Both the position numbers and the translations under genes were made by a program. DNA of 64,000 nucleotides from Sandaracinaceae bacterium. GTDB lineage: Bacteria; Myxococcota_A; Polyangia; Polyangiales; Sandaracinaceae. Shown piece after piece: positions 1 to 64,000 of this stretch. Below the pieces are notes generated by a model. The model made no database searches, had not been told where the DNA came from, and saw nothing but the letters and a program-made list of their open reading frames with translations. Location: NCBI GenBank assembly GCA_040218145.1, contig JAVJQK010000033.1:186001-250000 (forward strand). Reading direction: 5' to 3'. Numbering within the stretch: the first letter of the stretch is position 1; every line of letters begins with the position of its first letter.

Positions 1-523
1 GCCGCAGGACGCGGGTGGGCTAGTCAAGGACGAGGGCCCGTAGGGCCCGAAGCCAGCCGCAGGCTGGGGCCGCAGGCCTCCTTTACTCGCCCGCACGCGT
101 CCGGCACCGTCGAGGGCGGAGGACGAGCGCCATTCACATTGCTGGGTGCGAGACGCGGACCGTCTAGCCCAGCAGGCGAGCGGAGAGCCGGCGACCCGGG
201 GAGCGGTCACGGCAGCGGATGCGGCAGCGGGAGCGGCAGCGGACTCGGCAGCGGACTCGGCAGCGGACTCGGTCGCGGTCGCGGTCGCGGATGCGGACTC
301 GGTCGCGGACGCGGTCGCGGATGCGGACTCGGCAGCGGACGCGGATGCGGACTCGGGAGCGGCAGCGGATTCGGGAGCGGACTCGGGAGCGGATCCGGGG
401 AGCGGGGACGCGAGCAGATGCGGCGGCGCGAGCAGATGCGGAAGCGGAGCAAGAACCAGGAGCAAGAGTGGCTGGTCGCTCCAGCCCTTTCCCCGCCTGG
501 TCCCGGCACAACCCAGGCGAGCT
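1..523. other. Non-coding stretch at window start
   Basis: No convincing gene is seen here. The open frames that cross it on both strands are low-complexity products of the hexamer array and have no recognisable domain. A small perfect hairpin (CCAGCC, loop GCA, GGCTGG) lies at 53-67, with the repeated word GGGCCC just before it at about 35-50. The stretch is downstream of the minus-strand dioxygenase gene, so it could hold that operon's 3' end, but there is no T-tract after the hairpin. Confidence 0.5.
203..400. repeat. Degenerate hexanucleotide tandem array
   Basis: About 33 consecutive six-base units of the form GCGGNN or TCGGNN (for example GCGGCA, GCGGAC, TCGGCA, TCGGTC, GCGGAT) run without a phase break. 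Because the period is a multiple of three, all frames stay open and give Ser/Gly/Ala/Asp-rich or Arg-rich low-complexity translations, which explains the false open frames. The array ends about 120 bases past the stop of the PhyH-like gene. Confidence 0.8.
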
Positions 524-1540
524 TCAGCTGGCCTGATGCTTCTCGAGCGAGTCCCGCCACACGGGATGCCACGGCGCGACGTGCCCCCGCCTCGCGTAGC
601 GCGCGTCCTGCCGCTCCCACCAGCGTCTCAGAATCGCGTCCTGCACATGCCCCGCGCCTGGCGGTGACGGGAGGGCGAGCGCGCCGAACGGGTTGGGCCG
701 GACGTAGGCCCAGAGCTCGAGCCGGGACGCGGGGCCGCTGGCGTGCCCGCGCGCGTGGAAGCCATGCGTGTCGGCCACGACGAGGGTGTTGGCGGGGACC
801 GCGAAGTCGATCGGCGCTTGGAGACCGAGGCGCTCGCGGTCCGCTTCCGTCAAGCGAAGCGAGCCGCGCGCCGAGTAGCTGTCGCGGTCGGACACCGCGT
901 CCAGGCTGCGCTCGCGCTCCCAGCGGAGGCGCTCCAGGGTCAGCCGGTGGGAGCCGGGCACGAAACGCAGCGGGCCCGCATCGGGGGCGACGTCCTCGAG
1001 GAACAGCCACGCCTTGGCCGTCGCGTGAAAGGTGTCGGAGTGGAGGTGCTTCTGCGGATCGGGCGCGGCGCGGCGGACGCGGTTGAGGATCTGCTGCACG
1101 TAGAAGAGCGGAGGCCAGGTCGAGCCCGCCGCGTAGGCGACGACGCGGCGGAGGCGTGGGTCGCGCACCGCGCGGCCGATGGCCGGCATGCGACGGCGCG
1201 TCGCGCCATCCAGCAGCACGCGGTGCGTCAATGTGTCTCCCTGCACGCACTCCCGCACCTGGCCCCGGTACGCGCGCGCCTCCCGCAGCGCGGCCTCGAA
1301 CGTGGCGGGCGGGAGGAAGCGCTCGATCTTCACGAAGCCGTCTCGCGCGAAGTCGCGCCGCACCGACGCGTCGACCATGGGCGCCAGCTGCGCGCGGCGC
1401 GCCGACACGCAGGCGTGCGCGAGCGCGACGCGGGCCGCGTGCAGGCCGAGGCGGTTCAGGTGTGGATCCCCGAGGATGGGGTTGTCGCGGAAGGACTTCC
1501 CCTGCCCGAAGACCTGGGCGAGCGCGAGCAGACGGTTCAC
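524..1540 (-). CDS. Phytanoyl-CoA dioxygenase (PhyH) family protein
   Basis: Predicted 338-residue Fe(II)/2-oxoglutarate-dependent oxygenase. The expected facial triad is visible: H167-x-D169 in HLHSDTF and a distal His near 262 (GFHARG), followed by an Arg at 273 that would bind 2-oxoglutarate. The cupin-like core runs from about residue 60 to 285. I chose the GTG at 1540 because it overlaps the TGA of the upstream stress-protein gene (GTGA), as elsewhere in this operon, and gives an N-terminus starting NRLLALAQVFG. The much longer open frame upstream is a shadow of the neighbouring gene. The substrate is unknown; PhyH relatives hydroxylate lipids, amino acids and small metabolites. It is the last gene of the operon. 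Confidence 0.8.
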   Translation of the reverse strand: MNRLLALAQVFGQGKSFRDNPILGDPHLNRLGLHAARVALAHACVSARRAQLAPMVDASVRRDFARDGFVKIERFLPPATFEAALREARAYRGQVRECVQGDTLTHRVLLDGATRRRMPAIGRAVRDPRLRRVVAYAAGSTWPPLFYVQQILNRVRRAAPDPQKHLHSDTFHATAKAWLFLEDVAPDAGPLRFVPGSHRLTLERLRWERERSLDAVSDRDSYSARGSLRLTEADRERLGLQAPIDFAVPANTLVVADTHGFHARGHASGPASRLELWAYVRPNPFGALALPSPPGAGHVQDAILRRWWERQDARYARRGHVAPWHPVWRDSLEKHQAS

Positions 1541-2199
1541 GAGACGATCAGCACGCTGCACGGGAAGCGCGTGGCCACGCTGCGCTCGCCGAGCCGATCG
1601 GAGAGCGCGCTGCCGCGCGGCACGAGCAGGAGTCCCCCCGGGCTCTCGGCCACCGCGCGCCGCACGGTCGCGGCCCGGACGTCGATCATGCGGCGCGAGG
1701 CCTGCGCGCGCTCGGCGCCCGGGACGAGCCACACCTCGAGCTTCGCGCCCCGCTCCGCCAGCGCCTCGCCGACCCCCAGCGCGCGCTCCGCCGCCGGGCT
1801 CCCGTCGAAGAGCACCCGCACCGGCGCGCGACGGGCCGCCCGCGGGGACGAGCCGCCCCAGCCGATCAGCGCGACGTCCCCCTCGACGAAACGAGAGAAC
1901 AGCCCCGAGGCCGGCCCGCGCTCGACACGGAAGGCCCGCAGCTCGCGCTCGACCACCTCGCGCGCGCGGGCCGCGATGGCGCGCCACTCCCGCTCGATCT
2001 CCTCGGGCTCGAAGCCGCGCTCCGGGCCGACGCCGAAGCGCCGCGCGAAGGGCTGGCCGGCGAGGCGGAGGAGCGCCTCGTCCTCCAGGAGCACGCCCTC
2101 GAGGTCGACGTCGAAGTGCCCGGCCACACGGGACGCCTCGCGGACGGCGCGCGCCGCGCGCTCGGAGGAGTCCACCACCACGATGACGCGGCGGATCAT
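1537..2199 (-). CDS. Universal stress protein-like
   Basis: 220-residue soluble protein that reads like two divergent UspA-type halves. It opens with IRRVIVVVDSSERA, the usual beta-strand and Asp of Usp folds, and a second half starts near residue 125 with APVRVLFDGSPAAERAL. The end, RFPCSVLIVS, is the typical Usp closing strand. A clear G-x2-G-x9-G ATP-binding motif is not obvious, so nucleotide binding is uncertain. The ATG at 2199 overlaps the stop of the Lon-type gene (ATGA), and its own stop overlaps the next GTG, so the three genes are probably translationally coupled. It may be a stress factor made together with the protease. Confidence 0.65.
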   Translation of the reverse strand: MIRRVIVVVDSSERAARAVREASRVAGHFDVDLEGVLLEDEALLRLAGQPFARRFGVGPERGFEPEEIEREWRAIAARAREVVERELRAFRVERGPASGLFSRFVEGDVALIGWGGSSPRAARRAPVRVLFDGSPAAERALGVGEALAERGAKLEVWLVPGAERAQASRRMIDVRAATVRRAVAESPGGLLLVPRGSALSDRLGERSVATRFPCSVLIVS

Positions 2200-4601
2200 C
2201 CACCGTCTCCCGGCCGCGAGAGGAACGCGCGCGCGCGCTCCGCGAACTGCTCGAGTCGGGCGCGCACCCGGTAGTGGACCGTCCCGCGTGAGTAGAGCCC
2301 GTGCTCGTCGCGCTCGCCCGGGTCCTCCCCCGTCAGGAGCGCGAGCGCCTCGTCGACGTGCGCGACCGCGTAGACCGAGAAGGTCCCCTCCTCGACCGCC
2401 GCGGCCACGTCCTCGCGGAGCATCAGGTGTTGCACGTTCGCGGCCGGCAGGATCACGCCCTGCGTCCCGTCGAGCCCGCGCTCGCGGCACACGTCGAAGA
2501 AGCCCTCGACCTTCTCGTTCGCGCCGCCGATCGCCTGGACCTGGCCCATCTGGTTGACCGATCCGGTCATCGCGAACCGCTGCGCGAGGGGCGCCTCCGC
2601 GAGCGCGCTGATCAACGCGCACAGCTCCGCGAGCGAGGCGCTGTCTCCGTCGACGCCGCCGTAGCTCTGCTCGAAGACCAGGCTCGCGCTCAGGCTGAGC
2701 GGCTGCGCCTCGCCGTAGTGCGCGCCGAGGAAGCTCGAAAGGATCATCACGCCCTTCGAGTGGATGGGCCCGCCGAGCTGCACCTCGCGCTCGATGTCGA
2801 CGACCTCACCCTTGCCGACGCGCACGCGACAGGTGATGCGGTTCGGCCGGCCGAAGCGGCTGTGTCCGATGGCCATCACGCTCAGGCCGTTGATCTGTCC
2901 GACCACGTCGCCGCTCGTGTCGAGCAGGAGGGTCCCGTCCGAGAAGGCCTCGAGCCCGCGCTCGCGGATGCGCCCCTCGCGCTGGCGTCGCGCGTCGATC
3001 GCGGCCTGCACGTCCTCGGCCCGCACGCGCTCGAGCTCTCGTCGCCGCGCGTGCCAGTCCGCCTCGCGCATCACGTCGCAGATGCGCGTGAGGTTGGTCG
3101 TGATCTTCTCGTTGTGATCGGCCAGCCGCGCCGCGTGCTCGACGAGCCGCGCCACGGCGCCGCGGTCGAAGTCGAGCAGCTCTTCGCTCTTGACCACCCC
3201 CGCGGTGAGCCGCGCGAAGTCGGCGACGTGCGCGGCGTCCCAGGGCACGTCGTCCTCGAAGTCGGCCGCGACCTTGAAGAGCTGATCGAAGTCCGGATCG
3301 AGCGCGCTGAGCAGGTAGTAGAGCTGTCGATCGCCCACGAGCACGATCTTGGCGGTCAGCGGGATGGGGTCCGGCTCGAGCGAGCCCGTGCTCATGCCGA
3401 GCGCCTTGCCGAGGGACTCGATCTCGATCTCCCCGTGGCGCAGCGCGCGCTTGAGGCTGTCCCACGCCGACGGCTGCGCGAGCAGTCGCCGCGCGTCGAG
3501 GATGAGCGTGCCGCCGTTCGCGCGGTGCAGCGCGCCAGCCTTGATCAAGGTGAAGTCGCTGACGAGCGCGCCGAGCTGCGCACGCTGCTCGATGCGCCCC
3601 ACGAGTCGGTCGAGCGTCGGGTGATCCTCGAAGACGACCGGCGCCTCGACGGCCTCGCGTCGATCGACCAGCAGGTTCACCCGGTAGCGCCGCAGGGGAC
3701 CGTTTCCACCCAGGAGCGCCTTCTTCACGGCCTCCTCGCCCGAGTCGTCGGCCAGCAGGCTCGGCGCGTGCTCGACCACGTCCTCCTCCACCGCGTCGAG
3801 CCACGACGCGACCTCCGTCGCGTCCGCGAACGCCTCGCGCAGCTCCCGCAGCTGGTGGGCGACGGCGTAGCCCGCGAGCTCGCGCTCGAGCTCCCGCAGC
3901 GCCTCGCGCGCCTCACGCTGCCACCGCGGCGCCTGCCGCATGAGGTCGCGCAAGGCATCTTCCATCTCCGAGAGGGCCTGTTTCAGCTTCGCCTGCTCCT
4001 CCTCCGGGAGCGCCGCGAAGGCTTTGGGGTCCAGCACCTCGCCCTCCTTCAGCGGCGCGAAGGCGAGCCCTCCCGGGGTCCGCAGGAGGCGGAGCCCCTT
4101 CTCCTCGGCTTGATCGGCGAGCGCGCCGAACGCGTCCTCGTGCTGGCTCTCGATGCGCTGCTCGATCACGCGGCGGCGGTTCTGGAACTCCTCCGTCTCG
4201 AACGCGGCTCGGACCACGTCGACGAGGTCCTCCACGAACCGGGACATCGCCTCCTCGAGCGCGTGCCCCCGCCCGGGCGGCAGCGCCATCGCCTTCGGTC
4301 GATCCGCGTCGTCGAACCGGTGCACGTAGACCCAGTCCTGCGGGACCTCGCCGCGCCGCGCCTGCGCCTCGATGACCTCGCGGGCGAGGTGATGTTTGCC
4401 CATCCCCGGCGGCCCGAGCACGTAGAGGTTGAAGCCCTTGCGCTGGATGCTGGCGCCGAAGCGCATCGCCTCCTCGGCTCGGTCTTGCCCCAGCAGGCCG
4501 GCGAGCGGCTCGAGCTCGCCGGTCGACTCGAACGCGAGCGACTCGGGATCGAGGCGACGCCGTACGCGCGCGGCGGGCAGAGGCTCCGGCGTCTTCGTCA
4601 T
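2196..4601 (-). CDS. Lon-type ATP-dependent protease (AAA_32 family)
   Basis: 801 residues. The Walker A motif GPPGMGKHH lies at residues 63-71, a long alpha-helical insertion rich in Glu/Leu follows (about 120-300), then the second part of the AAA module and a C-terminal S16 Lon protease domain. The Ser-Lys dyad is visible as S654 (DGDSAS) and K697 (GGANEKVEGF). There is no N-terminal substrate-binding LON domain and no transmembrane helix, so this is the soluble AAA_32/Lon-like class and not canonical LonA or LonB. The role is cytoplasmic protein quality control. It sits 31 bases after the SelW-like gene and is coupled by ATGA to the stress-protein gene. Confidence 0.88.
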   Translation of the reverse strand: MTKTPEPLPAARVRRRLDPESLAFESTGELEPLAGLLGQDRAEEAMRFGASIQRKGFNLYVLGPPGMGKHHLAREVIEAQARRGEVPQDWVYVHRFDDADRPKAMALPPGRGHALEEAMSRFVEDLVDVVRAAFETEEFQNRRRVIEQRIESQHEDAFGALADQAEEKGLRLLRTPGGLAFAPLKEGEVLDPKAFAALPEEEQAKLKQALSEMEDALRDLMRQAPRWQREAREALRELERELAGYAVAHQLRELREAFADATEVASWLDAVEEDVVEHAPSLLADDSGEEAVKKALLGGNGPLRRYRVNLLVDRREAVEAPVVFEDHPTLDRLVGRIEQRAQLGALVSDFTLIKAGALHRANGGTLILDARRLLAQPSAWDSLKRALRHGEIEIESLGKALGMSTGSLEPDPIPLTAKIVLVGDRQLYYLLSALDPDFDQLFKVAADFEDDVPWDAAHVADFARLTAGVVKSEELLDFDRGAVARLVEHAARLADHNEKITTNLTRICDVMREADWHARRRELERVRAEDVQAAIDARRQREGRIRERGLEAFSDGTLLLDTSGDVVGQINGLSVMAIGHSRFGRPNRITCRVRVGKGEVVDIEREVQLGGPIHSKGVMILSSFLGAHYGEAQPLSLSASLVFEQSYGGVDGDSASLAELCALISALAEAPLAQRFAMTGSVNQMGQVQAIGGANEKVEGFFDVCRERGLDGTQGVILPAANVQHLMLREDVAAAVEEGTFSVYAVAHVDEALALLTGEDPGERDEHGLYSRGTVHYRVRARLEQFAERARAFLSRPGDGG

Positions 4602-4632
4602 GAGGCGACGCTATGTTCGGCGCCCGTGACGA

Positions 4633-4899
4633 TCAACCGTCCGAGTGGCCGAGATCGCGCGAGGGCTCGACGCGATCGCGGATCGCCTGCTTCAGCTCCT
4701 TCGGCTCCGGGAAGCGCCCCTCGACCGCGCGGTCGAAGAGGATCCGACCGTCGAGGAGCACGCGCATCTCGCCCGCCTCTCCCGGCCGGAGCGTCACGCT
4801 CAGTCCCCGCTCGAAGGTGAAGAGCAGCTCCTCGGCCAGCCACGCGGCGCGCGGGAGCCAGCGGCACTTCGGGCAGTAGGTGATCTCCACGCGCGCCAC
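4633..4899 (-). CDS. SelT/SelW/SelH family (Rdx) protein
   Basis: Small 88-residue thioredoxin-like protein. The N-terminal redox motif CPKC (YCPKCRWLPRAAWLA) sits at the end of the first strand, exactly where SelW/Rdx proteins carry CxxU or CxxC; here it is the Cys form. The start is the GTG giving MARVEITYC. It is the first gene of the apparent four-gene minus-strand operon (SelW-like, Lon-type protease, Usp, PhyH), which fits a redox or stress theme. The biochemical role of bacterial Rdx proteins is poorly defined; thiol redox signalling or peroxide handling is the usual suggestion. Confidence 0.8.
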   Translation of the reverse strand: MARVEITYCPKCRWLPRAAWLAEELLFTFERGLSVTLRPGEAGEMRVLLDGRILFDRAVEGRFPEPKELKQAIRDRVEPSRDLGHSDG

Positions 4900-4977
4900 G
4901 CGGCGATGATACCGCCCCTGCCGACCTCGAGGTCCAGGGCTTGCCGCGGCTCCGATGGCGGCTCATTACCAGGCGCG

Positions 4978-6309
4978 ATGAAGAAGCCGCACGTGGTGAT
5001 CCTCGGGGGCGGGTTCGGTGGGCTCGCGACGGCGAAGAGCCTCCGCCGCGCGCCGGTGCGGGTGACGCTCGTCGACCAGAGCAACCATCACCTCTTCCAG
5101 CCCCTGCTCTACCAGGTCGCCACCAGCGCGCTGACCGCCCCCGACATCGCCGCGCCGCTGCGCAAGCTGCTCCGCAAGCAGGAGAACACGCAGGTGCTGA
5201 TGGCGCGGGCGGTGTCGATCGATCCGGACGCGCGGGTCGTGCGCCTGGACCAAGGAGAGCTCGAATACGACTACCTCGTGCTCGCGACCGGCATGGTCAA
5301 CAACTACTTCGGACACCCGGAGTGGGAGGCCCACGCCCCCGGCCTCAAGACCTTGCGGGAGGCGCTCGACGTGCGCTCACGGGTGCTGCGCGCCTACGAG
5401 GCGGCGGAGCGAGAGACCGACCCCGAGCGGCGCAAGGAGCTGCTGACGTTCGTGCTCATCGGGGCCGGTCCGACCGGCGTCGAGATGGCCGGCGCGCTGC
5501 GCGAGATCGCCGCGGAGACGCTCGCGGCCGATTTCCGCACCTTCGACGCGGACAAGGACGTGCGCGTGGTGCTTCTCGAGGGCACCGACCGCGTCTTGCC
5601 CGCCATGCACCCGGAGTCGTCGCGGGACGCGCTGACCTCGCTGAAGGAGCTCGGCGTGGAGGTGCACCTCGAGACGTTCGCGGAGTCGGTCGACGCGCAC
5701 GGCGTATGCACCGCCGACGGGATGCGCATCCAGGCGGCCACCGTGGTCTGGGCGGCGGGCCTGAAGGCGAGCCCGCTGACCGAGGGCCTCGGCGCCGAGC
5801 GGGATCGCGCGGGCCGGGTCAAGGTCGAGCCGGACCTGACCGTGCCGGGCCGCCCGGAGGTCTACGTGCTCGGCGATCTCATCTCGCTCGAGCAGGACGG
5901 CGAGCCGCTGCCGGGGGTGGCGCAGACCGCGATCCAGAGCGGGAAGTTCGCGGCCGAGCAGATCGACGCCGAGGTCCAGGACCTCCCGAAGCGCGCACGC
6001 TTCGTGTACAAGGACAAGGGCTCCATGGCGACCATCGGGCGCGCGCGCGCCGTCGCCGAGGTGTCGAGCAGCCGCTTCAGCGGCTTCTTCGCGTGGATGC
6101 TCTGGCTGGTCATCCACATCCTCTTCCTCGTGGACTTCCGCAACCGCATCGCGGTGCTGATGGAGTGGGCGTACGCGTACGTCACCTGGCGCCGGAGCGC
6201 GCGCGTGATCCTCGACGCGCCGAGCCGCCACCGGCCGGCGCTGGAGCGCGACGCGATCTTGCGCTCCGAGCTGACGCGCAGCAGCGAGCGCCCGGCCGCG
6301 ACGGACTGA
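4978..6309 (+). CDS. ndh: Type II NADH:quinone oxidoreductase (NDH-2)
   Basis: 443-residue flavoprotein that transfers electrons from NADH to the quinone pool without pumping protons. The FAD Rossmann motif GGGFGG is at residues 10-15 and the NAD(P)H motif GAGPTG at about 162-167. The third FAD contact resembles VYVLGDLISL, followed by PGVAQTAIQSG, a signature of NDH-2. The C-terminal hydrophobic segment at about 370-388 (FFAWMLWLVIHILFLVDF) is the membrane anchor typical of the family. The ATG at 4978 gives the Rossmann strand right at the N-terminus. Its stop directly abuts the stop of convergent sixA. Confidence 0.93.
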   Translation: MKKPHVVILGGGFGGLATAKSLRRAPVRVTLVDQSNHHLFQPLLYQVATSALTAPDIAAPLRKLLRKQENTQVLMARAVSIDPDARVVRLDQGELEYDYLVLATGMVNNYFGHPEWEAHAPGLKTLREALDVRSRVLRAYEAAERETDPERRKELLTFVLIGAGPTGVEMAGALREIAAETLAADFRTFDADKDVRVVLLEGTDRVLPAMHPESSRDALTSLKELGVEVHLETFAESVDAHGVCTADGMRIQAATVVWAAGLKASPLTEGLGAERDRAGRVKVEPDLTVPGRPEVYVLGDLISLEQDGEPLPGVAQTAIQSGKFAAEQIDAEVQDLPKRARFVYKDKGSMATIGRARAVAEVSSSRFSGFFAWMLWLVIHILFLVDFRNRIAVLMEWAYAYVTWRRSARVILDAPSRHRPALERDAILRSELTRSSERPAATD

Positions 6310-6783
6310 TCACTCCAGGAAGAGCTTCGGCGGCAGCAGCGCCCGGAGCTGCATGCGGCCGGGCCGCGGCGTGCCTCGCAGCTGCGCGACGCCGCCCTTC
6401 TTCATGCGAAAGCGCGCGTCGCCGTCCGCCGGCTCGCCCACGACGAGCCACGCGATCAGCTCGCTGAGCCACGGCTCGTGTCCCACCACCGCGACCGTCT
6501 CGCCGGCCTCCCCGAGCACCTCGAGCAGCCCGCGTGAGGGCGGCGCGGCGAGGGCCTCGTGCGGCTCGATCGCGCGCCCCAGCGAGGTCATCAGCTCGGC
6601 CGTCTGGGCCGCCCTCCGCCAGGGGCTGTGCAGGACCCGGTCGAAGCGGAGCTCGAGCCGCTCCAGGCCCGCCACGCAGCGCGCGAAGCGCTTTCGCCCC
6701 GACTTGGTGAGCGCGCGGCTCGCGTCGACGAGATCGGGCCGCCGCTCCTCCGCGATGGCGTGCCGGACGACGTAGAGATCCAT
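6310..6783 (-). CDS. sixA: Phosphohistidine phosphatase SixA
   Basis: 157-residue histidine-phosphatase superfamily member of SixA length. The catalytic RHA motif is at residues 7-9 (H8 would be the phospho-acceptor), and the second-half VVGHEPWLSELIAWL motif supplies the other catalytic His. The phosphate-pocket Arg appears in VLHSPWRRAAQTAEL. SixA proteins remove phosphate from histidines of HPt or NPr-type carriers. It is a single gene convergent with ndh, with no spacer for a conventional terminator between the two stops. Confidence 0.9.
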   Translation of the reverse strand: MDLYVVRHAIAEERRPDLVDASRALTKSGRKRFARCVAGLERLELRFDRVLHSPWRRAAQTAELMTSLGRAIEPHEALAAPPSRGLLEVLGEAGETVAVVGHEPWLSELIAWLVVGEPADGDARFRMKKGGVAQLRGTPRPGRMQLRALLPPKLFLE

Positions 6784-6817
6784 CGGCGCCGAGCCTCGCG
6801 CGGCCCCTGGGGTCGGG

Positions 6818-7420
6818 TCAACAGCTGGCGCGCCCCGGCTCGAGCTCCGCGCGCACGCACTCCGGGACCCGGAGGATCCAGTCCCGGAGGAGCGGCGCGA
6901 ACACGCCCGTGAGCAGCCCCGCGCCGACGTCGGCCCGGATGCCCCAGGTGACGATCGACTCGCGGCCGCCCGCCCAGCGCGTGACCATCAGGAAGCCCCG
7001 GCCGGCGCGCACGTCGTGGGGCCGCGTGCGGTCGAGCTCGAAGTCGATGGTGTAGCGCTCCGGATCGGGCCGCACGACGGCGTAGTAGGACGTCTGCACG
7101 AACGCGTAGCGGTGTCGCAGGTAGACGAGCCGACGGCCTGCTCGCCGCTCGATCTCGCGGGCCTCGACCACGCCCGGGAGTAGCCGCGGGTAGCGGGTGA
7201 CGTCGTCGATCACGCGCCACACCTCACGGCGAGGCGCGCGGACCCGCAGCCAGCTGGTGCCGCCGATGTAGCGAAAGCGGCCGGCGCGGGTGGTCCGGGG
7301 ACGCCGGACGAGCTCGCCCTCGTCCAGCCGATGGCGCTCGCGCGGCGTCAGCGCGTCCTGGGCCGAGGCCACCAGGGTGACCGCAGACAGGCACACGAGC
7401 GCCACCGAGAATCGCCTCAT
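6818..7420 (-). CDS. Exported SRPBCC/START-like domain protein
   Basis: 200 residues from the ATG at 7420 (MRRFSVALVCLSAVTLVASAQD), which gives a clean Sec signal peptide; the longer frame starting nine codons upstream would spoil it. The mature part has the pattern of a polyketide-cyclase/START-like helix-grip fold: WLRVRAPRREVWRVIDDVTRYPRLLPGV, then alternating strands and a C-terminal helix. Such domains bind hydrophobic ligands in a cavity. The presence of a signal peptide suggests a periplasmic lipid or small-molecule carrier. It is divergent from the porin gene, across a 147-base intergenic region. Confidence 0.7.
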   Translation of the reverse strand: MRRFSVALVCLSAVTLVASAQDALTPRERHRLDEGELVRRPRTTRAGRFRYIGGTSWLRVRAPRREVWRVIDDVTRYPRLLPGVVEAREIERRAGRRLVYLRHRYAFVQTSYYAVVRPDPERYTIDFELDRTRPHDVRAGRGFLMVTRWAGGRESIVTWGIRADVGAGLLTGVFAPLLRDWILRVPECVRAELEPGRASC

Positions 7421-7436
7421 CGCCCCCTCACATACC

Positions 7437-7459
7437 CCCGCGAGCATTTTTTTCGCGGG
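7437..7459. promoter_or_regulatory. Inverted repeat in divergent intergenic region
   Basis: A seven-base perfect inverted repeat (CCCGCGA and TCGCGGG) encloses a nine-base, T-rich loop. It lies 17 bases upstream of the START-like gene and about 110 bases upstream of the porin gene, so it is better placed as an operator or 5'-UTR element than as a terminator. Confidence 0.35.
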
Positions 7460-7503
7460 CGCGCCCCCGAGATTTCCACGTGATTTCGAAGGTGTTTCCC
7501 GGG

Positions 7504-7520
7504 TTGACTCATTCCTGAGT
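7504..7520 (+). promoter_or_regulatory. TTGACT -35-like hexamer overlapping ACTCA/TGAGT palindrome
   Basis: TTGACT at 7504-7509 matches a sigma-70 -35 box, and it overlaps a perfect inverted repeat ACTCA-TTCC-TGAGT at 7507-7520, about 50 bases before the GTG of the porin gene. I see no good -10 box at the usual spacing, so only the palindrome is certain; a regulator site controlling the porin-amylase pair is inferred. Confidence 0.35.
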
Positions 7521-7567
7521 GACGGAGCCCTTCAAGTCGGCGACATTTCCGCTACGCTCGGTTCGCC

Positions 7568-9223
7568 GTGCGCGCCGCCCTCGCCCTCCTCTGCCTCTCG
7601 TCGCCGCTCTTGCTGACGCCCCTCGTCGCCTCCGCGCAGGAGGAAGACGAGGCGCAACGGCCCTGGTATCAGCAGGGCGCGGAGCCGGATGCGGCCCCCC
7701 GCGACGAGGGAGACGGCGACGCCGACGAGGACACTGCCCCCGCGCCCCGGGAGCCGGGCGTGCCGCCGCAGGCCACCATCTACGAGCCCCCCGCGGGCGC
7801 CGACCCGCAGACGCCGGGCGGAGGCGGAGACGCCCCCGCGCAGCGCCTCGAGGAGGGCCGGGCGCCCGAGGGCGGCGAGGCGGACGAGGCAGAAGAAGAG
7901 GAGGCGGACGAGGACCCCGACGCCCACCGCGGCGACTTCTACTTCGGCTCCTACGGTCGCATCATCGCCGCGTCCGACCTGGACGGCCGCCTCGGGCGGC
8001 AGTCGCGCCTGACCGCGTGGGCCCCGCGCGTGGACGAAGACGACACCTACGCCGAGATCGAGCTGCGGCGCGAGGATCACTTCGCGGGCATGGACACCCA
8101 GATCGTCGCCACCGTCGCCTTCGGTGGGCCGCTCTTCCACTTCGACGGGGAGTTCGACGAGGTCATCGCCATCCGCAACTTGTTCGCCGAGGTGCGGCAC
8201 CTGCTCACCCCGGGGCTCGCGGTGTGGGCCGGCTCGCGCATGTGGCGCGGCGACGACGTCTACCTCTACAACTTCTGGCCGCTCGACAACCTCAACATGG
8301 TCGGCGGCGGCCTCCGCTACGCGCTCGACGACATCGGCGAGCTGTCCGTCGCGGTCGGCCTCTCGCAGCCCAACGACCCCTTCCAGCGCCAAGAGGTGCT
8401 GGTCCCCGCGCGCTCGGGCTTCACCCCCGAGACGGTGCTCTTCCTCGACCGCCCTCGCCTCGTGACCGCGGGCAAGCTCACCTGGTGGCCCTTCGGTCGC
8501 TTCGCGGGCGACGGCATGAAGGCCATCCTCTACGGCGAGGGCCACTACCTCCCGTCGGGTCGGCGCGAAGACGAGGAGGGCTTCATCGAGCAGCTCCCCG
8601 ACGACGCGGGCTGGGTCGTCGGGGCGCAGCTCGGCGGCTACCTGACCTCGAGCCGCACCTTCGCCAACCTCTTCGTGCGCTACGCGCGCGGCCTCGGCGC
8701 CTACGACCCGCTCGGCGTCCCGTTCCAGGAGGGCTCGGTCATCCAGACCGGCCGCGCCGAGGAGTTTCGCGTCGCGCTCAGCGCCAACTGGGAGCACGAC
8801 TTCCTCGGGCTGCAGGTGGGCGCGTACTACCGCTGGTTCCGCGACGCCGATCCCAACATCTTCGACCGCGCCGCGCTCAGCGAAGGATCCATCAACGCGC
8901 GGCCGATGATCTGGTTCGGTCGCTTCGTCGGCGTGGCCGTCGACCTCAGCTACTCGGGCATCGCGCGGAGCGCGATCAACGAGGCGACCGGCGGCCCGGA
9001 GGGCGGCAACGTCTTCAAGCTCGGCGTCGTGCCCTTCGTCTCGCCCTTCGGCCGCGGCACCTACACGCGACCGCACCTGCGCGTGATCTACTCGCTGACC
9101 GTGCGCGACGACGACGCGCGCGCGCTCTACCCCGCCCTCGACCCCCGCTCCGCCAACAACGTCGAGCACTTCCTCGGCATCGGCGTCGAGTGGTGGTTTG
9201 CCTCCAGCAGCTACGGGAGCTGA
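7568..9223 (+). CDS. Maltoporin (LamB)-like carbohydrate porin
   Basis: 551 residues starting at GTG 7568. Signal peptide MRAALALLCLSSPLLLTPLVASAQ, then an unusually long, acidic Pro/Gly/Glu-rich segment (about 25-118), then an outer-membrane barrel rich in aromatic and alternating residues. LamB-like landmarks include FYFGSYGRIIAASD at the barrel start, MWRGDDVYLYNFWPLDN, and the terminal strand ending GIGVEWWFASSSYGS. LamB porins pass maltodextrins through the outer membrane. The gene three bases downstream encodes an alpha-amylase lipoprotein, which supports a role in uptake of starch or glycogen fragments. The acidic N-terminal segment is not part of classic LamB and could be a periplasmic linker. 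Confidence 0.78.
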   Translation: MRAALALLCLSSPLLLTPLVASAQEEDEAQRPWYQQGAEPDAAPRDEGDGDADEDTAPAPREPGVPPQATIYEPPAGADPQTPGGGGDAPAQRLEEGRAPEGGEADEAEEEEADEDPDAHRGDFYFGSYGRIIAASDLDGRLGRQSRLTAWAPRVDEDDTYAEIELRREDHFAGMDTQIVATVAFGGPLFHFDGEFDEVIAIRNLFAEVRHLLTPGLAVWAGSRMWRGDDVYLYNFWPLDNLNMVGGGLRYALDDIGELSVAVGLSQPNDPFQRQEVLVPARSGFTPETVLFLDRPRLVTAGKLTWWPFGRFAGDGMKAILYGEGHYLPSGRREDEEGFIEQLPDDAGWVVGAQLGGYLTSSRTFANLFVRYARGLGAYDPLGVPFQEGSVIQTGRAEEFRVALSANWEHDFLGLQVGAYYRWFRDADPNIFDRAALSEGSINARPMIWFGRFVGVAVDLSYSGIARSAINEATGGPEGGNVFKLGVVPFVSPFGRGTYTRPHLRVIYSLTVRDDDARALYPALDPRSANNVEHFLGIGVEWWFASSSYGS

Positions 9224-9226
9224 GCC

Positions 9227-11023
9227 ATGACCCGTCGATTCGCGATCCTGCTACTGGCCACCCTCTCGCTCTCCTGCGCGCACGACGCGCTGGGCGACCA
9301 GGCCCACGTCGAGGTCCAGACCCACGTCGACGACTGGCGCGACCAGATCATCTATCAGCTGCTCGTCGACCGCTTCGCGAACGGCGACGCGCACAACGAC
9401 TGGCGCGTCGACCCCACCGCGCTCGCCCGCTACCAGGGCGGCGACTGGCAGGGCGTCATCGACCAGCTCGACTACCTCGAGGCGCTCGGCGTCACCGCGC
9501 TCTGGATCAGCCCGGTCGTGCTCAACGTCGACACCGACGCGGGCATCGACGGCTACCACGGGTACTGGGCGGTCGACTTCACGCGGGTCAACCCGCACTT
9601 CGGAGACCTCGCCACGCTGCGGCGCCTCGTCGACGAGTGCCACGCGCGCGGGATGCTGATCATCCTCGACATCGTCACCAACCACCTGGGCCAGGTCTTC
9701 TACTACGACGTGAACCAGAACGGGCAGCCCGACGAGTCGACCCAGGGCTCCGGATCGATCGCGCCCGGCGGCAGCCCGACCCAGGGCACGAGCCCGGTCG
9801 CCCGGATCAACGAGTTCGACCCGGACTTCGACATCCGCGGCATCCAGTCGTTCACCTCGCTCGGCCCGGCCGGCCCCGCGCCGGTGCGCTTCTTCGACAT
9901 GCCCGAGATCTTCCGGGTCCCGCCGCAGCCCGCCATCTTCCAGGACCCGAACGCCTACAACCGCCGTGGCCGCACGCTGAACTTCGACATCGAGGAGCAG
10001 CTCCTGCTCGGCGACTTCCCGGGTGGCCTCAAGGACGTCAACACCCGCAACGCCGAGGTGCGCGAGGCGATGGTGCAGGTCTACGTCGACTGGGTCCTCC
10101 AGACCGATCTCGACGGCTTCCGCATCGACACCATCAAGCACGTCGAATACGAGTTCTGGGAGTTCTTCGCCCCCGAGGTGCGCCGCCGCGTCGCCGCCGC
10201 CGGCAAGACGAACTTCTTCATGTTCGGCGAGGCGTTCGACGGCCGCGACGACCTGATCGGGAGCTTCACCCAGCCCGGCCGGCTCGACTCGGTCTTCTAC
10301 TTCTCGCAGAAGTTCCGCGTCTTCGACGACGTCTTCCGCAACGGTGGGCCGACGAGCAACATCCAGCGCCTGCTCGAAGAGCGCGCCGTGAACTACGGCC
10401 AGACCCCGCAGGAGGGCGGCATCGGCGTCTCCCCCGACGAGGTGCTCGTCAACTTCCTCGACAACCACGACGTCCCGCGCTTCCTCTTCGAGAACGACGG
10501 CGAGGAGGGCGTACGAGAGCTGCACGCGGCCTTGACCTACCTCTTCACCGAGGACGGCATCCCGTGCCTCTACTACGGGACGGAGCAGCGCTTCAACGGC
10601 GGGAACGACCCCTCCAACCGCGAGCCGCTCTGGCGCAGCGGATACGCCACCGACGGCGAGACCTTCCAGCACATCGCGCGCCTCAGCCGCATCCGTCGCC
10701 ACTACCGCGCGCTGACGCACGGGAGCTTCGAGCTGGTCTGGGTCAGTGATCGCAGCGGTGACGAGAGCGACGCGGGCGTCCTGGCGTTCGAGCGCCGCAC
10801 CCCCGAGGGCGAGTACGCGCTGGTGGTGATCAACGCCCGGAGCGACAAGGCGTCGCGCACGAGCTTCGAGGGCGCGGTCATGGAGGTCACGGCGCGGGGC
10901 ACGCTGCGCGACGTGCTGGGGGACGCGAGCTTCGGGGTCGGCGCCGATGGGCTGCTCGACGTGGAGCTCGGACCGAACGAGGCCGTCATCCTCGTCCCGG
11001 AGGCGGAGCACCAGGCGTTCTGA
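9227..11023 (+). CDS. Alpha-amylase family (GH13) lipoprotein
   Basis: 598 residues with a lipoprotein signal (LLLATLSLSC, acylated Cys at about 17). The GH13 barrel is complete: the first conserved region DIVTNH, the nucleophile D301 in GFRIDTIKH, the acid/base E335 in FGEAFDG, and the transition-state Asp D415 in FLDNHD. A C-terminal all-beta domain follows from about residue 510. The product would cleave alpha-1,4-glucans at the outer membrane surface or in the periplasm. The start is three bases after the porin stop, so the two are almost certainly co-transcribed. No cognate ABC transporter or regulator is next to them. Confidence 0.93.
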   Translation: MTRRFAILLLATLSLSCAHDALGDQAHVEVQTHVDDWRDQIIYQLLVDRFANGDAHNDWRVDPTALARYQGGDWQGVIDQLDYLEALGVTALWISPVVLNVDTDAGIDGYHGYWAVDFTRVNPHFGDLATLRRLVDECHARGMLIILDIVTNHLGQVFYYDVNQNGQPDESTQGSGSIAPGGSPTQGTSPVARINEFDPDFDIRGIQSFTSLGPAGPAPVRFFDMPEIFRVPPQPAIFQDPNAYNRRGRTLNFDIEEQLLLGDFPGGLKDVNTRNAEVREAMVQVYVDWVLQTDLDGFRIDTIKHVEYEFWEFFAPEVRRRVAAAGKTNFFMFGEAFDGRDDLIGSFTQPGRLDSVFYFSQKFRVFDDVFRNGGPTSNIQRLLEERAVNYGQTPQEGGIGVSPDEVLVNFLDNHDVPRFLFENDGEEGVRELHAALTYLFTEDGIPCLYYGTEQRFNGGNDPSNREPLWRSGYATDGETFQHIARLSRIRRHYRALTHGSFELVWVSDRSGDESDAGVLAFERRTPEGEYALVVINARSDKASRTSFEGAVMEVTARGTLRDVLGDASFGVGADGLLDVELGPNEAVILVPEAEHQAF

Positions 11024-11047
11024 GGTCCGAGGCGATACCCTCGGCGC

Positions 11048-12244
11048 ATGGAGGCGCTCTTCGTCCTCTGCTTCTTCGGAGGCTTCGCGGTCCTCTTCGG
11101 CGGCCTGCTCGCGGCGGCCATCTACTTCTCCGTCCACGCCGCGCGCCGCAGCGGCCGCCGCTGGGCGGAGGCGGCGCAGCGGCTCGGGCTGACGCTCGTC
11201 GGACAGCCTCGCCGCGGCCTGTTCACCGGATCGGGGCCGAGCATCCGTCAGACGATGGAGGGCGAGCGCGCCGGGCTGCGGGTGCAGGTGGGGATGCGCA
11301 TCGTCTCTTCGGGCAGCGGCAAGAACCGCCAGACGCATTACTACTCCTACGCCAAGGCCTTCTTCCCGATGTCACTCGAGGTCGGCCTGGCCGTCACCCC
11401 GACGAGCTTCCTCTCGCGCGCGTGGACCGCGCTGGTCGGGGCGAGCGATCTCCAGCTCGGCGACGCGCGCATCGACGAGCCCTACCGCATCGCCGCCGCG
11501 GATGAGGCCGCCGCGCGCGCGCTCCTGACGGTCCCCTACCTCGCCGAGGCGCTGATCCACGGGGCGCACGGCAGCTTCGAGCCCTACGTGTCCGACACCG
11601 AGCTGCGCTTCGAGATGAGCGGGCAGTGCCTGGACGCGGGACCTCTCGGGGGCGCGCTGGACCAGGCGGTGGATCTCGCGCGGCGGGTACTCGCGGCGCG
11701 CGCGGAGATCGGCCCGACGGGCACCGAGGATCTGGTGGACCGCGCGTGGCGCCCCATCGCCGAGGCGCGCGGCCTCTCCATCGATCTGCCGCAGACGCGC
11801 ATGAGCGGCCGCGTCGAGGGCGTGCATGTGGAGGTCGACGCGCAGCTCCGCGGGCAGCGGCGGGTCACCGTCTTCACCGCGCGCTTCGACCGCTCGCTCG
11901 GGGTCGGCCTGAAGCTCACGCGCCAGAGCTCGCTTCACGCGGTGGGCAAGCTCTTCGGCATGGTCGACGTCGAGACGGGGGACCCCGCGTTCGACGACCG
12001 GTTCGTGGTGAAGGGGCAGCCCGCGGACGCGGTGAGGGCGCTGCTGACCCCGGCCGTGCGCGAGCAGCTTGTGCTGCTCCAGCAGCAGGCGGAGCTGCTC
12101 GAGGTGGAGGACGATCGGCTGAGCGCGGTGATCGGGTGGCTGATCCGCGACCCGGCCTGGATCGACTCCGGGCTGGTGACGGTCGCGCGCGCCGGGGCGG
12201 CTTTGGCCGGCGTAGCGGGCGGCGCGGGGCCGTATCGTCGGTGA
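11048..12244 (+). CDS. Membrane-anchored protein with an internal domain duplication
   Basis: 398 residues, not recognised as a named family. One N-terminal transmembrane helix (VLCFFGGFAVLFGGLLAAAIYFSV) is followed by two related segments. Segment one (about 45-175) has SLEVGLAVTPTSFL, QLGDARIDEPYRI and AAARALLT; segment two (about 235-355) has SLGVGLKLTRQSSL, ETGDPAFDDRFVV and DAVRALLT, at matching spacing. So the soluble part looks like a tandem repeat of an approximately 130-residue alpha/beta domain. The C-terminus is Gly/Ala-rich. It stands alone on the plus strand after the amylase gene. Confidence 0.7.
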   Translation: MEALFVLCFFGGFAVLFGGLLAAAIYFSVHAARRSGRRWAEAAQRLGLTLVGQPRRGLFTGSGPSIRQTMEGERAGLRVQVGMRIVSSGSGKNRQTHYYSYAKAFFPMSLEVGLAVTPTSFLSRAWTALVGASDLQLGDARIDEPYRIAAADEAAARALLTVPYLAEALIHGAHGSFEPYVSDTELRFEMSGQCLDAGPLGGALDQAVDLARRVLAARAEIGPTGTEDLVDRAWRPIAEARGLSIDLPQTRMSGRVEGVHVEVDAQLRGQRRVTVFTARFDRSLGVGLKLTRQSSLHAVGKLFGMVDVETGDPAFDDRFVVKGQPADAVRALLTPAVREQLVLLQQQAELLEVEDDRLSAVIGWLIRDPAWIDSGLVTVARAGAALAGVAGGAGPYRR

Positions 12245-12245
12245 G

Positions 12246-12275
12246 GGGCCGTCGGTGAGAGGGCCGTCGGTGAGA
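12246..12275 (+). repeat. Two perfect 15-bp tandem repeats
   Basis: The unit GGGCCGTCGGTGAGA occurs twice in direct succession right after the stop of the preceding gene, and a partial copy (TCGTCGGTGAG) overlaps that gene's last codons. The second copy reaches to within three bases of the GTG of the next gene. Slippage could change the spacing between the two genes. Confidence 0.85.
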
Positions 12276-12277
12276 GG

Positions 12278-13141
12278 GTGACGCGCAGGGTGAAGCTGAC
12301 CCTCGCGATCGTCGTCGGCCTGATCGCGCTGGTCGCGGCGCTGGCGTACGCGCTCCGGCTGCGCCGCGTGCGCAGCGAGGCGGCGCCCTTCGAGCGACCG
12401 TCCCACGCGCCTCTGAACGCGCTCCTCGGCGAGCACGTGCGGGCGGGCGGCGTCGACTACGACGAGCTGGCCCGCGACGGGCGGCTGGACCGCTACGTGG
12501 CCACGCTCGCGACCTGGGGACCGGAGTCGGCGCCGGGCGATTTCCCGACCGAGGCGTCGCGGCTCGCCTACTCCATCAACGCCTACAACGCGCTCGTGCT
12601 CTTCGCGGTGAAGCGGGCCTGGCCGATCGGCTCCGTCCACGACGTGCGCGGCCTGCTCGAGCCGAAGGCGGGGTTCGGCTTCTTCTGGGCGCAGCTCTTC
12701 CGGCTCGACGGGCGCTGGTTCAACCTCTACGACCTCGAGCACGACGTCCTCCGAGGAGGCTTCGAGGACGCGCGGATCCACGCCGCGATCGTCTGCGCCT
12801 CGGGGTCCTGCCCCACCCTCTCGGCCGAGGCCTATCTGCCCGACACGCTCGACGCGCAGCTCGACGTGGCGATGCGTGACTTCACGTCGAACCCGCGGCA
12901 CGTGCGCGTGGACGACGCGACCGAGCGCATCACGCTGAGCGCCATCTACGACTGGTTCGAGGAGGACTTCGAGGCGGAGGCGAGGCGGCGGGGCGTAGGC
13001 GACAGCGTCCTCGACGCGATCGCCCACTTCGCCGACGAGCGCACTCGCGACTCGCTGCGCCGCGCCCGCGCGGCGGGATACACGGTCGTCTACCGGGACT
13101 ACGACTGGTCGGTGAACCTGCCCCACGACGACGGGGCTTGA
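12278..13141 (+). CDS. DUF547 domain protein
   Basis: 287 residues beginning at GTG 12278. An N-terminal signal anchor (LTLAIVVGLIALVAALAYAL) is followed by a DUF547 domain with its usual signatures: SINAYNALVLFAV, the DLEHDVLRGGF segment, HAAIVCASGSCP with two Cys, and the closing YRDYDWSVN. DUF547 proteins are widespread and lack an assigned activity; the conserved His/Cys pattern suggests a transglutaminase/papain-like fold. The product should sit in the periplasm on the inner membrane. Confidence 0.82.
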   Translation: MTRRVKLTLAIVVGLIALVAALAYALRLRRVRSEAAPFERPSHAPLNALLGEHVRAGGVDYDELARDGRLDRYVATLATWGPESAPGDFPTEASRLAYSINAYNALVLFAVKRAWPIGSVHDVRGLLEPKAGFGFFWAQLFRLDGRWFNLYDLEHDVLRGGFEDARIHAAIVCASGSCPTLSAEAYLPDTLDAQLDVAMRDFTSNPRHVRVDDATERITLSAIYDWFEEDFEAEARRRGVGDSVLDAIAHFADERTRDSLRRARAAGYTVVYRDYDWSVNLPHDDGA

Positions 13142-13175
13142 CGGCGCGAGGCGCGGGGCCCACAGACCGAATCCC

Positions 13176-14054
13176 ATGAACGCCAAGCGACTCATTCTCG
13201 CCCTCTCCCTCCTCGCGCCCGCCTGCGGCGGCGCCGACACGACGAGCGGCACGACGCCCGAAGGCCACACCTCCGCGGAGGAGGCGCACGAGCCCGTCTC
13301 GGTCGAGACCGGATCGATCGACGCGGCGCTCGCCGGCGCGCACCGCTCGGAGGAGAACCGCGCGCGGGACGCCTTCCGGCATCCGCGCGAGACCCTCGCG
13401 TTCTTCGGCCTCGAGCCCGGCATGACCGTGGTCGAGATGTCGCCCGGCGGCGGCTGGTACACCGAGGTGCTCGCCCCCGTGCTGCGCGACCACGGCCGCC
13501 TCGTCGCGGCCATCCCGGACCCGGCCGAGAGCGAGTACGGGCAGCGGTTCATGACCTTCATGCAGTCGCGGCCCGAGGTCTACGACCAGATCGACACCGT
13601 GATCTTCGACCTGCCCGAGCGCGCGGAGCTCGGCCCGGAGGGCTCGGCCGACATGGTGCTGACCTTCCGCTCGACCCACGGCTGGATCAACGGCGGCACG
13701 GCCCCCCAGGTCTACGAGGCGATGTTCCGCGTGCTGCGCCCCGGCGGCGTGCTCGGCGTGGTCCAGCACCGCGCGGACGAGGGCGCCGACGCGGCCGAGA
13801 CGGCGCCCGACGGTTACGTGCCGGAGGCGGCGGTGATCGAGCTGGCGCAGAACGCGGGCTTCGTGCTCGAGGAGCGCTCGGAGATCAACGCGAACGCGGC
13901 CGACGATCACGACCACCCGCGCGGCGTCTGGACGCTCCCCCCGAGCCTCCGCCTCGGCGACGAGGACCGCGCGCAGTGGGAGGCGATCGGCGAGAGCGAC
14001 CGCATGACCCTGCGCTTCCGCAAGCCCGCCGAAGAGGCCGCCGCGGCCGAGTGA
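13176..14054 (+). CDS. Predicted methyltransferase-fold lipoprotein
   Basis: 292 residues. Type II signal peptide LALSLLAPAC (Cys about 17), a Thr/Glu-rich linker, then a class I methyltransferase-like domain: GMTVVEMSPGGGWYTEVLAPVL as motif I, and FRVLRPGGVLGVVQHR as the post-motif strand. It resembles the COG4798 group of predicted methyltransferases that carry signal sequences. Motif I is SPGGGWYTE where many enzymes have DxGxGxG. An exported location is odd for an enzyme that would need S-adenosylmethionine, so the fold may serve another function. Confidence 0.75.
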   Translation: MNAKRLILALSLLAPACGGADTTSGTTPEGHTSAEEAHEPVSVETGSIDAALAGAHRSEENRARDAFRHPRETLAFFGLEPGMTVVEMSPGGGWYTEVLAPVLRDHGRLVAAIPDPAESEYGQRFMTFMQSRPEVYDQIDTVIFDLPERAELGPEGSADMVLTFRSTHGWINGGTAPQVYEAMFRVLRPGGVLGVVQHRADEGADAAETAPDGYVPEAAVIELAQNAGFVLEERSEINANAADDHDHPRGVWTLPPSLRLGDEDRAQWEAIGESDRMTLRFRKPAEEAAAAE

Positions 14055-14158
14055 GCCCGTCCGGGTCCGTGGGGCGCGGAAGGCGACCGGAACCGCGGGC
14101 GCCGGCCGCTGTCCCAAGGCGAGCGCGGCCCGTGGGGTCGCACCGCCGAGGAGACCCG

Positions 14159-14596
14159 ATGAGACGAATGGCCCTGTCCGTGTTGCTGGTCCTCGGGACC
14201 GCCCTCCCCGCCTCGGCGGACATCGTCGTCGATCGGCCGCGCGTCCGGCCCCTCCCGGCCGCGACCCTCGCCGCCGTCGTGGCGAGCGGCTCGGCCCCCG
14301 CCGCGGACGTCGAGCGGGTGGAAGCCGAGACGCGGCGCGCCCTTCGACGGCGCCTGCGCGCGGTCCGGACCTGCCTCGCGCAGACCGTGCCGCCCCGGGA
14401 CCCGATGCGGCGAGGGGCCCGCTGGATCGAGGGGCGCCTGACCTTCGATCGCTCCGCGCGCCCCGTGGTCGACCAGGTGCGGAGCGGGGGCGTGCACGAG
14501 AGCGCCCGGCGCTGCGTCCTCGAGGCCGCGCGCGGCCTGCAGCTCCGGCAGGCGCCGCGGGGCACGGTGCACGTCGTGGTTCGCTACCGCCTCTGA
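14159..14596 (+). CDS. Small exported protein with AgmX/TonB-C-like domain
   Basis: 145 residues from the ATG at 14159; the signal peptide MALSVLLVLGTALPASA follows. The mature part has a helix (ETRRALRRRLRAVRTCL), then IEGRLTFDRSARPVVDQVRSGGV and a second Cys in RRCVLEAARGLQLRQ, then the strand GTVHVVVRYRL. This order (R-x-C, a strand with x-G-x-V, C-V, terminal V-x-V-x-Y-x-L) matches the C-terminal domain seen in AgmX/PglI-type myxobacterial proteins and is TonB-C-like. The two Cys probably pair. Function is unknown. Confidence 0.6.
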   Translation: MRRMALSVLLVLGTALPASADIVVDRPRVRPLPAATLAAVVASGSAPAADVERVEAETRRALRRRLRAVRTCLAQTVPPRDPMRRGARWIEGRLTFDRSARPVVDQVRSGGVHESARRCVLEAARGLQLRQAPRGTVHVVVRYRL

Positions 14597-14632
14597 TTGC
14601 GCCCACACCTCGCGCGCGCGAGGCTTCGCGGC

Positions 14633-16192
14633 GTGGGTGCGGCGAGTGAGAGCGCGTTCCTCCAGGAGCGGGTGGCGCGCTTCGGGCTCTGGATCGGGGC
14701 GATCAGCCTGGCCGGGCTGGTCGTGCGCATGGCGGCGCACATCGCGCTGGGGAACGCGTTCTCGTCGTTCCTCTCGCTGGCCTGGGGCGCGCACCTGGCG
14801 GCGTGTGTCTTCGTGCTCAGCCTCCACCTCGCGCTCCGTGGCGCGCCCCGCCCCCGCCCGGTCGTGGAGTGGCTCGAGGTGGGCGGCCTGTGGGGCGCCG
14901 CGCTCTGCTACCAGGTCGTCGGGCTCTATCTGATCCCGGAGGCGCGCGCGGACTACACCGTCCTGTTGGCGATGAACGTGATGTTCGTCGGGCGCGCCGC
15001 CTTCGTGCCCTCATCGCCGAGGCGCACCGCGTGGGTCACCGCCTGCATCGGCGCCCCGATGGTGGCCCTCAGCTACGCGAGCCTCGCGCTGCGCGGGCCG
15101 GATCCGTACACGCCCCCCGAGGCGCAGTGGACGCGCACCCTCAACGCGAGCATCTGGTGGATCTTCATCACCCTGCTCTGCGTGGTGATCACGCGCACCA
15201 TCTACGGGCTGCGCGCGCAGGTGAAGGAGGCGCGGCGACTCGGTCAGTACCAGCTCGAGGCGCTCCTGGCGGCGGGGGGCATGGGCGAGATCTATCGCGC
15301 GCGGCACGCGCTCTTGCGGCGACCGACCGCGGTGAAGCTCATCCGGCCCGACCAGGTCGGCGAGCGCACCGTCGCGCGCTTCGAGCGCGAGGCCAAGCGG
15401 ACCGCGGCCCTGACCCACCCCAACACGGTCACGGTCTACGACTATGGCCGCACCGACGACGGGGTCTTCTACTACGCGATGGAGCTGCTCGACGGAGCCG
15501 ACCTCCAGACGGTGATCGACGAGACCGGGCCGATGCCCGCCGGCCGCGCGTGCCGCATCCTGGCGCAGGTGGCGGGCGCGCTCGACGAGGCGCACCGCGC
15601 GGGGCTCATCCACCGCGACATCAAGCCGGGCAACGTCATCCTGGTCGAGCGAGGCGGCGAGGCGGACGTGGCCAAGGTGGTCGACTTCGGGCTCGTCAAG
15701 GCGATCGACGAGCAAGTCCTGACGGTCACCGAGCAAGACAAGATCGTCGGCACGCCCCTCTACGTCTCGCCCGAGGCGGTGGCGGCGCCGGAGACCCTGG
15801 ACGGCCGGGCCGACCTCTACGCGCTGGGCGCGCTCGGGTATTTCCTGCTCACCGGCAAGCCTCCTTTCGGCGGCAAGAGCGCGATCGAGGTCTACACCAA
15901 GCACCTCGAGGACAGCCCCACGCCTCCCTCCGAGCACGCCGCGGAGCCCTTCGACCCCGCGCTCGACCGGCTCCTGCTCGCCTGCCTCGCCAAGGATCCG
16001 GACGATCGGCCGCAGACCGCGCGCGAGGTGGAGGTCCGGCTCGCCGACCTGCTCGAGCGCCTGCCGGCCTGGGACGCGCACGACGCGGCGCGCTGGTGGA
16101 GCGAGCACGGGCCGCGCCTCCGCGCGAGACGAGACGCGCAGCAGCGGAGCGCGCCAGGCTCGCTCACCCTCGCGCCCCACGCGCCGTCGTGA
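14633..16192 (+). CDS. Membrane Ser/Thr protein kinase, N-terminal six-TM sensor
   Basis: 519 residues from GTG 14633; an in-frame TTG at 14597, directly after the previous stop, is possible. About six transmembrane helices occupy residues 15-190, and the kinase domain is C-terminal (about 205-490). It has the Gly loop AAGGMGEIYRA, catalytic K235 in TAVKLI, HRDIKPGN with D329, DFGLVKA, and the activation-segment end GTPLYVSPEA. All catalytic residues are kept, so it should be an active Hanks-type kinase. Most bacterial receptor kinases have the kinase first and a single helix, so the order here is reversed. No partner phosphatase is adjacent. It converges on argA. Confidence 0.9.
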   Translation: MGAASESAFLQERVARFGLWIGAISLAGLVVRMAAHIALGNAFSSFLSLAWGAHLAACVFVLSLHLALRGAPRPRPVVEWLEVGGLWGAALCYQVVGLYLIPEARADYTVLLAMNVMFVGRAAFVPSSPRRTAWVTACIGAPMVALSYASLALRGPDPYTPPEAQWTRTLNASIWWIFITLLCVVITRTIYGLRAQVKEARRLGQYQLEALLAAGGMGEIYRARHALLRRPTAVKLIRPDQVGERTVARFEREAKRTAALTHPNTVTVYDYGRTDDGVFYYAMELLDGADLQTVIDETGPMPAGRACRILAQVAGALDEAHRAGLIHRDIKPGNVILVERGGEADVAKVVDFGLVKAIDEQVLTVTEQDKIVGTPLYVSPEAVAAPETLDGRADLYALGALGYFLLTGKPPFGGKSAIEVYTKHLEDSPTPPSEHAAEPFDPALDRLLLACLAKDPDDRPQTAREVEVRLADLLERLPAWDAHDAARWWSEHGPRLRARRDAQQRSAPGSLTLAPHAPS

Positions 16193-16198
16193 CGCGCT

Positions 16199-17512
16199 CT
16201 AGAGCGTCTTGACGAGCACCCGGGAGCGGCGCCGCCGGTCGTAGGTGGCGCGGCGCGCCTTGGGGAGCTGGCGCACGCTCGAGGGCTCGAAGCCCCGCTC
16301 CTGGAAGAAGTGCGCGCTGCGGGTGGTGAGGACGAAGAGCCGCTCCACGCCGAGCTCGCGCGCGCGCTCCTCGATGCGATCGAGCAGGGCCTCGCCGCGC
16401 CCCGCCTCGCGGTAGCGAGGGTTCATCGCGACGCAGTAGAGCTCGCCCATCTTCTCTTCCTCGAACGGCTCGAGCGCGGCGCAGCCGATGACCATGCCGT
16501 CGCGCTCCACCACGAAGAAGCGGTCGATCTCCATCTCGAGCCGCTCTCGCCCGCGGCGGATGAGGATGCCCTCCTCCTCGAGCGGGCGGAGCAGGACCGA
16601 GAGCGGTCCCACGTCCTCGAGCCGCGCCGGGCGCATGTCCTCGTAGGTCTCGCTCGTGATCAGCGTGCCCGCCCCCTCGCGGGTGAAGAGCTCCGTCAGG
16701 AGCGCGCCGTCCTTGCGGCGATCGACCAGGTGCGCGCGCCGCACGCCGCCCCGCACCGCGGCCGAGGCCGCCGCGAGGTGCTTGCGCACGTCGGGCACGT
16801 GGCGGCTCTTGATGGCCACGACCGCGTCGGCGGCCGCGGGCGAGAGCTGCGGCACGAGGCGGCGGCGCCCGTCGACGATGCCGCGGCCCTCGATGAAGCC
16901 GATGAGCTTGTCCGCGCCCAGCGCGATGGCCACCGCCTGCGCGACGTCGTGGGAGGCGAGGTTGAAGGACTCGCCCGTGGGCGAGGTCCCGAGGGGGCTC
17001 AGGAGCACGATGGCGCCCGAGTCGAGCTGTCGCCGGATGCCCTCGGCGTCGACCCGGCGCACCTCGCCCGTGTAGAGGTAGTCCACGCCGCCGCGCACGC
17101 CGACGGGGCGCGCGGTGACGAAGTTCCCGCCCACCACCCGGATGCGCGCCCCGGCCATGGGCGTGTTCGCGGAGCCCATCGAGAGCATCTGCTCGAAGCG
17201 CGCGCGGGTCGCCCCCACGGCCTCCTGCACGCAGGTGAGGGTCTGCCGGTCCGTCACCCGGACCTCGTCCACGAGGCGCGAAGGGATCTTGCGGTCCTTG
17301 AGGCGACGCTCGATCTGCGGGCGCGTCCCGTGCACGAGGACGACGCGGACGCCGAGCCCGTGGAGGAGCGCGACGTCGTACATCAGGCGATCGAAGCCCT
17401 TCTCCTTGGCCGCCTCGCCCCCGACCATGACCACGAAGGTCTTGCCGCGGTGCCCGTGAATGTAGGGCGCGGCCATGCGGAAGCTGTCGACGAACGACCC
17501 CTGCTCGCTCAT
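16199..17512 (-). CDS. argA: Amino-acid N-acetyltransferase (N-acetylglutamate synthase)
   Basis: 437 residues, close to the classic ArgA length. An N-terminal amino-acid-kinase-like domain (VVMVGGEAAKEKGFDRL, then VVLVHGTRPQIERRL) is followed by a C-terminal GNAT domain with MNPRYREAGRGEALLDRI and FFQERGFEP. It makes N-acetylglutamate from glutamate and acetyl-CoA, the first step of arginine biosynthesis. The ATG at 17512 overlaps the stop of argE (ATGA), so the two arginine genes are coupled. The longer open frame upstream is out of phase with argE and is not coding. Confidence 0.93.
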   Translation of the reverse strand: MSEQGSFVDSFRMAAPYIHGHRGKTFVVMVGGEAAKEKGFDRLMYDVALLHGLGVRVVLVHGTRPQIERRLKDRKIPSRLVDEVRVTDRQTLTCVQEAVGATRARFEQMLSMGSANTPMAGARIRVVGGNFVTARPVGVRGGVDYLYTGEVRRVDAEGIRRQLDSGAIVLLSPLGTSPTGESFNLASHDVAQAVAIALGADKLIGFIEGRGIVDGRRRLVPQLSPAAADAVVAIKSRHVPDVRKHLAAASAAVRGGVRRAHLVDRRKDGALLTELFTREGAGTLITSETYEDMRPARLEDVGPLSVLLRPLEEEGILIRRGRERLEMEIDRFFVVERDGMVIGCAALEPFEEEKMGELYCVAMNPRYREAGRGEALLDRIEERARELGVERLFVLTTRSAHFFQERGFEPSSVRQLPKARRATYDRRRRSRVLVKTL

Positions 17513-18651
17513 TTCGTGCAGCTCTCCGCGATGAGGCCCCGCAGGAGCGTGACCGTCGGATCGAGCCGGTCGAGCGGCAGGTGCTCGTCCGGCTGGTGCG
17601 CGACCGAGATGTCGCCGGGTCCGAGCACGATGGTCTCCATGCCCAGCTCGGCCAGGTACGGCGCCTCGGTGCCGAAGGACACGCCCGTCGCGGAGTGCCC
17701 GGTCAGCTTCTCGCAGGCCTTCACCAGCGCGCTGTCCGCCGGCGTCTCGAAGGGCGGCAGCCCCTCCGTCAGGGCGAGGTGCGCCACGTCGAGCCCGCGC
17801 CCGCGGACCGCCTCGGCCACCGCGCGGTGCACGTCGGCGCGCACCTCGGAGAGCGCCATGCCGGGCAGGATGCGCACGTCGTAGTCGAGCTCGCAGTGGG
17901 CGCAGATCCGGTTGGGGTTGTCGCCCCCGCCGATGCGCCCGAAGTTCATCGTCGGGTGCGGCGGGTCGAGCTCGGGGTTCTGGTGCGCGGCCTCCATCTC
18001 CTCGCGGATCCGCATCATCGCGCCCATCGCCGCGTGCATTCCGTCGAGCGCGCTGGCGCCGAACCGGGGATCGGAGGAGTGGCCGCTGCGGCCGGTCAGC
18101 TCGAGCCGCTCCATCGCCGCGCCCTTGTGCAGGCGGATCGGGCGCAGCCCCGTCGGCTCCCCGATGACGGCGCGGCGCGCGGCGGGGCGTCCCTGCGCCA
18201 CGAGCGTCTTGGCGCCCGCCATGCCGACCTCTTCGTCCGCGGTCGCGAGGAGGATGAGCGGCTCCTTCAGATCGGCGTCGTCGAAGTGACGCGCGGCCTC
18301 GATCGCGAGGGCGAGGAAGGCCTTCATGTCGCTCGTGCCGAGCCCGAAGAGCTTGCCGTCTCGCTCGGTGACCGCGAAGGGATCGCTCGACCACTTGCCC
18401 TCGTCGTAGGGCACGGTGTCGGAGTGCCCGCTCAGCACGAGCCCACCGGGGCCACGGCCTCGCGTCGCGATGAGGTTCTCCTTGCCCTCGGAGACGGGCA
18501 CGCGCTCGACGTCCCAGCCCTCGTCCTCGAGCCACGTGCCCAGCTCGTCGAGCACGGCCACGTTGCCCATGTCCAGCGCGGGATCCACCGCGCTGATCGA
18601 CGGCACCGCGATGAGGCGGTCGATCATCTCGCGCACGCTCAGCGTCTTCAT
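17509..18651 (-). CDS. argE: Acetylornithine deacetylase
   Basis: 380-residue M20 family metallohydrolase that removes the acetyl group from N-acetylornithine. Metal-ligand motifs are present: SGHSDTVP, the bridging Asp in GLGTSDMKAF, ATADEEVG with the catalytic Glu pair, and the late His in SVAHQPDEHL. The dimerisation domain is marked by LELTGRSGHSSDP. I chose the ATG at 18651 (MKTLSVREMIDRL), the usual family start, over one twelve codons upstream. It is the first gene of the argE-argA unit and is divergent from the hydrolase gene. Confidence 0.92.
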   Translation of the reverse strand: MKTLSVREMIDRLIAVPSISAVDPALDMGNVAVLDELGTWLEDEGWDVERVPVSEGKENLIATRGRGPGGLVLSGHSDTVPYDEGKWSSDPFAVTERDGKLFGLGTSDMKAFLALAIEAARHFDDADLKEPLILLATADEEVGMAGAKTLVAQGRPAARRAVIGEPTGLRPIRLHKGAAMERLELTGRSGHSSDPRFGASALDGMHAAMGAMMRIREEMEAAHQNPELDPPHPTMNFGRIGGGDNPNRICAHCELDYDVRILPGMALSEVRADVHRAVAEAVRGRGLDVAHLALTEGLPPFETPADSALVKACEKLTGHSATGVSFGTEAPYLAELGMETIVLGPGDISVAHQPDEHLPLDRLDPTVTLLRGLIAESCTK

Positions 18652-18716
18652 GCGGGCACGCTCTACGTTCCGAGGGCGGCTCGTCAAGCGCGGCGGCGCG
18701 GGCTAAGCCCGACCCC

Positions 18717-19538
18717 GTGACCGCGCTCCTCCACCACGACGTGCTCTCCGCGCCGGGATCGTCCCCGACGCGCAGCCTCTTCTTCCTCCACGGCATCCTC
18801 GGCCAGGGCACGAACTGGCGCGGCTTCGCCCGGCAGCTCGTCAAGCAGAGGCCCGACTGGTCCGCGGTGCTGGTGGATCTGCGCGCCCACGGCGACAGCC
18901 GCGCGGTGGCCGGCCGCGATGATCTGCGCGGCGCGGCCGAGGACGTGACCCGGCTCCGGGACTCGCTCCGGTTGCCCGTGCACGGCGTGCTCGGACACAG
19001 CTTCGGCGGCAAGGTGGCCCTCCGCTGGATGCACGACGATCCGGGCGCGCTCTGTCGGGCGTTCATCGTGGACTCGCTGCCCGGCGCGCGCCCCGACCAG
19101 ACGGGGAGCGAAGGCACCATGCGGGTGGTCGAGATGCTCGACGCCCTGCCCCCGCGCTTCGACAGCCGCGACGCCTTCGTCGCGCACGTCGTGGAGCAGG
19201 GGCACAGCAAGGCGCTCGCGGCGTGGCTCGGCCAGAGCCTCGACCGCCTGGAGGACGGCGTCCGCTTCGGGCTCGACGTCGGTCGCATCCGCGCTCTGCT
19301 CGACGACTACTTCGCGACGGATCTCTGGGCCGCGGTGAGCCCGCCGCCCGAGAAGATGGAGGCGCACCTGGTGATCGGCGGACGCTCGAGCGTCTACCGC
19401 GCGGCCGACCGGCAGAAGGCCGCCGAGCTCGCCGAAGCGCACGCGCGGCTGCACGTGCACGTGCTGGAGAAGGCCGATCACTGGGTGCACGTGGACGACC
19501 CGGAGGGCCTGATGGCCATCGTGGAGGGCGCGCTGTGA
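18717..19538 (+). CDS. Alpha/beta hydrolase
   Basis: 273 residues starting at GTG 18717. The fold markers are the oxyanion motif FFLHGILGQG, nucleophile S95 in GHSFGG, an acid in the late strand (LVIGGRSS region), and catalytic His in KADHWVHVDDPEG. The size and pattern match the YbfF/esterase-like and AB-hydrolase-1 group; the substrate cannot be told from sequence. It overlaps the next gene by GTGA, so the hydrolase and the flavoprotein are coupled. Confidence 0.85.
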   Translation: MTALLHHDVLSAPGSSPTRSLFFLHGILGQGTNWRGFARQLVKQRPDWSAVLVDLRAHGDSRAVAGRDDLRGAAEDVTRLRDSLRLPVHGVLGHSFGGKVALRWMHDDPGALCRAFIVDSLPGARPDQTGSEGTMRVVEMLDALPPRFDSRDAFVAHVVEQGHSKALAAWLGQSLDRLEDGVRFGLDVGRIRALLDDYFATDLWAAVSPPPEKMEAHLVIGGRSSVYRAADRQKAAELAEAHARLHVHVLEKADHWVHVDDPEGLMAIVEGAL

Positions 19539-20863
19539 GCGACACTGAACACGAAGCGAAGAACGAGGCCGTCATCGAGGTGGACGTCGCGGTCGTGGGC
19601 GGCGGCGTGGCCGGCGTGTCCGCCGCCATCGAGGCCGCGCGGCAGGGCAAGGCCGTCGCGCTGATCGAGCCCGGGCCGATCGGGGGCCGCGCGACCCATC
19701 ACACGCTGCTGCCCTGGCGGCTGCTCGAGCACGAGGTGGACGCGAAGGCGGAGGGCGCGTTCGGGCGCGCGCGCGAGCGGCTGGCCGAGCTGCGGCGCCG
19801 ACAGGAAGAGCGCTGGACCCTGCGGCTCGAGGACGTCGGAGTGGAGCGCGTCGTGGCGCGGGGGCGCTTCGTGGACGCGCATCGTCTGGAGACCGACGAT
19901 GGGCGCGCGCTGACGTTCGACGCGGTGATCCTCGCGACCGGCGCCGACGCCCGCGCGCTCGACGGGGCCGCTCCCGACGGGGCGCACGTCGCGCGGCCCG
20001 ACGACCTCTTCGATCGCGAGAGCCTGCCCGAGGAGCTGATCGTGGTGGGCGGCGGCGCGGCGGGCGCGGAGCTCGTCGACAGCCTCTCGCGCATGGAACA
20101 CCGGGTCACCTGGGTGATGGACGAGGTCGGCCTCCTGCCCAGCTTCGATCGTGAGCTCGCCGAGGCGCTCGGCGACGTGCTGATGGAGCGCGGCGTGAAG
20201 CTCGTGCACGGCAAGCGCCCCGAGCGGATCGACGAGGTGGACGGCGCGGCGAAGGTCAGCCTCGTCGGCGGCCACAGCTACAGCGCGCCGCTCGCCGTCG
20301 TGGCGATCGGGAGCCGCCCGCGCCTGGACGGCCTGGGTCTGGACGCGCTCGGTCTCGAGACGCTCGACGTGGACGCGGGCTGTCGGACCTCGGTCGCGCA
20401 CGTGTTCGCGGCCGGCGAGTGCACGGGCCAGGCGCACAGCGGCGCGGCGGCCGAGGCGATGGGGCGCTGCGCGGGTCGGAGCGCGGCGGGCGTCGCGTCC
20501 GAGTGGGAGAAGGACCGCGTGCCGCGCGTGGCGCGCACCCACCCGCAGATCGCGCAGGTCGGGGAGACCCCCGAGCGCGTCGCGGGCCGCGAGGTCGTGT
20601 TTCACTCGCTGCGCTTCGACGAGACCGTGGCCGGCCTCCTCGACGGGGTCGGCGAGCGCGACGATCAGAAGGGCCTCGTGCGCCTGGTCTGCGACTCCGC
20701 GACGGGCAAGGTGCTCGGCGCCACCGCGCTGGGCCGAGGCGCGGGCGAGATCGTCAGCGCGGTCGCCCTCGCGATGCGCATGGGCGTGACCGAGGACGCC
20801 CTCGCCGACGTCTTCGCCGCCGCGCCCGGCGCCCTCGACGCCCTCACCCGCGCCGCGCGCTGA
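19535..20863 (+). CDS. Dihydrolipoamide dehydrogenase-like flavoprotein lacking redox cysteines
   Basis: 442 residues starting at GTG 19535, inside the previous stop. It has the FAD motif GGGVAG (22-27), NAD motif VGGGAAGAEL, the second FAD site VAHVFAAGEC and a C-terminal dimerisation domain with THPQIAQVGET, so the family is class I pyridine nucleotide-disulfide oxidoreductases. However, the place of the CxxxxC disulfide reads GGRATHHTLLPW (50-61), with no Cys, and the C-terminal His-Pro/Glu catalytic pair is replaced by FAAAPGALDAL. Dithiol chemistry is therefore unlikely. It could be a transhydrogenase-like or quinone-reducing relative, since SthA-type enzymes also vary here. Confidence 0.85.
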   Translation: MSDTEHEAKNEAVIEVDVAVVGGGVAGVSAAIEAARQGKAVALIEPGPIGGRATHHTLLPWRLLEHEVDAKAEGAFGRARERLAELRRRQEERWTLRLEDVGVERVVARGRFVDAHRLETDDGRALTFDAVILATGADARALDGAAPDGAHVARPDDLFDRESLPEELIVVGGGAAGAELVDSLSRMEHRVTWVMDEVGLLPSFDRELAEALGDVLMERGVKLVHGKRPERIDEVDGAAKVSLVGGHSYSAPLAVVAIGSRPRLDGLGLDALGLETLDVDAGCRTSVAHVFAAGECTGQAHSGAAAEAMGRCAGRSAAGVASEWEKDRVPRVARTHPQIAQVGETPERVAGREVVFHSLRFDETVAGLLDGVGERDDQKGLVRLVCDSATGKVLGATALGRGAGEIVSAVALAMRMGVTEDALADVFAAAPGALDALTRAAR

Positions 20864-20875
20864 GATCCGCGTCGC

Positions 20876-21151
20876 TCAGCGCAGAGCGGTGAAGCTCGGG
20901 TTCCGGTCCCAGAGCACGTCGGACAGGATGGACTGCCCGGTGCGCTCGAGGATGTAGGCCAGGTTCCGCTCGTGGAGCGCGAGCTGGGCCCGCAGGCGCA
21001 GGGCGTCACGGCCGACCGCGGCCGGGAGCTCCGCCAGGACACGCTCCATGTCGGCGAGGATGCGCGCCTCGTCCGTGCTCGGGCGCTCCAGCGCTCCACG
21101 GGCACGGGCTTCGGCGATCTTGGCGCTCACGAGATGACTGGGGATGCTCAT
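20876..21151 (-). CDS. Hypothetical 91-residue protein
   Basis: Start at ATG 21151 is fixed by a strong Shine-Dalgarno (AGGAGG, about seven bases upstream), so the longer frame is not used. The product is mostly helical and charged (IAEARARGALERPSTDEAR, LRLRAQLALHERNLAYIL), with no signal peptide or membrane helix. I do not recognise the family; the opening SAKIAEARARGAL faintly resembles the start of DUF1992/DnaJ-like small proteins, but that is not enough for a call. Its upstream region carries direct and inverted repeats. Confidence 0.65.
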   Translation of the reverse strand: MSIPSHLVSAKIAEARARGALERPSTDEARILADMERVLAELPAAVGRDALRLRAQLALHERNLAYILERTGQSILSDVLWDRNPSFTALR

Positions 21152-21250
21152 GATGACCTCCTGTGCGGGCGGCCCCGCGTTGATCCTGCGTGACCCAGGG
21201 TTAGCCACGTTCAGAGGTCCCGGAACGGTGCGCCCCGAGGCGCCTGCCGT

Positions 21251-21316
21251 TCCGTCACACATCCGTCACACGAGAGCCGGCGATCGCCACGCTGGGGCGT
21301 ATCGCGGGCGATCGCC
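21251..21316 (-). promoter_or_regulatory. Direct repeat plus paired palindromes upstream of small gene
   Basis: On the plus strand TCCGTCACAC(A/G) occurs twice in direct succession (21251-21272), and the palindrome GGCGATCGCC occurs at 21279-21288 and again at 21307-21316, 28 bases start to start. All lie 100-165 bases upstream of the small minus-strand gene and downstream of the lipoprotein gene's stop. The paired palindromes on nearly the same helical face could bind a regulator; the direct repeat could be a second operator. Confidence 0.4.
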
Positions 21317-21397
21317 TCGGGCAGCCCCTTCGAAGAGGAGCGACCTGCCCGGAACCGTTGAACGAGCGAGGGCCGGCGTGAATGTGACCAAGCAGTC

Positions 21398-23482
21398 CTA
21401 CTCCGGAGCCCGCACGCAGACGTTGGCGAGGCACTCGAGCCCGTCGCAGCAGTCCGCGCTCGTCGTGCAGGTCTCGTTCGCCATGCGGCAGCGCTCCGGG
21501 GGCGGAGGCGAGCACACCAGCGCGCCGCCCGCGTCGGGGCGGCAGTCGCCGCCACAGCACTCGCTGCCGACCGAGCAGCCCTCGCCGTCGGGCCGACAGG
21601 GGCGCGGCGCCCAGTAGGCGCTGATGTTGCGCGACGTCGTGTTCTGCCCGGGCAACCAGTAGGGGACGGAGCTGGGGTCTTCGCCCGCCCCCGCGCCGAC
21701 GCGGACGGCCGTGACCCAGATCTGCTGGAACCCCGAGCCCCGCGTCCCGACGCTGGCGTTGCCGTAGTCCCGGCGCGACAGGAAGCTCAGCCAGTAGTAC
21801 CCGCCGGCCGTGAACGGCGAGAAGCGCGGCTGGAAGTTGTCGACGCCGGTGGGCCCACCGGACGCGGCGGTCAGCCGGCGCACGTCCCCGCCGTCGCGGT
21901 TCATCAGGTAGAGCGCCGACTGCTGGCTCTCCGAGCGGCTCCCGGTCCCGTGCGCGAAGGCGATCAGCGACGAGTCGGGCGCCCAGGTCGGGTAGTTGTC
22001 GGAGCTGCCGCCCGGGGTGTCTCCGGCGAGGTCGGCGCCCCGATGCAGGACGCGCGTGCCGCCGAAGGTGTCCGGCCCGGCCACGTCGATCACCGAGATG
22101 TCGCCCGCCGTGTTGACGCCTCCCCAGCTCCCGGGCGACGACACGTAGGCGATCTGCGAGCCGTCGGGCGCCCACGCCGGGTGCGTGACGTCACCGGGCA
22201 GCGGGCCGCTGACGCCCACCTGCGTGCCGAGGAACGGGTCGTAGATGGCCATCTGCCGGGTCGTGCCCTCCTGGGTCGAGACCACCAGCCGCGTGTCGTC
22301 GGGGCTCCAGGACGAGAACCACCAACGCACCGAGGTCGGCTCGGCCACCCGGAGCGGATAGACCGTCGGCGGCGGATCCCCGCTGAGGTCCGTGGTCAGG
22401 TCGAAGACCGCGCCGATGTTCTCCCCGCCGCCCAGGCGCCCCGCCATGTAGCGGCCGCTGTTGGACACCGCGTGGCAGCCCACGCAGCGATCGCCACGCA
22501 TCGCGACCGGCGGGCTCGGCATGAACTCGTCGCGCGTGGCGGTGCCGTCGTCGATGCGCACGATGCGCCCACGCTGGATGTCCCAGTAGTAGACGCTCCC
22601 CGTGAGCGCGGCGCGCGCGAAGGTCAGCTCGACGGGGGTGCCGGCGATGGCCTCGGCGCTCGCCGCCTCCCAGCGGTCCACGGTCACCGTGCCGGGCGAG
22701 ACGGGGTCGGTCTGGGCGAAGCTCCGCCACGCGCCCTCGTCCACCAGCCAGTGGGAGCTGCCGTCGTTGGCCACGTAGGCCGTCACCGTCAGATGCGGCT
22801 TCGACAGGGTCACCCGCGCGACATCGCCCGCCGCCCCGCGCAGCCACTGCACGTCGGCCGGGTAGACGTTCTGCGGCATCACCGCGCCGTCGAGCGGGTA
22901 GGCGATCTGCGCCCGCCGCGCGTCGTCGGCCACGGGCGTCGCGAAGCGATCTGCGATGTCCGCCGGCACTCCGTCCCCGACGATCGTGCGCTCGAGGGTC
23001 ACGCTGACGGTCGCGGTCGCGGAGAGCTCCCCCGCGGGGCCGGCGACGGTCGCGGTGACCGTGGCCTCGCCGCCGATCACGCCGTTGGCCACGAACCTCC
23101 CCGACGCGACGTCGATGACGCCGAGGCTCACCGGGTCGATCGAGAACGTCGGCCCGGCCACCGGCCGCGTGCTCCCGTCGTCGAAGCGGCCCACCACCGT
23201 GAAGGCCTGCTCCACCATCGCGCCGTCGACCGAGGTCAGGCTCGCGGTCGCGGGCTCGATCTCGATGCTGGTCAGGGCGGCGGGCGTGCCCGTGTCCCGG
23301 TCGGGCGGGCTCCCGTCCATCGCGCCGCCCCCGCCGTCGCCGACGACCTCGTCCCGACAGCGTCCGTCGACGCACACCTCCCCCGCGGCGCACTCGGCCG
23401 AGCTGGCGCAGCTCCGGATGGGGGCCGCGGGGTCACAGGCGGCGACGAAGAAGAAGAGAAGCGGGAGGATCTTGCGATGCAT
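21398..23482 (-). CDS. Lipoprotein with Ig-like, CXXCH and beta-propeller regions
   Basis: 694 residues. Lipobox LLFFFVAAC (Cys 16), then a Cys-rich knot SCASSAECAAGEVCVDGRC typical of myxobacterial surface proteins, a Thr/Gly-rich linker, a bacterial Ig-like domain (about 70-160), a single haem-binding-type motif CVGCH (C333, C336, H337), then TolB/WD40-like blades marked by WSPDDTRLVVST, WAPDGSQIAYVSS and WAPDSSLIAFAH. A second Cys-rich tail (GCSVGSECCGGDC and TCTTSADCCDGLEC) ends the protein. It probably sits on the outer surface. The single CXXCH inside a propeller lipoprotein suggests a covalently bound haem, but it could be a structural Cys pair. Confidence 0.75.
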   Translation of the reverse strand: MHRKILPLLFFFVAACDPAAPIRSCASSAECAAGEVCVDGRCRDEVVGDGGGGAMDGSPPDRDTGTPAALTSIEIEPATASLTSVDGAMVEQAFTVVGRFDDGSTRPVAGPTFSIDPVSLGVIDVASGRFVANGVIGGEATVTATVAGPAGELSATATVSVTLERTIVGDGVPADIADRFATPVADDARRAQIAYPLDGAVMPQNVYPADVQWLRGAAGDVARVTLSKPHLTVTAYVANDGSSHWLVDEGAWRSFAQTDPVSPGTVTVDRWEAASAEAIAGTPVELTFARAALTGSVYYWDIQRGRIVRIDDGTATRDEFMPSPPVAMRGDRCVGCHAVSNSGRYMAGRLGGGENIGAVFDLTTDLSGDPPPTVYPLRVAEPTSVRWWFSSWSPDDTRLVVSTQEGTTRQMAIYDPFLGTQVGVSGPLPGDVTHPAWAPDGSQIAYVSSPGSWGGVNTAGDISVIDVAGPDTFGGTRVLHRGADLAGDTPGGSSDNYPTWAPDSSLIAFAHGTGSRSESQQSALYLMNRDGGDVRRLTAASGGPTGVDNFQPRFSPFTAGGYYWLSFLSRRDYGNASVGTRGSGFQQIWVTAVRVGAGAGEDPSSVPYWLPGQNTTSRNISAYWAPRPCRPDGEGCSVGSECCGGDCRPDAGGALVCSPPPPERCRMANETCTTSADCCDGLECLANVCVRAPE

Positions 23483-23627
23483 CGAGGCCAGTCTGCCGAA
23501 ACCACGGCGCGAGGGCCACGCCTGGCCGCCCCTTACAGGACTCTTTCCCGTCCCGTGGGCTCTTCTCGTCCGGAAACCGACTCGCTACCGTCTCGCGGCC
23601 TGGCCGCCACCGGGCGGGGAGATGCTG

Positions 23628-25283
23628 ATGACTCGAATCGCTCGCGTGCTCGTTGCGTTGGCCCTCGCGGGCTGCACCGCTGGAGGAGGGAGCCGCCCCG
23701 ACGGCTCGGTCCCGGGCGCCGACTCGGGCAACGTGCTCTCCGGCTGTGACCCCTCGCTCGACTCGGACGGCGACGGGATCGCCGACCAGGCCGAGGGGAC
23801 CACGGACGCCGACGGCGACGGGACGCCCAACCACCTCGACACGGACGCGGACGGCGACGGCATCTCCGACACGGAGGAGCACATGGGCAACGTACCGTGC
23901 TCGCTCCCGGACGTGGACGACGACGACATCCCCAACTGGCTCGACCCCGACAGCGACAACGACGGGCTGTCGGACGCGGAGGAGCGGGGCACCTACTCCA
24001 CCGACCCGTGGAACCGCGACTCGGACGGCGACGGCGTGACCGACCTCGGCGAGGCGCGCGGCACGATGACGGATCCGAACGACGCCTCGAGCACGATCCC
24101 GCCCGGGGACTTCTTCGTCGTCCTCCCGTACAACGGCGACCCGGAGAACCGGACCCTGCGCTTCAACACGGACCTGCAGCTCGCGGACATCTACTTCCTG
24201 ATCGACACGACGGGCTCGATGCAGAGCTCGATCGACAACGTCACCTCGTCGCTCTCGCGCATCTCCTCGGAGATCGGGACGCGCATCCCCAACGTCCAGA
24301 TGGGCGTCGGGCAGTACCGCGACTTCGCGAACACGAACGACCTCTTCGCGTTCGACGCCTACGGCAGCCCGGGCGACGAGCCCTACGGGAACGAGCAGAA
24401 CATCACGCCCGACGTGGCGCAGGTGCAGGCCGCGCTCGGCCGGCTCGCGGCGGCCGGGGGCGCGGACGGCCCGGAGTCCAGCGTCGAGGCGCTCTACCAG
24501 ACGGCGACGGGCGAGGGCGGCAGCTGGTCGTTCTCGGGCGGCGCGCCTCCGTTCAACCTTGCGCGCGCGGCGTGCCCCGCCGTCCCCGACGAGACCGGGC
24601 GCCGCCGCGGCTACCCCTGCTTCCGGCCCGACTCGCTCCCCATCGTGGTGCTCGTCACCGACGCGCCGTTCCACAACGGCCCGGGCGGAGAGCACAGCTA
24701 CTCGGGCATCAGCCCGTCTCCCCACCAGTTCGATCAGGCGGTCGTCTCGCTGATGAACATCGGCGCCCGCTTCATCGGGGTCGCGGTCGGCTCGGCCCCC
24801 CGCGCGGCGGAGGAGGAGATCGCGATGCGCACCGGGACCGTGGACGGCACGGGCGCTCCGCTGGTCTATGACGCCACGGGCGGCACCGTCTCCGACGCGA
24901 TCATCACCGGCATCGAGACCCTCGCGGGGCGCACGCCGCAGAACGTCGACACGACCACCGAGAACGTCGACGGCAACCCCGACGGCTTCGACGCCACCCA
25001 GTTCCTCAAGGCCATCACGCCGGTCGAGGGCTACAACGGCGGCGTCAGCGGCCCCAACCCCGGCACCACCTACACGTCCAAGGACGAGACCACGTTCTAC
25101 CAGGTGATCCCCGGCACCCAGGTCGAGTTCGAGGTCCGCTTCCTGAACGACGTGCGGCCGCCCGCGGAGACGGCGCAGATCTTCCGCGCGACCATCATCG
25201 TGCGCGGCAACGGCGTCGCTCGCCTGGACAGCCGGAACGTGTACATCGTCGTGCCGCCCGACGGCGCCATCATCCTGATCTGA
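23628..25283 (+). CDS. VWA-domain lipoprotein with thrombospondin type 3 repeats
   Basis: 551 residues. The start at ATG 23628 is preceded by GGGGAG six bases upstream; an ATG two codons earlier is an alternative. Lipobox LVALALAGC (Cys 16), then a series of DxDxDGxxD calcium-binding repeats (about 48-150: DSDGDGIAD, DADGDGTPN, DSDNDGLSD, DSDGDGVTD), then a von Willebrand A domain whose MIDAS motif is D193-T-T-G-S. The C-terminal part is a beta-rich adhesion-like region. The product is probably a surface-exposed, calcium-stabilised adhesin or scaffold. It is divergent from the propeller lipoprotein, with 145 bases between the two starts. Confidence 0.85.
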   Translation: MTRIARVLVALALAGCTAGGGSRPDGSVPGADSGNVLSGCDPSLDSDGDGIADQAEGTTDADGDGTPNHLDTDADGDGISDTEEHMGNVPCSLPDVDDDDIPNWLDPDSDNDGLSDAEERGTYSTDPWNRDSDGDGVTDLGEARGTMTDPNDASSTIPPGDFFVVLPYNGDPENRTLRFNTDLQLADIYFLIDTTGSMQSSIDNVTSSLSRISSEIGTRIPNVQMGVGQYRDFANTNDLFAFDAYGSPGDEPYGNEQNITPDVAQVQAALGRLAAAGGADGPESSVEALYQTATGEGGSWSFSGGAPPFNLARAACPAVPDETGRRRGYPCFRPDSLPIVVLVTDAPFHNGPGGEHSYSGISPSPHQFDQAVVSLMNIGARFIGVAVGSAPRAAEEEIAMRTGTVDGTGAPLVYDATGGTVSDAIITGIETLAGRTPQNVDTTTENVDGNPDGFDATQFLKAITPVEGYNGGVSGPNPGTTYTSKDETTFYQVIPGTQVEFEVRFLNDVRPPAETAQIFRATIIVRGNGVARLDSRNVYIVVPPDGAIILI

Positions 25284-25346
25284 CGCCCCGAGCTCGTTCG
25301 CGATGTCTTGGGAGGCGGCGCGCCGCGGCTATTGCCCCGCGGTCGC

Positions 25347-27245
25347 ATGCAGCCTCCCGACATCGCGCTGACCATCGCCGAGAACGCAACCCTCGGCGTG
25401 GTCATGATGGACGCGCACCAGAAGTGCACGTACCTCAACGCCGCCGCCGAGAAGATGTTCGGCGTCACGCTCGCGGAGGTGCTCCGTCGCGACGAGCCGC
25501 TGCACGACATCATCCATCACACGCGGCCGGACGGGCGGCACTTCCCGATGGCGGAGTGCCCCATCGATCGCGCGCTCCCCGAGCGGGCGAACATGCAGGG
25601 CACGGACGTGTTCGTGCGGCCGGACGGTCACTTCTACCCGGTGGCCTACACCGCCAGCCCCATCCTCGAGGGCGGCAAGCCGGTCGGGACCATCATCGAG
25701 GTGCGCGACCTCAGCGACGAGCGCCGCGCGGAGGCCGAGCGGGAGCAGATCGAGGCGCGGTACCGGTTCCTGGCCGAGCAGCTCCCCGCGCACGTCTGGA
25801 CGTCGGACCCCGCGGGGAAGCTGGACTACGTGAGCGACCGGACCGCGGCGTACTTCGGCGTGACCGTGCCTCAGCTCCTGCTCGACGGCTGGCAGGGCGT
25901 GATCCACCCCGACGACCTCGCCGCCACGGTCGAGACCTGGACGCATTCACTCGAGACGGGGGCGCCCTACGAGGTCGAGTTCCGTCTGCGACGGGCGGAC
26001 GGGGTCTACCGGTGGCACCTCGCGCGGGCGAGCGCGCAGCGCGGTCCGGGCGGGCGGCTGCTGAAGTGGTTCGGGACGAACACGGACATCGAAGACCGCC
26101 GCCGCGTCGAGCGCGAGCGCGACGAGGCCTACCAGGCCGCCGAGCTCGAGCGGAACCGTCTCCAGAACCTGCTCATGCAGGCTCCCGCCGCGGTCGCCAT
26201 GTACCGCGGGCCCGAGCACCTCATCGCGATGTGCAACCCGATCTGGGAGCGCTTCACGGGGGCCGAGGACGCGCTCGGGCGGCCCTTCGACGAGGTCTTC
26301 CCGCAGCTCGTCGGCAGCGAGGCCCGACGCGCGCTCGACCGCGCCCGCGAGAGCGGCGAGGCGATCGTCGGCGAGGAGGTGCCCGTCGCGCTGGTGATCG
26401 AGGGTGAGCCTCGGGAGACCTTCTGGAACTTCGTCGTGCAACCCGTGCTGACGACGATGGGCGAAGTCGACGCGCTCCTCGCGCACGCGGTCGACGTGAG
26501 CGCGCAGGTGGCGGCGCGGCGCGAGATCGAGCGCCGCGCCGAGGAGCTGACGCGCCTCAGCGAGGAGCTCCGCCACACGAACGAGGAGCTCGACAAGTTC
26601 GCCTACGTCGCCTCCCACGACCTGAAGGCGCCGCTTCGCGGCATCTCCACCCTCGCCACCTTCATCGAGCAGGACTCCGTCGAGCAGCTGTCGGAGGCGT
26701 CGCGAGGGCACTTCGAGCTGCTCCGCGGGCGCGTGGAGCGCATGCAAGCCCTCATCGACGGCATCCTCGCGTACTCGCGGGCCACCCGCGAGCGAGGCGC
26801 GAGGACGACGCGCCGTGTGTCGCTCGCGGACCTGGCGCGCGAGGCGTTCGATCTCCTCGGCGCGCCGGAGGGCGTGGAGCTCGAGGTGGGCGAGCTGCCG
26901 ACGCTCGAGGCCGAGCCGGTCCTGCTCCAGCAGGTCTTCCTCAACCTGCTCAGCAACGCCGTCAAGCACGGCGGCGCGCACGTGCGCGTCGTGAGTCAGC
27001 CACGCGACGGAGTCGTGGAGGTCGGGGTGATCGACGACGGTCCGGGCATCGCGCCGGCTCACCACGAGCGCATCTGGGAGCTCTTCCAGACGCTCGATCG
27101 ACGCGAGGACGACCAGAGCACGGGGGTGGGTCTGCCCGTCGTGCGCAAGATCGTCGAGAGCCGCGGGGGGCGCGTGCGGGTCGAGTCGGACGAGGGCGAG
27201 GGCGCCGCCTTCTACTTCACCTGGCCGGCCAGGGCCGAGCCCTGA
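25347..27245 (+). CDS. PAS-domain sensor histidine kinase (soluble)
   Basis: 632 residues with no transmembrane helix. Three PAS-like regions are seen: about 8-125 (ALTIAENATLGVVMMD), 137-255 (YRFLAEQLPAHVWTSDPAGKLDYVSD with a PAC tail WFGTNTDIEDRR), and 275-385. A coiled linker (EELTRLSEELRHTNEELDKF) leads to the HisKA domain with H424 in ASHDLKAPLRG, and a HATPase with N box NLLSNAVKH, G1 DDGPGI and G2 GVGLPVV. The arrangement resembles phytochrome-like or bacteriophytochrome-associated kinases. There is no receiver domain or adjacent response regulator, so the partner is elsewhere. Confidence 0.92.
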   Translation: MQPPDIALTIAENATLGVVMMDAHQKCTYLNAAAEKMFGVTLAEVLRRDEPLHDIIHHTRPDGRHFPMAECPIDRALPERANMQGTDVFVRPDGHFYPVAYTASPILEGGKPVGTIIEVRDLSDERRAEAEREQIEARYRFLAEQLPAHVWTSDPAGKLDYVSDRTAAYFGVTVPQLLLDGWQGVIHPDDLAATVETWTHSLETGAPYEVEFRLRRADGVYRWHLARASAQRGPGGRLLKWFGTNTDIEDRRRVERERDEAYQAAELERNRLQNLLMQAPAAVAMYRGPEHLIAMCNPIWERFTGAEDALGRPFDEVFPQLVGSEARRALDRARESGEAIVGEEVPVALVIEGEPRETFWNFVVQPVLTTMGEVDALLAHAVDVSAQVAARREIERRAEELTRLSEELRHTNEELDKFAYVASHDLKAPLRGISTLATFIEQDSVEQLSEASRGHFELLRGRVERMQALIDGILAYSRATRERGARTTRRVSLADLAREAFDLLGAPEGVELEVGELPTLEAEPVLLQQVFLNLLSNAVKHGGAHVRVVSQPRDGVVEVGVIDDGPGIAPAHHERIWELFQTLDRREDDQSTGVGLPVVRKIVESRGGRVRVESDEGEGAAFYFTWPARAEP

Positions 27246-27260
27246 CGAGAGCCATCGACC

Positions 27261-28079
27261 TCACTCGCCGGGGACCAGCTCGAGCTGCTCCGGCTCGATC
27301 CCCATCGCGATCCGCACCGGCCGGAACGAGCGCCGGTGGATCGGGGTCACGCCGAGGCTCCGGAGCGCGTCCTGGTGCTCCTTGACCGGGTAGCCCTTGT
27401 GCTTCGCGAGGCCATAGCCGGGGTAGCGCGCGTCGAGCTCGACCATGAGATTGTCTCGATGCACCTTGGCCACGATCGAGGCGGCGGCGATCGAGAGGCT
27501 CTTCGCGTCGCCCTTGATGATGGGCGTCTGCGGCAGCCGCACCTCGTCGAGCCGCCGCGCGTCGATCAGCACGTGCTCGGGCGTGCGGGCCAGGCCCTCG
27601 AGGGCGCGGCGCATGCTCAGCAGGCCCGCGCGATAGACGTTGATGCGGTCGATCTCCTCGGGCTCGACCGCGCCGATCGCGAAGCACACCGCCTCGCGCC
27701 GGATCTCTTCCGCGAGCCGCTCGCGGGTGGGCGCGTCGAGCTTCTTGCTGTCGTCGACCCGCGCGAGCCGGAAGCCCTTCGGCAAGATGACCGCCGCCGA
27801 CACCACCGGCCCGGCGAGCGGGCTCATGCCCACCTCGTCGACCCCGGCCAGCAGCGTCAGCCCCTTCCGGTAGAGCGCGCGCTCGTAGCGGAGCATCTTG
27901 CGAAGGCGCTGCCCTTCGGCCCGGTTCTTCTTCCGGCGCCGCTCGACGGCGGCGAGGATGGCGCGGGCGCCGGCGCGACCGTCCTCCTCGAGCGCGGTCT
28001 GCAAGGACGCCGGCAGCGGTCGTCCCTCGACGACGTAGCGCTGCCGCAGCTCACTCAGGCTCTCCTGCACGGGCGGCAT
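27261..28079 (-). CDS. rnhB: Ribonuclease HII (variant with altered GRG motif)
   Basis: 272 residues; the start at ATG 28079 is preferred over one twelve codons upstream. The RNase HII core has the catalytic DE pair D81-E82 in GVDEVGMSPLAGPV, then VDDSKKLDAPTRERLAEEI, a third Asp in HVLIDARRL, and AAASIVAKVHRD. The enzyme cuts RNA-DNA hybrids and single ribonucleotides in DNA. Two oddities appear: an N-terminal helical extension of about 75 residues, and GMS where the ribonucleotide-recognising GRG tripeptide normally follows the DE pair. The rest of the family signature is intact. It converges on the PAS kinase gene with a 15-base gap. Confidence 0.9.
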   Translation of the reverse strand: MPPVQESLSELRQRYVVEGRPLPASLQTALEEDGRAGARAILAAVERRRKKNRAEGQRLRKMLRYERALYRKGLTLLAGVDEVGMSPLAGPVVSAAVILPKGFRLARVDDSKKLDAPTRERLAEEIRREAVCFAIGAVEPEEIDRINVYRAGLLSMRRALEGLARTPEHVLIDARRLDEVRLPQTPIIKGDAKSLSIAAASIVAKVHRDNLMVELDARYPGYGLAKHKGYPVKEHQDALRSLGVTPIHRRSFRPVRIAMGIEPEQLELVPGE

Positions 28080-28216
28080 ATAGCACCCCCGAGGCTCCAG
28101 AGGCCCGCGTGGCAAGGTGCCTCACTCGCGTTGAGCCCCGGAAGGAACCGAGATACGTTTGGCGACGACGTGTCTCAAATCGAGGCGCTGGCTGCCGTAT
28201 CCAAGCCGAGAGTCGA

Positions 28217-29800
<1,584 letters not shown>

Positions 29801-29838
29801 CCGCGCGTCGTCGTCGGCCGTGCTGCTATGGTCCCGCG

Positions 29839-32361
29839 ATGACGGCGACCCTGCAGGATCGGATCGGCGGCCCCTCGGACCCGGACGCGCTGCTCGAAGG
29901 CTTCCTCGGCTACGCGGAGGAGAAGGGCCTCTCGCTCTACCCCGCCCAGGAGGAGGCCATCCTGGAGCTCTTCGACGGCCGGAGCGTGATCCTCAACACG
30001 CCGACCGGCTCCGGGAAGTCGCTCGTCGCGACCGCGCTGGGCTTCAAGGCGCTCGCCGAGAAGAAGCGTTGCTTCTACACCGCGCCCATCAAGGCGCTCG
30101 TGAGCGAGAAGTTCTTCTCCGCGTGTCGCGACTTCGGCGCGGAGAACGTCGGCATGATGACGGGGGACGCGTCGATCAACCGCGACGCCGGGGTCATCTG
30201 CTGCACGGCGGAGATCCTCGCCAACATCGCGCTGCGCGAGATGGAGGAGGCGCGCGTCGACTACGTGGTGATGGACGAGTTCCACTACTACGCCGACCGC
30301 GACCGCGGCTGGGCGTGGCAGGTGCCGCTGCTCGTGCTCCCCAAGGCCACCCGCTTCTTGCTGATGAGCGCCACGCTCGGCGACACCACGCGCTTCGAGG
30401 ACGCGGTCGAGCAGCTGACCGAGGAGCCGCCCGCGCTGGTCAAGACCGCCGAGCGCCCGGTGCCGCTCGAGTTCAGCTACCGCGAGACCCCGATCCACGA
30501 GACCGTGCAGGAGCTCTACGAGGCCGGCCGAGCCCCGCTCTACATCGTGCACTTCACGCAGCGCAGCGCGGCGGAGGCGGCGCAGGCGCTGACGAGCATC
30601 GACTTCCTCAGCAAGGAGCAGAAGGAGGCGATCAAGGAGGCCCTCGTCGGCTTCCGCTTCGACACGCCCTTCGGCAAGGATCTGCGCCGCTGGGTCCGCC
30701 ACGGCATCGGGGTGCACCACGCGGGCATGCTCCCGAAGTACCGCCTGATGGTGGAGCGGCTCGCGCAGCAGGGGCTGCTGAAGATCATCTGCGGCACCGA
30801 CACGCTCGGCGTCGGGGTGAACATCCCCATCCGCACCGTGCTCTTCACCAAGCTCTGCAAGTACGACGGCCGCAAGACGGCGCTCTTGACGGTGCGCGAC
30901 TTCAAGCAGATCGCCGGGCGCGCCGGCCGCAAGGGCTTCGACGACGAGGGCTTCGTCGTCTGCCAGGCGCCCGAGCACCACATCGAGAACCTGAAGATCC
31001 GCGCGAAGATCGCCGGCGATCCGAAGAAGGCGAAGAAGTCGAAGTTCAAGAAGCCGCCCGACCGCGGCTACGCCCACTGGGACGAGGAGACCTTCCAGAA
31101 GCTCACCGAGAGCGACCCCGAGCGGCTCGAGTCGAGCTTCGAGGTCAGCCACGGCATGCTGCTCCAGGTCATGGACCGGCCGGACGGCGACGGCTGCCGA
31201 CGCATGAAGCAGCTCATCCGCGCGAGCCACGACCCGCCCCGGCTGAAGTTCCACCACGGCCGTCAGGCCATCCAGATGCTGCGCTCGCTCCTCGACGCGG
31301 GCGTGGTCGAGCTGACCAAGCAGGACGGCCGCGCCTTCGTCGACGTGCACGCGGACCTGCAGGAGGACTTCTCCCTCAACAGCACCCTGTCCCTCTACGT
31401 CGTCGAGGCGATCGAGGCGCTGGACGAGGAGAGCGAGAGCTACGCCTTCGACGCGATCAGCCTGGTGGAGGCGACGCTCGAGAGCCCGAACGCGGTCCTG
31501 ATGCGCCAGCTCGACAAGATCAAGGGCGACGCCATCGCGGCGATGAAGGCCGACGGCATCGAATACGACGAGCGCATGGCGAAGCTCGACGAGCTCGACA
31601 TCGACAAGCCGAACCTCGAGTTCATCCTCGGCACCTTCGAGGAGTGGCGAAAGCACCACCCCTGGATCGGCGGCGAGACGGTGCGCCCGAAGTCGATCGC
31701 GCGCGAGGTGCTCGAGAAGGGCATGGGCTTCCTCGACTACGTCAAGGAGTATGGCCTCTCTCGGAGCGAGGGCCTGCTGCTCCGCTACCTCTCGGACGCC
31801 TACAAGGCCATCACGCAGACCATCCCCGAGAACGCCAAGACCGACCACCTCTACGACCTGACGGACGAGCTCGGCGCGATCGTGCGCGAGGTGGACGCGA
31901 GCCTGATCGACGAGTGGGAGCGGCTCGGCAACCCCGAGAAGCTCGAGCAGCAGATCGAGGGCGAGGTCGACGAGGGCCCGGTCGACGTCACCGCCAACCG
32001 GCGCGGGTTCACCGCGATGGTGCGCAACACGATGGCGCGCCTGGTGCGTGCCTTCGCCCTGCGCCGCTGGGACGAGGCCGCGGAGCTGCTCGAGGGGGCC
32101 GAGAGCCCCTGGAAGCCGGAGCAGCTCGAGGAGGCGCTCGCGCCCTTCTTCGACGAGCACGGCGAGCTCCGCTTCGACCCGGCCGCGCGCAGCCCCAAGC
32201 ACACCCTGATCGAGGAGGCCGAGGGCGTCTGGCGGGTGCGCCAGGTCCTCGTCGATCCGGGCGAGCACCTGGACTGGTCCATCGCGGCGGACATCGACCT
32301 GGCGCGCGCCCGTGAGGAGGGCCGCCCCGTCCTCGAGCTGCGCTCGGTCGGGCCCTCCTGA
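29839..32361 (+). CDS. Ski2-like DEAD/DEAH-box helicase with DUF3516
   Basis: 840 residues. The helicase core holds Walker A TPTGSGKSL (K60), motif Ia APIKALVSEKF, motif II DEFH (D146), motif III SATLGD, and motif VI QIAGRAGRKGF. The DEFH box and the GVHHAGMLPKYR segment are typical of Ski2/Mtr4/HelY-type RNA helicases. The C-terminal half (about 400-835), with VSHGMLLQVMDRP and FLDYVKEYGLSRSEGLLLRYLSDAYKAI, matches the DUF3516 region found with such helicases in actinobacteria and myxobacteria. A role in RNA processing or turnover is likely. It follows the FHA kinase by 38 bases and may share its transcript. Confidence 0.9.
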   Translation: MTATLQDRIGGPSDPDALLEGFLGYAEEKGLSLYPAQEEAILELFDGRSVILNTPTGSGKSLVATALGFKALAEKKRCFYTAPIKALVSEKFFSACRDFGAENVGMMTGDASINRDAGVICCTAEILANIALREMEEARVDYVVMDEFHYYADRDRGWAWQVPLLVLPKATRFLLMSATLGDTTRFEDAVEQLTEEPPALVKTAERPVPLEFSYRETPIHETVQELYEAGRAPLYIVHFTQRSAAEAAQALTSIDFLSKEQKEAIKEALVGFRFDTPFGKDLRRWVRHGIGVHHAGMLPKYRLMVERLAQQGLLKIICGTDTLGVGVNIPIRTVLFTKLCKYDGRKTALLTVRDFKQIAGRAGRKGFDDEGFVVCQAPEHHIENLKIRAKIAGDPKKAKKSKFKKPPDRGYAHWDEETFQKLTESDPERLESSFEVSHGMLLQVMDRPDGDGCRRMKQLIRASHDPPRLKFHHGRQAIQMLRSLLDAGVVELTKQDGRAFVDVHADLQEDFSLNSTLSLYVVEAIEALDEESESYAFDAISLVEATLESPNAVLMRQLDKIKGDAIAAMKADGIEYDERMAKLDELDIDKPNLEFILGTFEEWRKHHPWIGGETVRPKSIAREVLEKGMGFLDYVKEYGLSRSEGLLLRYLSDAYKAITQTIPENAKTDHLYDLTDELGAIVREVDASLIDEWERLGNPEKLEQQIEGEVDEGPVDVTANRRGFTAMVRNTMARLVRAFALRRWDEAAELLEGAESPWKPEQLEEALAPFFDEHGELRFDPAARSPKHTLIEEAEGVWRVRQVLVDPGEHLDWSIAADIDLARAREEGRPVLELRSVGPS

Positions 32362-32452
32362 GGAGGTCGCGCGGCCGGCGTGGGGAGAATCCCCCATTGC
32401 CAGCTCGTGCCCTCCGAGGCAGCCTCCCGGAGGGTGCGGAACCAGGAGCGGC

Positions 32453-33133
32453 ATGCGCCAGATCGAGCTCTCGACCACTCACGACGACATCTCCGCCGGA
32501 CTCGACGCCCTCGCGCCGCACGTGAACCGTGACGGCGTCCGCGCGGTCGCGCAGGAGCAGGTGGACGAGGGGGAGTGGGTGCGCTTCCGCTGGACCCTCT
32601 CGGACGGCTCCCCGCTCTGGGAGGGCATCGGCCGCTGCGACTCCTGCAGCCCCGTCAACGGGTCCGGCTTCGCGCTGGAGCTCCGCGAGCTGACCCTCGA
32701 TCCGCGCAACGAGGCGGTGCACGAGCGCATCCTGCTCGTCGGGTTCGGAGGCCGCAGCACGGGCGAGCACCCCGCCGTCGAGACGCCCGATCGCATCCCG
32801 AGCGAGGCCCCGCCGCCGGGGCCCTCCCGCTACGCCGCACCGGGGGAGCGGAAGCCGGCCGCGTCGGCGAAGCTGGCCGCCCCGCTCCGTGGCGCGCTGC
32901 GCCCGAAGCCCCGCTCGGGCGACGGCTGGGGCACGGTCGGCAAGGCCCAACCCACGGAGGTGGCCGTGCCGGTGGAGCTCGTCGAGCGCGCCCAGCAGAT
33001 GGTCCGTCGCCTCAAGCTCGGCGCCCCCGCCCTCGCCCGCGGCCGCTGGGACGAGCAGCGCGTGCTCGAGGTCGCGCTGCGCATGGGGCTCGAGTCGCTC
33101 GAGGGCCTGCTCAAGACGCGCGACGAGCTCTGA
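32453..33133 (+). CDS. Hypothetical protein with possible PilZ-like domain
   Basis: 226 residues from ATG 32453, with CAGGAG six bases upstream. Residues 20-105 have the alternating strand pattern of the PilZ-like paralogous domain common in myxobacteria: VDEGEWVRFRWTLSDGSPLWEGIGRC, then FALELRELTLDPRNEAVHERIL. The canonical c-di-GMP motifs RxxxR and D/NxSxxG are not seen, so nucleotide binding is doubtful. A Pro/Ala-rich linker leads to a C-terminal helical piece (about 175-226). The domain call is tentative. Confidence 0.5.
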   Translation: MRQIELSTTHDDISAGLDALAPHVNRDGVRAVAQEQVDEGEWVRFRWTLSDGSPLWEGIGRCDSCSPVNGSGFALELRELTLDPRNEAVHERILLVGFGGRSTGEHPAVETPDRIPSEAPPPGPSRYAAPGERKPAASAKLAAPLRGALRPKPRSGDGWGTVGKAQPTEVAVPVELVERAQQMVRRLKLGAPALARGRWDEQRVLEVALRMGLESLEGLLKTRDEL

Positions 33134-33164
33134 GCCCAGGCCGCCGTGCTATGTCTCGACGGCG

Positions 33165-33929
33165 ATGAAGTTCGAGCAGCTCGACCGGCGGATGCGCGTC
33201 TTCGAGACCGCCCACGACCACTGCGTCCTGCCCGGCATCCACATGGTGGCGCGCATCGACGGGCGCTCGTTCTCGCACCTGACCCGCGAGGGGGGCGGCT
33301 TCGACGCGCCCTACGACGAGCGCTTCCGCGACGCGATGGTGAACACGCTCGAGCACCTCGTGACCGACTGCGGCTTCGCCGTGCTCTACGGCTACACCCA
33401 GAGCGACGAGCTGTCGCTCCTCTTCCGGCGCGAGGAGTCGATGTTCGGGCGCAAGCTCCGCAAGCTGCTCAGCGTGCTCGCGGGTGAGGCGAGCGCGAAG
33501 TTCGCCCTGACTCTCGGCCAGCACGCCGCGTTCGACGCCCGGATCTCGCAGCTCCCGCGGGACGAGGACGTGGTCGACTACTTCCGGTGGCGCCAGGAGG
33601 ACGCGCAGCGCAACGCGCTCAACGGGCACGCCTACTGGCTGCTCCGCCAGCAGGGGAAGGACGACCGCGCCGCGACCGTCGCGCTGAGCGGCGTCTCGGT
33701 GAAGGATCGCCAGGAGCTGCTCTTCCAGAACGGGATCAACTTCAACGACCTGCCGAGCTGGCAGAAGCGCGGCGTCGGCGTGCGCTGGGAGGACGTGCCC
33801 GTGACCGGCACCAACCCCAAGACGGGCGAGACCGTCGAGAGCACGCGCCGCCGCGCGGTGGTCGACTTCGAGCTGCCGATGAAGCGCGCCTACGAAGACC
33901 TGGTGCGCGACCTCGTCACGCGTCAGTGA
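33165..33929 (+). CDS. Thg1-like protein (TLP), 3'-5' nucleotide polymerase
   Basis: 254 residues with the tRNA(His) guanylyltransferase catalytic fold. Two-metal carboxylates are visible as D32 in ARIDGRSFSHL and D81-E82 in YTQSDELSLL. The eukaryotic HINNLYNT motif is replaced by ALNGHAYW, as expected for bacterial TLPs, which repair 5'-truncated tRNAs by templated 3'-5' addition and do not strictly add G-1. Myxococcus xanthus is one of the few bacteria known to have a TLP, which fits the host. The last 14 bases overlap the 3' end of the convergent PIN gene. Confidence 0.93.
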   Translation: MKFEQLDRRMRVFETAHDHCVLPGIHMVARIDGRSFSHLTREGGGFDAPYDERFRDAMVNTLEHLVTDCGFAVLYGYTQSDELSLLFRREESMFGRKLRKLLSVLAGEASAKFALTLGQHAAFDARISQLPRDEDVVDYFRWRQEDAQRNALNGHAYWLLRQQGKDDRAATVALSGVSVKDRQELLFQNGINFNDLPSWQKRGVGVRWEDVPVTGTNPKTGETVESTRRRAVVDFELPMKRAYEDLVRDLVTRQ

Positions 33930-34320
33930 GCTGCCCCAGCAGCGCCGCCGGCCGGGTCACCTCGACCGGGAGCGAGTCCGGGAAGTGCTTGGCGTTCCCG
34001 GTGACGATCACCGCGTCGGCCGCGCGGGCGACCTCCACGAACATGCGGTCGTCGTCGTCGATCATCTCTCCGTCCCAGGCGGGGACGGCGCCGAGCTCCC
34101 GACCTCGGCTCACCAGCTGCTCGAGCAGGCGCTCTCTGCGGGCCTCGGGCACGGCGCGAAACTTTCGACGCGCCACCACGCGCGCCCACTCGTGGTGGAT
34201 GCGCGCGTCGTAGACGACCTCCAGCTCTCGCGCCCAGATCGTCTCGAGCAGGCGATCGGGCACGCTCCCCGGCTTGAGCAGCGCGGAGACGAGCACGTTG
34301 GTGTCGATGACCAGCCGCAC
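33916..34320 (-). CDS. PIN-domain ribonuclease (VapC-like)
   Basis: 134 residues starting at GTG 34320, two bases after the stop of the upstream kinase gene. The PIN fold is clear: VIDTNVLVSALLKPG with the first acidic residue, a Glu-bearing helix IHHEWARVVARRKF, and the acidic cluster DDDDRMFVEVARAADAVIVTGN. PIN proteins of this COG1569-like type cleave structured RNA. There is no small antitoxin gene before it; the upstream partner is a histidine kinase, so this is an orphan PIN or its antitoxin is elsewhere. It converges on the Thg1-like gene. Confidence 0.85.
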   Translation of the reverse strand: MRLVIDTNVLVSALLKPGSVPDRLLETIWARELEVVYDARIHHEWARVVARRKFRAVPEARRERLLEQLVSRGRELGAVPAWDGEMIDDDDRMFVEVARAADAVIVTGNAKHFPDSLPVEVTRPAALLGQLTDA

Positions 34321-34322
34321 CC

Positions 34323-35804
34323 TCAGTCTCCTCGCGCGTGCGCGCGGGCGTCGAGGCAGTCGCGAACGAAGGCGGCGAGCGCGTCGGGGGTCCAGGGCTT
34401 GGGGAGGAGCGGCGCGTTCTGAGGCCGAGGCGAGGCGTAGCCGCTCATGAACACGATGGGCACCGACGCGTGCGCGCCCTCCTGCATCTGGCGCTGCAGC
34501 TCGCGCCCGCCCATGCCCGGCATCACCACGTCCGAGAGCACGAGGTCGACGTCGGGCTCGGCGTCGAGCACCTCGAGCGCCTCCGCGCCGCCAGGAGCCG
34601 TCAACACGACGTAACCAAAACGCTGTAGGCACCGGGAGGCGGTGAGCGAGAGCGCGGGATCATCCTCGACGATGAGGATCGTCTCGCCGTGACCGCGCAG
34701 ATCCTCCCGCGAAGGCTTGCGGAGCGTCGCCTCGGGCGCGGTCGCCTCGAGCGTGGGGAGCCACAGCTCCACCGTCGTGCCCTCGCCGAGCGCGGAGGCG
34801 ATCTCGACGCTGCCGTCGTGCTGCTGGATCAAGCCGTAGACCATCGGCAGGCCGAGCCCCGTCCCCTGCCCGGCCTCTTTGGTGGTGAAGAACGGCTCGA
34901 AGACCCGCTCCTGGGTCTCCGCCGACATGCCTCGCCCGTCGTCGACGACCTCGACGATCACGCCCTCCCTCGCGAGCCGGCTCCGGACCCGGATGCGGCC
35001 CTCGCCTTCGGTCGCGTCGCGCGCGTTCGACACGAGGTTGAGGAGCACCTGCTCGACGGCGACCGGGTCGGCGAGCACCTGCGCGTCTGTCGCCTGGAGC
35101 TCCACCTCGAGCGCGAGCGACTCCGGGAGCAGCCTCCGCAGGGTCGGGACGAAGCCCGAGATCGTCTCGTCGATGGCCAGCGGACGGCGCCGCAGCCCGC
35201 CGCGACGGCTGAAGCTCATCAAGCGGCGCACCAGGTCCGCGCCGCGCTGCGCCGCCGCCTCGATCTCGAGCAGCGCCTCGCGCGCCGCCTCGGGCGAGGC
35301 CTCCAGATCGAGCAGCGCCATGCTCGCGCCGCCGAGGATGATGGTCAGCAGGTTGTTGAAGTCGTGAGCGATGCCGCCGCTGAGCGTGCCGAGCGCCTGC
35401 ATCTTCTGCGACTGGCGCAGGCTCGCCTCGATCTGCCGCTGCTCGGTGACGTCGTGCCCGACCGAAATGCGCGAGCCGTTCGGGAGCTCGAAGTCGGCCC
35501 ACATCTGGACGTGGGTGGAGCCGTCCTTGGCCACCACCTTGTACTCGCGGAACTGCCCGTCCGCGCGCTCGATCGCCGCGAGGACCCGCGCCTGGTCTTT
35601 CGGGTCGGGATAGAGCGTGCCGAGCGGGTCCTCGAGCGCGTCGATCTCTTCGGCCGTCCAGCCGAGCCGCCGCTCGCACTCCCGGTTCCAGATCTCCAGC
35701 GTCCCGTCCGGCGCGAACGCGTCGATCATCACCGGCGCGTGCTCGAGGATGGTCCGGAAGCGCTCCTCGCTCTCGGTTCCCCCCTGCGGGTCTTCAGTCA
35801 CCAT
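34323..35804 (-). CDS. PAS hybrid histidine kinase with receiver domain
   Basis: 493 residues, soluble. A PAS domain (about 15-130: FRTILEHAPVMIDAFAPDGTLEIWN, tail GHDVTEQRQIEASLRQ) is followed by HisKA with H147 in SGGIAHDFNNLL, a HATPase (LVSNARDAT, DDGRGM, GTGLGLPMV), and a receiver with D425 in VLSDVVMPGMGG and a terminal Lys in LLPKPWTPDA. ATG 35804 (MVTEDPQGG) is the likely start, though one eleven codons upstream is possible. Its stop lies two bases before the PIN gene's GTG, suggesting one transcript. Confidence 0.92.
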   Translation of the reverse strand: MVTEDPQGGTESEERFRTILEHAPVMIDAFAPDGTLEIWNRECERRLGWTAEEIDALEDPLGTLYPDPKDQARVLAAIERADGQFREYKVVAKDGSTHVQMWADFELPNGSRISVGHDVTEQRQIEASLRQSQKMQALGTLSGGIAHDFNNLLTIILGGASMALLDLEASPEAAREALLEIEAAAQRGADLVRRLMSFSRRGGLRRRPLAIDETISGFVPTLRRLLPESLALEVELQATDAQVLADPVAVEQVLLNLVSNARDATEGEGRIRVRSRLAREGVIVEVVDDGRGMSAETQERVFEPFFTTKEAGQGTGLGLPMVYGLIQQHDGSVEIASALGEGTTVELWLPTLEATAPEATLRKPSREDLRGHGETILIVEDDPALSLTASRCLQRFGYVVLTAPGGAEALEVLDAEPDVDLVLSDVVMPGMGGRELQRQMQEGAHASVPIVFMSGYASPRPQNAPLLPKPWTPDALAAFVRDCLDARAHARGD

Positions 35805-35868
35805 CGGGAGAGTCGGAGAGGTCCGAGCCGGAAGCAAGCCCCTCGAATGGGCCCCGCATTCGGCGCAC

Positions 35869-36180
35869 TCATCCCTGTTCGATGAACGAATGGGTCGCGT
35901 CGACGTACGTCACCCGGAGCAGCGGCTCCTCGTCGTCGTCTCGCAGGAGCGCCGTCCACAACCCGCCCGAGCGCTCGAACCGAGCGGACATGGTCCCGAT
36001 GTGGCAAGCGTCCTCGCTCACCCAGTGCTCGGTGACGCCGGAGAAGCGGAGGCGAACGAGCGCTTCCCCGTAGTCCCTGAACGAGACGACGAGCGCGTCG
36101 CCGTCCCGACTCACCGCCTCGATCTGTCCGTCGGTGAAGATGAAGGAGCGCAGCGCGTGCTTGGGGGACCACCAGCTCAT
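35869..36180 (-). CDS. Small unknown protein, immunity-like pattern
   Basis: 103 residues. It has a strand-rich pattern, FIFTDGQIEAVSRDGDALVVSF, then ALVRLRFSGVTEHW, and ends in LLRVTYVDATHSFIEQG. This hydrophobic alternation with a central LRFSGV is common in small immunity-like proteins of polymorphic toxin loci, but no named family is recognised with certainty. Its ATG overlaps the stop of the HEAT-repeat gene (ATGA), so it is the last member of the minus-strand cluster. Confidence 0.6.
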   Translation of the reverse strand: MSWWSPKHALRSFIFTDGQIEAVSRDGDALVVSFRDYGEALVRLRFSGVTEHWVSEDACHIGTMSARFERSGGLWTALLRDDDEEPLLRVTYVDATHSFIEQG

Positions 36181-37034
36181 CTCGCCACCCCTTCCTTCCG
36201 GCCCTCGAGGGCTCCGATCGCCTCCTCGACGCTGTCACGCACGGAGACCGGTGGGTCCGCGTCGCATAGCGCTCGCAGACGGCGCACGACCTCACCCATG
36301 GCGTCTTCGGGCGTCCAGCTCACCAGCTCGCCACAAGACTGGATGACCACGATGTGGTCCCCCGAGTCGAGGAACGGGAGCAGCTCGCGCCAGGGGCGGC
36401 GCCCGGCCTCGACCAGGCAGCCGGTCGCCACGACCCGCACCCGATCGGAGTCGTCGTTCAGCGCCTCCTCCAGCCGGGGCCACGCGTCCGGTCGCCTCGC
36501 CAGGGCGCCCGCCGCGTACATTCGCACCAGCGGGTCCGGATGCGCCGCGAGCGCGTCCTGGAGATACTCGACGCCCTCGGGCCGGCCCGTCGCTCCGAAG
36601 AAGCTGCACGCCTCCACGTGGACGAGGGCGTCGTCCCAGCTGGACACCACCTCGCGCACGGCGGGCGCCAGCGCTTCGAGCTCGCTCCGCAGCGGGATCA
36701 ACTCCACGGCCTGCTCGAGGACGACCTGGAGCCACTCCGCCCGCTCGTCGGCGAGCGACTCGAACAGCTCGCCCAGCCGCTCCACGGGCGCCAGGAGCAA
36801 GAGCAGCTGCGCGGCCGCCTCGACAGCGACGGAAGCGCGCTCCCCGTCCCGGATGATCTCCTCGAGGTGCCGCGTCGTCTCCGGGCCGAGATCCTCGGAG
36901 CCGGGGACGAAGTCGCCCGAGCGCCACTTCGCGGCCGCCGCGCCGAAGCGCTCCGGCGCATGCTCCGTCAGCGCGCGCAACGCCCGGCGCAGGACCGCCC
37001 CCGCCTCGTTCGCCCGTTCATTCATGCGGCGCAT
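36177..37034 (-). CDS. HEAT-repeat protein, copy 2
   Basis: 285 residues from ATG 37034 (ATG 37025 is an alternative). It is entirely alpha-helical with HEAT-like repeats: DALAAHPDPLVRMYAAGALARR, ALNDDSDRVRVVATGCLVEAG, FLDSGDHIVVIQSCGELV and LCDADPPVSVRDSVEEAIGAL. These share order and key words with the HEAT protein at 37584-38438, so the two are diverged paralogues. It lies 22 bases after the second X protein gene and is coupled to the small gene downstream. HEAT proteins are protein-binding scaffolds; an immunity or adaptor role is inferred only from context. Confidence 0.75.
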   Translation of the reverse strand: MRRMNERANEAGAVLRRALRALTEHAPERFGAAAAKWRSGDFVPGSEDLGPETTRHLEEIIRDGERASVAVEAAAQLLLLLAPVERLGELFESLADERAEWLQVVLEQAVELIPLRSELEALAPAVREVVSSWDDALVHVEACSFFGATGRPEGVEYLQDALAAHPDPLVRMYAAGALARRPDAWPRLEEALNDDSDRVRVVATGCLVEAGRRPWRELLPFLDSGDHIVVIQSCGELVSWTPEDAMGEVVRRLRALCDADPPVSVRDSVEEAIGALEGRKEGVAR

Positions 37035-37056
37035 GCTGTGATTCGCGTCCCCTTCC

Positions 37057-37587
37057 CTACTGCACGCTCCGCGGCGTGGCAGGCGGCACGGCGTTGGCCA
37101 CCATCTCTCGCAGCTCGTCCACCGCGCGACGGAGCAGCTGCTCGTAGAGCCCCACGTCGGGACCCGCGACCTCCGCCAGGGTTCCTTCGCCCTCGTACGA
37201 CAGCTTCCAGGACACGTTGCGACCCCAGTCCATCTCTTCGCAATCGTCGTCCGCCGCGAAGCTCGGCCTCACGCTCCGCGCCGCGTCTTCCCACAGACAG
37301 AAGACGCCCATGGCGGCGGCAAAGAAGGGCGGGCTCTCCTCCAGCGGAACCTGGATCTGGCAGAGCAGGTCGAGGTCACGCACCGGGTTCGCCACGCTCA
37401 CGAAATCCAGGCCGCGCTCTTCGGCGAACCCTTGCACCGCGTCCTGGCTCTCGAACCAGAGCAGCCGTCTCTCGACTGGCTCGACCACGACCCCGTCGGG
37501 CTCATCTTCTTCCGACCGGTGCCAGAGCAGCCACCGCACCTCCCCGCGAGCGCGAACAGGGCACGGATAGTAGACCCGAAGAGTCAT
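37057..37587 (-). CDS. Unknown protein X, copy 2 (tandem paralogue)
   Basis: 176 residues. It is roughly four-fifths identical by eye to the 180-residue product at 38491-39033. Shared blocks include RWLLWHRSEE, DGVVVEPVER, FAEERGLDFVS, QVPLEESP and the long run FCLWEDAARSVRPSFAADDD. No family is recognised. It is a soluble alpha/beta-looking protein with a conserved acidic/Trp segment CEEMDWGRNVSWKLSYEGEG. ATG 37587 overlaps the stop of HEAT copy 1 (ATGA). The frame upstream of that ATG belongs to the HEAT gene's antiphase and is not used. Confidence 0.75.
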   Translation of the reverse strand: MTLRVYYPCPVRARGEVRWLLWHRSEEDEPDGVVVEPVERRLLWFESQDAVQGFAEERGLDFVSVANPVRDLDLLCQIQVPLEESPPFFAAAMGVFCLWEDAARSVRPSFAADDDCEEMDWGRNVSWKLSYEGEGTLAEVAGPDVGLYEQLLRRAVDELREMVANAVPPATPRSVQ

Positions 37588-38438
37588 GCTGGCCCCGCTC
37601 CTCCCTCTTCCCCGCCTCGAGAGTCGGCCTCCTCCTCCTCCCCATCGAGTCGCCAAACGGCGTGCCGCACTGCCTCCGTGACAGAAGGAGGGGTCCTCGG
37701 ATCTGCCAGACGCGCACGGAGGTGTCTCAGGGCGAGCTCGAAGGACCCCACGGGCACCAGCTCGGAGATGGCGTCCGACGCGTGAATCGCAGCAACGGTG
37801 TTGGTCGGGTCGAGGAGATACGGCACCAACTCCGTCCATTCTTCCACTCCCGCGCGCACCAACGCCTCCAACGCCGCCACGCGGACCCAGCTGCTCGAAT
37901 CCGAGCGCGCCTCGCGAAACGCGGAGACGGGCCCACCCAGCGCATCGAATGTGCGAAGCGCGTACATGCGAACGAGCCGGTCTGGGTGACGCCTCATCAA
38001 CCGACTCATGAGCGCGGCGCCCGATGGTTCTCGAGTCGACTGAAAGAACCGGCAGACCTCGACGACCGCCAGCTCATCATCGTCGTCCCCGGCCTCGATC
38101 ACGACGGGAGCGAGAGCCCGGAGCTCGGGACGATGAGAGATCAGATCAGACAACGCCGTCAGCAAGATCCGCCGCGGCTCGGGACCGATTTCACCGAGAC
38201 ACGTCGCGAGCGAGGCAGGGTCAGAGACGAGCACCGCCAGCTCGCACAGCAACCGAACGACAACCTCCGGCGTCTCGGCCTCGAATGTCGGCTGCACGAG
38301 GGCCAGCGCGGCATCGCCCAGCTGCCTGGTCGGATCCCCGCCGCGCTCGACCCCCAGCCGACGGAACACGGCTGGCGCTCGCTCCGCGATGGCGTCGATC
38401 GCTTCGCCCACGAGCGAGGCCCATGACTCATCGCTCAT
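37584..38438 (-). CDS. HEAT-repeat protein, copy 1
   Basis: 284 residues from ATG 38438, fixed by GGAGG six bases upstream. All-helical with HEAT-like units: RLMRRHPDRLVRMYALRTFDAL, EARSDSSSWVRVAALEALVRAG, LLDPTNTVAAIHASDAISELV and LADPRTPPSVTEAVRHAVWRL, matching the order in copy 2. It ends in an acidic Glu-rich tail. The stop overlaps the start of X copy 2 (ATGA). No catalytic residues are seen; it is a likely binding protein within the duplicated cassette. Confidence 0.75.
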   Translation of the reverse strand: MSDESWASLVGEAIDAIAERAPAVFRRLGVERGGDPTRQLGDAALALVQPTFEAETPEVVVRLLCELAVLVSDPASLATCLGEIGPEPRRILLTALSDLISHRPELRALAPVVIEAGDDDDELAVVEVCRFFQSTREPSGAALMSRLMRRHPDRLVRMYALRTFDALGGPVSAFREARSDSSSWVRVAALEALVRAGVEEWTELVPYLLDPTNTVAAIHASDAISELVPVGSFELALRHLRARLADPRTPPSVTEAVRHAVWRLDGEEEEADSRGGEEGGAGPA

Positions 38439-38490
38439 GATCCACCTCCGACCGCGGCACGAGGCGGCCTCCACACTACAACTGCTGATG

Positions 38491-39033
38491 TCACCGTGCC
38501 TGACCCGTGCTCCGCGGCGTCACGTAGGGGACAGCGTTCGCCATCATCTCTCGCAGCTCTTCCACCGCGCGGCCGAGCAGCTCCCCGTAGAGCCCCACGT
38601 CGGGACCCGCGACCTCCGCCAAGGTCCCTTCCCCCTCGTACGACAGCTTCCAGGACACGTTGCGACCCCAGTCCATCCCTTCGCAATCGTCGTCCGCCGC
38701 GAAGCTCGGCCTCACGCTCCGCGCCGCGTCTTCCCACAGACAAAAGGCAGCCACGGCGGCGGAGAAGAAAGCCGGGCTCTCCTCCAGGGGAACCTGGGCC
38801 TCCGAGAGCTGGTCGAGGTCGAGCAAGGGGCTGGCCGCGCTCACGAAGTCGAGGCCGCGCTCTTCGGCGAACGTTTGCACCGCGTCCTCGCTCTCGAACC
38901 AGAGGAGCTGTCTCTCGACTGGCTCGACCACGACACCGTCGGGTCCATCACCTTCCTCCGATCGATGCCAGAGCAGCCACCGCGCCTTCCCACGAACGCG
39001 AACGGGCCAGGGATAGTGGACACGCGCGCTCAT
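38491..39033 (-). CDS. Unknown protein X, copy 1
   Basis: 180 residues from ATG 39033. It is the paralogue of the product at 37057-37587, with the same blocks and the same length apart from a few C-terminal residues. No signal peptide or membrane helix. It starts seven bases before the end of the membrane-protein gene upstream in transcription order and is followed after 52 bases by HEAT copy 1. The family is not recognised; repeated, slightly diverged copies of small genes in one operon are typical of immunity arrays. Confidence 0.75.
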   Translation of the reverse strand: MSARVHYPWPVRVRGKARWLLWHRSEEGDGPDGVVVEPVERQLLWFESEDAVQTFAEERGLDFVSAASPLLDLDQLSEAQVPLEESPAFFSAAVAAFCLWEDAARSVRPSFAADDDCEGMDWGRNVSWKLSYEGEGTLAEVAGPDVGLYGELLGRAVEELREMMANAVPYVTPRSTGQAR

Positions 39034-39040
39034 CCTGAGC

Positions 39041-39526
39041 TCACGGCTGCGTTCCCCGGTCCCGGCGTGCGGTCGGGAGATGAATTCGCCAGAAGCGCAG
39101 GTCGTGTACGAGAAAGTGTAGAAACCAGGCGGACAGCAGGAGACTCCCAGCGGCCGACATGGTGAGCGCGAGCAGACTGCCGCCCACGACCGCGCTGACG
39201 AGGTCCTCCTGCGAGGCCCCGACGACCAAGCCGAAGATCGCTGGTGTGACCACCGAATGAAGCGGGCGGACTCGCCACGAGATCTCGATGGACGACCCCG
39301 CCGCTCTCGCCTCCACGTGACCGACGCCCGACATCGGATGCGTCCCCAGGAACGGAAGCGAACGACGCGCGCGCAAGATCGTGCCCGCCCCGCTCTCCTC
39401 ACTGCGGCGGACCTCCGCCCCCCATCTCGCGAAGACCCGCTGCAGGACCCGCATGTCATTCGACTCGCTTCGGACTCGGTACGAGCACAGCGAGCGGAGA
39501 CGCGCTCTGAACGTTCGTAGGGCCAT
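39041..39526 (-). CDS. Small membrane protein at head of HEAT cluster
   Basis: 161 residues if started at ATG 39526 (MALRTFRARLRSL); ATG 39454 (MRVLQRVFARWGAEV) is a plausible shorter start. The N-terminal half is soluble (LRARRSLPFLGTHPMSGVG, EISWRVRPLHSVV), then two transmembrane helices follow: TPAIFGLVVGASQEDLVSAV and SLLALTMSAAGSLLLSAWFL. No family is recognised. A TTGACT hexamer on the minus strand at 39603-39598 might be a -35 box for this cluster, but no good -10 is seen. Confidence 0.55.
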   Translation of the reverse strand: MALRTFRARLRSLCSYRVRSESNDMRVLQRVFARWGAEVRRSEESGAGTILRARRSLPFLGTHPMSGVGHVEARAAGSSIEISWRVRPLHSVVTPAIFGLVVGASQEDLVSAVVGGSLLALTMSAAGSLLLSAWFLHFLVHDLRFWRIHLPTARRDRGTQP

Positions 39527-39660
39527 CCAGTGTGCTGCGGAACGCGGAGCCAGTCCTCCAGGGCTTCGACGGCATGACGAGGTACCCGGAGAACGCAAGT
39601 CAACTACCTATCACGCGCGCAACACCCAACGCAACCCGGCTCGACACGCAGCGCGCCCCC

Positions 39661-41325
39661 TCACAAGGCGAGCAGCAGGGCGACGGTGGGGGCCGCCAGG
39701 CAGAGGAAGGTCGGGACGGCCAGGTAGGTCGCGTGGCGGGTGGCGCGGGCGGCGAGGTGGGCGGCGGCGGCGTCGAGGGGGCCGAGCACGAGGCGGGCGT
39801 CGGACGGGAGCGGGGCCGGGCCCTCGCGCAGGCTCGCGGGGCCGAGGCCGCGGAAGCGGGAGAGGAGCGTGAGGGTCGGCGAGGTGACGGGGCCCTCGGG
39901 CGGGTCGCCGACGAGGGGTACGCGCGCGGGGAGGCGGAAGCGGAAGGCGTCGGCCTCGAGCCAGGCGTCGCCGTCGACGTGGAGCGCGCCGCCCGAGACC
40001 TCGAGGGTGGCGCCGTCGCTCAGGCGCGCGGTGGCTTCGAGGCCCGAGAGCACGCCGCGACCGGCCGCGTCCTCGAGGCGCGGGACGTCGAGCGCGCGCG
40101 CCTCGGCGAGCTCGCGGCCGAGCACGAAGAGCAGCCCGAGCGCACCGAGCAACCCCAGCAAGAGGAGACCCGCGCTGAACGCGCCGAGGCGGCCGAAGGT
40201 CCGGTCGAGCAGACCGTCGTCGAGGCGCACGCCGTCGGCGTCGATGAGGGTCAGCGCGCCGGTGGAGGGCGCGTGGCTCGCGACGACCGCGAACGCGCCG
40301 CGGGGCCCGTCCATCACCGCCGCGTCCATCACGGTCACGCGCACCGGGACAAAGCCCATGTCGACGGCGCCCGCGCCGCCCCCGTCGTAGGCCTCGACGT
40401 GCAAGGTGCGGCCGTCGGCGCGCAGGTGGAGAGACGTGCCCGGGACCGAGACGCCGCCGATCGAGGTGACGTCGTGGCTCCAGTGATCTCCGGTCAACGC
40501 GATCTGCAGCTCACCCTCGCCGAGCGATCGCATCGAGGTCGGCGTGAACACGGCCACGACGAGCGCGGCGAGCAGGGCGACGGCGACGGGCAGGAGGAGC
40601 GCCAGCGTGCCGCGCAGCCGCGGGCGGATCTCCGAGCGCGCGGTGACGCCGGCCCGGGTCGCCTCGACGTACCTCGCCGCGACGCGCGCGGTGACGAGGG
40701 GCGTGAGCATGATGGCGAAGGGCGCGGTCAGGAACGCGCCCGCGCCGAGCTGCGCGCCGCGGCCCGCGCCGAAGAGGTAGAGGAGCACGAGGGCCGGCAC
40801 GCCGAGGGTGGCTCCCACCGTGGCGCCGAGCAGCGCGGTGCGGCGCGGGCCGAGCGCGCCCGCGATGGCGAAGGAGCGCCACGGAGCCGCGAGCGCGCGC
40901 GCGCCGTCGGCGGCGCAGAAGGGGGTGAAGAGGAGCGGCGCGGCCACCACGCCGACCGCGAGGCAGAGCGCGAAGCCGGCTCCGTACGCCACGGGCCAGC
41001 CGTGCACGCCCGCGCGCTCGGCCAGGAGCAGCGAGACGCTGACCCCCGCGCCGATGGCGACCACTCCCGCCAGGAGGCCGAGCAGCGGGTAGACGCCGAC
41101 GCCGCGCGACGGCGAGCTGATCTCGAAGGCGTCACCCGCGGCGGCCTTCGCGCCCTCGAGGTGCGTCACGATGAGCGCGCGGAAGCAGAAGGCGAGGACG
41201 GGCAGGCCGACGAGGCACCACACGCTCAGCGCGCCGAAGGGGAGCGCGACGAGGCTGATCGCGAGCGTCCGGCCGCCGTCGTGTCGGAGGACCTGGCTGG
41301 TCCGGATCCGGTCCTCGGAGATCAC
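39661..41325 (-). CDS. Large polytopic membrane protein, RND operon
   Basis: 554 residues from GTG 41325, which overlaps the stop of the RND pump (GTGA). About seven transmembrane segments occur in the first 270 residues (LAISLVALPFGALSVWCLVG, LLGLLAGVVAIGAGVSVSLL, GFALCLAVGVVAAPLLFTPF and others), then a mostly beta, periplasmic-looking region (about 275-370), another helix near 385-405, a second soluble segment, and a final C-terminal helix. I do not recognise a family. Its coupling to the pump suggests an accessory role, but nothing in the sequence shows which. Confidence 0.75.
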   Translation of the reverse strand: MISEDRIRTSQVLRHDGGRTLAISLVALPFGALSVWCLVGLPVLAFCFRALIVTHLEGAKAAAGDAFEISSPSRGVGVYPLLGLLAGVVAIGAGVSVSLLLAERAGVHGWPVAYGAGFALCLAVGVVAAPLLFTPFCAADGARALAAPWRSFAIAGALGPRRTALLGATVGATLGVPALVLLYLFGAGRGAQLGAGAFLTAPFAIMLTPLVTARVAARYVEATRAGVTARSEIRPRLRGTLALLLPVAVALLAALVVAVFTPTSMRSLGEGELQIALTGDHWSHDVTSIGGVSVPGTSLHLRADGRTLHVEAYDGGGAGAVDMGFVPVRVTVMDAAVMDGPRGAFAVVASHAPSTGALTLIDADGVRLDDGLLDRTFGRLGAFSAGLLLLGLLGALGLLFVLGRELAEARALDVPRLEDAAGRGVLSGLEATARLSDGATLEVSGGALHVDGDAWLEADAFRFRLPARVPLVGDPPEGPVTSPTLTLLSRFRGLGPASLREGPAPLPSDARLVLGPLDAAAAHLAARATRHATYLAVPTFLCLAAPTVALLLAL

Positions 41326-44300
41326 GCCGCCTCGCGCAAGGCGGGCTCCGCGCGCTTCGGTCCGCGCCGCTTCCTGAGCCGCTCGCGCGTGCCCGCGACC
41401 ATGACGTAGAGCACGGGGATCACGAAGAGGGTCAGGACGGTGCTGACGATCATGCCGCCGACCACCGCGCGGGCCATGGGGGCCCAGGTCTCGGCCCCGT
41501 CGCCGACGCCGACCGAGAGCGGGAGCATGCCGAGGATGGTGGTCAGCGCGGTCATCAGGATGGGCCTCAGGCGGGTCCGGGCCGCCTCGAGCGCGGCGTC
41601 GACGAGCGACAGGCCGTCTTCCCGCCTGCGCTTGATGACGTCGATGAGCACGATGCCGTTGTTCACGACGACGCCGCCGAGGAGGATCACGCCGACCAGC
41701 GCCGTCACTTGCAACGAGGTGCCCGTGATGGCGAGCGCGAGCACGACGCCGATGATGGCGAGCGGCACGGTGAACATGATGACGAAGGGCTCGAGCAGGG
41801 ACTCGAACTGCGACGCCATCACCATGTAGACGAGGATGAGCGCGGCGAGCAGCGCCATGGCGAGCTTGAAGAAGGCGTCCCGGAGATCCTCGGCCGTGCC
41901 GCCGAGCTCGACGTACATGCCCTCGGGCACGCCCTCGGCGTCGATGCGGTCCTCTACCCGCGAGGTGAGCGTGCCGAGGTCGGTGCCCTCCTCGCGCGAG
42001 ATCTCGACCTTGGCCAGCCGGCGCTGGTTCTCGCGCTCGATGTCGACCGGGCCGAGCTGATCGCCGACCTCCACGAGGCTGCCGAGCGGCACCGTGCCGC
42101 CCGCGGGGAGCGGGATGGGCAGGTACCGAAGCCCGTCCAGGTCACGCCGGCTCTCGGTCGGCATGCGGACCCGGACCGCGAACTCGTCGCCGCCCTCGCG
42201 GTACACGGTGGCGGGGATGCCCTGGTAGTAGGCGGCGACGGTGGAGGCGACGACGCCGGGGGAGACGCCGAGCACGCGCATGCGCTCGCGGTCGTAGCGG
42301 AGCGACAGCTCGGGCGCGCCGTGCAGCATGGAGAAGCGCGCCTCGCGCACGCCCTCGACCTGCTCGAGCTCCCCGCGGAGGCGCTCGCCGAACTCGCGGA
42401 GCTGGTCGAGGTCCTCGCTGAAGAGCTTGACCACGATGTCGCCGCCGCCGCCGCCGAGCGAGAAGCCCGCGATCTCCACCTCGATGCCGGGGATGTCGCG
42501 GAAGCGCTCGGTGAGCTGGGCCTCGATCTCCTGCTGGGTGCGCTCGCGCTCGGTCGGGATGGGCAGCCGCGCGCGCAGGGTGCCCTTGTTCGCGGTGCCG
42601 CCGAAGATCGCGCCGAAGCCCTCCGCGGTGCCGTAGTCGGCGGTCACCACCTCGGCCTCGGGCACGGTGTCGCGAATGGTCGACTCCACCACCCCGACGA
42701 GGTGGCGCATCTCCTCGAGCGCGGTGCCGGGCGCGGCCGTGACCTCCACGCGGATCTCGGAGACGTCCGCGGCCGGCAAGAAGTCCTGCCCCAGCATGGG
42801 CACGAGCGCGAGGCTGGCGCCGAAGGCGAGGAGCGCGATGGCGACCACGCGCTTGCGCCGGGCCAGCGCCCAGGACAGGGCCCGCTCGTAGCGAGGGCCG
42901 AGCCGGTCGAGGCCCACGGTGGCGCGCTCGAGGAAGCGCTCGAAGCGGTTCGGCTCGCGCTCGTCGAGCATGCGCGAGGCCATCAGCGGCACGAGGCTGA
43001 GGGCGACCACGAGCGACGCGAGCAGGGTGATGCAGATGGTCAGCACCATGTCGCGGAAGAGCTCGCCCGCGATGCCCTCCACCAGCAGGATGGGCATGAA
43101 GACGACGACGGTGGTGAGCGTGGAGGCGACGAGCGGCATGCCCATCTCCTTCGCGCCCGCGAGCGCGGCCTCGGCCGCCCCCGCGCCCCGCTCGATGTGC
43201 TGGAACGCCGCCTCCAGGACGACGATGCCGTTGTCGACCAGCATGCCGATGGCGAGCGCGAGCCCGGCCATGGAGATGAGGTTCAGGGTCACGCCCAGCG
43301 CGTCCATCGCGACGAAGGCGACGACGATCGAGGTGGGGATCGCGATGACGGTGATGAGCGAGGTGCGCCAGCTGCGCAGGAACATCAGCAGGACCAGGCC
43401 CGTGAGCAGGAAGGCCTGCCCCATGGTCATGCCGAGGTTGCCGATGGAGCGGAGGATGGGGCGCGACTCGTCGAAGAGCGGGACGAGCTGCACGCCCTCG
43501 GGCAGGCGCTCCTCGATCTCGGGCAGGGCGTCGGCGACGTTGCGCGCCGTCTCGACGGTGTTGGCGTCGGACTGCTTGCGGACCGCGACCATGACCGCGG
43601 CCGCGCCGTCGGCGGTGACGACGTGGGTCTCCTCCTCGAAGGTGTCGACGACCTCGGCCACCTCGCGCAGGCGGATGGGCCGGCCGCCGCGCTGGCCCAC
43701 GATGACGTCGCGGATCTCGTCGACGTTCGTGAAGAGGCTGGTCGGCTGGAGGTTGAGGCGCTGGGTCCCGTCGTCCACCGCGCCCGAGGGCATCACCACG
43801 TTCGCGCCGCGCAGCGCGTCGGCCACGTTGCTCGGCGAGATCCCGTTCGCCTGCAGCCAGCGCGGGTCGAGCCGCACCTGCACCTCGCGGTCGAGCCCAC
43901 CCATGACCTCCGCCGCCGCGACGCCGTCGACGCGGCCGAGGTAGGGCTGCACCTGCTCGGTCGCGATGCGCCGCAGCTGGTGGCCGTCGAGCGGGCCGTC
44001 CAGCGCCATGAACATCACCGGGGCGAGGCTCGGGTCGAAGGCGAAGGTCAGCGGCCGGCTGGCCTCGGCCGGCAAGAAGTCCTGCGCGAACAGCTCGAGG
44101 TTCTTCCGCACCTCGACCTCGGCCGCGTCCATGTTCGTGCCCCAGGTGAACTGGATGATCACGATGCTGGTGCCCTGCCGCGAGGTGCTCTGCACCGTCT
44201 CGACGCCCTCGACGCTGGCCACCGCGCGCTCGATCGGCTCGGTGAGCAGGGTCTCGATGTCCTGCGGGCCCGCGCCGACGTAGGTGGTGACCACCGCGAT

Positions 44301-44510
44301 GACCGGCAGGTCCACTTCGGGCAGGCGGTTGAGCGGCACGCGCGAGAGCGAGAAGAGCCCGAAGCCGACGAGGCAGAGGTAGACCATGGTGGTGGTCACG
44401 CCGCGCCGGATCGAGAAGCCGCTCAGTCCGTCCGCCTCCTGGAGCCAGCGCCGGAAGGCGCGGCGGCGGCCCGTGTCCTCCTCGGACGGCGGATCCAGCT
44501 CGTCGCTCAC
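41322..44510 (-). CDS. RND efflux transporter permease (AcrB/MdtB class)
   Basis: 1062 residues, the normal size for a hydrophobe/amphiphile RND pump. It has FSIRRGVTTTMVYLCLVGFG (helix 1), the pore-domain opening RVPLNRLPEVDLP and GAGPQDIETLLTEPIE, and GLALAIGMLVDNGIVVLEA, which carries the helix 4 proton-relay Asp. The second half repeats the layout (VILLGGVVVNNGIVLIDVIKRR). In position 4 of the second half, Asn replaces part of the acidic motif, as in MdtB/MdtC-like pumps. It is coupled by ATGA to the adaptor gene. The substrate is unknown. Confidence 0.95.
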   Translation of the reverse strand: MSDELDPPSEEDTGRRRAFRRWLQEADGLSGFSIRRGVTTTMVYLCLVGFGLFSLSRVPLNRLPEVDLPVIAVVTTYVGAGPQDIETLLTEPIERAVASVEGVETVQSTSRQGTSIVIIQFTWGTNMDAAEVEVRKNLELFAQDFLPAEASRPLTFAFDPSLAPVMFMALDGPLDGHQLRRIATEQVQPYLGRVDGVAAAEVMGGLDREVQVRLDPRWLQANGISPSNVADALRGANVVMPSGAVDDGTQRLNLQPTSLFTNVDEIRDVIVGQRGGRPIRLREVAEVVDTFEEETHVVTADGAAAVMVAVRKQSDANTVETARNVADALPEIEERLPEGVQLVPLFDESRPILRSIGNLGMTMGQAFLLTGLVLLMFLRSWRTSLITVIAIPTSIVVAFVAMDALGVTLNLISMAGLALAIGMLVDNGIVVLEAAFQHIERGAGAAEAALAGAKEMGMPLVASTLTTVVVFMPILLVEGIAGELFRDMVLTICITLLASLVVALSLVPLMASRMLDEREPNRFERFLERATVGLDRLGPRYERALSWALARRKRVVAIALLAFGASLALVPMLGQDFLPAADVSEIRVEVTAAPGTALEEMRHLVGVVESTIRDTVPEAEVVTADYGTAEGFGAIFGGTANKGTLRARLPIPTERERTQQEIEAQLTERFRDIPGIEVEIAGFSLGGGGGDIVVKLFSEDLDQLREFGERLRGELEQVEGVREARFSMLHGAPELSLRYDRERMRVLGVSPGVVASTVAAYYQGIPATVYREGGDEFAVRVRMPTESRRDLDGLRYLPIPLPAGGTVPLGSLVEVGDQLGPVDIERENQRRLAKVEISREEGTDLGTLTSRVEDRIDAEGVPEGMYVELGGTAEDLRDAFFKLAMALLAALILVYMVMASQFESLLEPFVIMFTVPLAIIGVVLALAITGTSLQVTALVGVILLGGVVVNNGIVLIDVIKRRREDGLSLVDAALEAARTRLRPILMTALTTILGMLPLSVGVGDGAETWAPMARAVVGGMIVSTVLTLFVIPVLYVMVAGTRERLRKRRGPKRAEPALREAA

Positions 44511-45616
44511 GACGCCTCCGCCAGCGGCGCCGCGGACTCCACGCGGATCGGCGCTCCATCTCGCAAGAGGTGCTGCCCCTGGATGACGAGCTCCTCGTCG
44601 CCCTCGAGGCCGCTCTCCACCGCGACCCGGCTCCCGTAGCGGCGGCCGAGCACGATGGCCCGGCGGTGCGCCGTGCCCGCCTCGCGGTCGACGACGAAGA
44701 CGTGCGCCTCACGCTCGGTGTCGGTGCGCGAGCTGAGCACCAGGGCGCGCGAGGGCGCGAGGACCTGGTCGGGGCGCCGTCCGAGCACGATGGAGGCCTC
44801 GGCGACCATTCCGGGGCGCAGCCGTCCGTCGGCGTTGTCGACCTCGACCTCGACGAGCGCGGTCCGGGTCATCGGGTCGATCACGGGGGAGATGCGGGTG
44901 ACGGTGCCCTCGCGGCGCACGTCCGGGAGCGCGGGCGGGACCAGCTCCACGGGCATGCCCTCGCGGATGCGCACGAAGTCCTGCTCGGTCACCCGCAGCT
45001 GCACCTTCAGGGTCTCGGCCTGGACCACGCTGCAGATGGGCAGGCTCGGGGCGACCATGTCTCCCTGCTGCACGCTCAGGAGCGCCACGGTGCCGTCGAT
45101 GGGGGCGCGGACCACGGTGCGCGCGCGCTGCTGCCCCGCGGTGCGCCGCGCGGCCTGGAGCTGGGCGACCTGCGCCTCGCTGGTCCGGAGCTGCGCCTCG
45201 AGCGCCTCGAGCTGGGTGCGCGGCAGGGCGCCCTCCCCCACCAGGCGGCGCACGCGCGACAGGTCGGACGCGAGCTGATCCCGGGCCGCCGAGGCCGCCT
45301 CCGCCGCCGCGCTCGCCTGCTGCACGCCGCTGGCCTGGAGGTCCGAGTCCAGCGTCGCGATGGGATCGCCCGCCGACACCTGGTCGCCCTCCTGCACGTG
45401 CAGGACGCGGATGCGCTCGGGCAGCTGGGCGAGGACCCGGACCTCGCGCACGCCGCGCACGTCGCCGAGCAAGCGGACCCGGTCGATGGCGTCCTCCACG
45501 ACCACGCGCTCGGTCACGACCAGGCGTGGGGGCTCCTCCGGCGGCCCGTCGTCTCCGCCGAAGCGGTCACATCCGAGCAGGAGCAGGAGCGCGAAGAGCG
45601 GTGCGGCGCGTTTCAT
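44507..45616 (-). CDS. RND periplasmic adaptor (membrane fusion) lipoprotein
   Basis: 369 residues. Lipobox FALLLLLGC (Cys 16), a lipoyl/barrel-sandwich domain split by a long coiled hairpin (about 100-165: ASAAAEAASAARDQLASDL, LEALEAQLRTSEAQVAQLQ), then VRAPIDGTVALLSVQQGD and a beta-barrel domain with VTRISPVIDPMTRTALVEVEV and GMVAEASIVL. It bridges the RND pump and an outer-membrane channel. No TolC-family gene is present in this operon, so the outer channel must come from elsewhere. It is the first gene of the three-gene efflux operon. Confidence 0.94.
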   Translation of the reverse strand: MKRAAPLFALLLLLGCDRFGGDDGPPEEPPRLVVTERVVVEDAIDRVRLLGDVRGVREVRVLAQLPERIRVLHVQEGDQVSAGDPIATLDSDLQASGVQQASAAAEAASAARDQLASDLSRVRRLVGEGALPRTQLEALEAQLRTSEAQVAQLQAARRTAGQQRARTVVRAPIDGTVALLSVQQGDMVAPSLPICSVVQAETLKVQLRVTEQDFVRIREGMPVELVPPALPDVRREGTVTRISPVIDPMTRTALVEVEVDNADGRLRPGMVAEASIVLGRRPDQVLAPSRALVLSSRTDTEREAHVFVVDREAGTAHRRAIVLGRRYGSRVAVESGLEGDEELVIQGQHLLRDGAPIRVESAAPLAEAS

Positions 45617-45707
45617 CGTGGGCAGACCGAACGCCCGGCGGCCGAACCCTCTTCCGCCGCGGACAGCGGCAAGTTAGGGCTCGCTTCGCCCGGCGTCGAC
45701 CGGTCAG

Positions 45708-46334
45708 TCAGCCCGCGAGGCGCTCGAGGTCCGAGGGGTGGCGCACCACGCGCACCTTCACGCGCGACAGCTGGAGCGCCAGCGAGGAGCTCATGAAGCC
45801 GACCGAAGGCGAGGGATGCACCAGGATGACCTCCTGGAGGCCGATCCGGCTCCTCAGCTGCTTCCCGAGCAGGTCGAAGAGCGCGCGGGTCGGACGCTCG
45901 GCGCCCTCGAAGAGCACCGCGATGCGGGGCGCCGTCTCCACCTTCTTCAGCGCCTGCGCGACCATGGCGGCGTCGGCTCCGAGGGGCAGCGGGACGATGG
46001 CGTAGCGGAGGCGCTCGCCGCTCTTGCGGAGATCCGCCGTGGGCACGCCGGCCTCCTCTCGCTTCATCGCGCGGACCGAGATCCGCGGGAGGCGGAGCTG
46101 GAGGGTCGAGGCGACGAACCCGATCGAGCTGGCGTCGTGCACCAGCGCCAGCTCGCTCAGCCCCGGATGCGCGAGCGCCGCCTTCACGACGGCGTCGGCG
46201 AAGGCCGCGTCCGGTCGGATCGTCGGGCTGATCACGAGCGTGGCGCGGGTGGTCCCGCCGGCCGCACACTTCGAGAACACGCCGTCGAGGTCCGCGAGGT
46301 CCGCGACGTGCACTACCTCTGCATCATGGGGCAA
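45708..46334 (-). CDS. Unknown protein with internal duplication
   Basis: 208 residues if begun at TTG 46334, which overlaps the desulfurase-like gene by 11 bases; GTG 46313 is an alternative. Two halves of about 95 residues resemble each other: LALVHDASSIGFVASTLQLRL (about 60-82) and VILVHPSPSVGFMSSSLALQL (about 165-190), each followed by a basic strand (PRISVRAMK and SRVKVRVVR). Neither half is a family I know. There is no signal or membrane segment. It is the last gene of the V4R/desulfurase operon, 91 bases before the efflux adaptor gene. Confidence 0.65.
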   Translation of the reverse strand: MPHDAEVVHVADLADLDGVFSKCAAGGTTRATLVISPTIRPDAAFADAVVKAALAHPGLSELALVHDASSIGFVASTLQLRLPRISVRAMKREEAGVPTADLRKSGERLRYAIVPLPLGADAAMVAQALKKVETAPRIAVLFEGAERPTRALFDLLGKQLRSRIGLQEVILVHPSPSVGFMSSSLALQLSRVKVRVVRHPSDLERLAG

Positions 46335-47412
46335 CGGACACCTTCTTCATTCCCCCCGGCAGCACCTCGCGCAGGGCGCGCGTCAACGCGTCCAGCTCGA
46401 CCTTGGATGTACCACGACCGCTCGACACGCGCAGCGTCCCTCCGCCCTCCGCCGTGCCGATCGTCGCGTGCGCAGCCGGGGCGCAGTGCAGTCCCGCGCG
46501 GGTGACGATGCCGTAGACCCGGTCGAGCAGCTCCTCCAGGGTGCGCGGCTCCCAGCCGGGGACGCGGACGCTCGCCACGGGCAGCTCGCCGGCGCCGACG
46601 CTGGTCAGCCCCGCCGCGGCGAGCGCGTCGCGGAGGGCCCGACCCGCCTCGCGCCAATCCCAGGCCGGGAGCGAACGCGCGGCGGCGCCCATCGCGAGCA
46701 CGCCGGGCAGGTTCACGGTGCCGCTCTCGAGCCGCGCCGGTAGATCCTCGGGTACGTCGTCGGCCTGCGAGTCGAAGCCGACCCCTCCGCGCACCAGCGG
46801 CTCGAGCCCTCGCGCGGGATCGACGATGAGCGCGCCGATCCCGGGGCTCGCGGCCAGGCCCTTGTGCCCCGAGAACGCGACGGCGTCGGCGCGAGGGAGC
46901 GGCGTCAGGCCCGCCGTCTGCGCGGCGTCGACGATCACCGCCGCGCCGACCGAGCGCGCGCGCTCCAGGATGTCGTCCACCGGCTGCACGAGCCCCGTGA
47001 CGTTCGAGCCGTGCGTGATCACGAGCAGATCGAGGTCGGCCGGCCAGTCGGCGTCGAGGTCGACGCGCCCGTTCGCGTCGCCGGGAAGGGAAAAGAGCGG
47101 CACGCCGCTCGCGACGGCCGGTCGCCGCGCCGCGTTGTGCACGAGCGGGTCGAGCCCGAGGCGGCGCGGGCGCGGACGCCAGCCGAGGATGGCCTGGTTG
47201 AGCCCGAAGGTCGCGCCGGGCGTGAAGCACACGACGCCGCGGCCCCCGAGCGCGGCCACCGCGGCGCGTGCGTCTTCCACCGCGGCGCGCGCCGCCTCCT
47301 GCGGGCCGTGTCGTCCTCGTCCGGGCGACGCCATCTCGAGCGCCATCGCGATGGCCCCCTGGACCGCGGGGCTGCGAGGGATCGAAGTGGCGGCGTGGTC
47401 GAGGTAGATCAT
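46324..47412 (-). CDS. Class V aminotransferase, group-II cysteine desulfurase-like
   Basis: 362 residues. PLP enzyme with the Schiff-base lysine K184 in AFSGHKGLAASPG, the N-terminal MIYLDHAATSIPRSP typical of NifS/SufS-like proteins, and a cofactor Asp in VIVDAAQTAG. C310 in RAGLHCAPAAHATIG sits where SufS-type (group II) desulfurases have their catalytic Cys (RxGHHC). The pattern fits the TIGR01977-like cysteine desulfurase family. It would release sulfur from cysteine as a persulfide on C310. No sufE or scaffold gene is nearby; instead V4R-like proteins precede it. ATGA overlap with the small upstream gene. Confidence 0.85.
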   Translation of the reverse strand: MIYLDHAATSIPRSPAVQGAIAMALEMASPGRGRHGPQEAARAAVEDARAAVAALGGRGVVCFTPGATFGLNQAILGWRPRPRRLGLDPLVHNAARRPAVASGVPLFSLPGDANGRVDLDADWPADLDLLVITHGSNVTGLVQPVDDILERARSVGAAVIVDAAQTAGLTPLPRADAVAFSGHKGLAASPGIGALIVDPARGLEPLVRGGVGFDSQADDVPEDLPARLESGTVNLPGVLAMGAAARSLPAWDWREAGRALRDALAAAGLTSVGAGELPVASVRVPGWEPRTLEELLDRVYGIVTRAGLHCAPAAHATIGTAEGGGTLRVSSGRGTSKVELDALTRALREVLPGGMKKVSVAP

Positions 47413-47696
47413 CCGCCCTCGATCATGCGCTCCGCCGCCGCGAGCGCGAGGGCGAGCGCCTCGTCCCGCACCGCCATGCGCACCGTGAAGCGCACCTTGG
47501 GGTCGTCGACGATGCCGGTGAGCAGGAAGCGGCCCGGCACGTCGAGCCGGAAGAAAGGGCGCGGGAGGTGCGTGAGCACGGTGCGGCTGTCCACGCCCTC
47601 GACCCGGTCGAGGTCCTCGAGACGGACCGGGCGGGGGAGCTCGATCTCCACCACCCGCTCCCCGCCGAGGCAGTCCCTCTGGAGCAGCACCTTCAA
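47409..47696 (-). CDS. Small unknown protein of V4R operon
   Basis: 95 residues starting at TTG 47696, preceded by GAGGG seven bases upstream; a GTG two codons later is possible. The product is alpha/beta in character (VVEIELPRPVRLEDLDRVEG, FFRLDVPGRFLLTGIVDD, VRFTVRMAVRDEALALAL). No family is recognised, and it has a single Cys at residue 9. The stop overlaps the desulfurase-like start (ATGA), and 18 bases separate it from the V4R gene before it, so it is clearly part of the operon. Confidence 0.65.
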   Translation of the reverse strand: MKVLLQRDCLGGERVVEIELPRPVRLEDLDRVEGVDSRTVLTHLPRPFFRLDVPGRFLLTGIVDDPKVRFTVRMAVRDEALALALAAAERMIEGG

Positions 47697-47714
47697 GCCA
47701 GCGCCCTCACACCA

Positions 47715-48365
47715 TCAGGGTCGCCGCGCGACGAGCTCACAGCGCGGCGCGCCGGCCGCGCGGCAAGCGACCTCCTCGGCCACGAAGCGCCCGGAGCCCT
47801 CGAAGAGCTCCGCATAGTACTCCTGGGTCAAGGCGGGGCGGGCCAGGATGTCGCCGTGGTAGATGAGGTTCATGATGCCCGCGACCCCGCCCGTGGCGAG
47901 GAAGCAGACCGGGCCGACCTTCGACTCTCCATGCTCGGCGAGGTAGCCGGTGCTCTCGTAGGTGTTGTCGATCGCCACCCGGAGCTCTTCGTTCGGGGTG
48001 AGCCCCTCGACGTGCCACCGGCCCCAGCCGAGCGCGTTGATCACGCCGACGATGCCCGAGACCCAGTCTTCGCGCCCCTCCAGCATCGGGCCGACGACCG
48101 CCTCCCACTCCTGCGACAGCATGATGCCGCCGAAGGTGTTGAAGGCGCAGACGTGCCCCGCCTCGATCAGCGCCTCGCGCGCCTTCTTCTCGACCTCGGG
48201 CCCCTGCTCGTGCGCCGCGTGGAGGTACGCGTAGGAGACGCGGTTGTAATAGTCCGCGTAGTGCCGCGTCAGGTAGAGGCCGAAGGCCGGGATGAGGCCC
48301 TCTTCGTTGCCGACCAGCGGCAGCCCGCTCACCGCGCTCACGATCGCCCGCTCGTCGACGCTCAT
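47715..48365 (-). CDS. V4R-like domain protein 2
   Basis: 216 residues. The C-terminus keeps the V4R zinc-site spacing E-x2-C-x7-C: E198, C201 and C209 in FVAEEVACRAAGAPRC, with C154 in VCFLATGGVAGIMN as the likely first ligand. V4R domains, named after bacteriochlorophyll 4-vinyl reductase and present in XylR/DmpR sensors, bind small ligands beside a structural zinc. The N-terminal half (RHYADYYNRVSYAYLHAAHE, AFNTFGGIMLSQEWEAVV) is helical. ATG 48365 overlaps the stop of V4R protein 1 (ATGA). The two are distant paralogues. The ligand is unknown. Confidence 0.7.
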   Translation of the reverse strand: MSVDERAIVSAVSGLPLVGNEEGLIPAFGLYLTRHYADYYNRVSYAYLHAAHEQGPEVEKKAREALIEAGHVCAFNTFGGIMLSQEWEAVVGPMLEGREDWVSGIVGVINALGWGRWHVEGLTPNEELRVAIDNTYESTGYLAEHGESKVGPVCFLATGGVAGIMNLIYHGDILARPALTQEYYAELFEGSGRFVAEEVACRAAGAPRCELVARRP

Positions 48366-48874
48366 CGGGACACCTCACTGTTCGTGCGCACGGTGAAGCG
48401 GCAGTCCTCGGCGCCGACCGCGTAGCAGCCCGTCTCGGCCACGGTGACCGAGGCGAGCTCGAGGCCGTGGGCGGCGGCGACCGCGCCCTGGATGAAGCCC
48501 GCCGGGAAGAAGCACGCCGGCGTCTCGCGCGCGCCGTGCACCGCCGTCCAACCCATGGCGTAGTGCGAAGCGCGCACGATCGCCTCACCGCCCTGCGCGC
48601 TCACCCCGGAGAGGTCGAGCACGCCGAAGCCGAGCTCCGAGAACGCGCGCTCCGCGAACGCGGACAGGTCTTCGGCCTGGCTCGCGAGCGCCTTCATCTG
48701 CGCATGCACGACCTCGGCCGCGCCCGCGGTGAGCACGCCGGGGGCCGCGTCGCCCATGCCGTCCTCGATCGCGTGCTGCAGGGCGCAGTTGTAGAAGTGG
48801 CAATGAAACACGAGGCTCTGGCCGCCTGAGAGGACGACCGCGCGCTCGGCGTCGAATTCGATCGGAAGACCCAC
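48362..48874 (-). CDS. V4R-like domain protein 1
   Basis: 170 residues starting at GTG 48874, with GGAGG five bases upstream. The C-terminal part matches V4R spacing: C121 in PACFFPAGFIQGAV, then E147-x2-C150-x7-C158 in ETGCYAVGAEDC. The N-terminus has a separate His/Cys cluster (VFHCHFYNC, H24, C25, H26, C30) that could bind metal or carry persulfide. It is the first gene of the five-gene operon and has its own promoter region facing the SET gene. No DNA-binding or kinase domain is attached, unlike most V4R sensors. Confidence 0.72.
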   Translation of the reverse strand: MGLPIEFDAERAVVLSGGQSLVFHCHFYNCALQHAIEDGMGDAAPGVLTAGAAEVVHAQMKALASQAEDLSAFAERAFSELGFGVLDLSGVSAQGGEAIVRASHYAMGWTAVHGARETPACFFPAGFIQGAVAAAHGLELASVTVAETGCYAVGAEDCRFTVRTNSEVSR

Positions 48875-48949
48875 CCGAACCTCCAGCGGACCAGCCTACG
48901 CCTCGCTGTCCCCGACGGGAAGCGCGCATTTTTCTCCGCCCTCGACGCG

Positions 48950-48975
48950 CAGCGCTTGCGCACGGCGCAGCGCTG
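48950..48975. promoter_or_regulatory. 26-bp interrupted palindrome between V4R operon and SET gene
   Basis: CAGCGCT at 48950-48956 pairs with AGCGCTG at 48969-48975, and inside it GCGC (48958-48961) pairs with GCGC (48965-48968), leaving one bulged T and a three-base loop ACG. It lies in the 195-base divergent intergenic region, about 76 bases before the V4R start and 95 before the SET start, so it could be an operator acting on either promoter. It has no T-tract. Confidence 0.4.
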
Positions 48976-49069
48976 GGGGGGCTGTCCTCGGCCGGGGTCT
49001 GCCCTTTGCGCGATGCATGAAACGGCACGCCGGATGCCTAGCGCGTGCTCGACCAAAGGAGGTCCCCGA

Positions 49070-49681
49070 ATGCTCCACCCGAAGACCCGCCTCGCCTGGA
49101 TCTCGGACGAGGTGGGCTATGGCGTCCTCGCCACCGAAGACATCCCGTGCGGCACGATCCTCTGGGCGCTCGACCCGCTCGACCGCGTGCTCTCCCCGGC
49201 CGACGTGAAGCGCCTCGACCCCGCGCTCTGGCCCGTCCTGGAGACGTACACCTACGTGACCGGACGTGGCGACAGGATCCTCTGCTGGGATCACGGCCGC
49301 TTCATGAACCACAGCTGTGAGCCGGTCTCCTTGAGCCCCGGCGTGGACTTCGAGCTGGCGGTGCGCGACATCCGCGCCGGCGAGGAGATCACGTGCGACT
49401 ACGGCTCGCTCAACCTCGAGCAGGACCTGAGCTGCCTGTGCGGGAGCCCGTACTGTCGGAGGGTGATCCGCGCCTCGGACTTCGAGGAGCTGGCGCACAG
49501 CTGGGATGCGCGTCTGCGGGACGCGGTGGTGCGGACGCTGGGCGTGGAGCAGCCCCTGCTCCCCTTCGTGAAGGACGCCGAGCACCTCGCGCGCTGGGCC
49601 GAGCACCCCGACGAGCTGCCCTCGGCGATGCGTCATCGCTACCCGATCCGCGACGTCATCGCGGCGGCCCCGCGTCGATAA
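49070..49681 (+). CDS. SET-domain protein (putative lysine methyltransferase)
   Basis: 203 residues. The start at ATG 49070 is fixed by a full AAAGGAGGT Shine-Dalgarno seven bases upstream. SET motifs are complete: the opening GYGVLATEDIPCGTIL, N80-H-S-C in RFMNHSCEPVS, and Y111 in GEEITCDYG. A post-SET-like Cys trio follows (CLCGSPYC), which with the NHSC Cys could hold zinc. SET enzymes methylate protein lysines with S-adenosylmethionine. The target is unknown. It is one of the bacterial SET proteins, which are of probable eukaryotic or ancient origin. A C-terminal helical segment (about 150-203) follows. Confidence 0.88.
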   Translation: MLHPKTRLAWISDEVGYGVLATEDIPCGTILWALDPLDRVLSPADVKRLDPALWPVLETYTYVTGRGDRILCWDHGRFMNHSCEPVSLSPGVDFELAVRDIRAGEEITCDYGSLNLEQDLSCLCGSPYCRRVIRASDFEELAHSWDARLRDAVVRTLGVEQPLLPFVKDAEHLARWAEHPDELPSAMRHRYPIRDVIAAAPRR

Positions 49682-49721
49682 CGCTCGTCGCCCGAGCGCG
49701 TTGACGTAGCCTTCGGGCGGC

Positions 49722-51317
49722 ATGGCCAAGGACGAGAAGAAGAAGAAGAAGGGGACGAAGAAGTCTCCCTTCAAGCTGCGCCGCGCGCGGCTCGCCGACG
49801 TCGAAGGACTGTGGGCGTGTCAGCGCGCGGCGTACGCCGCGCTCCCCGAGAGCGGCATCTGCACGAGGCGTCAGCTCGAGATGCAGATCCGCACCTTCCC
49901 GGAGGGACAGCTCGTGGTCGTGCACGAGAAGCAGGTCGTCGGCTACGCGGCGAGCCTCATCGTCACGCTCGACGAGGACTCGCCCTGGTACAGCTACGGC
50001 GAGATCACCGGGCAGGCGACCTTCGCCACCCACGCGCCGAGCGGCGACACGCTCTACGGCGCGGACATCGCGGTGCACCCGGACTTTCGCGGGCGAGGCG
50101 TCGCGAGCCTCCTCTACAAGGGGCGCAAGACGCTGCTCGAGCGGCTCAACCTGCGGCGCATGGTCGCGGGCGGGCGCATCCCCGGCTACCACGAGCACGC
50201 CGGCAAGATGACGGCCGAGGAGTACGTCGCCGCGGTCGAGGCGGGCACCCTCCAGGACTCCGCGCTGAGCGTGCACCTGCGCGTCGGCTATCGCGTGCGC
50301 GGCGTGCACCACGGCTACCTCCGCGACGAGCAGAGCCTGGACTACGCGACCTACCTCGAGATGGAGAACCCGCGCTTCCACGCGGAGCGTCGGCGCATCG
50401 CCGCGTCGCCGCTGAGGCGCCCGGTGCGACGGATCCGTGTCTGTACCGCGCAATATCAGATGCGCCCCATCACGGGCTGGGAGGACCTCGAGCGTCAGGT
50501 CGGCTTCTTCGTGCGCACGGCCGAGGCCTACCACTGTCACTACCTCGTCATGCCGGAGCTCTTCACGGCCCAGCTCTTCAGCGCCTTCCCGACCCAGCAG
50601 TCGGGCACCGACGGCATGGCGCGCCTGGCCGATCACGCGGACGACTACATCGCGATGTTCAAGCGCTTCGCCAAGTCGTCGGGCCTCTTCATCGTCGGGG
50701 GCAGTCACCCCATCCGGCGCGGCGAGGGCATCACGAACACCGCCCACCTCTTCACGCCGACCGGGCGCGTCTACACGCAGGACAAGCTCCACCTCGCCCC
50801 GAACGAGCGGCGCGAGTACGGGCTGACGCCGGGCGACGGGCTGACCGTCTTCGACACCGGGCACGCCCGGGTGGCCATGCTGCTCTGCTACGACGTCGAG
50901 TTCCCGGAGCTGTCACGCCTGCTCACCCTCGCCGGGGCCGAGATGTTGATCGTGCCGTTCAGCACCGACGAGCGGAAATCGTACCTGCGGGTCCGCTACT
51001 CGGCCCACGCGCGCGCCATCGAGAACATCGTCTACGTGGTCCTGAGCGGGAACGTCGGCAACCTGCCCCAGGTCGACAACTTCCTCATCAACTACGGGCA
51101 CGCGGCCATCTGCACGCCGAGTGACTTCGCCTTCCCCACCGACGGCCTCGCCGCGGTGGCCGACACGGGGGTCGAGACGGTGGTCATCGCCGACCTGGAT
51201 CTCGACGCGCTGCACCAGTCGCGCGAGATCGGCAGCGTGCGCCCGCTCCGGGAGCGCCGCCCCGACCTCTACGAGCTGATCGCGAAGAAGCCGGTGGCCG
51301 TCGTCCGGACCGAGTAG
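49722..51317 (+). CDS. GNAT acetyltransferase fused to carbon-nitrogen hydrolase
   Basis: 531 residues. A Lys-rich lead (KDEKKKKKGTKKS) precedes a GNAT domain (about 18-225) with the acetyl-CoA loop HPDFRGRGVASLLY, then a nitrilase-superfamily domain (about 235-525) with the full catalytic triad E279 (VMPELF), K355 (TQDKLHLAP) and C389 (LLCYDVEFPE). This two-domain order is a known bifunctional family whose substrates are not established; amide hydrolysis coupled to acylation, perhaps in metabolite repair, is an inference. The basic N-terminus could bind nucleic acid or be a flexible tail. It starts 40 bases after the SET gene. Confidence 0.92.
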   Translation: MAKDEKKKKKGTKKSPFKLRRARLADVEGLWACQRAAYAALPESGICTRRQLEMQIRTFPEGQLVVVHEKQVVGYAASLIVTLDEDSPWYSYGEITGQATFATHAPSGDTLYGADIAVHPDFRGRGVASLLYKGRKTLLERLNLRRMVAGGRIPGYHEHAGKMTAEEYVAAVEAGTLQDSALSVHLRVGYRVRGVHHGYLRDEQSLDYATYLEMENPRFHAERRRIAASPLRRPVRRIRVCTAQYQMRPITGWEDLERQVGFFVRTAEAYHCHYLVMPELFTAQLFSAFPTQQSGTDGMARLADHADDYIAMFKRFAKSSGLFIVGGSHPIRRGEGITNTAHLFTPTGRVYTQDKLHLAPNERREYGLTPGDGLTVFDTGHARVAMLLCYDVEFPELSRLLTLAGAEMLIVPFSTDERKSYLRVRYSAHARAIENIVYVVLSGNVGNLPQVDNFLINYGHAAICTPSDFAFPTDGLAAVADTGVETVVIADLDLDALHQSREIGSVRPLRERRPDLYELIAKKPVAVVRTE

Positions 51318-51339
51318 CGACGGGACGCGGCGCGCGTAC

Positions 51340-51753
51340 ATGACGCCCGACATGTCACGGACTCTCGCCAGGGCGCTGCCGCTGCTGCCTCTCCTCGTCG
51401 CTTGCGGGTCGCCTCCCCTGGTGCACGGCACCCGGCGCGCGATCGGCGCGGACGCTGTAATCCAGGTGGAGCGCATCGAGGGCGGCAACCAGCTCGTGAC
51501 GGTCCAGGTTCGCCACCTGCCGCCTCCCGAGCGGCTCGCCCCCGGGGCCACGCGCTTCGTGATGTGGTTCGTCCGCTCGGGTCACCCGGCCACGATGGCC
51601 TCGGAGCTCCACTATGACTCCGGCTCCCGTCAAGGCCGCGCCCGCGCCACGATCCCGCATCGCGGCTTCCAGGTGATCATCACCGCGGAGCGCGCGGGCG
51701 TCGTGAGCGTGCCGAGCGAGCACGTCGTGTTCCGCGACCGCCCCCGGCAGTAG
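51340..51753 (+). CDS. Small lipoprotein, unknown
   Basis: 137 residues (ATG 51340, or ATG 51352 four codons later). A lipobox is seen in LPLLPLLVACGS (Cys about 22). The mature part is a small beta-sandwich-like domain: NQLVTVQVRHLPPPERL, TRFVMWFVRSGHPATMASEL and QGRARATIPHRGFQVIITAE. No family is recognised. It follows the fusion gene by 22 bases and could be co-transcribed. Confidence 0.65.
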   Translation: MTPDMSRTLARALPLLPLLVACGSPPLVHGTRRAIGADAVIQVERIEGGNQLVTVQVRHLPPPERLAPGATRFVMWFVRSGHPATMASELHYDSGSRQGRARATIPHRGFQVIITAERAGVVSVPSEHVVFRDRPRQ

Positions 51754-51759
51754 CCGTCC

Positions 51760-51905
51760 TCAGGCGCCGGACGCGGTGCCGTCGCCATCGGTCAGGGTGC
51801 GGTCGGGCGTGGGTGGCGGCGTGGGCGCGAGGAGCGCGCGGGAGTCCTCGAGTGCCCTCGCTCGAACTGGAAGCCGCAGGCGCCTCGGTGAGCGCGTCCG
51901 ACCGC
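51760..51905 (-). pseudogene. Decayed partial copy of the coiled-coil protein gene 3' end
   Basis: On the minus strand this stretch matches the 3' end of the gene at 53394-53900. Both share the stop codon position and the last codons (LTDGDGT-SGA), plus the words GAGTCCTCGA, CTCGAACTGGAAG and GCGCCTCGGT on the plus strand. Between these are small insertions and a deletion of about 15 bases that shift the frame, and the similarity fades beyond 51905. There is no start or membrane anchor. So it is a truncated, frameshifted duplicate about 1.6 kb from its parent, with the EEP gene between. Confidence 0.7.
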
Positions 51906-52026
51906 CCCGTGGTGCACGCGCCAGCGGCCGCGCTGGAGAAGGCAACGAGCTAGCGCTCGTCGACTCACCGGGTCGTCGACGCACCGGGTCGCGACGAGGG
52001 TCGCGACGGCGGGGCCGGAGCGCTGA

Positions 52027-53097
52027 CTACATGCTCTCCTGCTGGTCGACCGCTGCGATCTTCTCCTCGGCGAGCTCGTGGTCCTCCGAGTCGGCCTCCG
52101 CCTCGTCCTGACGGGCTTCGGCACCCGCCTCCAGGACCAGCTTCGCGTAGACCGGGAAGTGGTCGGACCCGAAGGCGGGGAGCCTGGCCATTCGCGCGAG
52201 CGTGAAGTGATCCGAGTGGAACACGTGGTCGAGCGGCCACCTCAAGAAGGGATACTCCGCGTGAAACGTGTTGAACATCCCCCGGCCCTTCCGGGGATCC
52301 AGCAGGCCGCTGATCTTCTGGAAGAGGGTGGTCGTGTGCGACCACGCCACGTCGTTGAGGTCACCGGTCACGATGGTCGGCTCATCACGGTCCTTGACCT
52401 CGCCCCCGACGATGAGGAGCTCCGCGTCGCGCCTTGTCGACTCGTCCGCCTCGGTCGGGGCGGGAGGCTCGGGATGAAGGCAATGGAGCCACACCTCGTC
52501 CCCCGACGGCAGGCGGAGGCGCATGTGCATCGAAGGGAACTCGTCGCTGATCAGGTGCTTCACCTCGGGCGCGATGAGCTCGAGGCGCGAGTGGAGCAGC
52601 ATCCCGTACCGATTGTCGAGCGGGGCCTTCACCGTGTGCGGGTAGTCCGCCTCGAGGACACGCAGCTCTCGCTCCCACCAGTCGTCGGGCTCGAGGGTCA
52701 GCACCAAGTCGGGGTTCCACTCCCGGACGATCTTGATCAGCTCGTCGGCCCGACGGTTGCTCATGAGCACGTTGGCAACGACGATCGACACGGAGGGGGC
52801 CCTTGTCCCTCGCGCGGCGGTGGCGACCTGCTTGGGCCAGAGCTTCGTGAACGGGAGAAATCTGTACGCTTGGAGGAGGAGCGTCCCTGCGAGTAGGGCG
52901 AGCACACCGCCGCCCCACCACGTCACCGTCCCCACCAGGAGGGGGTAGGCCATCATGACGATGGCGCCGAGCGCGAAGATCTGCAGAACGGGGAAGTCGA
53001 ACGTGCGGACCCACCAGGCGTCGTGCCGGACCAAGGGGGTGAGGCTAGCGGCTGCCAGCGCGACGGCGAGCACGGTTAGTATGATTTGCACGGGCAC
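52027..53097 (-). CDS. Membrane endonuclease/exonuclease/phosphatase family protein
   Basis: 356 residues starting at GTG 53097. Three N-terminal transmembrane helices (IILTVLAVALAAASLTPLV, VLQIFALGAIVMMAYPLLV, GVLALLAGTLLLQAYRFLPF) precede an EEP domain (about 100-320) with IVVANVLMSNRRADELI, the Glu in VLTLEPDDWW, GDLNDVAWSHTT, and the terminal SDHFPV. The layout matches YafD-like membrane EEP proteins. It is probably a periplasm-facing phosphodiesterase or nuclease. The C-terminus is a Glu/Ala-rich tail. It lies between the decayed gene copy and the intergenic hairpins. Confidence 0.85.
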   Translation of the reverse strand: MPVQIILTVLAVALAAASLTPLVRHDAWWVRTFDFPVLQIFALGAIVMMAYPLLVGTVTWWGGGVLALLAGTLLLQAYRFLPFTKLWPKQVATAARGTRAPSVSIVVANVLMSNRRADELIKIVREWNPDLVLTLEPDDWWERELRVLEADYPHTVKAPLDNRYGMLLHSRLELIAPEVKHLISDEFPSMHMRLRLPSGDEVWLHCLHPEPPAPTEADESTRRDAELLIVGGEVKDRDEPTIVTGDLNDVAWSHTTTLFQKISGLLDPRKGRGMFNTFHAEYPFLRWPLDHVFHSDHFTLARMARLPAFGSDHFPVYAKLVLEAGAEARQDEAEADSEDHELAEEKIAAVDQQESM

Positions 53098-53302
53098 AGT
53101 CGTAGCGGCTGCGGCAGCACCGCATGTCCTGAGCTAGACGCGCCGAATGGCGGATCAAGGAGGTGGCTCGCGCGCGCTGGGCCGACGATTTCCAGCCGCC
53201 TGCACCGGTAGCCGCACTGCGAATCGAGCCGAACAGGAGGCTCGGCGGGCGCGCTGAAGGCCCGCTCACGCCAGGGCCGGGCAGGAATGCCTGTTCGGGG
53301 AT

Positions 53303-53376
53303 GGGGAAGATCGTCCCCGGGTCCTCTCTTGGTAGGACGCGCGCTTGGGGCGTGTGGAGGATCGTCCCCGAAGCGC
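53303..53376. repeat. Two GATCGTCCCCG repeats and a strong hairpin in 296-bp gap
   Basis: The gap 53098-53393 holds no gene. At 53303-53318 GGGGA and TCCCC form a short inverted repeat around AGATCG, and the same GATCGTCCCCG word recurs at 53360-53370. The second copy is embedded in a longer hairpin, GCGCTTGGGG at 53341-53350 with CCCCGAAGCGC at 53366-53376 (one bulged G). It stands 18 bases past the stop of the minus-strand coiled-coil gene, so it may terminate that transcript, though no T-run follows. Confidence 0.5.
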
Positions 53377-53393
53377 GAAGCCGGTGCCGGACC

Positions 53394-53900
53394 TCACGCG
53401 CCAGACGTGGTGCCGTCGCCGTCGGTCAGGGCGCGGTCGAGAGTGGCGGCGTGCTCACGGAGGGCGCGACGCGAGTCCTCGAACTCGCCGTCGAGCTCGA
53501 ACTGGAAGCTCTGGAGCGCCTCGGTCAGCGCGTCCAGCTCCTCGTCGGCGCCCGGCTCGAGCGCGCCCAGCGTCTCGGCCGCGCGCTGACAGTGCCGACG
53601 CGCGAGGCCGAAGTTGCGCTGGTCCAGCTCGTCGATGGCCAGCGCCACCTGACGGCGCGCCTCGAGGAGCCCGACGCGGCGCTCCGACGCGCTCAGGCTT
53701 CGCCGCGCCTCGGTGATCTCCTGGTCATGGCTCGCGCGCGCTTCGGCGAGCTCCGCCTCGGCGCGCTCCGCCCGCTGCTCGGCCGCCGCCACCTCGGGCT
53801 GCGCTGCGCTGCTGCCCCAGATGCGGCCCGCGAAGAGCGCGATCGCCACCGCGACGAGAACGACCACGGCCGCGACGCCGAGCTTCTTGGGATCTCCCAC
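53394..53900 (-). CDS. Membrane-anchored coiled-coil protein
   Basis: 168 residues from GTG 53900, with GGAGG six bases upstream; the longer frame starts inside unlikely sequence. A single transmembrane helix (LGVAAVVVLVAVAIALFAGRIW, about 8-29) is followed by a long heptad-rich region (QPEVAAAEQRAERAEAELAEARASHDQEITEARRSLSAS in pieces) and a helical tail. No family is recognised. It could be a spacer or scaffold in the envelope. A decayed copy of its 3' end lies at 51760-51905. Confidence 0.7.
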   Translation of the reverse strand: MGDPKKLGVAAVVVLVAVAIALFAGRIWGSSAAQPEVAAAEQRAERAEAELAEARASHDQEITEARRSLSASERRVGLLEARRQVALAIDELDQRNFGLARRHCQRAAETLGALEPGADEELDALTEALQSFQFELDGEFEDSRRALREHAATLDRALTDGDGTTSGA

Positions 53901-53996
53901 CACACACCTCCATCGCCGCGTGGCGCTCCCGCCCCCGGCGCGGCGGAAGATAGCCACGCTTCGCGCCGTGTCGCGCGGCGAAGTGCGGCGGTCCCC

Positions 53997-54899
53997 TCAG
54001 GCCTCTTCGCGGTCGCGGGTCTTGCCCGGCTTGGCGTGCTTCTCGAGGAACTCGATGATCGAGCCCGCGACGTCCTTCTCGGTGCTGCCCTCGATGCCCT
54101 CGAGCCCGGGCGAGGAGTTGACCTCCATCACCACCGGGCCGTGGTTGGAGCGCAGCAGATCCACGCCCGCCACGTTCAGGCGGAGCACCTTGGCCGCGCG
54201 GACCGCCGTCTGCCGCTCCTCCGGCGACAGCTTGACGCGCGAGGCGGTCCCGCCGCGGTGGAGGTTGGAGCGGAAGTCGCCCTCCGGGCCCTGCCGCTTC
54301 ATCGCCGCGACCACCTTGCCGCCGACCACGAAGGCGCGGAGATCGCTTCCGCCGGCCTCCTTGATGAACTCCTGGACCAGGATGTTCGCGTCCAGCTGCC
54401 GGAAGGCGCTGATGACGGACTCGGCCGCCTTGTCGGTCTCCGCGAGCACCACCCCGACGCCCTGCGTGCCCTCGAGGAGCTTGATGACGAGCGGCGCCCC
54501 GCCGACGATCTCGATGAGGGAGTCGATGTCCTTCGGGCTCCGCGCGAAGCTGGTGACGGGCAGGCCGATGCCCTCGCGGGCCAGCAGCTGCAGGCAGCGG
54601 AGCTTGTCCCGCGAGCGGGAGATCGCCTGGCTCGTGTTCGCGGCGTAGATGCCCATCATCTCGAACTGGCGCACCACGGCGGTGCCGTAGAAGGTCATCG
54701 AGGCGCCGATGCGCGGGATGATGGCGTCGAAATGCAGCGGCTCGCCGCCCAGCAGGACCTGGGGACGGTGCGAGGTGATGTTCATGTAGCAGCGCGTGTA
54801 GTCGACCACGCGCACCTCGTGGCCTCGCTCCTTGGCGGCTTCCTTCAGCCTGGCCGTCGAGTAGAGTGAAGCCTTCTGCGACAGAATGCCGATCTTCAA
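53997..54899 (-). CDS. rimK: RimK-like ATP-grasp ligase
   Basis: 300 residues if begun at TTG 54899, which gives [17 protein letters not shown], the usual RimK N-terminus and exactly the E. coli RimK length; AAGGGGA lies just upstream. An ATG at 54935 is possible but has no Shine-Dalgarno. ATP-grasp markers are [49 protein letters not shown] and the metal site [15 protein letters not shown]. RimK adds glutamates to the C-terminus of ribosomal protein S6; relatives modify other proteins or make polyglutamate, so the target is not certain. Confidence 0.88.
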
Positions 54900-55062
54900 G
54901 GGGTCCCCTTTCAGTCCTCGCGGAACGGTCGCCATGTAAGCACGGCCTGGGCTCGGCCGGCCAGAGCGCCATAGCGCGACCGGGAAGCGAAAGCGCCGAA
55001 AGGTGACATTTCCCTGGCGTACCTGATGAAATGGCGCACGACTCCCCTCCCCTGACCTGCGC

Positions 55063-56421
55063 ATGACCCCGCCGTCCCGATGGCCCAGCTGGATCGTCGC
55101 CGTGGTGCTCGCCGCGGTGGCGTCCCTCGTCTTGCCGAACGTGGCCTTCGCCGCGGGCGGCGGTGGCGGCGATGGCTCGACCCTCGTGGTCGTGGCCCTC
55201 ATCGCCGTGGTCGCCGTCGCCTACCTGCTCACCCACTTCGTGGTGGAGCGGCTCCAGAAGATCTTCCTCGTGCTCGCGGGGGTCGAGTACATCGTGCTCG
55301 GGGTGCTCCTCGGGCCGCAGATGCCGTACCGCATCCCCGCGTTCTCGAACCTCCAGGACCTGATGCCCATCGTGGCGCTCGCGGTCGGCTGGGTGGGGCT
55401 GCTCCGCGGCATGGAGCTGTCGGTCCGACGCATGCGTGGCCAGGCGCCCACCGGCATCAGCCGCGTGGTGGTGGTGCAGGCGCTGGTCGCGGGCGGCATG
55501 ACCGCCCTGCCCGCCTGGTACGGCTTCACGCAGGGCTGGTTCTTCACCTTCGGCGGCGCGGCCGGGCAGGTCGGCGCCCAGGAGGTGTGGATGGCGGCCG
55601 GGCTCCTCGGCTGCGCGGCGGTGGCGGGCTCGAGCGAGCCGGTGGAGCTGCTCAGGTCGCGGTATCGGCTCGAGGGCGAGCTGGGCGAGCGCATCCGGCG
55701 CCTCGCGGCGAGCAGCGACCTGCTGGCCATCGCGGTCTTCGGGCTGCTCTTCTGCATCTTCCACGAGAACCACGAGAACGCGATCGTGCAGCCGAGCCCG
55801 ACCGAGTGGGCGGTGATCACCATCCTGCTCGGCGCCCTGCTCGGGGTCCTCTTCACGCCCTTCCTCGGGGAAGCCGACACCGACAACGGCCGCTTCCTGG
55901 CCATGGTCGGCATCATCGTGCTGGCGTCCGGGGCGGCGTACTTCCTGGATCTGTCGCCGCTGCTCGTGAACCTCTGTCTCGGCGCGGTGCTCGTGAACAC
56001 GGCGCGCGCGGGCCCCGCGATCCGGAAGACGCTCGAGCGCACCCGCCGCCCGATGGCGCTGGTCCTGCTCGTGTTCGCCGGCGCCCTCGCGCGCCCCGTC
56101 GACCCCGTCGACGCGACGATCGTGACCCTCGCCTACATCGCGCTCCGCATGATGGGCAAGGCGATCGGGACCGGGCTGGCCGGCTGGCGCAGCCCGCTCC
56201 GGGGCGACTACTTCCGCGGCCTGCTCGCCCACGGTGAGGTGACCGTCGCGATGGCCGTCTCGCTGCGACTGGTCTACGAGGGCCCGGCCGTGGACCTGGC
56301 GTACTGCGCCATCCTCTTCTCCGTCTTCTTCAACGACCTCATCGCGCCCCGCGTCCTGCGCGGGCTCTTCGTCGACACCGGCGACCTGCGCGGCGAGCGC
56401 TCGGAGGAGGTCAGCGTCTGA
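55063..56421 (+). CDS. Cation:proton antiporter-like membrane protein
   Basis: 452 residues from ATG 55063. After an N-terminal hydrophobic lead ([19 protein letters not shown]) and a Gly run, about ten to twelve transmembrane helices follow, including [35 protein letters not shown] and [20 protein letters not shown]. The layout is that of a CPA2/NhaP-like exchanger domain without a C-terminal RCK domain. It overlaps trkA by one base (TGATG), so the antiporter and the nucleotide-binding TrkA are coupled, which suggests regulation by TrkA as well as by TrkH. Transported ion is not known; K+ or Na+ is inferred. Confidence 0.78.
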
Positions 56422-57767
56422 TGTACATCGTCATCATCGGCATGGGCGAGGTGGGCCGTCACCTGCTCCGCACCATGGAGCACGAGGGGCACGACCTCGT
56501 CGCGGTCGACGCCTCCGCGGACGCCATCCAGTTCGTCGAGGACCACCACGACGTGATGACCCTGGTGGGCTACGGCGCCAGCCACGACGTGCTCGCCAAG
56601 GCCCAGGTGGAGCGCGCCGATCTGGTGGTCGCGGTCACCGATCACGACGAGGTGAACCTGATCGCCGCGCTCGCGGCCAAGCAGCTCGGCGCCCAGCGGG
56701 TGATCGCGCGCGCGCAGGGCAACGCGTGGACCTCGCACATGGAGGGCGTGCGCTACGGCCTGCTCGGCGTGGACGTGGTGATCAACCCGCGCGTGCTCGT
56801 CGCGCACGAGCTGGGTCGGATCGCGCGCTCGCACGGCGCGGTGGACGTGATCGACCTCGCGCAGGATCGGCTGGAGCTGGTCCAGCTGCAGCTCAACGAG
56901 GACGCGCGGCACCTCAACAAGCCGCTGATGAAGCTGAACCTCCCCCGCGACACGCTCGTCGCCGCGCTGGTGCGCGAGGGGCAGCTCGTCGTCCCGGGCG
57001 GCGCCGACGTGCTCATGCCGGGCGACCGCGTCTACATGGTCGGCAAGCCCGACGCGATCCTCGAGGCGGAGGAGTTCTTCACCAGCAAGCGCGAGGCGCG
57101 GCGGGTCATCATCATCGGCGGCGGCGTCGTCGGGAGCGCGCTCGCGGGGGCGCTCGCGGCGGACGGCACCGAGGTGCTCGTCATCGAGCAGAACCGCGAG
57201 GTGGCCGAGGCGCTGAGCGTGAAGGTGCCTCAGGCGACCATCGTGCACGGCGACGGGACCGACCGGCAGCTCCTCGAAGAGGAGGAGGCGGGCACCTACG
57301 ACCTCATCTGCTGCGTGACGAGCGAGGACGAGGTGAACCTCATGGCCGCCCTCCTCGCCCAGCGGGTCGGCGTGCCGCGCACCGCCGCGCTCGTGCACCG
57401 CGGCGACTACATGCCGATCTACAAGCAGCTCGGTGTGGACATCGTCTTGACGCCGCGCGCCGTCGCGTCCGATCAGATCTTGCGATACTGCAGGGGGGGC
57501 GGCGTCCAGAGCCTCACCTCGCTCGAGGACGGGCAGGCCGAGGTGGCGGAGCTGCGCGTGCCGCGCGGCGCGCGCGTGGTCGGCGTGCCGCTCAAGCGCA
57601 TGGGGCTGCCGCGCGGTGCGTTGCTCGGCGGCATCGTGCACGGCGACCGCGTGATCATCCCGCGCGGCGACGACGTGGTGGAGGCCGGCGACACGGTGGT
57701 GTTGCTGCTCACCGAGAGCGCGCGGCCGATCGTCGAGCGCTTGTTCCGGAGCCGCCGCAGCGAATGA
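56421..57767 (+). CDS. trkA: Trk potassium system NAD(H)-binding protein TrkA
   Basis: 448 residues with the classic double layout: two RCK_N Rossmann domains (YIVIIGMGEVGRHLL at residues 2-16 and VIIIGGGVVGSALAG about 230-245), each followed by an RCK_C domain. The acidic ribose-binding ends LVAVDAS and VLVIEQN are seen. TrkA rings gate TrkH channels by binding NADH/NAD and adenine nucleotides. It overlaps trkH by ATGA. The presence of an antiporter gene immediately upstream is unusual for Trk loci. Confidence 0.95.
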   Translation: MYIVIIGMGEVGRHLLRTMEHEGHDLVAVDASADAIQFVEDHHDVMTLVGYGASHDVLAKAQVERADLVVAVTDHDEVNLIAALAAKQLGAQRVIARAQGNAWTSHMEGVRYGLLGVDVVINPRVLVAHELGRIARSHGAVDVIDLAQDRLELVQLQLNEDARHLNKPLMKLNLPRDTLVAALVREGQLVVPGGADVLMPGDRVYMVGKPDAILEAEEFFTSKREARRVIIIGGGVVGSALAGALAADGTEVLVIEQNREVAEALSVKVPQATIVHGDGTDRQLLEEEEAGTYDLICCVTSEDEVNLMAALLAQRVGVPRTAALVHRGDYMPIYKQLGVDIVLTPRAVASDQILRYCRGGGVQSLTSLEDGQAEVAELRVPRGARVVGVPLKRMGLPRGALLGGIVHGDRVIIPRGDDVVEAGDTVVLLLTESARPIVERLFRSRRSE

Positions 57768-59311
57768 GCCGACGGGTCCAGAGGCGCTCGCGGTGGCGCG
57801 ACTTCCGCGGAGTGCTGCGCCCGACCGGCGCGGTGCTCGGCGGCGTCGCCGTGGGGCAGCTGCTCTGCGCGCTGATCGGCGGCGCGGTGGAGTGGCTCAC
57901 CGTGCCGGCCGCCCGCCGCCAGACCGACGACATCGTCTGGCTCCTCCTCGCGGCCGCGATCACGGGCCTCTCCGCCGCCGCCTTCTATCTCTACGGGCGG
58001 CGCCACGCGACCGAGAACCTCACGCGGCGCGAGGCGGTGCTCGCGGTCGCGCTCATCTGGCTCGGCGCGGGCGTGTTCGGCGGGCTGCCCTTCGCGCTCG
58101 CCGCGGAGCTCAACCCGGTCGACGCCTTCTTCGAGGCGGTCAGCGGGCTGACCACCACGGGCGCCACCGTGATCACCGACATCGACGGCAGCCCCATGGA
58201 GGGCGGCGAGGGACGCATCGGCGGGCTCTCCCACCCCATCCTGCTCTGGCGCTCGCTCATCCAGTGGCTCGGCGGCATGGGCATCGTGGTGCTCTTCGTG
58301 GCCGTCTTCCCGAGCCTCGGGGCGGGCGCGAAGCACATGTTCCGCGGCGAGGTCCCGGGCACGAGCGCCGAGGGGCTCAAGCCGCGCATCGCCGAGACGA
58401 GCTTCACGCTCTGGAAGCTCTACGCCGCGCTCACCGCCCTCGAGGCCTTCCTCCTGATGCTGCTCGGCATGACGCCCTTCGAGGCCGTCTGTCACGCGTT
58501 CACCACCATGAGCACGGGCGGCTTCTCGACCCGCGACGCGTCGATCGGCGGCTTCGACAGCTACTCCATCGACGTCGTCGTCTCCACCTTCATGCTGCTC
58601 GGCAGCCTCAACTACGGCCTCTTCTACGCGCTCCTGCGCGGGCGCTCGTGGCGGGCCGTGTTCCGCAACACGGAGCTGCGCGCGTTCCTCGCCGTCTCGG
58701 CGCTCTTCACCGCGATCCTCACCATCGGCATCCTGCCGAACCACGACCGCGATCTGCTCGAGTCGTTCCGCTACGCCTACTTCATGGTGGGCACGACGAT
58801 GAGCTCCACCGGCTACGGCACCGACGACTACATGGCGTACGGCGCGCCGATGCTCATGATCGTCATCCTGATGATGTTCATCGGCGGCTGCTCCGGCTCC
58901 ACCGCGGGCGGCATCAAGGTCGAGCGCATCGTCCTGATGTCGAAGCTCTCCTGGGCGGAGTTCCGCGAGAGCTTCCGCCCCGCGGTGGTCCAGGTGGTGC
59001 GCATGGGCCGCACCGCCGTGCCGCCGGAGATCTTGCGCGACGTGGCCGTCTTCGTCGGGGTCTACTTCGCGTCGATGGGGCTCGGCATCCTCTTCATCGC
59101 CTTCACCGACGACGTCTCGCTGCCCACCGCCTTCGGCGCGATGCTCACCTGCCTGAGCAACATGGGCCCCGCGCCGTTCTACGACGGGAGCGACAACTTC
59201 GCGTCGTACTCTCCAGTGGCGAAGGTCTTCTTCAGCCTCGCGATGCTGCTCGGTCGGCTCGAGTTCTTCACCCTCTTCGCGCTCCTCGTGCCGGACTTCT
59301 GGAGGCGATAG
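57764..59311 (+). CDS. trkH: Trk potassium uptake channel TrkH
   Basis: 515 residues, about ten to twelve helices. Four pore-loop signatures are present: SGLTTTGATVI, CHAFTTMSTGGFS, GTTMSSTGYGTDD and CLSNMGPAPF, each with the Gly of the K+ filter, plus the gating-loop region GGCSGSTAGGIKVERIV. This is the K+-conducting subunit controlled by TrkA. ATG 57764 overlaps the trkA stop. It is followed three bases later by the antiporter-NTPase fusion, so all four genes look like one operon. Confidence 0.95.
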   Translation: MSRRVQRRSRWRDFRGVLRPTGAVLGGVAVGQLLCALIGGAVEWLTVPAARRQTDDIVWLLLAAAITGLSAAAFYLYGRRHATENLTRREAVLAVALIWLGAGVFGGLPFALAAELNPVDAFFEAVSGLTTTGATVITDIDGSPMEGGEGRIGGLSHPILLWRSLIQWLGGMGIVVLFVAVFPSLGAGAKHMFRGEVPGTSAEGLKPRIAETSFTLWKLYAALTALEAFLLMLLGMTPFEAVCHAFTTMSTGGFSTRDASIGGFDSYSIDVVVSTFMLLGSLNYGLFYALLRGRSWRAVFRNTELRAFLAVSALFTAILTIGILPNHDRDLLESFRYAYFMVGTTMSSTGYGTDDYMAYGAPMLMIVILMMFIGGCSGSTAGGIKVERIVLMSKLSWAEFRESFRPAVVQVVRMGRTAVPPEILRDVAVFVGVYFASMGLGILFIAFTDDVSLPTAFGAMLTCLSNMGPAPFYDGSDNFASYSPVAKVFFSLAMLLGRLEFFTLFALLVPDFWRR

Positions 59312-59314
59312 GCG

Positions 59315-62300
59315 ATGAGCGGCGGCGGACACCCCAAGGCCACCGGCGGCGGCATCCAGAAGATGCTGATCGTGCTGCTCCTCACGGGCGGCGTGTTCCT
59401 CATGCACCGGTTCGCGAGCCGCCCGGACGCGTTCGACCCGAGCGCGATGCTCGCCCTCGGCTTCGTCATCCTCGCGAGCTACGCGTTCGGCTCCCTCGTC
59501 GAGCGCGTCGGCCTGCCGCACATCACCGGCTATCTCATCGCCGGCCTCGCGCTCGGTCCCTCGACCGCGCATCTCCTGCCCGAGGCGTGGCACGTCCCGC
59601 CGTTCGACGATGGCATCCTCAGCGCGAGCGTCATCGACCAGCTCTCGCCGCTGAACACGCTCGCGGTCGCGCTCATCGCGTTGACCGCCGGCGGCGAGCT
59701 GAAGATCGAGTCCCTCAAGAAGGGGCTCGGCACGATCGTCGGCATGCTCGGCGGTCAGATCGTCGTGCTGCTCGCGCTCTGCGTCGCCTTCGTGGTGGGG
59801 GTCAGCGGCCTCATCCCGGACGCCAAGCTCCCGGGCCTCGGCGACCTGGATCTGAGCGCGGCGGTGGCCCTCGGCTCGGTCGTCGGCGCGATCTCGATCG
59901 CCACGAGTCCCGCCGCGACCATCGCCGTCATCAACGATCTGCGCGCGCGCGGCCCGATGACCTCCGCCGTGCTCGCCACGGTCGTGCTGAAGGACGTCGT
60001 CGTCGTCGTGCTCTTCGCGGTGCTGAGCACCTTCGCGGCGCAGGCGCTCGGCGTAGCCGGCTCGGACGAGGCGCTCGGGCTCTACCTGCTGAAGCACATC
60101 GGCGGCGCGCTCGTGCTCGGCGGGCTCATCGGCGGCGGGGTGGCGCTCTACCTCCGCTACATCAACGCAGAGGTCCTCCTCTTCGTCGTGGGCGTCGTCT
60201 ACACGGCGGCCTACGTGGCGGGGGCGCTCGACGTCGAGGCGGTGGTGCTCTTCATCACCGCGGGCTTCGTGACCGCGAACTTCTCGAGCGAGGGCGACCA
60301 CCTCGTCGAGACGGTCGAGAAGCTCTCGCTCCCCGTCTACGTGGTCTTCTTCACGCTCGCGGGCGCCAAGCTCCACCTCGATGAGCTGTTCGAGCTCTAC
60401 CCATTCGTCTTCGCGCTCGTCGCCATCCGCACGGGCGGGCTCTGGCTCGGCACCGCCATCGGCAGCGCGCTCGGCGGCGCGCCCACCGTCATCAAGAAGC
60501 GCGGCTGGCTTGGCTTCGTGTCCCAGGCCGGCGTCGCGATCAGCCTCGCGTCGATCATCGGGCGCCGCATGGGCCCCGCGGGCGAGGCGCTCTCCACGCT
60601 CATCATCGCGTCGATCGCCATCAACGAGCTGATCGGCCCGATCGCGCTCAAGGTCGGCCTCAGCGGCGCCGGCGAGGCGGACGGAGGGACCGACGAAGAG
60701 GAGCCCGAGCCGGCCCCGGCGAAGCCCGCGCCGGAGGAAGAAGACGACGAGCCCTCGGTGCAGGAGTGGCCGCAGCCCGACCGCGGGGCCGACGCCTGGG
60801 GCGCCCCGCTCGTGCTCGCCGGCGCGGAGCTCGAAGACGCCGCGCGCGAGCTGCAGCTCGATCTCTCGCACGTGGCGCGGGACGTGGCCGAGGAGCCGCT
60901 CGCGCGCTTCCGGGACGACGCGCTCGGGTACGTGCGCGAGCTCCGTCGCGAGTTCCTGCGCCACCACCGGCGCATCACCGTGCAGGCGCAGGGCGAGCCG
61001 ACCGAGCTGAGCGCGGCCGAGGCGCTCCGCCTCGAGCAAGCGGAGCTGGCCGAGAAGTGGCGCGCCACGGTCCTCACGCGCGCCGCGCGCGTGCAGCAGA
61101 CCCCGGGCTGGGAGGCGGCGCCCATCGTCGCCGCGGTCGACGCGATCAGCGAAGGCCTGCCCGAGAAGATCGAGGCCCCGTACGAGCAAGAGTCCTTCCT
61201 CCCGCGCGAGGAGGACGGCCTGTTCACCAGCTTCTCGCGCATGGGGCTCCGCGCGCGCCGGGGCGCCCGCCGCATGTTCGGCGAGGAGATGGCGCCGCGG
61301 ACGGTCGAGCTCCGCGCCCTCGCCCGCTACCACCTCTGGGGCATGCTCCCCGAGCGGCTCGAGCCCGTGGCCGCGCTCTACGTGCAGGCCGAGGGGCACC
61401 TCGTCTCCCGCACCCGCAGCATCTTCGAGGGGCTCGTGCAGGCCTACGACTCCCTCGCGAGCGACGTGGAGAGCGCGCAGCGCGAGGCGCTCCGCCAGCC
61501 GCGCGAGGAGGGCGAGGCCGCCCCGACTGGCATGCCGGAGGAGGAGCTCGAGCGGCGGCTCCGAGACGTGCGCGCCGAGGTCGACGAGGAGCTCGTGCTC
61601 GCGGTGCAGGAGATCGATCGCATCGCCGACGACCTGGCCATCCGCACCAGCCTCGCGATCGGACAGTGCCTGCGGGAGCTCAAGGACGACCTGCCCCTCG
61701 CCGCGACCCCGGACATGCCCATGCGGCGGCGCGCGGCGAGCCGGCTCTACAAGCGGCGCGACGAGGCGCTGCGCTGGCTTGAGCGCGGCACGGCCGCGGC
61801 GCGCGAGACCTCGAGCGCGGTCTACAACCGCCTCGCCCTCGAGATGGAGCTACACGCGCTCGAGGGGCGGGTGAAGGACGCGCTCGAGGAGCACGCCACG
61901 GCGCTCGGGCGCGACGTCCGGGGCCGGGCGCACCGTCAGGTCCAGCGCGTGGAGAAGGCGCTCGTCGACGCCCAGGCCGAGATGGCAGGGGTGCTCGCCG
62001 AGGAGGACGCGAGCGCCATGGCCGAGCGGGTCCGCGCCCTGACCGAGCCCGTGGTGCGCGTGGCGGCGGAGGCGGCCCGGGTCGCGACGCGCCTGCGCGA
62101 CCAGCTCGCCGACGAGCGCAGCGTGACCCCCGTGCTCGACGCGCTGACCCGCGCGGCGCAGGGGCTCACCGACCGCTACCGCGTCCCGGCCGGGCCGATG
62201 CCGCGGGGTGAGCACCGTCTGCCCCCGCCGGTCAACACGGTGGAGGTGCCCTTCCGCGACTGGGTCATGGCGCGCATCGAGACCTCGCTCGCGCCGCGCC

Positions 62301-63865
62301 TCCTCAGCAGCACCCGCGACGTGGCCCTGAAAGTGGAGCCGCTGTCGCACGCGCTGAGCGAGCTCGAGCGGCGCGTCGCGTTCAACGTGGAGCTGGCCGT
62401 CAACGAGCTGAGCGTGGTCGAGGGCGAGGAGGTGCCGAAGCAGACGCGCCGCCTCGTGCGCGACATGATCGGCAGCGCCCTCGAGCGGAACCGCGAGCTC
62501 TTCGAGGGCTACGCGGACGACAGCGAGCGGTGGGGCGACGAGGTGCGGCGCTCGGTGCGCGACGCGGTGCTGTCGAGCCTGGACGAGCTGCGCGGCGGGC
62601 TGGTCGACGGCGAGGTCGGCCGCATGAGCTCGCAGATGAAACGCGATGTGCGCGGCCGTCGCCTCGTGCGCTGGGCCCGTCAGTCACGGCGCGCCATCTC
62701 GCGCTCCTGGGCCATCGCCGGGCGCGCGGTGCGCGAGGCGATCGGCGAGGCTCGCCTCGATCGCGCGCGACAGCGCGTGGGCCTGCCGCCCCACACCAGC
62801 GAGGCGGAGATCGTCCCGCAGGGCTTCGCGCCGCCCGAGCCGGCGCCGTCGATCCCGATGGTGTATCGCCGGCTCTTCTCGGCCCAGGCCCTCGAGGCGG
62901 GCGACATCCTGACGGGCCGCGACGACGCGCTGCAGCGCGCGATCTCGCTCCTCGAGGACGGACCCGCCGGCAGCCTCCGCACGGTCGCGGTCGTGGGCCC
63001 GGACGGCGTGGGCAAGAGCGCCTTCGTCAACGCGGTGATCCGCGCCAAGCGCTGGCCGAAGGTCCGGGAGCTGGCGCTCGAGGGGCCGGCGACGCTCGAG
63101 CAGGTGGACGCGCTCTTCGAGCCCAGCGGGGAAGGCCACCTCGTGGTGGTCAGCGGCGTGCACTGGCTGCGCGCGCTCCAGCCGGGCGGCTTCTCCGCGC
63201 TGCGCCGCTTCGTCGATCGCGTGATCCAGGACGGAGGCAAGAACGCGTTCCTGGTGCGCGCCGACACGCTGGTCTGGGAGCAGAGCCTGGAGGCGGCGCC
63301 GCTGCGAGACGCGTTCCCGGACCTCATCACGCTCGGCCCGCTCGAGCCGGAGGCGCTCCAGGCGGCGGTGCTCGCGCGCCACACGGTCAGCGGCTACGGG
63401 CTGGTCTTCAGCCAGGGGATCCAGCCCGAGAGCCGACTCGAGGAGCTGGTGATGCAGGCGTCGTCGCCGCTCAGCCGCCCGCAGCAGAGCTTCTTCCGGG
63501 CCCTGCACGCGGCGAGCGGCGGCCTGCTCCGCGACGCGCTCCGGCTCTGGCTCGCCTCGGTGGAGGAGGTCGACGAGGCGGGGGACTTCGTGCACCTCGG
63601 CCCCGTGCCGACGTCGAGCCTCTACGCGCTGCGTCGCCTCGGCGAGCGCGAGGTCCTGACCCTCTACCAGGTGGCGCGGCAGGGCTGGATGGACGCCTCG
63701 GTCTGCGCCTCGCTCTTCCGGATCGACGAGACGACGGCGCGCGCACGGCTCATGGCCCTGGGCCACGTGGGCATCCTCGAGCGGCGCGGCGCGGTGTGGC
63801 GGATTGCGCTCCACCTGCGCGGCACGGTGCAACGACTGTTGCGGGAGAAGGGATTCATCGCGTGA
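59315..63865 (+). CDS. Na+/H+ exchanger domain fused to helical region and P-loop NTPase
   Basis: 1516 residues. Residues 40-455 form a monovalent cation:proton antiporter domain (GSLVERVGLPHITGYLIAGL, AISIATSPAATIAVIND, FVSQAGVAISLASI). An acidic Pro/Glu linker (about 455-490) leads to some 700 residues of charged, mostly helical sequence with no known domain. A P-loop GPDGVGKS starts at about 1228, followed by a Walker B-like VVVSGVHWLR and a helical, winged-helix-like end (TLYQVARQGWMDASVCASLF). The C-terminal part resembles STAND/AAA NTPases. I know no such antiporter-STAND fusion; it may sense and gate ion exchange. Coupled to trkH and to the next gene by GTGA. Confidence 0.85.
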   Translation: MSGGGHPKATGGGIQKMLIVLLLTGGVFLMHRFASRPDAFDPSAMLALGFVILASYAFGSLVERVGLPHITGYLIAGLALGPSTAHLLPEAWHVPPFDDGILSASVIDQLSPLNTLAVALIALTAGGELKIESLKKGLGTIVGMLGGQIVVLLALCVAFVVGVSGLIPDAKLPGLGDLDLSAAVALGSVVGAISIATSPAATIAVINDLRARGPMTSAVLATVVLKDVVVVVLFAVLSTFAAQALGVAGSDEALGLYLLKHIGGALVLGGLIGGGVALYLRYINAEVLLFVVGVVYTAAYVAGALDVEAVVLFITAGFVTANFSSEGDHLVETVEKLSLPVYVVFFTLAGAKLHLDELFELYPFVFALVAIRTGGLWLGTAIGSALGGAPTVIKKRGWLGFVSQAGVAISLASIIGRRMGPAGEALSTLIIASIAINELIGPIALKVGLSGAGEADGGTDEEEPEPAPAKPAPEEEDDEPSVQEWPQPDRGADAWGAPLVLAGAELEDAARELQLDLSHVARDVAEEPLARFRDDALGYVRELRREFLRHHRRITVQAQGEPTELSAAEALRLEQAELAEKWRATVLTRAARVQQTPGWEAAPIVAAVDAISEGLPEKIEAPYEQESFLPREEDGLFTSFSRMGLRARRGARRMFGEEMAPRTVELRALARYHLWGMLPERLEPVAALYVQAEGHLVSRTRSIFEGLVQAYDSLASDVESAQREALRQPREEGEAAPTGMPEEELERRLRDVRAEVDEELVLAVQEIDRIADDLAIRTSLAIGQCLRELKDDLPLAATPDMPMRRRAASRLYKRRDEALRWLERGTAAARETSSAVYNRLALEMELHALEGRVKDALEEHATALGRDVRGRAHRQVQRVEKALVDAQAEMAGVLAEEDASAMAERVRALTEPVVRVAAEAARVATRLRDQLADERSVTPVLDALTRAAQGLTDRYRVPAGPMPRGEHRLPPPVNTVEVPFRDWVMARIETSLAPRLLSSTRDVALKVEPLSHALSELERRVAFNVELAVNELSVVEGEEVPKQTRRLVRDMIGSALERNRELFEGYADDSERWGDEVRRSVRDAVLSSLDELRGGLVDGEVGRMSSQMKRDVRGRRLVRWARQSRRAISRSWAIAGRAVREAIGEARLDRARQRVGLPPHTSEAEIVPQGFAPPEPAPSIPMVYRRLFSAQALEAGDILTGRDDALQRAISLLEDGPAGSLRTVAVVGPDGVGKSAFVNAVIRAKRWPKVRELALEGPATLEQVDALFEPSGEGHLVVVSGVHWLRALQPGGFSALRRFVDRVIQDGGKNAFLVRADTLVWEQSLEAAPLRDAFPDLITLGPLEPEALQAAVLARHTVSGYGLVFSQGIQPESRLEELVMQASSPLSRPQQSFFRALHAASGGLLRDALRLWLASVEEVDEAGDFVHLGPVPTSSLYALRRLGEREVLTLYQVARQGWMDASVCASLFRIDETTARARLMALGHVGILERRGAVWRIALHLRGTVQRLLREKGFIA

Positions 63866-64000
63866 GGCGGCTCGGCCCGATCGCGTTCGCGATGCTGCTG
63901 GGCTGGGCGTCCCCGGGCGCGGCCCAGGACGGAGGCCGGCGTGACGAGGGCGCGGACGCGCGCGACGCGGGGGTGGCGCGCCGCACGCCGCGAACCACGC
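63862..64000 (+). CDS. Exported protein, N-terminal fragment (cut by window end)
   Basis: The frame opens at GTG 63862, overlapping the stop of the fusion gene (GTGA), and stays open to the window edge. The first 22 codons make a signal peptide, RRLGPIAFAMLLGWASPGAA, followed by a charged Asp/Arg-rich start of the mature protein. The family cannot be told from 46 residues. Its coupling makes it a fifth member of the ion-transport operon. Confidence 0.65.
   Translation, partial: MRRLGPIAFAMLLGWASPGAAQDGGRRDEGADARDAGVARRTPRTT

Follow-up and report, generated by a model that had tools for sequence, protein, structure and literature searches.

A five-gene operon that may wire a V4R-based sensory complex to its own cysteine desulfurase in a Sandaracinaceae bacterium

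In the TRAPP complex, Bet3 pairs with Trs31/Trs33. The Bet3 family and Thor-TRAPPC3 are homologous in fold to V4R proteins, and two different members are paired both there and in the operon described here. Unlike TRAPP, the V4R core sits in a bacterial signalling context; no longin subunit or GTPase was matched among the five operon proteins, and the likeness is one of fold, not of complex membership. The V4R domains of the phenol sensors PoxR, MopR and DmpR (PDB 5frz and 5kbe) have the same fold as the first domain of a modelled relative of the operon's proteins, and their C and E-x2-C-x7-C positions align with those of the V4R proteins in the window. In contrast to these sensors, the operon encodes no sigma-54 ATPase or HTH, pairs two different V4R domains, carries an H-C-x-x-Y-N motif and has separate output proteins. 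In MsvR of methanogens, the V4R cysteines form a redox switch, and three conserved cysteines (C206, C232 and C240) are spaced like those in the window (PMC3729527); MsvR binds DNA, whereas the operon lacks a DNA-binding domain. The Synechocystis slr0144-slr0152 operon, which is likened here by description, also contains two V4R proteins (Slr0144 and Slr0147) and functions in PSII stabilisation (PMC13174344), but its context is photosynthetic and no desulfurase is reported in it. A literature search of incomplete coverage returned no paper on V4R with a cysteine desulfurase and none joining V4R, Bet3 and Heimdallarchaeota.

The window is the 64,000-nucleotide stretch of contig JAVJQK010000033.1 that was analysed. 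The five minus-strand genes proposed by the first-pass annotation are present as open reading frames, all five with a positive coding score (Table 1). The two reported ATGA overlaps (48362/48365 and 47409/47412) are found in the sequence, and the reported 18-base gap lies between genes 2 and 3. The 11-base overlap of genes 4 and 5 holds with the TTG start at 46334 and is lost if the GTG at 46313 is used. The gene overlaps suggest translational coupling. The RND efflux genes that lie downstream (39661-45616), although candidates for membership, were left out because they keep this position only within the same species.

Table 1. Coordinates of the operon genes and of selected sites within their products.
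Feature	Coordinates	Strand	Description
Gene 1, V4R1	48362..48874	-	V4R protein of 170 aa with a PoxR/MopR-like domain; GTG start preceded by GGAGG
Gene 2, V4R2	47715..48365	-	216 aa; divergent V4R protein
Gene 3, P0003	47409..47696	-	95 aa; new small-protein family adjoining V4R
Gene 4, P0004	46324..47412	-	class-V PLP enzyme of cysteine desulfurase type, 362 aa
Gene 5, P0005	45708..46334	-	208 aa with the TTG start, 201 aa with GTG 46313
HCHFYN motif of V4R1 (H24-N29)	48788..48805	-	polar site most conserved in this domain
V4R1 putative zinc-site ligand positions C121, E147, C150, C158	48401..48514	-	alignment to PoxR/MopR
V4R2 putative zinc-site ligand positions C154, E198, C201, C209	47739..47906	-	from sequence
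P0004 active-site codon K184	46861..46863	-	
P0004 active-site codon C310	46483..46485	-	

Both products of the first two genes had been read as V4R-like. V4R1 passes the V4R profile (PF02830; 33.0 bits against a cut-off of 31), and V4R2 remains below the cut-off (25.8 bits, E=1.2e-5). The E-x2-C-x7-C residues claimed for them are present (E147/C150/C158 in V4R1 and E198/C201/C209 in V4R2), and each protein has an extra cysteine (C121 and C154) close to where the PoxR/MopR zinc site has its fourth ligand; judged by sequence, a ligand set of the PoxR/MopR type appears complete in both. The zinc triad emphasised earlier is variable, and all four V4R1 positions, C121 included, differ among relatives; this motif is also the one support for the proposed role in metal handling. 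The best conserved residues are instead the H-C-x-x-Y-N motif and H104 of V4R1 and C73 of V4R2. Within the claimed N-terminal H-C-H...C cluster, H24-C25-x-x-Y-N29 is nearly invariant (17/18), but C30 is found only in the three proteins of type A, the type of this operon. Of 102 proteins matched by the V4R1 profile, 86 carry HC..[YFH]N. In the V4R2 alignment, E86, W87 and E137 are invariant, and C73 is kept in 18 of 19 rows.

V4R1 and V4R2 occur as a pair in nearly all loci. The fold was modelled with AF2 in a fused relative (L087), and two V4R folds were obtained (pLDDT 94.4, pTM 0.93). The first resembles PoxR (Z 16.9, 172 aligned, 3.0 A), and the second has its best match in a TRAPP Bet3-family chain, 7kmt_F (Z 10.0, 167 aligned).

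The third product, at first called unrecognised, was placed by iterative HMM in a new small-protein family of 53 members, 52 of which lie within two genes of V4R2. C9 (codon 47670-47672) is the only invariant column across 30 aligned rows. The AF2 model of P0003 (pLDDT 95.1) has a predicted TBP-like fold (Z 8.8), and IscU, SufE and TusA are absent among the matches listed. The small proteins of types A, C and D are linked by iterative search alone, with steps near E 1e-3; direct profile comparison of A with C or D found no link. A second small family, which is helical and V4R-adjacent in 35/35 members, is absent from the window operon, and a six-frame search for a hidden member in type A gave a best E of 6.

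P0004 matches the Aminotran_5 profile (PF00266, 136 bits) and desulfurases in the PDB. The K184 and C310 noticed on the first pass are both invariant in nine operon-linked desulfurases, as are H92 and D162, and C310 is kept in homologues. P0004 has its fold, PLP lysine and catalytic cysteine in common with the TIGR01977, SufS, SclA and IscS/DndA enzymes; however, it lies outside suf, isc, dnd and selenium clusters and scores far below the curated cut-offs of all desulfurase equivalogs: 229 bits against 377 for TIGR01977 (EF2568 family), 95 against 475 for SufS (TIGR01979) and 164 against 525 for the selenocysteine lyase SclA (NF040779). Selenium use is disfavoured, with no SelD above cut-off in the genome. 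P0005, also called unrecognised at first, has no Pfam, NCBIfam or PDB match that would place it in a family. It carries two copies of an LVHxSxxxGFxASSLxLRxPR repeat, and the two halves of the protein align at 98.8% probability; it occurs only in genomes that carry this operon. The repeat motif prompted the idea of a STAS protein or anti-sigma antagonist, which found no profile support.

We tentatively propose, at a little under even confidence, that the five genes specify a sensory complex built on V4R proteins and wired to a cysteine desulfurase of its own. In it, V4R1 and V4R2 would pair as a pseudo-symmetric heterodimer, which is a single fused chain in most relatives, and could sense either a small ligand or redox state via H-C-x-x-Y-N/H104 and C73; in the window branch, a putative zinc-type C/E/C/C site in each domain may add to sensing. 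P0004 would be the output, predicted from its sequence to remove the sulfur of cysteine, or of a related amino acid, and carry it as a C310 persulfide. The sulfur would then most likely move on to Cys9 in P0003, with the V4R state controlling the process. P0003 may be a constant adaptor whose Cys9 faces whichever output enzyme is attached, and P0005 an accessory protein that goes only with operons of this type. The analysis shows the order of the genes, their homology, residue conservation and recurrence, and the folds predicted for P0003 and a fused V4R relative; complex formation, the transfer of sulfur and its direction, the direction of control and the nature of the ligand are what we infer. 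The coupling of V4R to the desulfurase is itself well supported, and the proposal also draws on the retained active-site residues of P0004, the V4R adjacency of the P0003 family, the V4R fold of ligand sensors and the redox switch of MsvR.

Free-standing V4R pairs with a desulfurase, as first described, are not a general unit; the V4R pair belongs to a much wider core that often faces signalling outputs. This core (V4R1, V4R2 and the small Cys protein) spans many phyla, with the V4R pair ranging from Asgard archaea (Heimdallarchaeota) to sulfur bacteria; V4R1 and V4R2 are fused in most lineages, and the small Cys protein accompanies them in most. Elsewhere it neighbours histidine kinases, SpoIIE phosphatases, PAS-STAS proteins or ParA-type operons, and the first three occupy the desulfurase's place in the operon. 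The desulfurase is a recurrent add-on, found in 10 of 87 core loci. Outside the operon type described here, it also adjoins V4R on the same strand in L033/L087, L034, L055, L073 and L156 and is divergent in L157/L160; in L033/L087 an IscS-type enzyme is fused to the small Cys protein. Cysteine desulfurases joined the core three or four times, and the tree forces at least four changes. These separate linkages, the fusion and the conserved gene order support the sulfur-mobilising sensing module suggested at first. In the fetched loci, class-V enzymes are found at 10/461 near V4R against 2/381 far from it (Fisher p=0.08), a difference that is not significant alone. In the other 77 of the 87 core loci no class-V enzyme lies within three genes, which counts against the proposal in that Cys9 must there act without a desulfurase of its own. 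The scores of P0004 below the equivalog cut-offs and the lack of a known sulfur acceptor among the P0003 matches listed count against it too.

The adjoining desulfurases fall into two classes, SufS-like and IscS/DndA-like, which would also suit cofactor maturation, an unlikely but substantial alternative. V4R1, V4R2 and P0003 would then hold an Fe-S cluster (or persulfide) built by the desulfurase on conserved His and Cys residues, and the complex would sense O2, NO or redox and signal via P0005. One nearly invariant cysteine per core protein (C25, C73 and C9) together with H24/H104 is consistent with this, as is the ODP-family protein that precedes V4R in Calditrichota loci. However, no cluster motif is established, a dedicated desulfurase is missing from most relatives, and the known sites of the V4R relatives Thor-TRAPPC3 and PoxR bind zinc, not Fe-S (PMC10933270).

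Most V4R loci lack a desulfurase, and so does a second V4R locus in the same genome (L032). This would fit co-regulation only, in which the desulfurase feeds general targets under the same stress while the V4R core signals elsewhere, with no direct contact. Such co-regulation is rather improbable, considering the overlapping genes, the recurrent recruitment and fusion described above, and a gene order that is conserved while its surroundings change. The five genes recur in the same order in another genome of the same species (G036), in another genus (G045) and in another family (G053), and outside the species the flanking genes are unrelated. At a threshold of E<=1e-30, the P0004 clade is present in 4 of 96 genomes of the order, namely these three and the window's own, at the operon every time.

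A biosynthetic role, in which the V4R proteins would make or carry a product that contains sulfur or resembles a tetrapyrrole and P0004 would donate the sulfur, recalls the 4-vinyl reductase BchJ for which this small-molecule-binding domain was named (PMC2253512) and the related C-S-cleaving ATC hydrolase domain (PMC5847659), but is very improbable, as the conserved unit contains no tailoring, transport or tetrapyrrole genes and relatives of the core sit with signalling outputs.

Returning to the sensory reading, we suggest with rather low confidence that the core, joined in many lineages by the small helical protein, is an ancient and so far undescribed sensory complex. Present in bacteria and in archaea, Heimdallarchaeota among them, it would be a Bet3-type heterodimer of prokaryotes whose outputs (histidine kinase, SpoIIE, STAS, ParA-type or cysteine desulfurase) can be exchanged. 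The window version would be a ligand- or redox-gated desulfurase and a new type of sulfur-mobilisation control. If so, proteins now annotated as 'hypothetical protein' or 'V4R domain' would be recognised as parts of one widespread, named sensory unit, two small protein families would be defined by their tie to it, and five coupled genes with single invariant cysteines would offer a tractable case of sulfur mobilisation under direct sensory control. Because paired V4R domains occur in bacteria and Heimdallarchaeota, the core would also be relevant to how the Bet3 pair of eukaryotic TRAPP arose. In type-D operons, 192- and 154-aa proteins might be read as roadblock proteins from their motif, but they gave no Pfam match.

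The first-pass annotation's five minus-strand genes are borne out by the sequence at their coordinates, and all five score as coding by codon usage. ATGA overlaps join genes 1 and 2 and genes 3 and 4, and 18 bases separate genes 2 and 3. Gene 1, which has a GTG start with GGAGG upstream, exceeds the Pfam V4R cut-off (V4R1); gene 2 matches V4R below it (V4R2). Genes 3 (the small Cys protein P0003) and 5 (P0005) have no match in Pfam or NCBIfam. Gene 4 (P0004) is a class-V PLP enzyme by Pfam/NCBIfam profiles; its best NCBIfam score is to TIGR01977 (229 bits versus a cut-off of 377), and it aligns almost full length with solved cysteine desulfurases. H92, D162, K184 and C310 of P0004 are invariant in nine operon-linked enzymes. 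The genome contains 25 PLP-family matches, including one very strong match in contig 97; thus, P0004 is not the sole enzyme of its kind there. Among named records, a Sandaracinaceae MAG (L045) is the closest.

Coordinates of the operon and of related or neighbouring features
Feature	Coordinates	Strand	Remark
Five-gene operon	48874-45708	minus	
Gene 5 start	46334 or 46313	minus	TTG or GTG
RND efflux genes	39661-45616		91 bases 3' of operon; arrangement only in same species
RND membrane fusion protein gene	44507-45616		followed by 1062-aa and 554-aa genes
Second V4R locus, same genome	G000:C33:99296 (L032:8897-10651)		fused; with the small helical protein and the small Cys protein
Ferredoxin-NADP reductase-like protein (by eye), Sericytochromatia	L055:9484-10380		after V4R pair, small protein and IscS-type enzyme

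V4R2 was detected in 18 of 96 genomes from the order and in 16 of 282 sampled from the phylum. The complete gene order was observed in the window, the same species (G036), another genus (G045) and another family (G053), with flanks otherwise unrelated beyond the species. Close relatives of P0004 (E<=1e-30) are limited to these four genomes, always at the operon, and P0005 was detected in 2/282 phylum genomes, both operon-bearing. The operon is therefore a genuine and specific unit.

A V4R2 profile scan over species genomes yielded 135 relatives, of which 80 were retained, across Myxococcota, Pseudomonadota (many of them sulfur oxidisers), Planctomycetota, Acidobacteriota, Bacteroidota, Calditrichota, Cyanobacteriota, Heimdallarchaeota and Halobacteriales. 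The majority carry V4R1 and V4R2 fused into a single chain of ~400 residues. The model of one fused pair (L087; pLDDT 94.4, pTM 0.93) resembles PoxR/MopR phenol sensors in domain 1 (Z 16.9 over 172 residues) and TRAPP Bet3-family chains in domain 2 (Z 10.0 over 167); all 14 Foldseek matches below 1e-3 are PoxR/MopR. Zinc binding and ligand cavities are described in Thor-TRAPPC3 and PoxR (PMC10933270). The PoxR-type zinc positions are full in the window proteins (C121/E147/C150/C158 in V4R1; C154/E198/C201/C209 in V4R2) and variable among their relatives. In alignments, H24, C25, N29 and H104 of V4R1 are each kept in 17/18, C73 of V4R2 in 18/19, and its S84, E86, W87 and E137 in 19/19. The window V4R cysteines are spaced like the three that tune redox-dependent DNA binding in MsvR (PMC3729527).

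An iterative profile seeded with P0003 recovered 53 small proteins, of which 52 lie no more than two genes from V4R2, against a background of 183/397 short proteins equally near; at the exception (L071), the gene caller missed the V4R gene. Start aside, Cys9 is the sole invariant column in 30 aligned members. A second family, of small helical proteins (55-90 residues), not found in the window's operon, is V4R-adjacent in 35/35. Both families were assembled in steps at E values around 1e-3, which makes their outermost members less certain. The P0003 model (pLDDT 95.1; two strands, helix, four strands, long helix) has no Foldseek match below 1e-3; it is nearest the TBP fold (Z 8.8, 88 aligned), a likeness uninformative on function.

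In other lineages, beside the core or in the desulfurase's place, stand histidine kinases (L036, L050, L059, L061, L086, L157), SpoIIE phosphatases (L060, L068, L075) and PAS-STAS proteins (L054, L162). Type-D myxobacterial operons carry a ParA-like ATPase and a response-regulator/DUF4388 protein, and Calditrichota loci an ODP protein. The V4R1-V4R2-P0003 core resembles a sensor complex with interchangeable outputs, and the window's desulfurase looks like the output here, or like a partner that supplies that output. We favour a controlled desulfurase that would pass sulfur to Cys9 of P0003, because the enzyme stands where signalling enzymes do and the core is widespread without it. Close behind is the alternative that the desulfurase matures a cluster or persulfide of the core.

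Class-V PLP enzymes lie <=3 genes away in 10 of 87 dereplicated loci, eight as same-strand operon members; near/far enrichment by itself is not significant (p=0.08). The other two links (L157, L160) are weak, being divergent, with one enzyme whose score resembles that of an ordinary housekeeping form. Mapped on the V4R2 tree, the PLP label needs seven changes, of which well-supported branches force at least four; without the divergent pair, about three would probably remain. Window-type desulfurases are SufS/TIGR01977-like; those of L033, L034, L055 and L073 are IscS/NifS/DndA-like, the group nearest the L156 enzyme. Fusion of the small Cys protein and desulfurase in one polypeptide (L033/L087) is the most direct hint of contact.

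Earlier work has established the V4R family, redox-active V4R cysteines and desulfurases; searchable papers yielded no description of the paired core, of the two small families that go with it or of the V4R-desulfurase link.

The genome's second V4R locus lacks a desulfurase, although one is present in its close relatives L156, L033 and L034. The core is also common in sulfur-oxidising Gammaproteobacteria and relatives (among L079-L122: Thiomargarita, Marithrix, Halothiobacillus, Sedimenticola, Hydrogenophilales), where the small Cys protein lies upstream, a 125-330 aa protein intervenes and no desulfurase is in the neighbourhood. Type-D operons (L035, L037-L039, L042, L043) further contain TPR, fused V4R and small Cys proteins, plus two unrecognised proteins of 120-190 aa that by eye look roadblock-like. 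In Heimdallarchaeota and related MAGs (L069, L072, L074, L091, L123), the V4R1-V4R2 pair adjoins a ~450-aa protein (cluster c25) with no Pfam match; its N-terminus is longin-like by eye, which, with the Bet3-like V4R neighbour, would make a TRAPP-like gene pair.
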